Part shown: positions 1 to 64,000 of the stretch, piece after piece
How the letters are laid out: each line of letters opens with the position of its first letter
How positions within the stretch are numbered: the first letter of the stretch is position 1
NCBI GenBank assembly: GCA_946699065.1
Contig: CAMPDV010000015.1
Location: forward strand, 1,240,001 to 1,304,000
Length of the DNA: 64,000 bases
Direction of reading: 5' to 3'
From: Loxodes magnus
Taxonomy: Eukaryota > Ciliophora > Karyorelictea > Loxodida > Loxodidae
Notes under the pieces: generated by a model
Told to the model about the DNA's origin: nothing
Database searches by the model: none
What the model saw: only the letters and a program-made list of their open reading frames with translations
Translations under genes and position numbers: made by a program

Positions 1-3000
1 TTTCATAATTATAACCAAGAAAAAAATTTGATTGGATTACAATCTGGTAAAATGCAAAAAGTTTAGTGATAAGTCATAAAATTGGAGGTAAAACAGTGAG
101 GAAATAATAATGTTAAAAATAAACAAAAAGCAATACTTTACTTGTCGAAGAAGATATATTAGAATGTTATTTTTACTAAGAAAGATAATTCAGAAAATTC
201 TATTTTAATTTAAATTACAAAACCAAGAGATGAGAGTATATTTAAAAGCACTGCTGAATGTATTCATTCTAAAAGGTTAGGAAGTGAAAATAATTAATAA
301 ACTTTGGCTAGAAAGCAATTTAGATTATAGTTCGAATAAAATTTACAAAAACCTCAATTTTTAAGTCTAAAGTATCTTTCTATCTAAGTACATAAGAAAA
401 AGACAAACGGATAAATAATTTTTTTCGAAAATTCTAAATAGTGGCATAAATTGATAAATTTGAATGTACAATGAGATAAATTTAGAGTCAACCAAAGATA
501 TTTTATCTCTCTTTTATACTTAGATCATAATCTTTTCATCTAGTAAATATGCAAATAAATTTAAGTTGATTAAGTTTCGATAAAATATTGGAAAAAAGAA
601 AAACAAAATTCGAGATTAAAAATATGATTAGCAAGGGTATTTATGCTTTAAAATCTCCAAATTCATTAATGAAAAAGATCTTAAAAGGTATATTAAAGTT
701 AAGTTTTATATTTTCTAAATATGATAAAGCATTCTCTCATAGCTTAAAAACTCGCTATAAATTTTTATAATTAAAAAATTAAATTTGGAAGTTATAATAC
801 CTTTTTACCATAAAAATCAGAAAGCAGAGTAATAAGTGTAAGACCACAAAATTTATAAAAGATATCAAGAGAATATCTAATCTATCCTAAAGCAATTAAT
901 GTACTTGCTTTAAAGATTTTAATTCTCTTCAATCTCATAATTCAATTAAAATTTATGCATTTATGCAAATACCTGTCTATTTATACCGCCTAAAGTTAAA
1001 GATCAAGCAAGTTATTTAATATTTAAATTTCATTTCACTAATTTGCAAAACAAGACCATTCAAATATAGACTTGAATGCATAAAAAGAAATATTTAAAGA
1101 ATTTGATATTAAAGCTTAATCAGTATTTCACTCTTCGGTTCCAGATAAATTTTTTTATTATATTCTAAGAGGCAAAATCTACTTTCAATTATATACTCAT
1201 TTTAAATTGAAAAGTTTAGAGTAATCAATTCATTGAAAAAGCCTTTATTTTAAAAACATCAAGTTTATAAGAATATTCCAGATTCAAACTTGAGATTATA
1301 TTCCTAATTATAAAATGATTTTAGACCAAATAATTTGCATACATTCTTAATTAACTTAAATTTGCTAATGAACTTAAATGAAATCTAATTAAAGTATATT
1401 TATAGTTGAATGATCTTTACTAAATTTTAAATTTTCGAATTTAAATTAGAATAAATAATCTAGGTTATTAAACAGGAATAAAGCAAAGAATAATAGATTA
1501 TAGATTAAGATTATATCTAAAGAGAGATTTATTTAGGAAGAGTAAGCATTTAAATTACGCAATAATTGTATAGATATAGTCTAATATCTGAATAGTTATT
1601 TTAAATCCTTTTAAAAATCTTTTGGTAATTATTATTAGGTTTATTGATTTATTTCGTTTTCTGATTTCAGGTAGAAATAGTTCTGCAACTTCTTATCTAG
1701 TGATTCTATCTAATTTTAGCTAATAATTTTTCATTTTTATACCCTTCTCTTTAGTATATTAAAAGGGCCTTTTTATGATAATTTAGATTATATTTAAGTT
1801 GCCACATTTCCATTTCTCTTCTCATATACTCATAAAAGTCTTTCACTTAGTTAAATTCGGATTTCAGCTTGAAATTCTAAAATTAACAACCTTTTTTAGC
1901 TTTATTAGCGATAAATGCTAAACCAAAATCATTTTATTTTACCTAAGCAAAGAGGGTTAATAATATATCAGCTTAAAAATGTAAAAATGAGTAAAGAAAA
2001 AAATCAATTAATGATCTTAATTTTCCTTATTAATTTTCAATCGAATTCATAGTGAGAAGAGATAGGAAAATACCAACTCTAAAAAAGTAGCTATTATAGT
2101 TGTCCGTGAACTTGAAAATAACTATAAAGAATATAATAATCTACTTATATACTTCTCACTTAAATACAACAAAGGCTATTTGTAAAATTTAAATAGAATA
2201 CTTTTTATCTAGTCCCAAAAATACAAACCTAAATGAACTTGTTTATCAAATAGTATAATTTGATAAATATATACTAGATGAATATTAGAGATTAACAAAA
2301 GTTATTGAAAGCAAGGAATTAGATTTATTTTATAGAAAAGGAAAAAATATTTTTATTTATAGCCTCATTTTTATTTTCTTAGTTAAAACCTTTTAGTATT
2401 AATCTTTAGAACTTGAAATTGAAATTTGGCTTTTGTATTCCATCAGTTTAAAAGTGAAAGTTATTTATTTTCCTTTCTTTATATAAATAATTATTCCTTA
2501 TTGCCTTTTTATAATTGTATAGTGTGAAGATGATATTAAGAAATATGGAAATAGTATAATTGAATTTTATCTTACTAAATAGCTGCTTATAAGCCTATTG
2601 ATTATAAACTTCTTCTTTATTAATTATTATTAATAAATTGCTTCTATCAATACTTAGCTAAGATGACTTTCTTCTATTTTATATTTTCATATGAGATCCG
2701 AAAATTGATGATTCAGATAAAATCTCTATATATTACTATGATAGAATGCATTCACATTTATTTAACTTTGAAAAAGGAAATTTCCCTAAATAACGCTGGA
2801 AGGATATTTAAGTTCATATTTCTTCTAGCTATACAGTATCTTATATTGGATATTCTAATTCTATTTGGTTATTTGGGAAAGATGCCTTTTATTTATAAAT
2901 TATCAGGTATATAAATATTGAATGAACTTACTTATGAAGTTAGAAATTAATTAGGCTATTATTTTTCTAATCTTTAGTAATTTTAGCATTCTTTTGCAAT

Positions 3001-3760
3001 AAATTTGCTATCATCTTATGTAATAATAATACCTCCTCAATCTTAGTTATAATTGAAATTTCAAGAGCTTAAGATATGAATAATAATCATCTCCGAGATT
3101 AAAGATGATTTTAAGTTTGTACTTTTGAATGGATAGGATGCAATTAGAGTTTTGTGGTGGTATTATTTGAATTTAAATTAGAACCAAACTACGGTTCACA
3201 TCTTTGGTTTATAGTAGAGTTATTTTCTAAGGTTGATTATATAATCATACATTCTAATAGCAATTCTAATCCTTACTATATAAATCTAAACTTATAGAAA
3301 CTAGCAGAATAATGATTATTTATACAGTTGAATTCAGCTGAAAGAGATTGATATGATCTATCTAGTTGCAAACCTAAAAGCACTAAATATACAAATAGTA
3401 GGATTATATCAAAAGCCTTCATCTTTAAAGCTCTCTGGATTTCTTTGCTTCAATTTATTTTAATACAAATTAGAATTTTCTCGATTTTTTATTTTTAACA
3501 CTTAGATGATTTAATTTAAAAACGAATTTGAAATTTACGTAATATTGGTATGTTTGCATTCTCTTATTACTATATTAAATTATTTTATCTTTTAAATATT
3601 ATAAAATTAAAAAGGAAGGAGATATTTTACAAGCTCTAGCTTACTTTTTATTAAAAAATAGAAGTTTTAAATTTTATCTAAACTAACTTTAACAAAGCCA
3701 TTTTACAATTATTACTATTAAGCAGGTAGTTTATTTGAGCCTGTCTTAATAAATTAATGA
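1..3760 (+). CDS. Large membrane-protein gene, 5' end outside window
   Basis: Read with TAA/TAG=Gln and TGA=Trp, this strand is coding-like, with G concentrated at first codon positions. The window starts inside the gene. A piece around 1087-1290 (FFYYILRGK core) resembles a cyclic-nucleotide-binding fold, which is a weak call. From about 2085 the protein has several hydrophobic segments (for example around 2345-2400, 2460-2520 and 2815-2880), so it is probably a multi-pass membrane protein. Frame changes are explained by candidate introns at 543-565, 2253-2277 and 2554-2582. Two further frame changes, near 750-800 and 2050-2100, are unresolved and could be introns or frameshifts. The last exon runs in one frame from 2583 to a TGA at 3758-3760; an in-frame TGA at 3329 is read as Trp. 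It converges on the next gene with about 40 bp between. Family not recognised. Confidence 0.5.
543..565 (+). other. Candidate 23-nt spliceosomal intron
   Basis: It starts GTAAATATG and ends TTTAAG. Removing it joins the frame upstream of 540 to the frame that stays open through 588-770, giving a continuous protein. The evidence is frame logic plus GT..AG ends; no transcript support. Confidence 0.45.
2253..2277 (+). other. Candidate 25-nt intron
   Basis: GTATAATT at the 5' end and TACTAG at the 3' end. Removal joins the exon containing VVRELENNYKEY to the exon containing EYQRLTKVIESKE and restores one frame. Its 5' end is the same as that of the intron at 2554. Confidence 0.55.
2554..2582 (+). 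other. Candidate 29-nt intron
   Basis: GTATAATT at the 5' end, a TACTAA branch-like motif close to the 3' end, then TAG. Removal joins ...DDIKKYGN to TAYKPIDYKLLLY... in one frame. The flanking exon totals (274 + 276 + 1178 nt from 1979) are divisible by three. Confidence 0.6.
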
Positions 3761-3800
3761 TGAGAAGTGCTTAAATTTAGTTATTTTTAATAAATAAATT

Positions 3801-4953
3801 TCAGAATTATTGTTTAGTTTTTTGCCCTTACTAGCTTTCTTCGTTGGCTATATAATCAATGCTTTTATTTCTTTTTTTAGATTATTTTTTCTTGTTATTG
3901 CTTTCAACTATCGATTTGCTTTAATCTAGGTCAAACGTTTATTTAATTATATCACTCCAAAATTGTTCTTCTAATATTTCATTTTACTATGATTTTCTTT
4001 CTCCTTGATTATCTCCTTTCTTTTATCTAAATTTAAGCACAACATTCGGATATGAAAATGTAAATGGAACATATTCATTGTCACTTATAGGATCAATACC
4101 TGCAAAAATTCATTCTTCTTAGTTCATTTCATTAATTATTTTATAGAAAACCTGAAATCCAGGCTATAAATCCTCCTAATTCTATTTTATGTTTGAAACA
4201 AGTTCAAATAACTTCAAATCATCGTGTTCATTTCTTACTATTTAAACCTATTGATAAATTTATTCACCTATCTGCATAAAACCCTTTTCTCTTATTACTT
4301 TAACTTCTATTCAATTGTAATTCACTGCTGATCTTTACATTTATTTACTTTTTGCCTATTTGTTTTTCAATCTGATTTTTATTATGGAAATCCTAATTTA
4401 CTTTACTTTTATTCTATTAATTTAAAAATAACAAAGATAATTAATTTTATTTAAAATTTTAAAGATAATTCTTAATAATTCTAGTAGCCATAGTTATTTA
4501 ATCCAAACTAATAATTATAAAAATTTTAACTATTTAATTTGGAATTTCTTTCATTTTAAATCTTTTTCTTTTAATAATTTTAATTATAATCAATCTGTTT
4601 ATCTGTTATTTTGTAAACTCCTGGCTAGCTTACACTATATAAAGATTCTTTTTTATCTTCTTTTAGTTGGCAATTTTCCTCATTTTACTTATATTTGGTT
4701 TTTAATTTTTGAAACTGAGAATTTTCAAGTCAGTCTTGCTGAATCTTGATTCACTTTATAGCAATTAAGGAAATTTAGTTACTAATATATCACTCTATAT
4801 AATTATTTATAACTTCTTCTCTATTCTATAATCTACAACTAAGCCAATACGACTTCCCTTCACATATCAAAGCTTTGGTAATCTCTTTTTCTATACTAAT
4901 TTAGCATTTTATTACCAGAGTTATTTTTAGAATAGCACTTCATTTCTTTGCAT
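3801..4953 (-). pseudogene. Hypothetical gene of unit A, copy with a 1-nt frameshift
   Basis: The minus-strand frame ends at TGA 3801-3803 with a Lys/Gln-rich C-terminus. Its best part (around 4020-4280) contains GIDPISDNEYVPFTFSYPN and is conserved at 21480-21720 in unit B; a weaker match lies at 35819-35870. Differences between copies fall mostly at third codon positions, supporting translation. Copy A has one extra base near 4285 (GGGTTTT against GGCTTT in B), which shifts the frame, so upstream coding (GSRIGLVVDY region, candidate ATG at 4953) is out of phase with the C-terminal part. Either this is a young pseudogene, a very small intron is involved, or the extra base is an assembly error. 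No family recognised; no membrane span obvious. Confidence 0.5.
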
Positions 4954-5664
4954 ATCAAGTTCATCATGATGTTAAGTTTCCTTTTCTAATATTCTAAAAA
5001 TCTTTCTAAAAATAAATTATCTTAAATACCTAATAATTTTAATAAATTTTACCTCAAAAAATTAGTTAAAATTGCTTTTACTATTTATGAGATAATATTT
5101 TTGGCTAATAAATTATTAAAGCTTATATAATATAAAATATTTATACTTCAAGCTATTAAATTTTCTAAAGGAAAAAAAAAATTTCTATTATATGAGAAAT
5201 TAAAATTTAAAGGAATAATGAGTTCTTGTTTAATGCTTAATGAAGTATGTTAATCTTTATATGGTATATGCTTTAGCTTTATAGGCTTTAATTATGATAG
5301 CGCTGATTTTTTTGTGAATTTAATAGATTTTCTTAAAATCAGAAATTTAAAATAGTGATCCAGTTTCTTTTTAGATTGGTTTGGTTTACTATTGATGTAG
5401 AATCTTTGACTGACCATTGCAAATTTTATTAATATTATATTAAGCTTACATAGTTGATATATATGTAGTGCACTTACTTTCCAAATTTTTTTGATCTTTA
5501 TTTGATATAAAGGATCACAAGAGAATGCTTAAGTCCTATTTTTAAATACTAAGGAGAAAATTTCAACCTATTTATTAACCTTAATACTAGCATTAGATAA
5601 CTATTTGATTATATCCATAATTTAAGAATCTTTAAATATCAAGTTGAAGATTATATTTATCCAT

Positions 5665-6948
5665 ATGAGTATATAAAGGATCTTTACTAAATGAAGCAAA
5701 AGGAATAAGAAATAGATTGGATGTATATTTAAATAAAACTAGGACTTTAGTAAATCTATAAAAGAAGAGTATTGATAGCTAACTGTACCATGCATTATAA
5801 AAAGAGCTGGAATATCTTAATCAGAATGGTTTCAAAAAGCTATAAGAAATTATATCAGACATTAAAGGCAAGATTTATGATAACGTTTGACTAAGATTAT
5901 TAAACTAATTAAAGCTAATAGCCTTTCCTATACTAACTCTCATTTCAAGCTCTGCTTTAATTAAAAATAAGAAAAACAAGTTGACATGAAGAATAAATAA
6001 AATTAACAGAAGTTCTAGTATGGAATGAATTGAGGCAAAAATATATAAGAAGAACCTTCCTTATGAGATAGTATAAAAGTATATTATATGACAAATTTAG
6101 GTATACTATATCATATAAAAAATGGAATAAACCTGGTCAAAAGAAAAACCCAACCAATCTTTACTATTAATTATTAAAAAGAAACATAGCAACTATTTTC
6201 TGAAAATCAAGAACTAAAATCTCAAATCTTGGAATTAAACGAAAAAATTAGGATCTTTTTATAATCAACAGTGAGATTCAAATAGAAAAAAATTAAATAA
6301 ATAGGAAATTAACATCAAATTAGAAGCATAAAAGTAAAGTTCCTATAAAAATAAATAAAAGAGAGACTAAACCATAGATATAATCAATAATCCAATAAAA
6401 ATAAATCAAAAGGGATCATATTTCATTTTTATGCTTAAGTTTAATTATAAAAATATCTCAAATAATAAAATCCAAAGTAAAGCTACCTGGAAGTAACCAA
6501 CAAGGAATAAAATCTTTGCTTTGCTTAAACTGAAAATAAACTTATTAAATATTTTATCTTTGCTCCTATTATTGATTATAGATAAATCGATAAAAGTATT
6601 TTTGAGTATATTAAAATGAAAAGTTTATCTAATTTATAAATAAAAGAAAGAAAGTTAATAAGAAACGTACATCATTATTAAAAGAAAAATTTATAAGTGG
6701 GTATTTCTTAGATTTTATAGATGTAAATAATAGAAAATCTAATATACTTTAAGACTCTCATATTAAACATCGTCTATTTATACATATATAACACTTTTAT
6801 TTTCTACAAGAAAACATAAAATTTCACTTTTAGATTAAAGAAAAAAAACGAGATATTTGAATTATAAAAAGAAATTATTATTCATACAAGGAAAATTAAA
6901 TTTATTAACATTTAAATCAAATACCAACTCCAACTATAAGTAAAATGA
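5665..6948 (+). CDS. Hypothetical 427-residue protein with a coiled-coil segment
   Basis: A single frame runs from ATG 5665 to TGA 6946-6948 (428 codons) with Gln and Trp reassignment and no intron needed. G is strongly enriched at first codon positions, especially over codons 35-190. In-frame TGA codons fall where Trp is plausible (SLWDSIKVYY, KEEYWQLTV). Around residues 175-205 is a short leucine-zipper-like coil (SENQELKSQILELNEKI). The middle holds a FAPIIDY block. There is no signal peptide or clear membrane span, so a soluble protein is likely. A decayed copy lies at about 23115-23400 in unit B. Function unknown. Confidence 0.6.
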
Positions 6949-7215
6949 ACAGTTCTTTTTAATTGAGAAAATATAAATATGAATAAAATACAGAATTGAG
7001 AACTGAATATGTAATAAGATATAGGAATTATTTTTGATACATGTCTAAAATCATTTTTGTAGCTTGTCATTTAAATTTATTCAGATTATTTGGATATTAT
7101 GATAATTTAGCTTAATAGAATTTTATATATTATTACCATGTTTTAAATAAGTTATTGTAAAGTGACGGAGAGAAAAGATTTTTATTCTATAGATAAGTTT
7201 AATCCAAATTAATTT

Positions 7216-8991
7216 TCAGCTTATTTTTAAAAATATTCTCTACATCTTTAAATTACCATTCTTAATGCTCCCTTTTTGCAATACTTATTATATTAATAAC
7301 TCCTAGTCTTAAATACTTTTTTCTTCTTGTTAAACTCCAATTTTTTTTTCTTCTAACACTAATTTATCCATTGAAATGATAACTGGAAAAAATCAATTTA
7401 TTATTAATTATTCCGATTTCTCACTTACAAAAGCAATTGATTCCTCACTAAATTCTCCATAATTTGTTCTAATCCTTTCGATCAACTCATAAATTTCACA
7501 AAAGCATTTCATTTCTCACAACTCTCATTTTCTAATATTTTAACTTGCCTAGCCAATTTTATCTATCTATTTATTAGTTTCAAAATAAAAAGCATCATCA
7601 ACTGTTTTATTTAATTTAACTTATGAAAGCTTTTTCTTAATTAAGTGCTCAATACAAATTACATCTACATTTTATTTACCATATGAAATATATAAATATA
7701 AAGCAACTTCCTATATTTAACTCTTCAATTAATAAAACTTTTACTATTACAATAGATATAAATTTGATTTTATATTCTTAATTTCAGAAGCTTTATTAGC
7801 TAATGTTTTAGTTATTTTTTAATGATACCTAATTTTAATTAAAGTAGTGAAAGATTTATTCTATAGACTTATTTCCTTTTAAATTATTATTTCTTAGTTA
7901 CTTTTACTTTTTTATTATAATTTGTTAGGTAGCTATGTGATTGAACTTGATCGTTTTATAAAACTTGTGATATTTTTTTAAAATAAACTAAAGTTTTAGC
8001 ATTTATAGATCTAAAATTTCTAGTAAACTGTCGAACTAAATTAAATGAAATCGAATAAGTTTCCTAAAATATTAAAATAGTCGTTAGTAAATCTATAATA
8101 TTTTAAAACCAGCAAGTTATTTAGGATTTTATTTAGGCTAATTTAATTTCTTAGCACTTCAACTTTAAATAAAGCTTTAATATTAGAATAAAAAATACGA
8201 AATTAAATTTTTGGCATTGATAATCTTTAAAGTCTTAGCATTTAAATTCTTTCTTACTTTTAAATAAAAGAATTAAATAATTGAAAGAAACTATTTTTTA
8301 TTTTAGAGTGTAAAAACAAACTCAACGCCACTTTATCACTCTTTGCACAAATTTTACAACCAATAAAACAGAGAATAATTATGATTTATACTTATAAAGA
8401 ATTTAAAAAGAAATTATTGGATTTTAAGTAGAAATGATACAGGTATGAAACTTCCTTCTAAGTAGGATTTTTCAACTTAAAATCCCTATTTACCAAATTA
8501 TGTCGTATTTATCCGTACAAATTGCTTTTGGAACGTGTTTTTAATCTAAATCTCTTAAAATTAAAAAAAATCAAATAGCAAAAGCTTTATTTTCCTTTAT
8601 CGAAGGTAATTTTTCCTCTCATAACGGAAAAAAGAAAATTAAAATATTATCAAATTTAGTGTTTATTTTTCTTCCTTGATTTGATTAAAAGAATTTCTAT
8701 AACAATCGTTAAATAATAATTTTTATTAGAGATGCAAATTCAAAAATACCAGGATTATTTCTAAAATACTAAAATTAAAAAAATAAAAATAAAGAAAGTA
8801 ACTAGAATTGACCTTTATATCGATACAATCTAATTTAACATCTTTAAAGTGCTTGCATTAAGTTTTAACATAATATAGACGAAGGATTATCACTATATAT
8901 ACTTAGAACACAATAATATGTTTTTGCTGAATCAATAAAATCTTAATAACTTTAATGATAATCTTGGAATAATTTTGGAAAAATGAGACAT
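7216..8991 (-). CDS. Hypothetical membrane protein with one 29-nt intron
   Basis: The minus-strand frame is coding-like from about 8990 down to an intron at 7828-7800, then continues in a second frame to TGA 7216-7218. First-position G enrichment is clear in both exons (for example the LWEEKLPSIKENKAFAIW and VDDAFYFETNKQIDKI segments). The middle has several hydrophobic stretches (around 8340-8080), and the C-terminal 170 residues are hydrophilic and Glu/Gln/Lys-rich. The 5' end is uncertain: the frame stays open upstream toward 9300 without an ATG, and the only ATG, at 8991, lies in another frame. A homologous but eroded stretch is at 23500-24400. Family not recognised. Confidence 0.5.
7800..7828 (-). 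other. Candidate 29-nt intron
   Basis: On the minus strand it starts GTATCATT, carries an ACTAAAA branch-like motif and ends TTAG. Its length (29) converts the upstream frame exactly into the downstream frame. It resembles the introns at 2253 and 2554. Confidence 0.6.
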
Positions 8992-9366
8992 TTTAAATAA
9001 TGATAGATATCTATTAACCTAATTTTAGGATGTAACTTTAAAAAAAATTGAGATTTAAACTATAAAAAGTTTAAAATTCCTTTAATAAGGTTGAATAAAT
9101 TTCAAATTACTCAAAAAAATTTATTATATTTTTAATATCTAGTATTCTATAGAATCTTAATAATAAGAAAATTGAAATGATGGAAATGAAAATGGAAAAA
9201 AAACACAAAAAAAAAAGAAGAAACTAAGAATGGAAGATCAATAATAAGATCAAGATAATATTTTTAAGCTTTTCTTTGGTTTCTTAAATTTAAAAGGTAA
9301 TTCTAATATTAAAAGAGTTAAAAAATATTAATTTTAAAGTTTAAATTTATAAGGATTGAAATTATT

Positions 9367-12045
9367 TCAAGATTCACTTTCTCTATCGCTTGTATTTTAA
9401 TAGTTACCATGTCCTTCATTATTATATAATTATTCTTTCGATTAAATATTTTATATTGGTTTTTTCTATTAGAATCCAGATTTCTAATACCTTTAATGTC
9501 GCTAAGACTGTTGAGAAGATTATTATGGAGTTTAGCTAGAACAATCACTGCAAAATTAATTTTAAAAATTTTAGTTCTAACCAGATTTTTAAGCACAAGT
9601 TTAGCAAAAAGTTTCATTACAATTTTAGCATGTTCAGATTTCCTAAGTAGAATTACAAGCAAATAAATTGCATTAAAAGCAATAATTAAATTATACTTCA
9701 GGACAAAAAAATTTTTCACAGATAGTACATAATCTAATGCAACTGTTACATAAATTACCTTCGCAGTGAGAACATTTAATTAATTTGCAATTTTGACATT
9801 TTTTATAGAGGCAATTTTGATTAAAATTATCTTAATGAGTTTTGCAATATCATTCATTACATTTCCCTTATATTTCACCACAATTTTTTGAATAGAAATT
9901 ACTACATCTTTTGCAAACATTTTTTATTTTTTAGCAATCCATATCATTTTGTTTACGCCCAGTTCAATTTTAGCAACGCTTTATAACAAATCAGCAGATT
10001 ATAAAAGTTCCCACTGGGATTAAGATAGAACATAATATAATAGTTAATTTTATATTTTTTTTATTATCATCTGCATTTTAATGTTCTTATTTATAATTAA
10101 TCCTTACTATGCCTGTCTATTTACATATGCATTCATAATTAAAACTTGTATCAGTTTTATTTAAATTGCAATGGCTTCCATCATCTCATGCTTAATTTTC
10201 TGAATCTCACATTTAGCATATAAGAGATGAATTATAAGTATCCTCAAACCAAATTTTAAAAGTTACTTTAACGCTTTATTCTTTTGGAGGATTTAACTAA
10301 TTGTTGAAACCATTTTCATCTTATGATCAACCTTAAAAAATTTTAATTCCTGTATGATTTAAAAAATTATTATCGTTTTGACAAGGATCATAATCAAATT
10401 AAGCTATTATTACTATCTAGCCGCTTTAAAGTTTTTCATCTATTGTTACAAAATGAAAATCTTATGATTAGGACTAATAATCATTTATGATCATATAAGC
10501 ATATACTTTAAAGTAATTTAAATTTAATGAAATATTCTATTTAAACTTTATATCTGGGTTCATATATGTCATTGAATATAGCAAATAGTTCTTATAAACT
10601 ATTTCTCATATCGTTGAGCTTTTTTTATTTTTTTAGTCTAAAAATCTATTTTATGTACTATTATAGCTCACTTATTTATAAACCTCTCAATTTTATTTAT
10701 TATACAAAGCTCTTACCATTTTATATTTTTATTTTTCTATATTATAAATTATCAAATCAATTTTCTCTTTTTGTTAATCGTAACCCTCTGGAATTTCTAT
10801 TCAGTCCAAACAACTGCTAACACTATCTATATAGTTTTGCTAATTATTTAAATAAACTTTATCAAGTAAGTAATAAAGACTTAGAGCTGCGTTATTTTAA
10901 TCTTACCAACTATTCAAATTCTAAGTCATCTTTTATAATATGATTTCTTCTTCTTAAGTATCAAGAATATGATATTCCATTATAATTAAAACTGACAAAT
11001 CATATATGTAACTTTATGCTTCTAAACTAGAATCAAAAGCTTTATTTTATAAGTTTTAAATTTCTTCAGTTATACTTAAATTTTTTTATTCAATGTTTAT
11101 ATTTTAGGAAACTTAAGTACATGCACGGAATTAGTCGCATATATCTACGCATAATTCTAGTTTTTTGCTTTAATAGGCTTAAAAGTAAGGTAATTGCACT
11201 GATACATTGCTAATTGTAGTATCAGAGTTTAAAAATATTTTTTTATCGTAAAATCCTTTATAAAAGAAATGATAACTTAATGGATAATCTCCTTCAAAGT
11301 CTTTATTGCATGAACTCTAAAGAACAAATTAAGTACTTCATGATTATCCTGACTTAGGATTTATACTTAATTCACATTTTTAAGGAGGCTAAGTTACATA
11401 AATTTATTTTTTTGGATTAAAGTTTTATTCTTCTTCACTTTTCACATCTAGTGTGAATGTATATAATTATCCCATTTAAAGTTTGGAAGCATCTATATCA
11501 ATTTCTTGTTAATGAAAATTAAATGAAGATTCCTTTATATTTCCTGGATCTTAAACTCACTTAAAGTCTTTAATTTTAAAATTTTGATCATTATACTTTA
11601 TGCCTAACTTAAATTACTCTTTAGGATTTACAGTATTAAAGTCGTAATCTTATTTATATATATAGATTGGCTTAGAAAATTTTTCAATTACGTTTATTAA
11701 AACTTGACTCGTATCTTCCTATCCATCGCCAGTAGAGGCTTTAACTTACAAATAGAATGTAAATCCTACTTGAAAATAATCACCTCTAAGGTTAATTTTA
11801 TTATTGGTGCTTTAACATTTTTCAAGGTATTTATTCAGTTACTCTTATGTTAAATTGCCTTTGAAGTCTTGAAAATCCGTACAGAATCATTCGAAGTTTA
11901 TATTTCTATTTAAACTGTCAAATGCTAAAGCTTAAAAATTCTAGTCTTAAGTCAATGTAAGATCTACTTACTCATCACCTGATATTAAAACTTTAAGTTA
12001 AGAAAATACAATTGTGCACAGACAAGCATACAGAAGTACTTTCAT
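9367..12045 (-). CDS. REJ-GPS single-pass receptor with Cys-rich cytoplasmic tail (unit A)
   Basis: One uninterrupted minus-strand frame, ATG 12045 to TGA 9367-9369, 892 residues. Order: signal peptide (residues 1-16, MKVLLYACLCTIVFS), an extracellular region resembling the REJ (receptor for egg jelly) module of polycystin-1-type proteins (a PLSYHFFYKG block near residue 240), and a GPS-like motif at about 605-650 (CQMWD ... DDGSHC ... CIC). One membrane span follows at about 667-690. The cytoplasmic part at about 700-830 is rich in CxxC pairs and probably binds metal, and the tail is Gln/Ser-rich. The canonical HL|T cleavage residues of the GPS are absent. In-frame TGA codons give Trp at expected places such as IWTC. 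It is head-to-head with the large gene starting at 12364. Likely a plasma-membrane receptor; ligand unknown. Confidence 0.8.
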
Positions 12046-12363
12046 TTTTATAAGGATTTATTAGAATTGCCAATTTAAATGAAATTAAATGATTTAAGTT
12101 TAAATATGGAGTTTCTATTGTAATTTTTTAATTTTAAGCATACTAAGAATCCAAGGATTCTTTAATCAATATATCTATTTTAAACTCTATTCTAAGTTCT
12201 TTGCTCAAAGATAATTAGCTAATTAAGAACTTTCACTAACTTCTAATTTATTTTTGTAATAAAAACAAATTGAATATTAAAATAGAAATAATACATTTAT
12301 CTCTTAGTTTAAGATACTTAGCTAAATAGATTTATTAAAGTCTAGAAGATAAAATTATCAAAA
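12046..12363. promoter_or_regulatory. Divergent intergenic region between receptor and large membrane-protein gene
   Basis: 318 bp separate the divergent start codons at 12045 and 12364. The first 150 bp are nearly identical to the region upstream of the unit B receptor (27213-27364), and similarity stops abruptly at about 12197. It probably contains both promoters. No defined element was recognised in this AT-rich sequence. Confidence 0.35.
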
Positions 12364-14702
12364 ATGTCTATCCTTTAGAATTCATAAAATAAGAATTTAT
12401 TTTTCTAAAACTAGAAATAATTTATGCATCAATAGTTTAGTCAAAGTTAATAATTTAGTTAGATAAGAGTTGTACAGATAATAAAAAACAAGCTATCAAA
12501 TCTTAGAAAGTTGGATTTAATGGAAAGAAGGAGTTTTATTAAAGAAGAATAATTAAATTTAACTATCACATTTGAAGATTTTAAACTTAATAAAAAGAAT
12601 TTATTTACCTATTATTTAAGATATTTATTCCTTAAATCAGTAGCTGCTTTAATAGAATTTTAAACATTACGCATCTACTCTAGAATCAAAATTTTTTCTA
12701 ACTCCTTAGCAAGATAAAAAAAGGTAATTAAAAAAAGAAATCACTCAAATTTTTTCCGAGACTATTTAAAAAAATTAAAGTTTTAATTTTTCATAAAAGT
12801 GAAAGATTTCTATTATATTCAATTTTTTATCTTTCATATCTACATTTATAATTATAAATATTCCTCACTATCTACATTTTAAAGACAGATAAACTTTAAT
12901 ATTTTAAGTTTGATACTTTATAATTGTTAAGTATTTAGCTTAGTTTAAAACAATCATTAGGATTTTAATTCTTTCAATTGACTTAAAATTAATTACTAAG
13001 GCATTCATTTATCTTAAATTAATAAAAGAAATATCAAGAAATTAATGTAAGTCTATTAATAAATAATAACTTTGAATCAGTTTAGCAAGTAGAATAGGGT
13101 TATTAGCTTTAGTTTACTATAAATTTTATCTATCATTTCTATGGATGCAAATTAATTTAAAACCATTTGCCTAAATACATTAATCATCTGCTATTAATTC
13201 TATTTATTAATTTCTATATAGTTCATCTCTATTAGTGTTAGATTTATAATTGGAATGAAAATCTAGTTTTTTGCCAATATTTTAAATCCTTTAAATAAAG
13301 CAATGCTATAAACGATTTAATTTAACCATCAACTTTATTAACTAGATACTTTATGAAAAATGTTTACATTAGTCTCATTTTATAAACTGCAAGATATTTA
13401 TCATATTTAGTTATAATAATTTGATGACTAGATAGATAAGTCTTTGTATATTTAATAATTATCATCCTTTATTATAAAATTAAAAGATCATACCTTTATG
13501 ACTAATATTCTAGTATTTTTTTCCTTTTTATATACTCAAAGAAAGTCTATAAATCTTAGAGATAATTTATTTTATAATAGTGTAATTTTAAAATCTATGA
13601 GATGATAAATTCAGCTAAATTACATAGAATTTTCAATTATAAAGATAAAACCTCTTTAGCTTTTTCATTTTTAAGTTGTTTTATTCTATTTTTTATTATA
13701 ACTAAAATAAATTGAAACCTAGCTTTACTCTATCATTAGTGTAAGCCAATTAAATATTAGCATTATTCACTTACTTTATTTTTACACTAAAGTATCACCT
13801 TTTTAAGAATTAATTTAAAAATCTTAGCATTAATATAACCTTCTTTTTGCTTACGCTAGATATAAAATGTTTGCATATGTGATAATTTAATAGATTAAAG
13901 TGCAAAAATATTGATTTAGGATGAATTTAATTTAGCTTTAGTTATAATAAATTTATTAAAGTTTATCAATCTTTCATATCTTAGTAGCCAATACATAAGA
14001 TAAGCCTATTTTATTAAATATAAACTTTATTTTATTATGTTTATTCTATTCTTCTTTTATTTTAATTTATGAGCATTTTCCTCTAAAATGAGAAAAAATT
14101 TAACTGGATTTAAATAAAGCTTCTTATTAATATAAAGTTATCTTTACTAAAGTTATAAGTCAGAAAATTAAAGTTTAATATGCTATAGTTCCTTATATAA
14201 TAAATTAGAACTATAAGGAGCTATTACTGTAATTTAATTAGCAGTTGCTAGTTTTATACTCCTAGTTTTATTATTTTTTACCCATTAGATCTATTTTTTA
14301 CTAAATCAGGTATAATTAAGATTATTTTAAATTGATTATCACACTAAATTAAAAAACTTAAGATTCTTTTTAAAATCAAACTGGAGCAAGAAAGCTTCTA
14401 TTAATTCATCAACTGTAATAATTTAAAGCCATAATTAATTAATAGTTATATTTAGAAATTCATTAATAGAAAAAGAAAAGAGTAGATAAATCTAAGTTTA
14501 CTAATATCTTCTTATTTTATGTATATGTAGATTGAATTAATATTAAATTAAAAGATAATAATAAATAGGTATTTATAAAGTGCTAAATATTCTTTTAATG
14601 CTTAAGATCATTTAAATAAAAATTGTGATCCAAAAAGATTTAAGCATACTTGGATTTTCTTATTATTTTAGATTAATAATCCTTTTTATAGTTCTAAAAT
14701 GA
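12364..14702 (+). CDS. Probable large membrane-protein gene, 5' portion
   Basis: From ATG 12364 the frame stays coding-like to 13581, including in-frame TGA at 13354 read as Trp. It then crosses a candidate 20-nt intron and continues to at least 14700. First-position G is enriched (segments MERRSFIKEEQLNLTITFEDFKL and LELQGAITVIQLAVASF). The N-terminal 150 residues are hydrophilic and multiple long hydrophobic segments follow, so a multi-pass membrane protein is likely. The 3' end was not found; coding-like windows appear as far as about 16950. A related stretch around 27715-27850 in unit B keeps the TFEDFKL and KAAAFIDF blocks but has a 1-nt frameshift. Family not recognised; it recalls the long ciliate-specific transmembrane proteins. 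Confidence 0.45.
13582..13601 (+). other. Candidate 20-nt intron
   Basis: GTAATTTT at the 5' end and ATGAG at the 3' end, lying exactly between codons; it converts the upstream frame to the frame used from 13602 onward. It resembles the 19-nt candidate at 30594-30612. Confidence 0.4.
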
Positions 14703-17700
14703 TATATCTAAAAAGTATGCTAGTTAAATAAAAATAATTTTTAATTGTTTAATTAATTTATTTATAGTTATCAAAAATATTTAGTTTATTAAGACCTAAG
14801 ATACTACGTATTCACTTTCAAATATCAAACTTTTTATTTATTTAGTCTATTTTAATATTTAGAATATTCTAATTTTTCTATTTTATCATTGCTTAAGACC
14901 TAAGCATATGATTATCTCTAACTTTTAACATAAATTTACTCTATGCTTGTGATATTTTGTAGAAGTAAGCTTAACAAAAAGTTAGATAATTAATAATAAA
15001 TGTCAATTCTAACTATTTTCAATAAATATATATAGCATTTGTTTCCTTCCTTTCTAGTAATATCATTTCTAGTTAAAAATAAGGATTTATTAATTTCTTA
15101 GTTAATTTAAAATGAAAATTTTCTCAATTTAAGCTTATTTTATTTGTCAAAATTTCAAACTATATAAAAAGCAAAAAATAAACTTTTATTAGATGATAAC
15201 CTGCAAAGACTAATTGACTAGCACCTAAAATACTTATTCAAATTTATTTTAGAATTAAACAAAAATTAAGCATAAAAGAAAAATTAAAATTGCTTCTAAA
15301 AGAAGCTGAAGATGAATAAGCAGAAACGATAAAAAAAACAAAAATGTATAAAGTATATTATCATTATTTTAGCTGTGATTTATTCTCAAAATAAAAGAAA
15401 TAATAAAAATGAGATAGAAAATAAAAATTCAATTAAAAATTATTGCCTAAAATATTAAATAAACCATTATAATGAGAAAAGGAAAAGAAGCATAAACAAA
15501 TTTTAGATTAATAACATGTAAAATATTAATGAACTTATCAAAGACTGAAACTAAGCTAACTTCGACTTAAGAAAGAAAAATTGTTAGGTTAAGAAAATAA
15601 TAATAATAGACTTGCATATAGCAATGTTAAAGGAGTTATTGAGTAAAATTAATAAATAGCTAAAAATTCTTAAAATAATTTCTTTTATATTTAGTTTAGA
15701 TATGGTAGTTTTATAACAAAGAGAAAGCAAGAAAATAACCTCTTTGATTATTCAACTAAGGAATTTAAATCAAATAGAACTTTAAATTATCTCCAAATTA
15801 AATTTATTTTATTTAAATCAAAGTATTTAAAAAATCTTTAAAGTTATTTAACTTTTAGATATTTTAATGTTTCAGCCTTAAGAGTTGTTTAAACTTGAGT
15901 TTATATTGTAAATTTAAATCAAAAGTTAATTATACTTAATTCTTTTAGAATCAATTTCCATTTTACTGATTTATAAGTAATTTAGTACATCTATTATGCT
16001 GTTTAAATAAAGATAAATCTTTTGTTATTTCTATATATATTTTTAGGATTGATAAACAATAGGTATTTATATAATATAAATTAGGTTTATGAATTAATAT
16101 AGTAAAATTAAATAAATCTAATCAATAGCAGGCTTTACTCTATTATAATTATCATGAGGTAATTGTTTATCCTATTTGATTATAGTAGCTACCTTTTAAT
16201 ATATAACTAATATCTTTTAAAATTTAATTAAAGTGAAACTTAACTTTTAGACATCCATTTTGAAAAAGGTAAAAAAACAAAAGGACATGCAAATTAAAAA
16301 AAAAAGTATAAAATCATTTTAGTTGAAAGCTAAAATCCTTATAGCTTGACTAATAAAATATTATAAAATGAGTTAAAAATTGTTTGCGTTCCTGTAATAA
16401 ATAAGTTTTTCTTTGGTTATAGTTAAATTTATTTAATATAAAGCAGAGGTATATTAATTACTACAATCTATGTTTAAGATAATTATAACTAAAAATGTAA
16501 ATTTAGCAGATATAACTTTATAATATCTTTCTATTTCAATTTATAAGATTCTCCTTCAAGATCTTTAGAATTTATTTAGTTTAGCAAGATCATTTACTTA
16601 TTTTTAATTTCAATCAAATTACTATAAATTTTTTCATACTTTCCTTCCTAAATTTTCGTTGATAAAATAAAAGAATCAAAGAAAAGTACTTTTAGTAATA
16701 GTAGAGTAAATTACATCCAATAGATAGTAACTATGAAGGCTATTTAAAATTAAATAAATACTTCGAATTAAGTCACTAATGCCCCACAAAATTAAATCCT
16801 TAACAATCATGCTTATATTTTAAAAATTAAGCAAGATATTTTTAACTAGATTTTATTAGAAGAATGATAGATTATAAATTTAATGATTATAAAGGCTAAA
16901 AAATTAATAGGTTATATAAAAAGGATTCTAAAATAGTTAAGAATTAAATATCTTCTTTTTTAATTTATTAAGTAGTAAATTAATAAGGCATTCAGTTTTA
17001 AAATTAAAGCTTTTTTCTTTAAATTATTATTATTTTAACATATCCAATTCTTATAGATAAGTACATCAAGTTATTTTCGATGCATATAATGTTATTTATT
17101 TATGACTTCTATAATGAATTTATTTAAACAATTAGCATATTGAGTCTTAAATAAAGCTATTATATTTTAATAATAAGATTCGGCTTGAAAATTATTTTGC
17201 TGCTTAGGAACATTATAAATGATTCATTTTAATCTAATAAATCCTCTGAATTAAAATGAAAGTATCTAATTTTAATGATAATAGATAAAAGTGAGCTTAA
17301 CTTAAAGTATATAAAAAATAGATTTGAATTGTTAAGGCAAATTATGCAATTAAAGCGAATCTATAAGAGGACTTTCTTCATATGCTTTGTAATAAAATAT
17401 TATTTCAAAAGTATAATCTTAGAGTGAGAATTTATTAAATAGAAGCTTTTCTAAATTTTTCTATGAAATAAGCTAAATATATATGACTTTAAGCTTATGT
17501 AAATAAAAGAAACTAAAGCTTCTTATAGTTTAATATTTTCCTTTAACTTTATAGTAATTTTAACTTTTAACATTAGTTTAAAAATAAAATTTATTATAGT
17601 TTACTCTTCCTTTTTTTATTTAGTAACCATAAAAAGATCAATCTATCTTGCTAAAGGTTATAGATATAAAGTTTAAAACCTAGTTATTTTATTACCTTTA

Positions 17701-20700
17701 TTCTATCCTTCTTTTTTTAACTAAGTGAATATTCTAATTATAGTTATAATTAAAAAAAATAATAAAATTTTTATTAAAGTTTGGAATCTCTAGTAAAATA
17801 ATCTATGAGACAAGCATAAAGGATTTTAAATTTTTTTACTATATAAATTTAATATTCTTACTAGTAAATGCTCAAAAATTAAATTTAGCATCTGATACCT
17901 AACTGTATTAAAAAAGTTTTCTTCATTTAATTTTTCGTTTTATAGGAACCTTTACATTTATAGTAAAGCTTTATTAGGCTTATTTTAAGAAGAATCTTTA
18001 ACTTTTTCCTTTATTTAATTCTATAAAAGCTACTCTTTTTATAAACTTTTATTTTCATCAGATATTTTCTTTTTAATATTACTTATTAATGAAAAAGATT
18101 CAAGGATGGGTATGATTGAAGTAGATTCTTAATTTATCTAATTGTAAATAATTTAAAATAATTAAATTTTTATATTGAAAATTCTTATTTAACTTACAAT
18201 GAAAATAATAAAGCTTATATCTTATTTTTTCAATGCTAATGAAATGATTTATATGGTATCCCTTTTACTCTTTATGATTGTAGAGTAACTTTAATCTTTA
18301 TGTAGACTGTAGAGAATTAACTAGTCAATAAAATATAATTAAATTTATCTCTTTAGCAACTAATAAATTCAAAGACTTAATTCTTAGTTTCTTTTAACTT
18401 AATCAAACTATCATCCTATTTAAAACTTTTATCAGTTATATTCATATCTTAAGAAATACATTTCATAGAAATAGTTCTATTATAACTTTAAGATTAGATA
18501 TACCTATAAAAACAAAATCTCAATCATAAAGATAAAATAGCCAAATAATGTGCGAATTTTAAAATTCATATGAATAATAGCTAGGAGAGAGTAAATCTAT
18601 CAACAAAGGTGAAATTAAATAAAGTTAGATATATAAATAAAATAAACATTTTTATAGTTATTTAGTATAATTTAATTAATATTAAACATATAAGAAAAAA
18701 TAAGTTTATAAGATATGTATTTATTTAGTTAACTTCTTAGTAATTATTATTTTTATATGATCTTTAGTAAAATTTTTAATTAATAGTGCTATCATTAGAA
18801 TATTGATAATGATGAGGCATCTAGATCTTCTTTATATTTTTCTTTTTATTTTGTCTTATTTAATTTTATCGTTTTATACCTTGTTTATTGAAATATAATT
18901 GAATTATTTCTACTTAAGCTAATCTACAAATGAATAATAAATGTAGATATATATAATTAATAGCTCAAAGAATAATCAGTATCTTAGAAAAATATATTGA
19001 GCTATGCATAATTCATAAATAATAATAAGCAAAGACTTAAAATAAAGGAACTATAAAATATTTACAAATATTGCGCTTTTTTAATTTTTCTCTTCCTGAT
19101 TGAATCTCTCTTATAATCATACCATATAATCTATTATATATTATTTTTATTCCTTCTTAATTACCTAACCTACCCATTCCATTTTTAAATTTGAAAATCT
19201 AAAGAGGTAAACATTTTTAAGAATTATATTAGAAATAATATGATTAAAAGCCTTTTAGTATAGAGTTAGCAACTATTAATATACTAAAATTTAATTTCTT
19301 TTAGTTATTCTATAAGAATTAATTAAGCATGAAGTATGTAATTGTGATGACTAAATCATATTAAAATTATAAATCTAATCTTAAGACTTTAATATGAAAT
19401 ATTCTAATAAATCTATTACTTATTGAATAGATATATTTTGATTAAAGTTTATTACTCTATATATATCTATTTAAATATGCTAGATAGTTGAATTAAATAA
19501 CTTCTTAGAATGCTTTTGAAATAATTCATTCTGAGTTCTTAGAGTAAAGCAATGATTAAACTTTTTATATCAAGTTTTTTCATCTTTTTTTCTATATATC
19601 CTATTGTTTTATTTTAATACTCTTTGTTTGGTAAATTAAGGAAAGGAAAATTAAATAGTTAATGACATTGATAAATTTGACTTTGTGTAGCCTATAAAGA
19701 AAAGTATATAAATAATGGTATAAAACTTAATAAAGTTATAAGATAGAAGATATTTAAAATTGAAAAATTAAAATTATTCCTATATATAATTTTAAAGTTT
19801 TAGTGATTCTTCCTATATTTTTCAACTTTCTTAGCTTAATTAAAAAAATATTTCATTTTCAAGTTTTTATTATTTTCATATAGTTGAATATGAGTCTTTT
19901 AAATAAGTTATAATGTTGTAATATCTTTAGAAAGTATATAAAATAGCCTTTATTTACCTTTTTATAGATTTTTACTTTAATAATTTTAAATTTACTTGTT
20001 AATATGATATAATCATTAGTCAACTTAATCAATCTAGGAATTCCTTTAATCTCTTTTCCAAGTCTCTACCAGAAACTCAACATACTAACTTTTATTTACA
20101 TATTTGCTGACTTTTAAAAAAATTCTGTCATCTCTTTCAAGGATTATAATTATAAAAAGAAGAAGAAAAATAAATATATCATAAAAGAGAAAAAAAGGTA
20201 AATAGTCAATTCATTGAAATTAAGTTATAATAAAATTATAACACATTAAATTAAGCAATTCTTATGCCTAATTTTTATATAAATTATAGAAAATTTAATA
20301 TCATTCTAACTTTAAACGATAGTTAATTTCTTGTAATTCATTTGTTCTATTATTTAGTCCAAAAAGTTGTATAAACTTAAATAAATTATTATAGAAATAT
20401 TTATCCTCTAAATAAACCTCATTTTTTGTTTTATATATTTATTTCCTTCATTTATTGTCGATTCATGAATTTAAGCATAATAATCTTTATCAAGATTGAT
20501 GTCAATCAAAAAAGCCTTTAATTCTGCATAGAAAAGGCCTTTTATCTTATAAATTAATTTAAAGTTATTATATCTTTCCTTATTTCCACCTTATATAGAT
20601 ATCTCTTCTTTCAAGCTTAAACATAGTACCTGTTTTAAAAAATTAATAATGATTAAATTTCTAAATTTAAGAGTGTTTTAAGTAGCTATAGATTTAGTTT

Positions 20701-21239
20701 AAATTAATGACTTATAGCAAGAATGAATTTCTTAAATCTTCTTTTTTATTTATTTTCTAGCAATAATTTAAAATTTATCTACCTTTATGTTTATTAAAGA
20801 TATTTTATTAGGTATGACGTACTTTATTTTCCTAAATAAATAAGTATTATATTTTATTTCTTTTAATCTAAATCTAACTTAAATGATAGCATGCTAATAG
20901 CTGTATTTTATAGAAATTAACTATGCTATCTATATTTATCATCTATATTAATAAAATTAAGAAATTAAATTAAACCTTATTATTTATTTAGAATCAAGAG
21001 GATTTATAAATTCATTTTTAAGAGTAAAATTATAGATGGAATCAATAAATTAGAATTATTTCTATTAAAGTAAAAGATAAATAAAAAATAAGGCCATCAA
21101 GAAATAGAGGAATGAACTGAAAGATTTAATAGAGTTTAGTTTCTTTTATTTATAGAATTTCTTAAGAGATTTTTAAATTAGTTTCAAATTAATAAACTAG
21201 AACTTCATGTGTCTTTAGAAATTATTATAAATAAATTTA
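14703..21239 (+). other. AT-rich remainder of unit A, genes not resolved
   Basis: No family-level match was found. A window at 16700-16950 has strong first-position G enrichment on the plus strand (segment SNQVTNAPQNQILNNHAY), so the large gene starting at 12364 may continue to about 17 kb. Parts are clearly duplicated: 14900-16300 corresponds to 32530-33850, and 19080-20600 to 34630-35330. Exon structure could not be worked out by eye because nearly all frames are open. Confidence 0.3.
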
Positions 21240-22420
21240 AGTTTGTGGGTATAGTCCCTTATCTTCATCCGACTTTATTTAGCATATATCTAATTTAATT
21301 TTTTAGCTTTCTTCTTTTAAATTTATTTCTATTGGTAAATTTTTCTAATTAATAATTTCCACTGAATTCTTGCTTTAATCGAGTTCAAACATCATTTAAT
21401 TATATTGCTTAAAAATTGTCCATCTAATATTTCATTTTAATATGATTTTCTTTCTTCTTAGTTATCTCCTTTCTTTTATCTAAATTTAGTACAATATTCG
21501 GATTTGAAAATGTAAATGGAACATATTCATTGTCACTTATAGGTCCAATACCTGCAATTATTTTTCTTATTAGTTTATTTCATTAATTTTTTTATAGAAA
21601 CCTGAAATCCAGGGCATAAATCCTCATAATTCTATTTTATACTTGAAACAAGTTCAATTAACTTCAAATCATCGTTTTCATTTCTTGCGATTTAAACTTA
21701 TTGATAAGTTCTTAATCTTATCTGCATAAAGCCCTTTCTCTTTTTACTTTCACTTCTATAGAATTGCAATTCATTGTTATTCTTTACAATTATTTACTTT
21801 TAATTTTTTTATCAATATGATCTTATTATTTAAATCCGGGATTACTTTACCTTAGTTCTATTAATAAAAAATAGCAGGTTAAAAACTTTTTTAATTTTAA
21901 TTTTCATGTTCCTTATTTATTCTGCTAGTAATATATTTTTTAAATTCAAACTAAGTTCTATAAAGATTTTAGCTATTTATTATAGAATTTCTTTAGATTT
22001 GAATCTTATTCTTTTTATCTTTTAATCATAATCAATTTATTTAACTGCTATTTTATAAATTCCTGTTTAGATTTACTATAAAAGGATGCAGTACTTGCTT
22101 TACCATATTATGATTGACAATATTCCTCAATGTGCTTGTGACTGATTTTTAATTTTTAAAACTGGAGATATATTTTAATTAATTTTTCTGTATCTTGATT
22201 CACTTTATAGAAACTAAGGAATAAAATTACTTGAATATCCTTTTATTATAGTTAGCTATAATATCTTCTCTATTTTATAATCTGCAAATTAGCTATTTCG
22301 AGTTCCCCTTTCAAATTGAAACATTAAGAATTTTCTTTTTCTAGTAATTATAATAATTTTATTACTAAACCCTTTTTATAGCAACATTTCCTTTCTTTAC
22401 CATATAATTTTCACCACCAA
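21240..22420 (-). pseudogene. Unit B copy of the 3801-4953 hypothetical gene
   Basis: About 75-80% similar to the unit A copy over 21480-21830 and weaker elsewhere. It reads through the site where copy A has an extra base, but lacks one base near 21390 (TGATGTTT against TAAACGTTT in A), which breaks the C-terminal frame. Upstream, a Ser/Lys-rich region around 22040-22180 remains coding-like. The two copies are thus broken at different sites. Confidence 0.5.
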
Positions 22421-23114
22421 ACTAAGTTCTCTTATTATAATATTTTCACATCTTTTTAAAATCAATATATCGCAATATCTAATAGTTATAATATGCTATA
22501 TACTCATAAAATTAGTTAAAATTGCTATTCTATTTATAAGTAAACTTGCTTTTTTATTTGCTAAATTACTAAAAGTAAGTTAGTATAAGGTTTATAGTTA
22601 TAAAAGCTAGGATATTAACCAGCGAAAAATAAGGTATGATAATTTAAAGAAATAGCAAGTCTTTTATATATAACTTAATATAATAAGCTAATATTTATCT
22701 GGTATATAGTTCAACTTAATTTAATAGCCTTTGCTTTTTAGTAGTGCTGTGCTTTATTTGTATGATAATATTAGATTTCCGTAAAATAAGAAAATTAATA
22801 TTTTGGTTTAGCTTTAATTTTCAATCTGCCTGACTTACAACAGATGTATTATCTTTGTCTTACTATTAAAGTATTCTAACAATATTTAAGCCTATATAAC
22901 AGATATTCTTTTAGTATCCTTACTTTTTACATTTTATAGTTACTCTTTGCTAGATAAAAATATTAATATACTAAATTTTAGTCCTATTAATGAATGTTAA
23001 AGAGAGGATTACTTCTACCTATTTATTAACCTTAATAATAACAGAAGTTTACTAGTTCTATCTTCTCTAAAATTTATATATGTTTAAGATTAAGGTAAAA
23101 GGTTAATTTAAGTA

Positions 23115-24400
23115 TATGAGTATATAAAAGCATTTTACTAAATTAATAAAGGGGAATAAAAATAAATTGGAGGTATATTTATATAAGCTACGCTTATAAT
23201 GAAATTTTTAAAGAAGAGTATTTCTAGCTTACTGTAATATATGCTTTAAAAAGATTGAAGTATCTTAATCTAATTTATTCCAAAAAGTTTTAGAAATATA
23301 TCATTATAAGAAAAAGATATTTAACAATATTTGATTAAGATTCTTAAACTAGAAGAGTCTAATAGCAATAAATATCTTGACGTTTCATAGCTATCAATAC
23401 AGAATCAGAATCTGCTATGGGATAAAAATATATCTAATAATTTCTACTTTTGCCAAATTTCAAAAATTATCATGCTAACTAGAATTAGTTTGAGAGTATA
23501 TTTATGTAGCAATAATTATTTTCCAATTGTATAAAAAATTATCCAACATCGTTTATATTCTATGCAGTCATTTTATACATGCAAAACAGAAAAAAAAGGA
23601 TTTAATCCTTTAAAAGCATTTAAAAAGTTATTACTGAAAGTTTGAATAGAAATGATGCAAACATTAAACTTTATTCCAGCAAAGTTTTAAGCCAAATATT
23701 AGAATTAAGCACTATATTACATTAGATTTTAATTGTTAATTTTCAAACGATTTATAACTATAAAGTTCTTCTAATTTTTCCACAAAATCAAATAAAAAAG
23801 CGTTAACTTTCATTTATCAGCACTACTCTTTCTTTCTAAAAAATAAAAACGGACTTTGAAAAATAATTAAATTCAGTGGTTATTTATCTTTTCAACTTTA
23901 TTTACAAATATTCTAAAACGATAGTGGATTAAGAAGTTTTATTAGATATTCAAGACCAAATTTAAGTTTTAGTTCTAAGATATAAAATTAAAAAATTAAA
24001 ATTGAGAAGATGGCTAGAATAGATACTTTTTATCTATAAATCTATGCTAATAACTTCAACATACTTACACAAAGTTGTATCAAATATTAAGATAAAAAGA
24101 TATTATAAGTATATGTGAGATAATAATATAATGATATGTTTTTATTATAATGTTTAAGGTTGCACCTACATTAATAATAATCCCTGTGTATTTGAGGAAA
24201 AGTTAAACATTTTAAATAATAATAGATATCAATTTTACTCTGATAAAAACCTGGAAATTTAGTATACAATGACTTGCATTGCCTGATTAAGGTAAATTAA
24301 TTAATTTAAAATATTATATTATTCATATTTAAAAGTCTTAATAATGCTTAGAATCTTTATATTAAGAAATTAAAATGCTGAAAATGAAAAAATTTAATAA
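23115..24400. pseudogene. Eroded unit B copies of the 5665 and 7216-8991 genes
   Basis: The ATG-AGT-ATA start and the region around 23220-23320 match the plus-strand gene at 5665 (shared EEY.QLTV and VSQSNLFQK fragments) but only by switching frames several times. 23640-24400 aligns with 8400-9250 with many indels. No intact frame was found on either strand, so both look like relics. 22421-23114 shows AT-rich sequence with scattered similarity to 4950-5660 and no gene I can support. Confidence 0.35.
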
Positions 24401-24540
24401 AAACATAAAAAAGAAAGAAGGAGTGAAAGATAAGGCATAAGATTAAGCCGAAAATTTTAAAATTATTATAAAATATTTGGTAGAAGAAGGCCATTTTAAC
24501 AATTAATAGAATTTAAAAAAATTTAGTCTAAAGTTTAAAT

Positions 24541-27212
24541 TTTTTTAATCTAAAAGATATCTTACTTATCTATTTCCTCTTCCAAAATAATATAATCAAA
24601 TTCGGATTTTTCTTAATTAATTCCTGTTTTTGCACTTTAGCTTGTTTATTATTATTAATTTTTCTATAAAAACTAATTATTAAAGTTATTTTCATTTTAT
24701 AAAAACTGTTGAGAAGTTGATTTTAATTGAATGCCTGTGCATTCATTGCATTATCAATTTTAATGGCCTTAGTCCTGATTTTAAGCACATTTCTAACAAG
24801 AATTATCATTACAATTTTCACATGTTAAGATTTTGCAAGTAAAACTGCAAACAAATGAATTGCATTTCAAGCAATAATTAAATTTTTGTCCGGGACAGAA
24901 ATTTTTTGTACAGGATTAACACCATCTAATACAGTTATAGCAAAATTTTTGTTTACAATGTTGACATTTTATTAAATCACAAAATGGGCAATTATAAAAT
25001 TTGCAATTTAGGCAATAATTAGTCTTATGTTCTTTGCAATATCACTTAGAACATCTTAAACATTCCTTAGCATCTTTTTTTTATATTGAAGTTCTACATT
25101 TTTTACAATATATTTATGTTTACTATATGAAAATTGGTGCAAATTAAAACTGATTATTTCCGTTATGGCTCCTTTTATAGTAAGTAATGAGGATAATGAA
25201 GAGAATTATTAAAATTACCACTGGGATTAAGATAGAACATAATATAATAGTTAATTTTATATTTTTGTTATTATCATCTGCATTTTAATGTTCTTATTTA
25301 TAATTAATCCTTACTATGCCTGTCTATTTACATATGCATTCATACTTAAAACTTGTATTAGTTTTATTTAAATTGCAATGACTTCCATCATCTCATACTT
25401 CATTTTCTGAATCTCACATTTAGCATATAAGAGATGAATTATAAGTATCATCAAACCAAATTTTAAAAGTAACTCCCACATTTTTTTCTTTTGGAGGATC
25501 CATTTAAATGTAATTCCTGTATGATTTAAAGTTACGTTATCATTTTATCATGGATCGTAATCAAATTAAGCAATAATTGCTATCTAACCGCTTAAAAATT
25601 TTTCATTTATTGTTACTAAATTAAAATCCAAGGATTAAGAATCAGAATCATCAAAGATAAAGTGCGTATATAATTTATAGTCATCTGAATAAAAATAAGT
25701 ATCTTGCTAAAATTTAATATCTGGATTCATATTTTTCATTGAATAAAGTAAATTGTTTTTATAAATTATTTCTCATATCGAGGTGTTTTTTTGACTTTAC
25801 TAGTCTAAAAACCTTTCTTATCTTCTAATATTTTTCCGTTGTTTCAGTTTTTTCTTTCTCATTTCATTAAAAAAATTTCTGCTTTTTTAAGATTATATTG
25901 ATAAAATATCACTAATTATCTATTCTATCACTTCTTGTTATTAATCGTAATAATCTGGAGTTTCTATTCAATCTAAACAACTGCTAACACATCTTAAATA
26001 AATTAATAAATTCTCAGATGATATTAAATTTAATTAATGTTAGAGACTTAAAATTGCGTTATTTTAATCTTACCAACTTTTCAGATTCTAAGTCATCTTT
26101 GATAATATGATTTTTTCTTCTTAAGTATTAAGGCTATGATTATCTATACTAGTTAAAGCAACCAGATAATATATATAATTTTATGCTTCTAAACTAGAAT
26201 CAAAAGATTTATTTTATAAGTTTTAAATTTCTTCAGTTATACTTAAATTTTTTTATTCAATGCTTATATTTTAGGAAACTTAAGTACATGCACGGAATTA
26301 GTCGCATATATCTACGTACAATTCTAGTTTTTTGCTTTAATAGGCTTAAAAGTAAGGTAATTGCACTGATACATTGCTAATTGTAGTATCAGAGTTTAAA
26401 AATATTTTTTTATCGTAAAATCCTTTATAAAAGAAATAATAGCTTAATGGATAATCTCCTTCAGAGTCTTTATTGCATGAACTCTAAAGAACAAATTAAG
26501 TACTTCATGATTATCCTGACTTAGGATTTATACTTAATTCACATTTTTAAGGAGGCTAAGTTACATAAATTTATTTTTTTGGATTAAAGTTTTATTCTTC
26601 TTCACTTTTCACATCTAGTGTGAATGTATATAATTATCCCATTTAAAGTTTGGAAGCATCTATATCAATTTCTTGTTAATTAAAATTAAATGAAGATTCT
26701 TTTATATTTCCTGGATCTTAAACTCACTTAAAGTCTTTAATTTTAAAATTTTGATCATTATACTTTATGCCTAACTTAAATTACTCTTTAGGATTTACAG
26801 TATTAAAGTCGTAATCTTATTTATATATATAGATTGGCTTAGAAAATTTTTCAATTACGTTTATTAAAACTTGACTCGTATCTTCCTATCCATCGCCAGT
26901 AGAGGCTTTAACTTACAAATAGAATGTAAATCCTACTTGAAAATAATCACCTCTAAGGTTAATTTTATTATTGGTGCTTTAACATTTTTCAAGGTATTTA
27001 TTCAGTTACTCTTATGTTAAATTGCCTTTGAAGTCTTGAAAATCCGTACAGAATCATTCGAAGTTTATATTTCTATTTAAACTGTCAAATGCTAAAGCTT
27101 AAAAATTCTAGTCTTAAGTCAATGTAAGATCTACTTACTCATCACCTGATATTAAAACTTTAAGTTAAGAAAATACAATTGTGCACAGACAAGCATACAG
27201 AAGTACTTTCAT
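24541..27212 (-). pseudogene. REJ-GPS receptor of unit B, disrupted by a 40-nt deletion
   Basis: It aligns with the unit A receptor at a constant offset of 15167 from the ATG (27212) down to about 25518, so it is intact that far. Between 25497 and 25518 it lacks 40 nt present in unit A (10291-10350) and conserved as coding in unit C. That shifts the frame just before the GPS, membrane span and Cys-rich tail, which are still recognisable in another frame (24550-25300). No TGA stop follows the Cys-rich frame within 400 nt. Most likely a pseudogene. A donor for gene conversion is possible, since its first 1.2 kb is almost identical to unit A. Confidence 0.65.
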
Positions 27213-29299
27213 TTTTATAAGGATTTATTAGAATTGCCAATTTAAATGAAATTAAATGATTTAAGTTTAAATATGGAGTTTCTATTGTAATTTTTTAATT
27301 TTAAGCATACTAAGAATCCAAGGATTCTTTAATCAATATATCTATTTTAAACTCTATTCTAAGTTCTTCAATAATATATTATTTCTTAAATTTCTCTAAA
27401 ATTTTATACCTATTTTCGTGAAAAAATCGGATGAATATTAAAACAAAACAATCAAATTTATATCTAAAGCATGTTTATTAAATTAATATTTTCAAACTGG
27501 TGAGATAAAATGATTAAATGCTCTATAATCATAAATATTCATTAAAACTTGCTTATTTATCTATAAATAGAAAGCATTTATTTACTTCTGTCTATTTAGT
27601 TCTGTTTCTAAGTATAGTTGACATAAGAGTTCTTCAATAGCTATTAAAAATTAGATTATCTTCTACCTTTATTAGTTATTTTTTGAAGGAAAGGATAAAT
27701 TTAATTTTAGAGTAATACTTCAAGTTAACTAGCACATTTGAAGATTTTAAACTAAAGCCAATGCAATTTAATTTACCTGTTAAATTAGAGCATTTATTTA
27801 TTTAAAAAAGCAGCTGCTTTTATAGATTTTAACGATATTAAAATCCATTCTTAATTCAAACCTATTTCCACCTCTTAGTAACTTAAAAAGATGACTAACT
27901 TAAAGAAATCACATTATCTTTTTTTAAGTAGCTACTTAAAGACTCTATATTTCTATTACAAGCATCAATTTATCTTTGATATTATATATATGATTTATAA
28001 TTATTTCTTGCTATTTACATTATAAAATATATAAATTGATAAACTCTAAATTAGTTTTATACTTTAAAAGCATGCTTAATCATTTGTAGCCTATCCAATT
28101 TTTAATAATACTTTAGATATTTCAATTAATTAAATTTAGTTAGCAAAGATATTCCTTTATCTTTTAGTTAGCTTAAAGTCATTAAATAATTGAAATATAA
28201 GGAATTTCCTTATGCCTACTAAATCTTAAAAAAAGGTTTATTAATGTATATCTCAAATAGATTTAAAAGGTTAATATAATCTAAAGATATAAATGATGAA
28301 TAGATAATTTATCATTCTTAGCACAAACAGCTTTAAAAAATTTAGCTAATGAATGAAATAAGAACTTTAATTTAATATCTTAATTAAATAAATAAAATTT
28401 AGCATTAATAAACACACATATCACTGCTTATTATCTTAATAATATTTTTTGATTTTGCTTATAATTAGCTCTATTATAGTAAGCTTAGTAATTGAAAAGA
28501 AGATCTAATTCTACCTAAATATTTGAAATCATGCTATTAATAGAAGCCTTCTATATTAAATTTATTTATTAGAATAGATTATTTACTTTAGCCTCGACTT
28601 AAGTTATAGAAATATTTTAGCAAACATTGTTATATTTGAGTCATGTTTTGTAAGTTATAAGGTATTTATCAACTTTTAGTTGTAAAAGTCTAATAAATTA
28701 TAAAAATCTTATATAACTATCTAGTTTCATAATTTATACATTTAATGAATTTAGATATCTAAAATTGATTATCCAAGTAATTATTGCTTTATTTTATAAA
28801 CACATAAAGAAAAGATAAATTTACTTTAAGTTTAATGCTTAATTTTCTGGTAAGTTAATTTAAACTAATTTGTATAGATTTTTCTTTATAAATTCTAAAT
28901 CTTTTAAAATTCTTTAATCCCAAGAATTTTAATTGATTAAATAGACACCTTAAATCATATAAATCTACCTCTTTCTATTGCTATATAATTTAATTAACTA
29001 TTAGCATGCTTTTATATAATTAACTAAGAAATTACATAAAAATATACTTATGATAATAGTAAGAATTGAATATATGGTGCTTTGAGGATGTAATAATTTA
29101 ACTTAGTAATAATAATTCTAGCACTAGTTATAATAAATATATCATAGTTTATTATTCATTTTTTATATATTATTAGCTAATATATTGAAAAATCTATTTA
29201 TTAAAAGTAACTTTAGTGGTAGTTATTTTATCATTTCTATATTCTCTAACTTTTGATTTTTATATGAAAAATATTCTTATTAAAGTGATTATTTTATAT
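27213..29299 (+). other. Unit B counterpart of the large membrane-protein gene, decayed
   Basis: 27700-29300 aligns loosely with 12530-14000. The TFEDFKL block is kept near 27737, but a 1-nt insertion before the KAAAFIDF block breaks the frame, and no long coding-like frame was found. Probably a pseudogene; details uncertain. Confidence 0.3.
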
Positions 29300-29693
29300 A
29301 TATTATAAAATAGATGTAGGCCGCGTCAGAAAAAATAGTAGGTAATCTGGTGCAGTGTATACTGCATTTCAAATAATCTCGCACTAGATGCCACTACGGG
29401 GAAGGGTGGATAAAATCCGTTGAGAAATGCCTAACTTATCCCGAGGGTTCTCTCTATCAGTATGAAAGTTTGACTGACGGGCCTTCTAATTACCGACTTA
29501 ATAACTATCTCTTACTTGGACCTTATTCAAGAAGACTGAAGCATTTGACTCAAGATTTTAGAATAATTTTTAATAAGAAGATTCCACATTTGGAGAAGCT
29601 GACATGACTCATTGGACCTCTAGAATTTTAACAAGAAACATGAGAACATTTTTCTTAATATTAAATATTAATATTGAAAGAGCTACGCGTTCT
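29300..29693 (+). mobile_element. Retroelement 3'-end fragment, left inverted copy
   Basis: A GC-richer island than its surroundings, nearly identical to the reverse complement of 34042-34462. Both copies keep one open frame (CHYGEGWIKSVEKCLTYPEG, then LLGPYSRRLKHLTQDF), so it is the C-terminal coding end of an element. It is followed by AT-rich sequence and a shortened version of the terminal GAAAGAGCT...TCT motif (29677-29693) that also closes other elements here. The next stretch, 29694-30230, shows nothing I can identify. Confidence 0.6.
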
Positions 29694-30230
29694 GTAATCA
29701 TTTTTATTTAATTAATTTATATTTAATATTTTTAGATTAATAATAAAATTTAGGTAGATAGATTTAAGTTAAGGAAATATAAGAAAACTGCTTTTATAAG
29801 ACTTTAGTTAATTTAGTTGATAAAATAGAAATCTAAATAAGTGTTAAAGAGATAGATCAGCTTTCTAAAGGTTAATATAATTTCTAATTATAAGAATCTA
29901 ATATTATATTAACTTATTTATTATAAGTTAAAAACTTATTATTTAATATATTATCTAACTAGGTTATTTTAATAAATCAATTAAAACTAAATTACTTTAA
30001 TAAATTATCAAATTATACTTTAAAATATAAGATTTGAAATAAAGCATAACTATTAAATTAGAAAATTAAATAGAAAGGAACTGCAAATTAAACGAAGAGA
30101 ATTTATCTAATTATCTTTATTTGATTTAATATTAATTTCTATTATAGTTATTTTTATTTTTTTAATTTAATAAGAAAAGCAAAATTAAAATAAAACTATA
30201 AAATAAAAGTTATTTCTATAACTTTTATTT

Positions 30231-30873
30231 TCATTACAGTTATAAAATTTCTTCCTAAATTTAGTCCTGTCCTTGTTGGTCAAAAGCAGAAAAGTTCGTC
30301 TAATATTTATTTCTTTTTATTTCTTTCAATTTAAATTTTCTTTCAGCATCTTATCCAGCAATAATTCTTCTAACAAATATAATACTGAATCTTTCTACGA
30401 TAGAATTTCATTTTATTTGCATCTTATTATTATTCAGATTTAATTTCATTGGAATGTTTGTATGCACATCTTATTACCTTTAGCTTGCTTCATGCTATTA
30501 TTTTTACCTTTCTTAAAGCTGTTTTATTTTATATTAAAATTAAGAAAATTTAAATCAAAACATTTGAGGACCTTCATTAAATTATTTATCAATCTATTTC
30601 AAATTAAATTACTATTTACGATTTACGTTTATCAAGTGTTTCTTCTATAGATGGGAATTATAGGTTTAATTATTCAATCAATTTCTAGCTTTACTCTTTG
30701 TCTTTGCTATTTTAATTCGTATTATCTATTAGTTATTCGTTTCTATATTGACAATACGAAAGCTTTCTTATATTATTTTCTTATTCTTATTGAGGCTCTT
30801 ATTCAATTAGATTAGACTATTTTTCTGATTTTTTAATAAATAAGCCAAAAGAATATTACTTCTTAGTTGCCAT
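30231..30873 (-). CDS. Hypothetical 207-residue hydrophilic protein
   Basis: Minus-strand frame from ATG 30873 (MATKKQYSFGLFIKK) to TGA 30231-30233, with one candidate 19-nt intron at 30594-30612. Exon lengths sum to 624 nt. Both exons are Gln/Lys/Glu-rich with first-position G enrichment; the C-terminal exon includes VERFSIIFVRRIIAGQDAE. No signal peptide or clear domain. It lies inside the inverted-repeat-bounded insertion of unit B, so it may belong to a mobile element or to the host. Function unknown. Confidence 0.45.
30594..30612 (-). other. Candidate 19-nt intron
   Basis: GTAATTTA at the 5' end and AAATAG at the 3' end on the minus strand; its length restores the frame between DKRKSQI and IDKQFNEGPQ. 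Confidence 0.35.
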
Positions 30874-31462
30874 TTTATTTTTATTTAATATATTATTATA
30901 TAATTATAGAGAAGTTATGTCTAACCATAAAAATATCTAATTTAAATAAATATGACTTTCAATTATTTAATTGTCAATATACTGTTATTTCATAAAGGTT
31001 TAAGAGATAGCATAATTTATTTCTAATTACTTAATTTATGAATGCTTTATATTAAATTATAATCTTATCAGATTATTAAATCTCTTGTCAAAATCTCTTT
31101 TAAATAAACCTAAGTTAATGGTTATTTATAAGCATAAAAAAGACTTAGTTAATTATTTTTCTTTAATATTGAAAGATTAATAATTTATTAGAATTAGATT
31201 TTGACTAATTCAATATAAAGGTTTATTAAAATTCTAGTATAAAGTCTGAATTATAAATAAAAGATAAGAGTAGCTATAATTAAAAACTTAATTCTAATAT
31301 GATAATAGCTAGGACCCAAATAAAGCAAAGCTGACTCAATAATAATAAATAGTTTAGTTTATTATTTATTATAAAATGCTAGTAGCATAGTGAAAGATAT
31401 TATCAATCTAATTAATAATGCTTCTTTAGTAGTTTAGATTAAATATTTTAAAAAAAGAAAAG

Positions 31463-32260
31463 ATGGATTAATCTCTTCGACTCTCAAAGAATTAACTCAA
31501 AAACCTAAAGAGAAAAGCGGCAAAAGAAATTTAGAAAAAACAATAGCAACGAGAGGAGTCAAGTTCGTCATCAGAAGGTATAGTGATGGTAGGACCTATA
31601 GAGATAAGATAACCTAAGAACAAATCTAATCAAAAACTTTAAATTTAATTAGATCAAATGTAAAAATTAATTTCAAAGTATGAAGAAATAGCTTATAACT
31701 AAGGAGAAAAAATAAGGGAATTAATGAATAGCATAGAGGATTAAAACAACGAATTATTAATACTCAGAAGACGGCTTATTCAAAGCAATTTGATAACGGA
31801 AGAACAACTCTGAACTTAGTCACAATAAAACTTTAAATATGACGCGAAAATGGAAATAGAAAAAGCACCAATATACTCAAAAATAGAATAAAATCCAGGA
31901 AAAGAAATGATCGATATGAACTTCATTTAAAAACTAGAAAAAATAGAAAATAAACTATCGATAAAAAGAACGAAATAAAAACGAGAAAATAAACTGTGCT
32001 GATATTGCAAATCAAATAATCATTTATTAAGAAACTGCTGATAATGAAAGAGAATAAACGAATAAGAGCAGAAAAGAACATGAAGACAACTTAACAAACT
32101 ATGGATAACGCAAACTGGGATTTATAAATAAAAACTCTTCGCAAGACAACTTGGAAGTCTATAGTGGTAACCTCCCATTTTCAAAAAAGGTCGTAGAACA
32201 CACCCACGTTTAAAAAAATGTCCGCAGGAACTGGTCGAAATTTCAGCAAATGCAAAACCT
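31463..32260 (+). CDS. Retroelement ORF1 (Gag-like) with CCHC zinc knuckle
   Basis: Frame from ATG 31463 remains coding to about 32260, then meets TAA TAA with no TGA for a long way, so its true stop is unclear. The N-terminus is Lys/Gln-rich with a Ser cluster and the middle is helical and charged. At 31997-32038 there is a C-x2-C-x4-H-x4-C knuckle (CWYC...H...C), in which one Trp is encoded by TGA. The same layout appears in the ORF1 at 52969, so this is the nucleic-acid-binding first ORF of a non-LTR-type element. No reverse transcriptase follows, so the element is incomplete. It lies between the inverted fragments at 29300 and 34462. Confidence 0.65.
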
Positions 32261-34041
32261 TAATAACTTTAAATATATTATTATTAATAATTTAGATTAA
32301 TACATATCTTCATAATACTAGCTCATAGATAAACTTTGTCAATTTTATAATTTATTTAGAAAAATTGGATTTAAAGAGAGCGAAATCAGAATATCTAATT
32401 TATTAATATAGATAGGGCTTTTAGCTAAAGGGTTTAGTCTTTTAATACTCTTATCAACATTTATGATATTATGTAATAGCGAGCCTTAAATAAAAATTTT
32501 ATAGCTGATTAATAATAAAATTCACTATTTCACGTTTTCCACTAACTATATATAACACCTTCTTATCTCATTTAATGTAATATCACATGAGGTATAATAA
32601 CTAAAATGATGTTTTTTATTATCTTTAATAATATAAATAGCATCAATTTAAACCATGCTTTTATAGCTAAAATTAGGAACTCTATAGAAAATTTTTTTTT
32701 TAATCATATTTGATAACCTACAAGGCTAATTGATTAATGGTTAAAATACATGCTCAAATGACAAATTAAACTGAATCTTCTATGATTATAGAAAAGTTAA
32801 ATCTTTAAAAGAAGAATAAAGAGCTTTTGCTATTTCCTTAAAATCACGAATAGAAGACATATAAACAAATTTAATCAAAAATAGAAATGACTTTAATATA
32901 TATCATTGCCGTAGTTAGGATTTATACTTAAAGTAAAAGAAATAGAAAAAATAAGATAATAAGCAGCAATAAAATGACAAATATTATAGGCTAAAATATT
33001 AAACAAATAATAATAAATAGAAGAGAACCAATCTAAAAATTTAGATTCATGATAAATAAAAATTATATTAATTGTCATAATAGAAGAAGATAAGTTACAT
33101 ATAGACTTAAAATTAAAAAATTAGTAGTTTAGGAAAATAATAATACTAGACCTTTGTACAATAATCATAAGGGAGTTATTGAGTAAAATTAATAAAAAGC
33201 TAAAAATTTTAAAAGAAATAGCTTTTTAAGATAAATCATGATATGGAAAATTAATAGTAAATTAGTTAAAAGGAATTATTATGTTTTAATAATACAACTG
33301 GCAATTTAAATAAATTAAATCCTTTATAGAGTAGCAAAGCTTAATTTATAAATTAAAATTTAAAATATTTAAAAAGCTTGAAATTAACTAAAACCTAGAT
33401 ATTTTAAAGTTTAAATCTCAACTATTGTATAAATTTAAAATTGCTGCTGTAAAGCTAAAACAAGAATTAAATGAGTTATGAGCTTCTAGAATTAATTTTC
33501 ATTTGCTCATTTATAATAAATTTAGTATCTATTATTCCACTTAACTAAAATTTAGATTTATCTTACTTTCATTTTATATTTTTTCAGAATTGATCTGTAT
33601 TAATTGGTTATCTAAGATTGGATAAAATGGATTTATATATTTGAGTTAATAAATTAAATTTACTAAGTATATTTATTCAATAATCAATTTCAATCTAGTT
33701 TAAACTATCTTGATGTATTTTTTAAGCCTATTTAAATAGAATAGTTTACTTGTTAATATAATAAATATATCTTTAAATAAATTTATCTAGATGTAAATTA
33801 ACTTTTAGATATCCATTTTGAAAAGGTAAAATAATCAAAAAATAAACAAAATATTGATGATAAAATAAAAACATTATAATTGAAAAGTTAGAAAGCTCTC
33901 ATTATTTGATTAATCATTTAGTTAATAAAGGATTTTAACTTTCTTACAATTCTTGTAATAACTAAGTTAAGTTAATCTCAGTTGAAGGATTGCTTCTCCC
34001 TATTTAAAATATTTATATAATAAATAAATAAAAATGATTAA
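32261..34041 (+). other. AT-rich unit B sequence, no gene supported
   Basis: 32530-33850 is a diverged duplicate of 14900-16300 (for example the AACTTTTAGA-ATCCATTTTGAAAA block near 33805 and 16230). No frame with convincing coding signal was found. Confidence 0.4.
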
Positions 34042-34462
34042 AGAACGCTTAGTATCTCATTGGTGTGCAGCTCTTTCAATATTAATATTTAATATTAAGA
34101 AAAATGTTCTCATGTTTCTTTTTAAAATTCTAGAGGTCCAATAAGTCATGTTAGCTTCTCCAAATGGGGAATCTTCTTATTAAAAATTATTCTTAAATCT
34201 TGAGTCAAATGCTTCAATCTTCTTAAATAAGGTCCAAATAAGAGATAGTTATTAAATCATTAATTAGAAGGCCCGTCAGTCAAACTTTCATACTGCTAGA
34301 GAGAACCCTCGGGGTAAGTTAGGCATGTCTCAACGGAGTTTATCCACCCTTCCCCGTAGAGGCATCTAGTGCGAGATTATTTGAAATGCAGTATACACTG
34401 CACCAGATTACCTACTAGTTTTTCTGACGCGTCTGATATCCATTCTATAATATATTAATAAT
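34042..34462 (-). mobile_element. Retroelement 3'-end fragment, right inverted copy
   Basis: Reverse complement of the fragment at 29300-29693 with the same open frame (CLYGEGWINSVETCLTYPEG). It carries the full 35-nt terminal motif at 34042-34076. Similarity continues a few bases past the CGCGTCAG block on the outer side. The pair could be two independent insertions or the arms of a composite element. Confidence 0.6.
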
Positions 34463-37150
34463 AATAATCTACTTATAAAAAATAAACTTATATATCTATT
34501 TAATTAACTAAAAATAAAGATGACAAGATAAACATAGCTTTCAGATATAAAAATAATAATCAAAATCTCTTAAATTATAATAGAATAGCAAGATACTCAT
34601 TATATAATGACTAAATAATGCTTAATTTAATTTTTATTCTTCAGATTAAATCTCTTTTATGATCTTACCATATAACCTATTATTAATTGCCTTTATTTCT
34701 GCTGAATTACCTAAATTATTTATTCCATTTGAAACTTTAAAATTTAAATATGTTTTATTAATACTTATATATAATCCTTTTATTGATTATCTACTTTAAT
34801 ATTTAAATTATATAAAAAATTTGAATGATAAAATTTAAACTGTAAATTTTAAGAATAATTAGTAATATTACATTAGAGATAATTAAACTAACAAAGTATA
34901 TTAGTAGAGAATAAGCAACTATAATTAAATTACTTTTTATTTAAATATACTAGCGAATTAAATAGTATCAGGCATATAAGTCGTATTTCTGAGATCGTAT
35001 ACATTTTTCTTATATTCTAAAAAAAAAATTTTCAAAGCTTTAATTTAGAAATTATTAACATTAATAGTGAATCTTTTAAATAAGTTAAAATGTTTTGATA
35101 ATTTAGAAAGTATAGAAGTTAACTTTAATAAATATTTTAAAATCTATTACTTAAATGACTTATACCTTAATCATCTTAATATAAGGCAAAATTTTAATCA
35201 AATAGCTAAATTAATTCTAGATAATGCATATTTTATACTTTATTAATTAATTCTATTATCAACTATCTATTGAAAGTCTTTTATTCCTTACATAGATATC
35301 TCTTCTTTCAAAATTTCATTCACTAAATGTTTAAAATAAACTATCTAGTACTAATAATAATTAGGCTTCTGTTTAGAGCTTATTAATAAGTTGCTTTAAT
35401 TTAATTTAAATTATACCTTAGTATTTATTTAGAGTTAAAGTACTAAGAAACTCATTTTAAAGAGTAAAAATCTAGAAAAGCATCAATAAGTTATAAACTT
35501 AATCCCTTAGAGTGAAAGATAAAGTTTTTAAATCATCAATATGAAGAAGAATCAATTAAAATGCATAAGAGATTAGTTTTAAAAGATTTTAATGTATTAA
35601 TATGGTATTTTAAATATAATACGAATTAATAATAGAGTATAATATGTACTTAGATAAAATATTATTCAATCTAATTTAAGTTTCTGGGCATGATTGTTTA
35701 TTTTCTTCCAATTTTTAGTTATATACCTTATATTATATTTAACTTCTTTCTTTTAATTAACTTTTATTGTATTTTGTTCTTAGTTTCTTATTTATAAATT
35801 ATTTTCTTTATATAAACTCATATGAAAATATAAATTCCTATTTAGTTATATTTTAGGTATTATCAATTTTTGTTGGATTATTTGTTTATTTATATACTTT
35901 AAAGTTTTTTTTTTCGAGGCATTTTTAATTCTAGTGTTTTTTAATGATTCATCCTCAACTCTTTCATTAATTTACGTGATTTTCTTACTCTTATATTTAT
36001 AAATTATGAAATAATTATTTATTAGTTTTTCTTTTATTTAAATATTTTGATTAATAGACATTCTTGCCTTTAATACCTGGAGATATATAAAATTTTATTC
36101 TAAATATAATCTCAACAACTCTCTTCCAGTAGTAGTGCTATACGTTATTTTCGCTTCGTAACAAGTATATAATTTTTTAATTCATTAATATTTTTAAACT
36201 TACTTTGACTTTATATTTTTATTATGGACTAAAAGGAATTTTTCCGAACAATCTTCTTTACAAAAAGTTGTATTCTAATAATTCTTTCTTGACAAGCTTA
36301 CTTTAATTTGTTTTCCTTTAATATTATAAGTTTCACTTCTTTCTTCTCTGTTTTACCTCTAACCAAATGCTTTTTTAATTAGCCTTTTGGTTTTCAATAA
36401 GAATTATATTTTAGAAAATAAAAATTTATAGTTGGTTATGTTTATAATTATCAAAGTTATTAAGTTTCTATATTTGCAATATAGATTTAACTTATCATAA
36501 TTAAACTTCATAGAGATTAGATTGTTTTGAATAAAGCTATATCTCTTAAAAAGATTTAGTTATTCTATATAAAATAAAAGGAGATTTAATGCTAAATTCT
36601 CATTTAATTTTAAAGTGTTATAATAATCTTTTTATGCTTAACCTGTAACTTTAATATCTATTTAGGTTTATTTATATAAGTATCTAATATACTTTATTTT
36701 ATTCGTTTTATAAACTCTAAAACTAAGAATTTCACTTTAATCCTTTCAAAGTGATAGAAGAATATTTACCATCTATATTTTTGCTAAAGTTATGTAGAGG
36801 AAACTTCTTATTTGCTAGTAAATTTTAAGTTTAGAACTTTAAGAATATATTTATTATTTAAATCTGAAGCAATTTATTAATTAAGTGTTTGATTATGAAG
36901 AATTTAACTATGCTTATATTTTATGAAGTATATTTAATAAATAAAAAGACAAAATTTCTATTTCTAGAAGTATAAAAAGTATTTATTTATCTATAGATGA
37001 TATAATAAAAGATGCTTTTAGTATGAAGGGATTATATAAGAGAAATATATTAAAAATATAAATTGATAATTTAATAAGCAAGTATCTGATTAAAGGAGTA
37101 AAATACTCTATTATTTTAAAATTTAATATATATTATGCTTTTTATTTAAA
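34463..37150. other. Boundary of units B and C, mostly unresolved
   Basis: 34630-35330 matches 19080-20600. Around 35819-35870 there is a third, diverged trace of the hypothetical gene seen at 3801 and 21240 (FIFSYE against FTFSYP). From 36400 to 37150 nothing could be assigned. Confidence 0.3.
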
Positions 37151-40100
37151 TCAATGTAGATTTGGCATATCACAGAACAAACTATTGTCATGTGCTAATC
37201 TCATTTTCACTACCTTTACATTTCTACTGTTGATAATTTCTTTTTTTATTTTTGTTATCCAGAAAACGGAGTAAGGAGGAATAAGTGTTTCTTACTCAGT
37301 TTAATATTAGGATAATTTTTAAATTATCGCAGCATTCTAGCAATTTTAAGGAATTTCAATTTCTAGTAGTGTATATAATGTATTATTACTAGAGTTATTA
37401 AACATAAAGTTTAAAGCTACTTATCTATCAGAAGATGTAGCTAAGTAATGAGGTATTCTAAACCCTAAATCTCATTATTTCATATCGAAATTTTAGAAGC
37501 ATTCATCATCTACACCTCTATAAACCCATCTTTCTTATAAATTATGTTTAGGGCTTTCTTATACTATTAAGTTATTTAAAGTTCTCATCCATGGCATCAT
37601 ACCTGTAATCCAATTTTTGCATTAATCTTCTGAAAGATTTCATTTATTTTGTTTTATATTTTCTTAAAACATAGACATACTAATTAAAGCCTTTGTAGAT
37701 GCATAACCACAAGAATTAAGTGTTCAAAGTCTAACACTTGCTAATTAGATAAGAGTTTATTCATCTTATATGTTTTAACTTTAAAAGTATTAGACACAGC
37801 TGTTTCAATCATTCAAAGCTGTTTAATTTAGTCCAAATTAAAGTTAATTAAACCCTTATTCTATTGATTGCAAAGTTTGAAATTTAGGAGTATCATCATA
37901 AACTTACATATAAAAGCTCTTTTTTGCTTTCTAAATAAGTTAATATCTCGAACTAGCTAGACAGATGCCAGTACAGTTATTGCAATATAAATTTTAGCAC
38001 TATTAACATATATTTTATACGCATTGCTTGCAGAATATATTATTACAATGGCTGCAGTTATTCTTAAAACAATTAAAGCAACTATTGCTATTGCATTTTT
38101 AGCATAAGTTAAATTAATGAATTGTACAAGATCATTAAGCACAGCTTTAACATTATCTTATACAGTTGCTACAAAATCTATTGTTACAGTGTTTGCATTA
38201 TACTATGGGACAGTTTTAGCAAATTTAACTTTTACAATTACTACATTAGTTGAATTAATGATTTGTGCATGACTGGTAGTTGCAAGTTTAACATTATAAA
38301 ACACATTTATTGCATATTCTAATGTTGCATTAGTAGCATAATTACAATGGACAGTTTTAGCAAATTTAACTTTTACAAATACTACATTAGTTGAATTAAT
38401 GATTTGTGCATGACTGGTAGTTGCAAGTTTAACATTATAAAACACATTTATTGCATATTCTAATGTTGCATTATTAGCATAATTACAATGGACAGTTTTA
38501 GCAAGTTTAACTTTTACAAATACTACATTAGTTGAATTAATGATTTGTGCATGACTGGTAGTTGCAAGTTTAACATTATAAAACACATTTATTGCATATT
38601 CTAATGTTGCATTATTAGCATAATTACAATGGACAGTTTTAGCAAGTTTAACTTTTACAAATACTACATTAGTTGAATTAATGATTTGTGCATGACTATT
38701 AGTTGCAAGCTTAACATTAAATAGCACATTTATTGCATATTCTAATGTTGCATTATTAGCATAATTACAATGGACAGTTTTAGCAAGTTTAACTTTTACA
38801 AATACTACATTAGTTGAATTAATGATTTGTGCATGACTATTAGTTGCAAGCTTAACATTAAATAGCACATTTATTGCATATTCTAATGTTGCATTATTAG
38901 CATAATTATAATGGACAGTTTTAGCAAGTTTAACTTTTACAAATACTACATTAGTTGAATTAATGATTTGTGCATGACTATTAGTTGCAAGCTTAACATT
39001 AAATAGCACATTTATTGCATATCATATTGTTACATTAGTTACATTATTTTTAAAAACAATTAGGACAAACTTATCTATTACAACTTCTGCATTGATTAAA
39101 TTAATGATTCGAACAAAAATTTTAGATACAACTTTAGAAATTGTTTTGGCAATTTTAGCAGCATTTCATTGAACAAGATATACAATTTTGGTATTACTTT
39201 TACATGTCTGAGCTTTCAGAATGATCACATATATTTTCTCTTTTAGTTTGTGGCTCTGTGTTTACTTATCCATCGAATTTGCTTTTTGGTTATTCCCCAC
39301 TAGAAACTTTTTATTTTTTTCATTTTTTGTAAATTATTACTAATATACAAATAATAAAGAATGTTGGGATTACGACACAAACTATTATTATATTCTTTTT
39401 TGATATTTTTTCGTGACTGTCATCTTTAGAATACTTATATCCTTTTTTATAGTTTATCCTGACAATACCTGGTTTTTAACACTTACATTCGTAATTGAAA
39501 CTGGCGTCTGTTTTATTTAGAGAACATTGATTTCCATCATCTCATATTTCTTTATCTGGATTCCACATTTAGCATATAAGATATGTATATTAAGAATCTT
39601 AAAAATAAAAGTTAATTTTAATTGGTTTATCTTATTCAATTGGAGTATTTAACTATTTATGAGCTCCATTTTCATCTAATTCTCATATTTAAAAAATTTT
39701 AACTCCAATAGCATTTTAAGGGGTATTATCACTTGAGCAAGGATCATAAGCAAATTAAACTATGATTACTATATGACCGTATTAAAGTTTTTAATCTATT
39801 GTTACAAAATTAAAGTATTAAGAATCAGAATCATTTGAGATAAAATATGTATAAAGTTTAAAGTCATTTGAATAAACTTCAGTATCCTAGTTAATCTAAA
39901 TATCTGGTTTCATATAAGTCATTGAATATAGTAAATAGTTCTTATAAACTATTTCTCATACTGAGGAATTATTTATACTTTCTTAATCTAAAAATCTTTC
40001 TTATCATTTAGAATGTCTCAGTTATTTAATAGCTTTCTAATTGTCTGATTCGAGCAAATATCTTTCTTATCTAAAATTTTTCAGCATAATATCACTAATT

Positions 40101-41395
40101 ATTTATTCTATCACTTCTTTTTACTATTAGTACTAGTCTGGAGTTTCTATTCAGTCTAAACTTCTGCTAATTTAATTTAAATAGTTTTGAATTTTATTAA
40201 AAGGAACAAATTTTAGTAATTATTGAAGACTCAGAAATGCGTTATTTTAGTCTTTCCAATTCTTTAGATTCTCATTTATCTTTTATAAGATTATTTCTTC
40301 TTCTTAAGGATTAAGGCTTTGTTAATTTAATATAAGTAGAGCTACTAAATCATATATGTAATTTTAAACTTCTAAGCTAGAAGTAAAATGTTTATACTTT
40401 AAGTTTTAAATTTCGTTAGTTAAGCTTTAATTACTTTACTCAATGGTGATTATTTAGGATACTTAAGTGCATGCATTGAAATAATCGCATATTTCTACTA
40501 ATATTTCTAGTTTCTTTCTGAAGAGCATACTAAAATAAGGTAGTTGAACTTATATTAAGCTATTTGAAGTATTATAATTCAAGAATAGTTTCTTATCGTA
40601 AAATCCTTTGTAAAAGAAATTATATTTTAAAGGATAATCTCCTTCAGAGTCGTTGTAATTTTAGCAAAAAAGCTAAAACTAAGTATTTCATGCTTATCCA
40701 CTCTAAGGATACACGATAAATATACCATGCTATGGAGGCTTAGTTACATAAATTTATTTTTCTAAGTAAATACTTTATCCTTCATAGCTAACTGCTTCTA
40801 GTATGAATGTATAATTTTACCCTACTTAAAGTTTAGAAGCATCTATATCAATTTCGTATAAGAAATAATTGTATGAGGATTCTTATATATTTCCAGGGCT
40901 TTAGCTCCATTTAAATTCTTTAATTTTAAAATTTTGGTCGTTGTATCTTATACCTAGCTTAAATTTTTCTTTAGGACTCACGGTATTGAAATCAAAATCC
41001 TCTTTATATATAGAGATTGGCTTGGAATATTTCTCAGTAACTTCAATAAGAACTTAACTAGTTGCATTTAATTCTTCGTTGACTAAAGCTTAAACTTATA
41101 AATAGAACCGGAATCCTGGCTCAAAATAATCACCTCTAAGGTTTAGATAGCTATTGGAACTCTCACACTTCGAAAGATATTGAGTGATTTACTATTCTTG
41201 TAAAGAGTCTATTAGGTTTTAATAAGGCAAGCAAGATCATTAGTATCTTATTTTTCTATTAGACCTGTCAAATGCTATAGCTTAAAAATTCTAATTTTAA
41301 GTCAGAGGAAGTTCGACTTAATCCTCACCTGAGATCAGAATTTTGAGTTACGAAAATACAATTGTACACAAGCAAGCATACAGAAGCACTTTCAT
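37151..41395 (-). CDS. REJ-GPS receptor fused to Cys-rich repeats and a C-terminal ADP-ribosyltransferase domain
   Basis: One minus-strand frame, ATG 41395 to TGA 37151-37153, about 1414 residues. It has a signal peptide (1-16), an REJ-like ectodomain, a degenerate GPS (about 605-650, C-x-C without HLT) and a membrane span at about 665-690 (VCVVIPTFFIICILVIIY). A Cys-rich cytoplasmic region follows at about 700-1165, including six 47-residue repeats. An in-frame TGA at 37805 would end it at residue 1196, but the same frame continues into a mono-ADP-ribosyltransferase domain. That domain has VYRG with R1293, ATSSDRQVALNF at 1319-1330 and EQETLIPPYSVF with E1367 and E1369, the R-S-E triad with an ExE motif. 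ExE is typical of arginine-specific enzymes using NAD. Since TGA is Trp throughout this gene, read-through is the simpler model. Inferred role: a receptor with intracellular ADP-ribosylation output. Confidence 0.75.
38203..39045 (-). repeat. Six tandem 141-nt repeats encoding 47-residue Cys-rich units
   Basis: Exact 141-nt spacing (matching blocks at 38251, 38392, 38533, 38674, 38815 and 38956) with very few differences. In the gene's frame each unit has about nine Cys in CxxC-type pairs plus one His (CTNHQFNQC). This is the expanded tail of the unit C receptor; unit A has one non-repeated equivalent. High identity suggests recent expansion or homogenisation. Confidence 0.9.
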
Positions 41396-44300
41396 TTTTT
41401 ATAAGGATTTATTAGATTTTTCTATTTAAATGAAATTATTTATGTTTAAATATGAAACTTATATTGTAATTTTTAAGTGCGATTCTAATAAATCCTTATA
41501 GAGTTTATAAGAATCTCTATAGATAAGGCTTTTAAAATTTATTAGATATATATTCAGTCAAATGGAAACTTGCTACTCATAAAGTAAAAAAATGTCAGCT
41601 TATCTTAATAAAAGCAACTTAATACATAAAATAAAAAATGTAAGTTTATCCTTTAAGTTACTTCCTTAGTAATTTATTTATTTCTAAGTAGCTTAAGAGA
41701 TAAATTAATAGAAGTGCTATAATCATTAATTATATATCACATTTTATTTACTTCTATAACTAGAAAAACACCTATTACCCCTATCAATTTAGTTGTTCCT
41801 TAAAATACGTTTAAATCCTATTTCCATTAATAACTCTTAAAGAACATAGCTTACCTAAATACCTTCTTAAATTAGCTTTTTAAGCTAAGGATAAGCTTAA
41901 TTAAAAGGTAATAATTAAAAAAACAATTAAAATACCTAAACAGGAATATAAAGCTAGATAATCTAAATTTATTAACTAAGAAGCTTTAAGTTAGAAAATA
42001 AATGCATTAAATAAAGGAATAGCTTATTAGCAATAGCTTCAAGGTCTAAGTTATTGCTTCTTCTAAATTACTTATAAAGTTAACTTAGATTTTAAAAAGA
42101 AACTATTAGCTTTAATCTCTAATAAGATAGATTTAAGCTTTTATTTTAATAAATTTTATATAAAGGCTAAGTAACTTCATAGACTTAATTATTTAACTTA
42201 CACTATGGTATATATAATTTTAAATACCATTTGAAAAGACAAAAGCAACAAAGGATATAATAAATTAGATAAATGAGATACTTGAAGATTATTTAGCTTA
42301 ATAATCTATTTCAAAAATCTATAAGGTTATTTCACTTTTACTAAGTTAAAGCAGCTAGTATCCTATAAAGAAGAAATGCTTAAATTTTATAATTATCTAA
42401 GAGAGAACTTAATTAATAAAAGCGACTATACAAATTAATTAAATAGATGACTACGCTAGAAGTTTATTCAAAAAGATGCTTCATTATTAAATAAATAACT
42501 TAATTAATAACTTTAGATAGAGAATAAAATACCTTTAGAGCATAAAGAAAATTTTATTTCATACAGTCTAAGCCACCAAATAAATGAAATTCTTTAATCA
42601 TATAGTAATTATAATTTATATGTATTTAATCAAGTTAAGAATCGTAAAACTTTATTCGTATATCTTAAATTTTATTATGCTTTAACTAACTATAATTCAT
42701 ATACATTTCTTAAATGCAAAAATAAACAGAAGTTAATAATTTATTTATCATTTAATTTTTCAAAATAAAATGAGCTAGAAGCTGATAAAGTAAATCTATT
42801 TTATCGACTATTCTCATTAACTTAATTAAGAAAGGGCCTTAGATTAATTTTTAAGTATACTATATCACAGTAGATCATCGTTGGATAAATTTATACCTAA
42901 TTGAAAGTTTCAAATATTTGTCTTCATAATATAAAATCTTAATATACCTTATACTTTTAAACTGAAAATAAGTATTATATTATATAAAAGTTTTGATATA
43001 ATTAGACTGAATATATATCTTCCTTTATATAATAAATCTAATATCCTTTAATACAACTTACTATTAACAAGTTAATTTCCGTTCTAGTAATGAAGTATGA
43101 TTTTAGAATTTAAGTTTTGACTAATTAAAATGAAGATATTATAATGAGTTTTATAGAATTATTATATTTAACTTAGTGGTGTATTAGGTATTATTTATAT
43201 GGTTATTGAACTAAGAATAAATAATAGATCTATTTGAAGCATTTGAGAATATGAAAGGAGGATTATAACTTTCTAACTGTTCTAAATAAATTTTATTAAT
43301 ACTAGTTATTAAAAGATCTAATGCTATAAAACATCTTTTATAGAGTCTAATTTAAAAATAAGCTGTGAATCCTCTTATGGAACTTTGATCCAATTTGATT
43401 ATATTTGGTTTGAAATATTTAAGAAAGTGATTAATTTTGAAGGATGTTTAATCTAAACTGGGATAAGTTTGGTATTTGAAATAAGTAAAATAAGTGTTTG
43501 TATTAGATATTGATGTTTTAGTAAGCATAAGTTATAATGAAGCATTTATTTAAGGTATTTGTATTTAGAAAATGAAAGATTTTTGATGATTTGATTAATT
43601 TTATTTAGTTGTTATATCTTAAACTTGATCTAAGTTTTGTTTCATATTAAAAGTGATTATAGTTTGTTCTTGATGCTATTAATTTTGAGTAGCTAATATA
43701 AATGATATATCTAATAAAATATAAAATCTAAATTATAATGTTCTTTATTGATAAATATTAGTCTAATATATAAAAAGTTATAAATTAGTTATATCTAAAG
43801 TTGCTTATATAACTATATTTAATCATAAAGAGAAGCTATTGAGACTAAGTTAAAGAGTTAATTAATAGTAGTCATTTTTAAATTAGAGTACTTGTTAAAA
43901 GATTTGATTCTGGATTTTGAGATAAATTAATAAAAATTACTTATAGATAATTCTAGATATATCAAAAGCTTAAAATATATCAAAGTTAGAGACTTTTAAT
44001 TGTATTTAATCAATTAGAGTAAATATTTTAGCTTCTAAATAAGCATAATTATATAAATTTGAAGCTTACTATAAAGTTAAAATATTTCTAATCTCTAATT
44101 ATTTAAAATATAATGATATCTAACCCTGTTTAGATATGATTATTATTTCTAGTAGTTTTATAAATTAAGAGAAATAAAGATTTAATATATTTATATAGCT
44201 AAATATAATAAATATTCTATGTTTCTAATCAATCTCACTATTATTATCAAAGCTAACACACTTATATTTTATTATTCATAAGAGAAAGATATGATTCTCA

Positions 44301-46469
44301 AATTTTCTAAAGCTAATTCTTTATTCATTTTAAGTGCTTTTTATGAAAATCAAATATACCTTATTAATGATCTTTAATAAGAAGCAATATTAATATCCCT
44401 CTCTTAAAAATAATAATAGTAGGTTCTCCTAAGTAACTAGATTTAATAATGATAATAGGTTTAAAATAATAATAGTGAGACAAGTTTAATAATAAGAGAT
44501 AATTATAATAAATTAACTTAGTAGTTATTTTAATTTCTCTTTAATTTATTTAAGCTTTTTGATAATCTTTAGCAGCATTTTAATGCTAGCTTTCTTATTT
44601 TACTATCTTTGTTTTAAATAACTTAAATACTCTTCTAGATATTTACTTATTACTAATATGCTAAATTTCAATTATTCTTAAACATAATCTTTTTAATTAT
44701 AGTTAGATAACTTTCCTTATTCATAAGAGTCTATCAAAAATCCTTTTCAATTCAATCATTTTCTATCTAATTCATTACCTTATCAAATACCTACATTAAC
44801 TACCAAAATCCTATATTTACCATTATCAAAATATATCAACACTTGCTACTAAGCTGGTGGGAATTATCTTTAAATTTAATGAAAGTTAAATATCTCTTAT
44901 GAACTTTTATTACAAAACAAAAAGTTAGTACGAGTGTTTAGGATTCCTCATATAAAGCATAGTAAAGCTACAACACCAAGAATTAAATTAGTAATTACCC
45001 TATTTAGTCTTTTCTCTAAAAAGTAGCCAACTTCATTATTTCTCAACCATTAATGAGCTAAACAAAACAAAATACATTCCAAAGATAAAATTCATTTCTT
45101 GTAATATGCCAAGAAATAACGAACATTGCAAAATACTTAATCATCTACCAGTTAAAAAGGCTAGAAATAAACTCGTGGATTGTAGAAGTTTTATTTTAAC
45201 TTTACTTAACTAATAGATAGTGCAAGCTATGTAATAGCAGAAATAACTTCCAAATAGATTTAAAATAGTGAATAAACTCCTTTTGCAACTATTAAATAAG
45301 TTTAGCAAAATAAAAATAGAAACATTATTTAAGTGATAGAGAAAATAGGAGTAAGTCTAGATGCTGAAACAAAAATAAAGGCTTTTATTAAGTTTAAGTC
45401 ATAAGAGTGATAAATCCTTTTAATAAAAAGTTAAATAAAGACTGTTACTAAATAACTAAAGAGTTTTAAGAATTTTAGATGCTGCTATCGATACTTCTAA
45501 GAAATTAATTATTGCTTCGTCATCATACAAATTAATAGAAAAATAAATTTATTTAATTTAAAAGAGAATAAAAATTTATCAAGGAGCTCTAGTAGAAAAG
45601 CTCTTAATAAAAAGAAAGTCTCAAAATTTATAAATCTAAAGGAAAAAATATAATAAAAGTTCCAAGATTTTTATTAATTTATTAAACCGTGAAAGTATAG
45701 AGCAACAAATATAAAAGCAAATTTATAAATGATTTAAGCTATTAATAATAATTAATAGCTAATCTTGAGAAAAAATGATTATATTGTAGATATAATTACA
45801 ACGAAATAAAACTAAATAAAATAATAGATAGATGTAAGTGATTTTAATATTAAAAAATTATTATCTTAATTAAAGAAGTGAATATTTTTAAATTATAAAA
45901 GTCTTTATCTTTATAAGTCTAAAACCAAAATTAAGAAATAAAAATAATAAATTATACAATTATAAATTGCTTTAAAGCTTTATATTGCTCATAACTAATT
46001 ATTTTATCTAAAATTTTATAAAATAGTTTACTCTTATTTTAATCTATTAGCTACCTTTATAAAAGGAGATACTTACAATTTTCATAAGTTATATAATGGT
46101 TTAAGTTTATTTAATTTAGCTTTTAGCTTATTTATAAAATGAATCTAAATTAAAATTATATAAATATAAAAATCATAAAAATATTTAGTTGGAATAGCTG
46201 TATAACTACATGTAAAACACTCTTAGTAGATATAACACAACAAAATCTAAATAATTTGATATGAATGTTTTAATATGTATTTTAATTTGTTAATATCAAA
46301 TATAATTTAGTAAGAATATTAATAATAAAAGCAATCTACATTATGCTTCATAAACTCTTATGCTTGAATTTATTTATTAGATGTATATATAATATGGAAT
46401 TTTGCTTCTGTAACTAGAAGAAAAGCTATGCTTTTATAATAATAATGAATTTCCCTAATAATTATAATT
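41396..46469. other. AT-rich, genes not resolved
   Basis: Head-to-head position relative to the unit C receptor predicts a counterpart of the gene starting at 12364. I could not find a convincing start or a frame with sustained coding signal. No repeats or mobile-element ends were recognised here. Confidence 0.3.
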
Positions 46470-47969
46470 ATGAGTAGTTTGAAATTTAATTGTGATTCGG
46501 AAGTTAAGTAAGTAAAGACTTTATAAATTTCTTCCAGCATTAAAATTTTTTTTCTTAATTATAACAATTAACTTAATCAAAAAAAGGCAAAAGGGAAATT
46601 AAAAAAGCGATTGAACCGATTAAAGATACATATCTAATACAAATGCAGCAATTTCACGTGAATTAAAGCATTTTATAAAAACCTTAAAGTTAAAAAAATT
46701 TATTTTAAACAAAAATAACCTCAAACTTAAGAAGCATAAAACGTTCATTTTAAGCAAAATCTATCTTTATTAAAGAAATAATGGAAATGACAGCTAAAGC
46801 TAAATTAATGATGCTTATTCTTAAAATTTTAATATTCTATCTCATATTTTATTAATAAAATAAATTAAAAATATATAATTTCAACTAAAATGTAATTAAA
46901 TTTTGATTCTCTAAGTTATGTCTATTTATATTCAAACATTACAATATTATGATTCATGTAAGCTTAAATCTCAAAAGTTATGTGAAAAAAGGAATCAGTA
47001 CTTTAAAAATTTCTTTACTTTAGTCAGTTTAAAATTAGTAATTAAGTTGAAGCGAAACAACAGTACTAGGGTATTTAAATAAAACTCATGCTTTATATAT
47101 TTTGCTAATTTTACTAGGAAACTTAAATATTTAGCTAAAAGAAGGAAATTAAAAAAGTATATGAACATTTTTAAAATATAAATATTGCTAAAGAAATTTA
47201 AAATAAATTTTATATTTTTTATATATAAACTTTAAGTTTTAAAAAAACAATCAATTTTAAGCAGTTTTTAATTAAGATAAAAATAGGAAACAAAAACTAG
47301 TTACACAAAGAGAAGAATAATTTAAATTATATTAAAAATATAAATCATCAATTTTGAAATCTATTCGAACACGTTTAAACTAATAAATTTCTGAAATTCT
47401 TCAAACCTTTTATTACATCTAGCCTTTACAGTATAAAAATAATTATAACTTAAATTTATTTAATAAATGAGAAACTATTTTCTTCTTTAAATCTAAATTC
47501 TAACTTGTATCATACTGAAATTAATTTTTTAACTAATATACAAAGAAAAGAAGTTACATCATCAAAAGTAAATTTTAACAAAGAAGATTCATCTAAGAAA
47601 AAATAGGAATCATAGTGAATTTCTAAGGATTAAAAATATTTTCTATACAGGCTAAATAATTTATTTTGGAAATACCAAATATAAATTGAAGTTAATTTAA
47701 AGGCTTAGAGATTAAAGAGATTTATATAACTAATTAAACAATTTAAAAATAATAATTTTATAAATATCATAGAAATTAAGCAAGTTAAAGATATCTTAAA
47801 CTATATAAATAAAAAATAAAGATATAATCTAGTAATTTATACCAGTCACTTTTTATATTATTTATAAATCTAAATTCGCATAATTTATTATTTCATTATT
47901 TATATTAAGATAAAAAGTAGAAATGTAAAACAATTTCTACCTTTTAAATTTAATTATTAGGAGCAATGA
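46470..47969 (+). CDS. Probable hypothetical protein gene, 5' exon structure uncertain
   Basis: The frame ending at TGA 47967-47969 is strongly coding-like from about 47080 to 47760 (segments KKEIKKVYEHFQNINIAKEI, KVNFNKEDSSKKKQESQW). It is open without a stop other than TGA=Trp back to ATG 46470. Between about 46600 and 46850, however, a different frame (KKAIEPIKDTY, IKEIMEMTAKAK) looks better, so a small intron or frameshift is probable. The protein is Lys/Asn/Ile-rich with several hydrophobic segments. It is 220 bp upstream of the M16-like gene on the same strand. Family not recognised. Confidence 0.4.
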
Positions 47970-48189
47970 AATACTAAGCCTATTTATGTTTAATTTCATA
48001 AACTATATAACAAAGTTAAAATAGATATATAAATAAAAATTAAAAGCAATTCTAATATAAAACTTAAAAGTTATATTGTAATTCATAATTTACAAAGAAA
48101 TAATTTCTCATTATCTTATAAATATCCTTATAATGTAGTAGAATAGAGCCGAATTATATGAAGGAAACTATTGAGAAAATCTTTCTCCA

Positions 48190-51100
48190 ATGAAAATTCT
48201 ATGTGCAGGAATTTTTATTCCCCTAGTTATAGTTTCTTCTATATTTTTCATAGTAGAACCTTAAAACGATAAAAGCTAAATTGTTTTGAGTACAGGAACT
48301 CATAATTTTGAGCATATTACTTTGGATAATGGATTATAAGCTATTGTTATAAATAGCTCAAATTTGAATTAAAATGAAGATATTGTTGCTCTTTCATTAC
48401 CTGTTGGATACTTGCACGAAAACAATACATAAGGCATAAGTAGATTTTTATAGAAAATGATATTGCTACCAAGTGAGAAATAACCACAGGAAATAGATTT
48501 ACTTAGCTTTGTTTAATAAAATTATGGTTTCTTTAATTCTTTTACCACTTTATAGGAAACTAATTTTTATTTCAGTATACCTAAAAACTCTTCGTGTAAG
48601 GCATTAGAATATTTAGCAGCATTTCTTAAATTCCATAATTTTAACAGAGTAGATGAAAAAGCATAGAGGATTGATGAAGAATATAAATATGGATCTTTTA
48701 TTTATAGTTAAACTGAAAGCTTTATCATTTATTAAAACTCAAATCCGCAAAGTTCGTTAAGAAAAATAGGAATGAAAGGATCAGCATTATTTATCAACTA
48801 ATCTACTTCAGAATCACTTCTTTAAGAAGCTAAAATCTTTTTTGAAAAATTTTATTCAGCTAACAAGATAAAACTTGTAGTATTTTCGTCGAATTAAATA
48901 GAAGATTTATAATAAATAATAGAATAAGAGTTTAAAGATATTCCTATAAGAGGAAAAGAGGAATATTTTTAAATTAATTAAATATCTTTTAGAGAAGAAG
49001 AGTGTCAAAGAATATTCTTCATTTAAAGCTTGATAAAAAGAAACGAACTGAATATTTTCTGACCTATAAAAGGAGAATGGAAAGATTAAAAAAAATAAAA
49101 TTTCTAGCTATTTGAATATTTACTATCTACTTCTTAGTAAGATTCACTTCAAAGTATACTCTAATAATAAAAATTAGCATTTAGAGTACTTGCTGCAAGA
49201 TGGATTCAAATGCAAAATTAAGAGGTATTAAGAATTATTGTTCAACTAACTAATTTCGGATTTGATAACTACGAGAAAGTAATAGATCTAATTTTTTACT
49301 ATTTAAAGGAAACTTTATCAAATTAAACTGATGAGAGAATATAACAGAATAATGAATATATCTAGAAAATGAGCTAAATTAATTATAATTGAAGAAAAGT
49401 AGATCCTCTAGAAGAAATATCCGAAATAGCTTTTAATATGCATAGATATGAAATTTAAGATGTAGTGTAGAGGTAAAAATTATTATAATAACAAAGCATT
49501 GAAGAAATTAAAGCATTTTTAGAAGTTCTTATTAAAGCAAATTCATTTATAAGTTTAGTTTCTGATTAAGTTTAAAATATAGTAGTTTTGGATAAAGGAT
49601 TATTTGGAGTAAAATATGCTATTTAGAATTACCCAGTAAAATTTTAAGAATTTTCCAGTTAGATAAAAGAGAAGCTCTAATTTCCTTCTAGCTTAGTAAA
49701 ATATATACCTAATGTTCCAATTGAAAATGATAAATCAAACATAAAAGACAGAGATAGGTGGATTTTTTAATGTAAAGATCGCTATTATATATCAAATAAT
49801 GAAATATAAAATAAAAATGAATCATATGCTAATATTTACATTAACTCATAATTAACCACATTAAATTCAAAAAATTACGCAATGACGAAAATTTATGCAA
49901 CCATTCTTGAGTAACACTTAAATGAGAAATTAGCTTAGTTTATTTGAACTGGTAGAATTATTTAAACAATGGTAAAGAAGATATCACTTAAGATTTTTAT
50001 AAAGGGATTTAATTATTATAAGAATCCAATAGTGTTGCAAGTATTAAAAATTATAAATGAATTTTAATTTGAAGAACATCATTTCTATCTAGCAAAAGCT
50101 TAAATATAGCACGATTATAATTCTTTATTGTATGATAATGAGATATAAGCTGAATAATATACAAGAAAACTTACAGTTGAAAATTTTTATACTTATGATG
50201 AAATATTAAAAGAAATAGAAAAAATAGATTTTCAAAGTACTTATAATTACATATTTTAAGATTTAAAACCTTCATCTATCTATAAAATTTACTTTCACTA
50301 ACATTAAGAAGTCTCATACTTATAAGATTTAAAAGAGCAACTGAGCAATATGACTTAAAAAAGTAAATAAATTTCAGCAAACTTGCCATAAATTTTTATT
50401 CCTAATGATACTATTTATAGAGAAATAAGTGTATAGCAATAATTACCCTTAAACATTCTAAAAATAACCTACTTAATAAGCAAAAATATCTTTTCGAATA
50501 ATAACCATTTGCTATTTATATGTTTTGTTCTATAAACCGAGATGATTAAAATGTAAAGAGATTACGAAAGTTAATGTCCTTCATGTGATTTTGATAATTT
50601 ATTTTATAATAGTTATCATTCTATTTCAGTTACAATATAATCTTACAAATACCCTCCTCATTATTTAAGTGCTAAGTTTTAAAATTTAATTTATGAAATT
50701 TTCAACTCCCAAACTCTAGAAAAATAATGAAACCATTGAAAAAATGTTAATTTAATTTTTAGGAGAAGCTCTATAAATATTTTTATTTTAACTCCAGAAA
50801 GAAAACTAGTTGAATAAGTATAAAACACTGAAAAAAGTTATTTTGAATAATTTTATTGCAGCTATCATCAAAAAAAATAGTTAGAGATATATGAAGAGCT
50901 AAACTTACCAGATAATTAATTCATGGTAGAAAACATTTCATAAATATAAGAGTCTTTCAAAGAGATTTTCTAGAGAAATCCAGGATTTGAAATTTAAATT
51001 TATAGTTAAGAGCTAGAAATTCCTGATGAAGCTTATCCTGATGCAGTAGGAAACTTTTCTTCGTTGAAAACAAATTTTAGAGAAAGTAAAGTTGTTAAAC

Positions 51101-51291
51101 ATTATTTCAATTCATTTTAGCTGAGAATTTTAAATAGCAAGAAGCAAAATTCTTCTTTACTTCAAGATATTAAATAAAACTCCTATACACTAGTCACTAA
51201 TTTAGTTTAGAATTTATTTAATAAGAAAAAACAATTTTAAGACTTTCAGTATAAGAAAAGTGCAAAATCGGCAGGAAAGGAAGATTTTTGA
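48190..51291 (+). CDS. M16 (insulysin-like) family protein lacking the zinc-binding motif
   Basis: Single frame from ATG 48190 to TGA 51289-51291, 1033 residues, the usual size of insulysin-type M16A proteins. An N-terminal hydrophobic segment (residues 7-25) is a signal peptide or anchor. The family start is clear at about residue 50 (THNFEHITLDNGLQAIVI). Where active enzymes have HFLEH the sequence is R85-F-L-Q88-K89 (48442-48456), so both metal-binding His and the catalytic Glu are gone. Four of the six or more in-frame TGA codons fall in FWPIK, YNWRK, FIWTG and QWNHW. No intron was needed. Inferred: a secreted or membrane-anchored pseudopeptidase. An ATG at 48158 is out of frame. Reading past TGA adds only noncoding-like sequence. 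Confidence 0.85.
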
Positions 51292-52968
51292 AAATTAAAA
51301 CCTCAATTTAGTAAATAAACATTAATTCATAAAATAACTAAATCATATTCTCTTTATTTAAACTGTTCTAACTATAAAGAATACTGATATTATATTAATA
51401 AAGATTTTAAAATCCTCTACTACTTAATTAAATTTATTTTATTTCTCAATATTCTTTTTGTTATGGTATGAGATTAAAAAAATTTAAATTTATGGGAGCC
51501 TTAAAACTTATTAAAAAAGTTACTAATATAAACGCAAATTTTAAATATCTTTTTAAATTTTTAGCTATATTTTTATAAAATAATTTTAAAATTAAATCTA
51601 TTTTAATAGGAGAAACTAAACTTGCTATAAATGCTATAATTTTTATCATTTACCCATCGCTAAGATGCTTTAAGATAAACCTTTATAAATATATAAATAT
51701 AAAAATAATAAATCTGTTTAATATATAGAAATTTATATACTAAACGAAGGAATTTGGATACAAAAGTGTTTTTTAATATTGAATATATTTATTTAAATAC
51801 TTTAGCATACTAATAATTCCTTATTCAATTAAATAGTTTTTTAAATTTGTTTAGAAATAAGTTAATTTAAACTTCTATCTTTTCAAAAGATTTTAAAATC
51901 TATTTAAATTTTAATTATTTATAAATTAAGATTAAGATTCTTTTTAGATTAAAGTAATTGATTTACATTAAAATTTTTAGTTAAAAAAAAGTAAATTTAA
52001 GTTTTTAATATAAAATTTTGAATGCATTTAAAATATTATAAAGTTGTCAAGTATTTAGGCTATATTTTTGAGCAAATAAATTTAAAAAGATTTTATAATA
52101 TCTATAAATATTCAAAAAATATCAACTTAATATAAAAAATTTTAAAGTAAAACAAATAAAGGAAATTAAAGTAAAAGAAATAAAAAATTTGCCAAATTAA
52201 ATTTTTTTTAAATATAAAATAAAAGTTAGAAAATAATTTTTAAGACAAAAATAAAGAGTTTAAAAGAGATTAATAGATTTTTATTAATTTACAATATAAA
52301 ATGTTTAATTTTTTAGAATTTAAAATTAAACAAAAATTTTTTTTTGTTTAAGTAAAAATTTAAAAAAACGAAAAAGTTCAATTAATATGAAAAAATGCAG
52401 AAAAAAAGTTCGTAAAAATGTTATAAGGTAATTACTGAGGCAATTAGCATTTTTTAGCAAAATAAAAACATCAAAGAAAAAATAATTAAATTTGTGACAA
52501 AATATTATTATTAAAAATAAATTTTAAATATTTTTAATTTTAATTACATTTCTTTATATTATTAACCATTTTTAAAGTCGGGCTTGAGATTTTAAACTTT
52601 CTTAATCTAAAAAGAAAATTATCAAGTTAGATATGTATAATAAATTAAGAGATTCTTCTGTCTTTCTTAATATTTTCTGAATATATATTTACTAAATTTT
52701 GCGATTATTTCTAATTTTAGTTTTTTATAATGAAATATTTGTAGAATTTATTAAAATATTATAATAATAAAAATTATATGAAAGAAAATTATAGACTTAA
52801 GGAGACTTTATCAAGCTTCTTAAAAAATGTAATAAAATGTTAATTTAAATTTAAACAAAGATCTTATAGATATTTATATTTGCTATGCTATTGAAATTCA
52901 ATGTCCATTTATGCAAGACTGATTAAAAAAAAAATTCCAAAGTTGAAATTTGTAATTTATATATCATA
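51292..52968. other. Extremely AT-rich intergenic stretch, nothing recognised
   Basis: Long A/T runs and no frame with coding bias. No element end, RNA gene or repeat was recognised. Confidence 0.5.
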
Positions 52969-53859
52969 ATGGAAAGGGATTATAAGATTCAAAACAGGAT
53001 CTTCGCGGCTTCAAAAAGGCAGGATTAACGACATCCAAGAAAAGGATAATTTCAGGAAAGGCGTAACAAAAAAGTTACCCATCAGGATGAGTCTCCCACC
53101 TCTGAAGAAAAGCCTAGGAAATAGGCTAATAATATAATGCGCTAGGAATTCTTTAATCTCACCACATAATACTAAATAAGCTACGATTAAAGTGATGCTG
53201 AAGCTCCAGAAAGAGCTCAACAGTTAAAGAAAGATATTAAGAAATTCATGGTATCACTTGAAATTGTAGAGGAAATAGAATCAAGACTCATAACCTAAAA
53301 AAGAGACATTAACGTATTTTGAAATATTTCACAAGACCTGAACAATTAATCACAACACTAACAATAGAAGCAGCAAGAACTGATTAACAAAATAGAAAAA
53401 ATAGAAGAAAATCAGCACAAATGGCATCGTTAAATGGACCTTCAAGAATAAGGTAACGACTCAATGATAATTGAATGAGAAAAGAACTCAATATTTAAAC
53501 CTAAAAGTCAAGCAAAAAGATGCTATCATTGTAACTTTCGAACGCATCTTTGGAAAATGTGTTAGAGCTTTCAAAACTTTAAATATGAATACTGAAACTA
53601 CTAGAAGAAGTTGGAGAAAAGAAAGAAGATACAACAGCAACTAAAAATAATAAGAGAAAGATTATATTACAACATATTTGGAAAAATATGCAAGATGAAA
53701 GATATCAATCCTTATTTAGGCGAGTGGATACCTCAGTGACAGTATGCATATCAAAGAGAAGAGTTGTAGAGAAATTTAGGCTTTTATATTTAGCCTCTAG
53801 AGCAATCTAGAGGTTGGTGAGAAGAGGTTGAAATGTTTCCAAGAACGTCAAAAATTTAA
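52969..53859 (+). CDS. LINE ORF1 protein with CCHC zinc knuckle
   Basis: In-frame from ATG 52969 (MERDYKIQNRIF) for 296 codons, after which a TAA at 53857 is followed by clearly noncoding AT-rich sequence with no early TGA. The N-terminal half is basic and the middle is a Gln/Glu-rich probable coiled coil (VEEIESRLITQKRDINVF). The knuckle CYHC-x4-H-x4-C is at 53521-53562. It binds element RNA in related LINEs. The C-terminus includes YLGEWIPQWQY. Confidence 0.7.
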
Positions 53860-54240
53860 TTTTGTATTTGTCTAATTTATATATAATTATGTTTTATTTA
53901 GTTTCAGAAGTTTAATATTTATTATATAAATTAAAATTATTTATATATTTTTTAATTTCAAGATAGCAGAAAAAAAAAATCAATTAAAATAAAACTAAAA
54001 GTATTTATATAAAATTACTATATAATAAGTATTTTATGCATAAAGATAAATTTGGAATAAAAAATAATTTAATTTTAAATATGTAAGATAAATACTTAGC
54101 TAAAAATAAAAGTTGTAGAAAATCTTAAAATCCATACAAAATATAAATATAATTTATTATAGTTTCATACATTATTTAATTAAAAGAAACAAAATTGATA
54201 GAATAATAAAAGAAAAAATCCTTTTGTTTTTATAATTTAA

Positions 54241-54545
54241 AATAATATCCTTATTATTAAAGTGTATTTAGCGTTTCAATGATATCTGCATTTTTATAAA
54301 TGTCAATTATTAAAGTCACTCTATACAAAATAACCCATGGAGATCCTTCATCTAATTGTGAGTAAGGTTTCCTCTCTTTGTCACAAAAGTATAGTACGCT
54401 TTCAAACAATTACAGGCTCATTTTCCAACCTATGGCGAAGTGTCAATTTCGGTTCAATATTTAGAATCTTTAGTTCTCAGTCAGATTCATAAGTGGTAAT
54501 TTCTTATCGGACACCTCTTGAGCCAAGGTCCACTTTTTTTAATTA
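54241..54545. other. GC-richer island between LINE ORF1 and ORF2
   Basis: About 300 bp with mixed composition against AT-rich flanks. No clear plus-strand coding. The minus strand is open under the reassigned code but matches nothing I recognise. It may be a nested retroelement fragment. 53860-54240 and 54546-55331 (apart from ORF2-like coding near 54930-55080) show no defined feature. Confidence 0.3.
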
Positions 54546-55331
54546 AATACATATAGATAATTAAAACATAAATCAGCAAATAACCTTAATATTTGGAAGT
54601 GAATATTAGACTAGCATAGGTAGAAAAGAAGCTTAAGAAAATTGCATCTTACACGTAAAACAAGGCATTTCAAACTAATCCAATAAGATCCTAGGGATAT
54701 TGAGACTAAGCAAATGCCAGCCCGGGCTTAGAGAAAAATATTAAGATGCTGTTTTTGTAAATGAAAAAAGGACACTTAGTCAGATAATGCCGGTAATTTA
54801 CTAAAAAATAAAAGATAAAAAAACGAAACTTTGAAATAGACTTATTAACTATATTTTAAACAATAAGAAGCAATTTATAGAAGAAAATACAATTAAGGAA
54901 TAAAATTGCATAAAGCAATAACAAGAAGCAAGCAATATTAAAATGAGAACATTTAAAAAAGGAGCATTTGGTCATATTTTACTAGAAGAATAAGAAGAAG
55001 TTGAGTAGTAGAAAAAGAAGAGCAAGAAATCTATTGTTGACTTTGCAGGAAGCACCAAAATTCATAAAGAGCAAGTACATTTAAACTATAAGTGGCTAAC
55101 CTAAAAAATGGAAGCGTCACTATAATTAATAATTATTATTATAAAATAAAAGTGAGAAATAAGAAGCAAACTGAAATAAACTTTAATTAAATTTTACTAT
55201 ACTAAAATACCTAAAAAATGAACTATTACCCAATTATTGAGCAATTAATAGGAAAAGGCAAAAGAAGAAGAAAAGATAGACAATAAGTAGAAAAATATTA
55301 AAAAGGGAAAAGAACTAATAATGAAAAGAAT

Positions 55332-58300
55332 ATGGAACCAGAGAATGATAGATAAGATGAAGGAAAGGTGGAGAAGGAAGATGAATAAAAAGAAGTAAGT
55401 GGTGAAGAGGAAGCAGAGGAGATGGCTGAAAAAGATAAATAAGAAAAAGTCATAAGAATAGGGACAGCAAATGTTAGAGAGTTAGAAAGAAAAGAGGCAC
55501 TAGTCAAATTTATGACTCAAAAAAGTATCCACATAATGGTAATATAAGAGATTTAGATTAAAGACTAAAAAGATATGTATAATATAGCAGGATTTAAAGC
55601 TTAATAAATGTAATGTTAAAAAGGAGTAGCATTCTATATTAGAAAGGACATATGTAATAAGATTAGAGAAATTTTAAATGAAGTGAATCAAATGACGCTT
55701 TTTGGAGGAGCGAGAATGATGGCCATTGAAATAATGAGAAAGCTGGCATTAATAATTATATATGCATTTGTTGCAAATGACAATAAGTAATATGAACCTT
55801 TTAAAATTTAGTAAATGAATTAAACTATAAGCAAAAGAAAAATGATTTGATGTAATGATCATAGGAGATTGAAATGTGCACATAAAGAAATGATTATCAA
55901 AGAAAATAAACTTAGCTGAAAAGAGAATGCTACAGTTCATAAAATAGAATAATTTGATATGCCTTGATCCAATTGAAATAGGTACTTACGTTCACTAAAA
56001 CAATGAATATAAAATAGATTACTTTTTAATTGAAGAAATTATGAGAGCAAAGGTGATAAAAAGTGATTTTTATTACTCATACGTAAAAGGGGACTATAGA
56101 CCTGGTATTATATAGATAAATATTGGTAAAGAAATTAGAAAACCATAAAAGATAGCAAAAATAAATAACCTACTATTAAAGAAAAAAGAAATTTAAGAAT
56201 AATTTGAAAGATTTAAACAAGAAAATATCTAAGAAGAAAAAATTGATTGCCTTAACGGTACATAGACTTATAAATGATGGAAAAAAAGATAGAAGAAGGA
56301 GCTCAAATGGTACGTGGAACAGTTAAAACATAAAGCTTTAAGATATATAAATACTCAGAAACAAAAAAGTATAATAAAATGTATAGAAAATGCAGCAAGC
56401 AATCAAAATAAAAGGTAGATAACAACGAATTAATAAATGAGAATCAATAAAACGTAGAATATAGAGAATACCAAAGAGTAAGACAAGAATACATTTAATC
56501 AAGGAAAAAAGATTAAAAAAAACTAACTTAACCTATTTATGGACAATGTAAATAAAGGAAGCCTGACAGAAATGTGGAAGAAACTAGAAAAACATGCTTA
56601 ATAGAAAAAAAATTGATTAATATTCTTATCAAAAGAAGATGTTAAGAGTTTCAGGGATAAGAGATAGTAGTTATATGAAGATGGCGATAATACGTTACCA
56701 ATTAAATTCTTAATCAAGAGACAAATAATGGTAAGCAAGTATGAAACTTGAGAAAATGCTAACTAATTGGCGAAATGAAAAGCAGAAGGACCTGATGAAA
56801 TATAAGTAGGAACAATTTTAGCAGGTGGGAAAAGTTAATAGAATTAGCATACAAAATGATAGTAAAGATGATTAAGAGGGAGTAATGCCTTAGGAGATGA
56901 AATAAAATAATACATAATATAAATATAAAAAAAGGAGGAAAGACGAATCTGATGAACTATAGACCAGGTTCTTTATAGAATCACGCTTTAAAATTGTAGA
57001 TATATGAATTTTCAAACATCTGTAAGGATATCTTCATAATGATGAAAGTGAATACTAATAAGATTTCAAAAAAGGTAAATCATGCACACTTTATTCTTCA
57101 ATCTAAGACAGTATAGGAATGATCGATGCGGAACAAAAAGATGTTTTTGTGATATTTGTTGATATTAAGAAAGTTTATGACTCAGTGCAAAGGAAATATA
57201 TATGATAAATCCTAAATTATCTAAAAGTACCTGAAATAATTAAGCTTCTAGCAAACTTTTACTGCGAAGAATAAATTAAACTGAAAATTAATGATTAAAT
57301 AGCATTATCATTTGCTTCAAAAAAAGGGCTAAAATAAGGAAGCATTATTCGCCGAGACTATTTAATTTGATAATAGCAAGAATTCTCCATAGCTTGAAAG
57401 ATTAAAACTAGGAATTATAATAGATTATAAAAAGGAAAAGAGATGTACATAAGAAATACATGCAGGATATTATTCATATGCAGATTACTTAGTTTTAATA
57501 AATGAATGAGAATAAGTTGAGGAAATAATTGAAAATTTAACTCGACGGCAGAAAGTACAAATTGGAAATTGCAGATAAAACGAAATGAATTATATATAAA
57601 AAAGAAGAAAATAATAAATGAGAAAATATTGGAAATATTATAGAGGTGGAAAATTTAAGGATCGAAAGAGTAACGACCTTTTAGTATCTAGGTCATATAA
57701 TAGAAGATAACATCAGATTTGAAAAATATATGGAGAATAGACTAGAAGCCTCATAAAAGATGTAAACATGAATATTGGTAAAAATAACAATGAATAAATG
57801 AATAACACCATATAATGAGGAGTAATGATAAAAACCTTCATAAACTCAGTTTTCAGTTATGGGACAGAAGTGATCCCATATTGTGAATAATTTGTAGGAA
57901 AATAAGCGATGGAGCAATTAGAAATAATATAGAAAAGATCTTTACGAACAATCATAGATGCTCCTTTTTAAGTGCAAAATGAGATGTTAGAACACGAATT
58001 GCAATTTATGAAATTTAAACATTACCTATGACATAAAACGCTGAGATTAAGAGGCAGATTAATAGGTAATTAAGGGAAAACAGTAGAAGGATTAATTTTC
58101 AACCTAAGAAAAGAAGAGAACTTTATATTTGAATTATATTGCACGGCAATAAAACTAGAATTAAAAATTGAGGACAAAGATAAATTTATAGATGATGGTA
58201 ATAACAATTAAAAAGGAAAAAAAACATTAGTCATGCAATTTGAAAATGTAGAATATACGTAGAAGATAGAGAAAGAATGAAGTAAATGATAACAACATTT

Positions 58301-58680
58301 CAGTATAGAAAAACATGATTTGATGAATTTTTAGTAGAACCACCCAACTACCTGAGATACAATATAAATAGAAAAGAAGAAATATGTTACCTATTTAGAA
58401 TAAGATCGAGATGTAATGGAAGCTAAGATTGCTTAAAAGAAAGACACCTAGTTATGACAAGTCAATGCCCTTTCTGTAACAATACAAGAGAAAATGAAAG
58501 GCATATCATAGAAAACTGTTCAGAATACAAAGAAGGAAGATAAATATGTATTTGAAATCTAATAGCAATAGGAGTAGAGAGATAAGGAATGGAACTATTT
58601 GATATAATATGAGGTACGGTCAAATTCGAGAAATTCATTAGAACCTAAGAAGAGTAAAAAAAGATATAAAACTGACTTGA
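55332..58680 (+). pseudogene. LINE ORF2: endonuclease, reverse transcriptase, terminal CCHC; inactivated
   Basis: Candidate ATG 55332 opens an acidic leader, then an endonuclease domain (IRIGTANVRELERKEALVKF; then IIGDWNVHIKKW). These two blocks are in different frames, so there is a frameshift near 55845. The domain continues (TYVHQNNEYKIDYFLI; GDYRPG). Reverse transcriptase motif A (FVDIKKVYDSV, about 57152-57187) keeps its Asp and motif B is GLKQGS. Motif C is YADY instead of YADD (57477-57488), removing a catalytic Asp. A terminal C-x2-C-x8-H-x4-C lies at about 58466-58518. The last in-frame TGA is at 58678-58680. The copy cannot be active. Confidence 0.75.
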
Positions 58681-58697
58681 TAAATAAATTGGATTAC

Positions 58698-58733
58698 AGA
58701 GCGCGTAGCACTCTTGTTGGCGTGCAGCTCTTT
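58698..58733 (-). repeat. Retroelement terminal motif (reverse orientation)
   Basis: Reads AGAGCGCGTAG...GTGCAGCTCTTT. It is the reverse complement of the motif at 59404-59438 and matches 34042-34076. Its ends AGAGC/GCTCT are complementary, so it can fold as a hairpin. Confidence 0.6.
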
Positions 58734-58740
58734 AAATTAA

Positions 58741-59040
58741 TTTTATTTAATGTCGAAAAAATTTTATGGTCTCTCTTTCCTTTTTTCCTCTTCCTGTAGC
58801 ACGTCCCTGTAATTTTTCCTTCCAAAGCATAGGATGCAATATGGGATTACGGGTACATTTCCCCGATCTATGATGAAGAAAGTTTCCTCCTGGCATTCAG
58901 AGTTCTCCAGCTTGTCATATCTTCCTTCTCTTGTAATTGGTTTCTCCTCCTCCGATTTATCCTCCGTCCGCTTCATTTTTTTGTTGCCTTACTGGGCCTC
59001 CAAGCAGCATCCGAAGGAAAGGGCTTTCTACTCTATTTAA
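58741..59040 (-). mobile_element. 5'-truncated retroelement fragment
   Basis: GC-rich for the window. The minus-strand frame 58976-58764 encodes an acidic, Cys-containing tail (PYCILCFGRKNY ... EEEKRKERP) without using any reassigned codon. It runs into AT-rich sequence and then the terminal motif at 58698-58733, just as the fragments at 29300 and 34462 do. Probably the 3' end of another element inserted against the LINE. 59041-59403 on the plus strand is a similar Glu/Lys-rich stretch ending in the motif at 59404. Confidence 0.5.
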
Positions 59041-59403
59041 ATTTTAATTATATATAATAAAAGATTATATCAAAGATATGCTAGTAAAAGGAAAAAGGAT
59101 ACATAGAAAAGAAAATTGAATGAAAAAAAGAAATAGGAAAATACTATAGAGCAGTAAAAGGATAATTTTTATGAGCTTATAAAAGTTTGATTAAGAGACT
59201 AATAACTAGAAATGAAAGTTAATAAGATATGTAAGAAAAAATAAAGGAAAATTTCAATAAAGGTCTAATAAAGCATGGATAAATATAAGACAAAAGAACA
59301 AGAGATAATGTAGAGGAAAATGAGGAAGATAAGTAACTAATAAGAGAAAAATTTCTATTACCTGAAAGCTTACTCGAAGAAACGGACATATATTGAGATA
59401 TGG

Positions 59404-59438
59404 AAAGAGCTGCGCACCAACGAGATGCTATGCGCTCT
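59404..59438 (+). repeat. Retroelement terminal motif (forward orientation)
   Basis: AAAGAGCTGCGCACC...ATGCGCTCT, inverted relative to 58698-58733. Downstream, 59439-59802 is AT-rich with nothing recognised. Confidence 0.6.
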
Positions 59439-59802
59439 ATAATTAAATTTATTTATTTATCTGATAAATTAATAATTTTTATGTAATATAGTTGAGTTAC
59501 CGTAGAAGATATATTATAAAGAATTTTATTGAATTAAAGAATCAGAATTTTTTTATCTTCAAAGTACTAAGATTTAAAATCCTTCTGATTCAGCTTTTAA
59601 TTTTTGTTTTGAGAAAGTATAAGAGATACTAGATTAGTATTAAGTAGTAGTGATAAAATATAACAGGTCTCTAAACTATTTTTTTTCTTACGGTTCTAAT
59701 GAAATCAAATTTCAGAAAAAATATTTTTCTTTTGCCTTTATGATATAGACTTTAGTTCGCTTTAAGTGTTTTTTATTTTTTGCTTATTAACTCAATTCTT
59801 TT

Positions 59803-62800
59803 TCAAACTATTTTATTTTTCTTGACAGATTTGCTATTTTAACACATTTAATAAAAATTTAAAACTTTTTTCACTTTTTCACTTTATTTTAATATTTAAA
59901 TTTAATAAAAATAGCTATTTGAGCTTTTATAAAGTTTGCTTTAAGTATATTTTAAGTCTATTTATGTGTTTTTTAAAGTTTACTTAAATGGTTATTTTAA
60001 AATTGTTTAATCCTTTTTAATTTAATTATTATTAAATTTTAAGTTTTTTTCATGAAGCAAATTTAAAAGGAAACATTTAAAATTTTTAAAGATAATTAAT
60101 AAGTATTAAATTTTATTTTAATTGTAGAGTTATAGAGTTTAAGATTTCGCGCTCAGCATTCCTATAATTGAATCCATCTTTATTTCAAGAGAACTCATCT
60201 TGACTTCAAGGAAATCCATCTTTTTATTAATATCGCTAGCTTGAATCTAAAGTTCGACTTCTTTAATCTTAGAATCCATATTTTATGTCAAGCAGACTAA
60301 ATTATTTATTTTTTCATCAATAGAACTTGTTTGAGTTTTAAGAATCGCTATTTATTTTATTTTTGTCTCAAGAGATTCCAATTTATCATTGCTTTATTCA
60401 ATTTTTTCGTTTATTTTATCTTCAGTTCTTTTAACGCAGTCTTTTACATCGGAAACTTTTCCTTCCCATCCAAAGTTTTCTTCTTAATAATAATTATCGC
60501 ATATATGAAGATACTTTTCCTAATAATCTGGATTCCAAAGTTAAAGAATCTATTCTATCTCAAGAATAACTTCAGCCATTTCTCGAAAATCATAATACAC
60601 TTGCTAAATTTAGAACTCATCAAAAGAATCTCCTAAAATTGAGATGATCATATTAAGCATTATAACTACATTTAAAATAACAGCTAAAAGGAAGGTAATA
60701 TATATTATGCTAAGTCCATCTCTACTAAAGACTCCTGAATCTCCTGCTATTAAATCAAAAGAAGAAATCCATAAATTTTGAAATGAAACTTCTTAATCCG
60801 TTGCTGCTATATAAAGAAGACCAAATGCTAATGTAGTATAAATCATTATTGAAAGGAAATATCTTATATTGTAAAAGGAATCTAAAATCAATTTTATGTA
60901 ATATCTTGTTTCAGAAAATGCCTTAAAGCCTGTAATTCCACGCAATAAATTTAAGAGTAATACAATCCAATTAAATGTTCCAATTTTGATATCCTATAAA
61001 CAAAAATATAGCCATGGAATCATGCAAATAACTCTAATTATGTCTATAATATTCCAAGCGTTCGAAAAATATTTCCATCCAGTAACTCGAACTTAAAGGA
61101 GTTCTCAAATAAGCAAAGTGATATTTACTAAAACTAATAAAATCCAGGAAAAGTAAAACAAAGAAAAGGGCTTAATCATTAAAACAACAATAAGGAAAAG
61201 ATTCATTCATATTAAACAAGAAAAAGAAAGAATTCAGTATCATAAATATTTCCACTTTAAGATAATATAACTTCTTATTATTTTATGCTTGTATAGTTCT
61301 TTGTCTTTTGAATCAAGGAAAGCTTTCAATAATTCTATGCTTTGAGTAGAACCAGGCACAGAAGGTAATTTAAATCAAGAAGTAGATATTTTAATGTGTT
61401 CTTTAAGTTGATCATCAATTTATTAATAACCCTTATAAGATTTTTAATTTTTGTTGATGGTATATCAAGTGGTTGGTTAATTAGAATCTTTAAAAAGATC
61501 GAAGCTTTAAGTATGCCAATCATCGAATTTTATGCGCTAGTCTTATTAAATGAAAGTAAAATCACGTAGGTTTTTATTAAAATAAAGTTAAGAATTAAGA
61601 AATTAACTTAATTAAGTTGAAGAATTGCTTACGATTAAAGGAAAATCAAGTTATAGGGATAAAAACTATGATCGTTAATAATAAAAGTCATCAGATTACA
61701 GTTAAGATAAAAAATCCAAAAGACAATCAGTGATATTCTAATGTTGGTTCACAATAGAGTAAAATAGAGGGGATCGACCAAAAAAGTCAGATTTTATTTT
61801 AATATCAGGAAAACGTTCAAAAGCATTTTTTATAATATCAGTTTTTCCCTAAAGGCAAGCAAAATGAAGTGGAGTATATAAAAAAGCTGTTAATTAGCAA
61901 TTTCAGTAAGAAACTCCTTCAAAGAAATCGTTGCTAATACAATTTCAAGTTCCTAAACACGCATAAAGCTTTTAGTTTTCAAAAGGTATATGAAACAAGT
62001 CTCGTTAAAATCGGAAAAAATCGTTAATTTAAGGAATTTATTATTTTGAAAAAGATGCTAATTCTGAATAATCTTTAAGATTTCTGAATTCAACAGATTT
62101 TTATTGAATACTAGCAAGTAAAGATCCGTCAGGACTGAAACAAATAAAGTTTTCAGATACATAATGACCTTAGAAAGTGATAATTTCTTTAAACTCATTA
62201 AGAGCTCATATCTTTATAGTCTAATCCATTGATGCACTAGCAAGTAACATTCCATCAGGGCTGAAGCAAACACATGTTACAGAATTTTTATGGCCTAATA
62301 GAGTAACTATCACTTTTTTTTCCTAAAGGTTTCATAGTTTTATAGTTTTATCACTTGATGCGCTTGCAAGTAATGATCCATCAGGACTGAAACATACTCA
62401 TTAAACAAGCGATTAATGTTCATAGAGAGTTACGATTTCTTTATTGTCTTTAAGATTTCATAGTTTTATAGTTTAATCAAATGATGCGCTAGCAAGTAGC
62501 AATCCGTCAGGACTAAAAGAAATACATCTTATAGAATTTGTATGACCTTAAAGAGTAACGATCTCTGAATTATCTTTAAGACTTCAAAGCTTTATAGTTT
62601 AATCATCTGAAGCGCTAGCAAGAAATGATCCAAAAGGACTAAAAGAAACACAGGTTACATAAGTTGAATGTCCTTTGAGAGTTGCAATTTCCTTTTTTTC
62701 TTAAATATTTCATAGTTTTATAGTTTAATCAAATGATGCGCTAGCAAGTAGCAATCCATCAGGACTAAAAGAAATACATCTTATAGAATTTGTATGACCT

Positions 62801-64000
62801 TTGAGAGTAGCGATCTCTAAATTATCTTAAAGATTTCAAAGTTTTATAGTTCTATCATCTGAAGCGCTAGCAAATATCAATCCATTAGAGCTAAAAGAAG
62901 CACAGGTTACAATTTAGGTATGATCTTGGAGAGTTATGGTTTCTTTTTTTTCTTAAAGATTTCATAGTTTTATAGTTGTATCTCATGAAGCACCAGCAAG
63001 TTACGATCCATCAGGACTAAAAGAAACAAAGTTAACTAATTCTTTAAATCCTTTGAGAGTCACAACTTCTGAATGGTCTTTGAGGTTTCATAGTTTTATA
63101 TTTTTTTCCACTGATGCGCTAGCAAGTAACAATCCATCAGGACTAAAAGATATTCAGGTTACAGACTTAGAATGTCCTTAAAGAGTTACAATTTATTCTT
63201 ATTTTTTTAAATTTCATAGTTTTATACTTTAATCCATTGATGAACTAGCTAGTAACGATCCGTCAGGACTAAAAGAAACACAGGTTACAGTTTCTTTATG
63301 ACCTTTGAGAGTCACAATTTCTTTATTGTCTTAAAGATTTCATAATTTTATAGTTCTATCATCTGATGAACTTGCAAGCAATGATCCGTCGCGACTGAAA
63401 GAAACACATGTTACAGAATGTGAATGACCTTATAGAGTTGTGATTTCTGAATAATCTTTAAGATTTCAAATTTTTATAGTTGTATCTCATGAAGCGCTAG
63501 CAAGTAGTGATCCAACAGGACTGAAGGATATTTTGGACACTATACTTTTATGTCCTTGAAGAGTTATAATTTCTATATAGTCTTAAAGACTTCATAGTTT
63601 AATAGTTTAATCTTCTGATGAGCTAGCTAGTAACGATCCGTCAGGACTAAAAGAAACACAGGTAACATTTTCTTTATGACCTTTGAGAGTCATAATTTCT
63701 TAATTATCTTTAAGCTTTCATAATTTAATAGTTTAATCCCTTGATGCGCTAGCTAGTAACGACTCATCAGGACTGAAAGAAACACAATTTACAGAATTTG
63801 AATGACCTTAAAGAGTAACTATCTCAGGATTATCTCTTAAGTTTCAAAGCTTTATAGTTGTATCTCATGAAGCGCTAACAAGTAATGATCCGTCAGGACT
63901 AAAAGATACGCAGGTTACAGAATTTGAATGATCTTTGATAGTAACGATCTCGGAATAATCTTAAAGATTTCATAGTTTTATACTTCAATCACTTGATGCA
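59803..64000 (-). CDS. WD40-ankyrin-TRP-like cation channel fusion, N-terminus outside window
   Basis: A single minus-strand frame covers 64000 to about 60140 without a break. Domains in order: about 15 WD40 repeats of 42 residues (64000-62100; repeating FSPDGSLLASASSD and IKLW), ankyrin-like repeats (61900-61680; TPLHFACLQGKTDIIK, GRSPLFYSIV), then a channel domain (about 61270-60600). The channel has several membrane spans, a pore-like FDLIAGDSG and LNMIISILGDSFDEF, typical of the TRP/polycystin S6. A coiled coil with KMDSIIGML-type heptads follows. In most repeats the WD40 Trp is TGA. The coding signal weakens after TAA 60139-60141, while the first in-frame TGA is at 59803-59805, so the end is uncertain. 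Such WD40-channel fusions are known in ciliates; the role is probably ion influx with protein scaffolding. Confidence 0.8.
62100..64000 (-). repeat. Array of about 15 WD40 repeats, 126-nt period
   Basis: Repeats about every 126 nt, marked on the plus strand by recurring GCTAGCAAGTA-like and ATCCGTCAGGACTGAAAG-like blocks, continuing beyond the window edge. The high similarity between units suggests homogenisation. Confidence 0.9.

Follow-up and report, generated by a model that had tools for sequence, protein, structure and literature searches.

A single reading frame joining a REJ ectodomain to a predicted cytosolic ADP-ribosyltransferase in the karyorelict ciliate Loxodes magnus

The 64,000-nucleotide stretch of the Loxodes magnus genome analysed here (contig CAMPDV010000015.1, positions 1,240,001 to 1,304,000; hereafter the window) raises the question whether a REJ-type receptor and an ADP-ribosyltransferase (ART) are encoded as one polypeptide or as two genes. 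Under the karyorelict code (table 27), positions 41395-37151 of the minus strand form a single frame of 1,414 codons followed by a terminal TGA, as a preliminary description had proposed. All features below lie on this strand and are given in window coordinates. Reading frame, Pfam matches and a close paralog (paralog A) place in one chain (37151..41395) a REJ ectodomain, a GPS-like block, one membrane span, a CxxC array and an ART with R, S/T and ExE. The terminal TGA (37151..37153) has the context of a stop, with no TAA or TGA in the 46 codons upstream and 12% GC in the 60 bases downstream, and in the alignment it falls on the final TGA of paralog A. Rfam yielded no match at gathering score, tRNA search found none, and no NCBIfam match came close to a cut-off.

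The protein starts with a signal-peptide-like N-terminus (residues 1-23, 41327..41395), proposed from the hydrophobicity scan only; N-termini of paralog A and of a further family member, L012, resemble it. The REJ domain (residues 44-333, 40397..41266) is matched by Pfam PF02010 at 2e-25. This call varies with the way in which a protein is cut: L033, one of the two assembly pieces that make up paralog A, gives none when its long CxxC tail is included and 2.5e-26 when the ectodomain alone is submitted. REJ was reached by two of five full-length reads (L037-L041) and, even at E 10, not by the L012 ectodomain. None of 6,184 candidates from the protein database matched ectodomain residues 20-500, even at E 10.

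Behind REJ follows a cysteine block at residues 608-650 (39446..39574). Comparison with canonical GPS of L030-L032, in which the HL[T/S] site is present, identifies it as GPS-like without the HL/T cleavage site, and self-cleavage is therefore not expected. The site is missing from all eight one-frame receptor-ART reads. Pfam GPS has no match in the window protein, but two less closely related REJ receptors from this genome do reach it (2.6e-6 and 1.8e-5). PLAT was not detected by Pfam scan of the window protein. The order of parts given earlier thus stands for REJ, span, CxxC region and ART, while GPS has to be reduced to a GPS-like block.

Kyte-Doolittle scan (19 residues, threshold 1.6) detected just two hydrophobic stretches, residues 2-23 and 664-693. 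The latter, with K/R behind it, is taken as the single membrane span (39317..39406). It is followed by a CxxC-rich array (residues 738-1146, 37958..39184), predicted to be cytosolic; 43 CxxC motifs occur in residues 720-1146, and part of the region is a 141-bp tandem array (38208-39037, 5.9 copies, 97% matches). In paralog A the array begins at about residue 760.

The tail of the protein (residues 1147-1414, 37154..37957) comprises an N-terminal part and catalytic core of an ART, conserved as one block in paralogs. In the Pfam scan it matched ART (PF01129) at residues 1284-1386 with 9.8e-9 and 35.3 bits, above the curated cut-off of 22.3; ADPrib_exo_Tox matched at 2.2e-5. R, S/T and ExE constitute the motif of R-S-E clade ADP-ribosyltransferases. 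All three elements are located exactly where the preliminary description had put them: R1293 (37517..37519) is R in 19 of 19 rows of the ART alignment, T1320-S1321-S1322 (37430..37438) has S or T at 1321 in all 19, and in E1367-x-E1369 (37289..37297) the second glutamate is present in 19 rows and the first in 15. As a single sequence, the ART found no PDB match up to E 1, and none of 170 candidates from the protein database reached E 1e-3. An ART profile retrieved 14 PDB sequences up to E 1, including bacterial ADP-ribosylating proteins; solved ADP-ribosyltransferases among its matches were Vis (3.3e-4) and T-cell ecto-ADP-ribosyltransferase 2 (1.1e-3). In a search of 5.8 billion sequences with the profile, one of 891 candidates scored at E 1e-3 or better. 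This is P0002 from the rotifer Rotaria (E 4.3e-4), a 427-aa protein in which ART is joined to other repeats, with TPR-type Pfam domains. AlphaFold2 model of the ART built from two sequences, window ART and P0002, was poor, with pLDDT of 39.7.

We wondered if the frame might nevertheless represent two genes, with a REJ receptor that stops at TGA codon 692 or 1197 and a separate CxxC-ART or ART gene behind it, since TGA may be a stop in table 27. The preliminary description made the join depend on TGA 37805 (codon 1197, 37805..37807) being read as Trp. Sense reading is upheld there: related ARTs of this genome have TGG (L009, L010) or TTT (L018) at the same codon, and four TAA occur in the 20 codons preceding it, whereas there is none before the terminal TGA. 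Another TGA, codon 692 (39320..39322), had been overlooked. Located where the membrane span ends, it is the other possible gene end and looks stop-like in that the preceding 51 codons are free of TAA and TGA. Paralog A has TAT at this codon and contains no TGA from codon 620 to codon 1167. The sense-substitution comparison, which covered codons 692 and 1197, supports a sense reading, as Trp, at both. Furthermore, in-frame coding signal begins directly behind codon 692: scores are 10.0 for codons 693-717 and 11.4 for codons 701-725, as against a maximum of 4.8 in 234 non-coding-like windows. The value of 11.4 was reached by 8 of 5,118 scoring windows in six frames of the whole stretch, coding ones included. 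The signal precedes the next ATG, which is codon 731, and codon 1088 falls within the CxxC array. A stand-alone CxxC-ART does seem to exist in L018, where approximately 20 kb of upstream sequence contain no ectodomain match better than E 0.6. On balance, the two-gene reading is rejected as very improbable. The earlier claim of a single polypeptide with an R-S-ExE transferase is supported by homology, codon comparison and paralogs.

Paralog A, assembled from neighbouring pieces L035 and L033, has the same part order in one frame of 2,903 aa and is 89% identical to the window gene in the ectodomain and 84% in the ART. Nei-Gojobori dN/dS between the two is 0.44, 0.51 and 0.58 along the ectodomain and 0.55 and 0.47 in the two main ART segments, the lower value belonging to the core. 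Short segments are less constrained (1.04 for residues 1147-1196, 0.75 for 692-760, 0.70 for 664-691). These values bear on the suggestion that the gene is a decaying pseudogene, open by chance, as might be suspected because two relatives on this contig, L029 and paralog B, contain frame changes. Against it, the main segments have ratios below 1, no frame change interrupts the 1,414 codons, the catalytic residues are intact and the gene end carries the stop signature; we reject this explanation as highly unlikely.

Further, we examined the distribution of related loci in the genome. Numbers from genome searches are lower bounds: window ART as query detected at least 65 places and PF01129 at least 18, the latter without the window gene and paralogs A and B; the PF02010 search omits the window gene as well. 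For seventeen ART loci, some of which may be assembly duplicates, a related ectodomain is encoded on the same strand no more than 8 kb upstream. In an unselected count, ectodomain pieces paired with an ART shared its frame in 13 of 19 cases. L012 displays identical part order in a single frame with five internal spans. In L037-L041 ectodomain and ART share one frame in five of five, four of which were chosen after coordinates had already shown this (L040 was chosen otherwise). None of these five full-length reads reaches Pfam ART; their ARTs match the window ART at 8e-34 to 8e-61, and pieces L035 and L036 do reach Pfam ART (1.9e-6 and 1.3e-6). The four receptor ARTs included in a tree form one group with support of 90/95. 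Between ectodomain and ART, other one-frame members (L012, L037-L041) have three to five hydrophobic stretches; paralog A, like the window gene in span number, is the exception. Judged from sequence, the window gene belongs to a multi-locus family and is no one-off.

What such a protein might do depends on the ART, for which activity, specificity for arginine and topology are predictions. Its position C-terminal of the predicted span and CxxC array points to the cytosolic side. We consider it probable that the gene encodes a ligand-triggered type I membrane receptor with an arginine-type ADP-ribosyltransferase as cytosolic tail, receptor-triggered arginine ADP-ribosylation in the cytosol being the likeliest mechanism. 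The ectodomain would bind a ligand on the surface of a partner, prey or microbe. An uncleaved GPS would keep the outer and inner parts covalently linked, and binding may cluster or reorient the tail. The probably zinc-binding CxxC array, whose length varies, would serve as a spacer or scaffold. The ART would then transfer ADP-ribose from cytosolic NAD+ onto arginines of neighbouring proteins, from which ARH-type hydrolases may take it off again; ADP_ribosyl_GH, the eraser family, has at least 30 matches in the genome.

A catalytic motif by itself is no proof of activity, and the first Glu of ExE is lost in ARTs of four other loci (L013, L014, L017, L021). The tail could accordingly be a binding platform, its ART a pseudo-enzyme or mere NAD-glycohydrolase on a receptor otherwise as described. 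Against this, R, S/T and ExE are retained in all nine receptor-type ARTs examined, and the ART core is constrained between close paralogs, which makes such a loss of function unlikely. Somewhat less doubtful, though still a minority view, is use in defence: the receptor would sense microbes, viruses or prey, and the ART would be a toxic effector acting on the intruder or the own cell instead of a signalling enzyme. Copies are clustered, their divergence is mosaic, suggesting gene conversion, in some the frame changes or the ART is missing (L029, paralog B, window positions 9367-12045 and approximately 24.4-27.2 kb), and eraser matches are numerous. Receptors for mating type or prey recognition would fit the same pattern.

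Polycystin-1-like REJ/GPS receptors (PF02010, PF01825) have in common with the window gene the REJ domain, a cysteine block at the place of GPS and a span behind it. Polycystin-1 has a PLAT domain and eleven spans, whereas the window gene has one span (three to five stretches in L012 and L037-L041), no GPS cleavage site, no detected PLAT and an added ART tail. REJ receptors with HL-T GPS coexist in the same genome (L030-L032).

With arginine-specific ARTCs (PF01129) the tail shares the Pfam match above cut-off and R, S/T and ExE. ARTCs are described as typical ectoenzymes with a GPI anchor, exposed outside the cell, or as secreted (PMC8003356). In contrast, the window ART is placed on a receptor behind a span and CxxC array and is predicted to be cytosolic. 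Ectodomain, span and cytosolic enzyme in one chain are otherwise the organization of enzyme-linked receptors, such as receptor kinases and receptor cyclases. Their known direct outputs are phosphorylation and cyclic nucleotides, whereas here the output would be protein ADP-ribosylation derived from NAD+. No paper mentioning both a REJ domain and an ADP-ribosyltransferase was found in the literature searched; the preliminary description, too, had pointed to no described family with this part order.

It is in our opinion evenly balanced whether a multi-locus class of enzyme-linked receptors arose in karyorelict ciliates with arginine ADP-ribosylation from NAD+ as direct cytosolic output and matching hydrolases as erasers, an undescribed receptor signalling chemistry. 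The family offers a natural series, with one versus three to five spans and with or without CxxC array and ART, that allows the gain of an output domain to be followed within one genome. Eukaryotic arginine ADP-ribosylation is known mostly from ectoenzymes and bacterial toxins. If the proposal is true, an intracellular arginine ADP-ribosyltransferase carried by a receptor would be an additional direct receptor output, and eukaryotic arginine ADP-ribosylation would gain a defined upstream trigger.

The window gene (37151..41395, minus strand) is open from the ATG at 41395 through 1,414 codons to a terminal TGA (table 27, the karyorelict code), so the single frame of the preliminary description holds. 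Its proposed REJ and ADP-ribosyltransferase (ART) domains are both recovered by Pfam, at residues 44-333 (2e-25) and 1284-1386 (9.8e-9), respectively, together with ADPrib_exo_Tox (2.2e-5). A Kyte-Doolittle scan gives hydrophobic stretches at residues 2-23 and 664-693. Behind the latter, 43 CxxC motifs occupy residues 720-1146, and this part of the gene includes a tandem array of 5.9 copies of a 141-bp unit. GC content is 20-38% in most 60-base windows of the frame, with a minimum of 12% in the membrane span; it is 13% over 60 bases before the start (41460-41401) and 18-25% beyond these, and is 12% over the 60 bases that follow the stop. Ordinary neighbours are an insulinase-type M16 peptidase (48253-51054, plus strand) and a WD40-repeat protein (61297-63999, minus strand).

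In the Loxodes magnus macronuclear genome, UGA is reported as the only stop (table 27) and is also readable as Trp, coding UGA and UAA are depleted in about 20 codons ahead of a true stop, introns are short (mean 19.3 bp, mode 17 bp), and 3'-UTRs are short with 18.6% GC (PMC11441545). Since an open frame proves nothing by itself when no codon is always a stop, TGAs between ectodomain and ART were checked singly. Codon 692 (39320-39322, minus strand), at the end of the membrane span, is preceded by a clear stretch, as a true stop would be. Paralog A, a close relative, has TAT at this position, and the coding score in frame is 10.0 for codons 693-717 and 11.4 for codons 701-725, compared with a maximum of 4.8 among 234 non-coding-like windows. 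The first ATG past codon 692 is codon 731 (ORF start 39205). Codon 1088 lies inside the CxxC array. Codon 1197 (37805-37807, minus strand), within a block common to other ARTs, had been proposed to encode Trp. This is supported by four TAA among the 20 preceding codons and by 19 aligned ART rows, which carry TGA in 13, TGG in two (L009, L010), TTT in two (L018, L022), GAA in one (L024) and TAC in one (L025), with L022, L024 and L025 distant and loosely aligned here. Further, TGA and TGG are exchanged between the window gene and its relative L012 at codons 163, 415, 611, 1269 and 1379, which shows TGA being read as Trp. The terminal TGA follows 46 codons with zero TAA or TGA, and its counterpart in the alignment with paralog A is that gene's last TGA.

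Several relatives lie on the same contig, CAMPDV010000015.1 (C15). Paralog A (1394.7-1403.4 kb, minus strand) is one frame of 2,903 aa with 210 CxxC motifs, 89% identical to the window gene in the ectodomain and 84% in the ART. Between the two, dS is 0.02 (codons 1-240), 0.06 (241-480), 0.19 (481-663), 0.27 (664-691), 0.66 (692-760), 0.35 (1101-1146) and 0.14-0.18 (ART segments). This mosaic, near-identical over codons 1-240 and increasingly diverged thereafter, suggests gene conversion. The dN/dS ratio is 0.44, 0.51 and 0.58 along the ectodomain, then 0.70 (664-691), 0.75 (692-760) and 0.20 (1101-1146), and in the ART region 1.04 (1147-1196), 0.55 (1147-1283) and 0.47 (1284-1390). L012 (1174.8-1178.7 kb, plus strand) has the same domain order in one frame; its internal spans number five and its CxxC array is shorter. 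Identity is 46% in the ectodomain and 59% past codon 1197, and no more can be read from this comparison, where dS exceeds 1, than that silent changes are in excess.

Paralog B has an ectodomain spread over more than one frame, CxxC motifs and an ART 76% identical. L029 looks like a broken copy: its ectodomain is spread over three frames, and of the ART just the final part follows. At about 2.9-3.3 kb of L029, where CxxC motifs and the first ART part are expected, a GC-richer, internally repetitive stretch looks like an insertion. Two relatives inside the window (9367-12045 and about 24421-27212, both minus strand) combine a REJ ectodomain (3.5e-23 and 7.2e-24) with a span and a short CxxC tail; no ART was seen in either, and near 25.5 kb the second shifts frame. 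ART matches were also observed at C15:1238511-1239296 (plus strand, 42% identical), immediately before the window, and at C15:1192767-1193558 (plus strand, 73%). L018 (C15:1421400-1431200) carries an ART behind about 2,000 residues of CxxC array. Over about 20 kb upstream, no match to the ectodomain is better than E 0.6; on this evidence the CxxC-ART tail module exists alone in this locus.

We examined the whole assembly (705,730,643 bases, 7,843 contigs). With the ectodomain as query, 64 places were scored among 577 candidates, and the search with the window ART gave 65 matches (66/66 candidates scored). For 19 ectodomain pieces, the same strand carries an ART no more than 8 kb downstream (17 distinct ART loci); the frame is shared in 13 of 19 pairs, a count that carries no probability as the pairs are related, non-independent copies. 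Some gaps are of equal size on two contigs (742 for C815 and C1274, 865 for C1453 and C815), and the set therefore probably includes recent duplicates, alleles or duplicates of the assembly. The full reading covered ten loci, of which nine belong to the 17; the tenth, L040, has an ectodomain (25% identical) that was absent from the search list, and its start lies outside the region examined. In eight (window gene, A, L012, L037-L041) a single frame runs from ectodomain to ART, a selected figure, as L037, L038, L039 and L041 were picked once coordinates showed a shared frame; in B and L029 it does not.

In L037-L041 the scan places three to five hydrophobic stretches in the region separating ectodomain and ART, and by eye no CxxC array is visible save a short piece in L040; the single span and long array seen in the window gene and A therefore look derived. 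Pfam REJ was reached by two and Pfam ART by none of these five at full length. The predicted catalytic R, S/T and ExE are kept in 9/9 receptor ARTs examined. The degenerate GPS described previously stands as far as its cleavage site is concerned, HL[T/S] being absent from 8/8 one-frame receptor-ART reads, window gene included; the block itself is best called GPS-like. In a tree of 18 ARTs, from which the divergent L022, L024 and L025 and also L037-L041 are absent, those of the window gene, A, B and L012 group with support 90/95, below the tool's own star.

Other REJ matches are numerous (93 scored of 197 candidates). The other REJ loci read, L030-L032, retain the HL-T site, and the scanned pair L031 and L032 reach Pfam GPS. 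Against PDB, the ART profile found 14 sequences up to E 1, led by Vis (3.3e-4) and T-cell ecto-ADP-ribosyltransferase 2 (1.1e-3) and followed by bacterial toxins and effectors; in a large protein database it found one Rotaria protein, and the ectodomain had no match there. In four of 19 ART rows (L013, L014, L017, L021) Gly replaces the first Glu of ExE, and arginine transfer may be lost. L011 (C2132:30700-40400) has a ubiquitin-carboxyl-terminal-hydrolase domain (Pfam UCH, 2.2e-11) and, sharing its translated frame, an ART (2.9e-11), and L016, L019, L020, L023 and L026 resemble it by eye; a deubiquitinase-ART fusion would be unusual. The ADP-ribosyl-hydrolase family ADP_ribosyl_GH (PF03747) has 30 matches from 31 candidates, three of them, on C137, with identical scores.

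ARTCs are described as GPI-anchored or secreted ectoenzymes (PMC8003356). A literature search covering few subscription papers found no paper with both "ADP-ribosyltransferase" and "REJ domain", related searches gave nothing similar to a REJ-ART receptor by title or start of abstract, and "adp-ribosyl", "REJ" and "receptor" are absent from the main text of the genome paper (PMC11441545).

At the level of sequence, the anatomy of the window gene, its single frame, conserved catalytic residues and further loci of equal order are established. In the topology predicted from signal, span and K/R behind the span, the REJ region would bind a ligand, the receptor would not cleave itself, the CxxC array would hold zinc, and the ART tail would ADP-ribosylate in the cytosol, with ARH-type enzymes removing ADP-ribose. 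Clustering, mosaic divergence, and broken and ART-less copies fit a role in recognition under changing pressure, in mating or towards prey or microbes, three options that the data do not separate.
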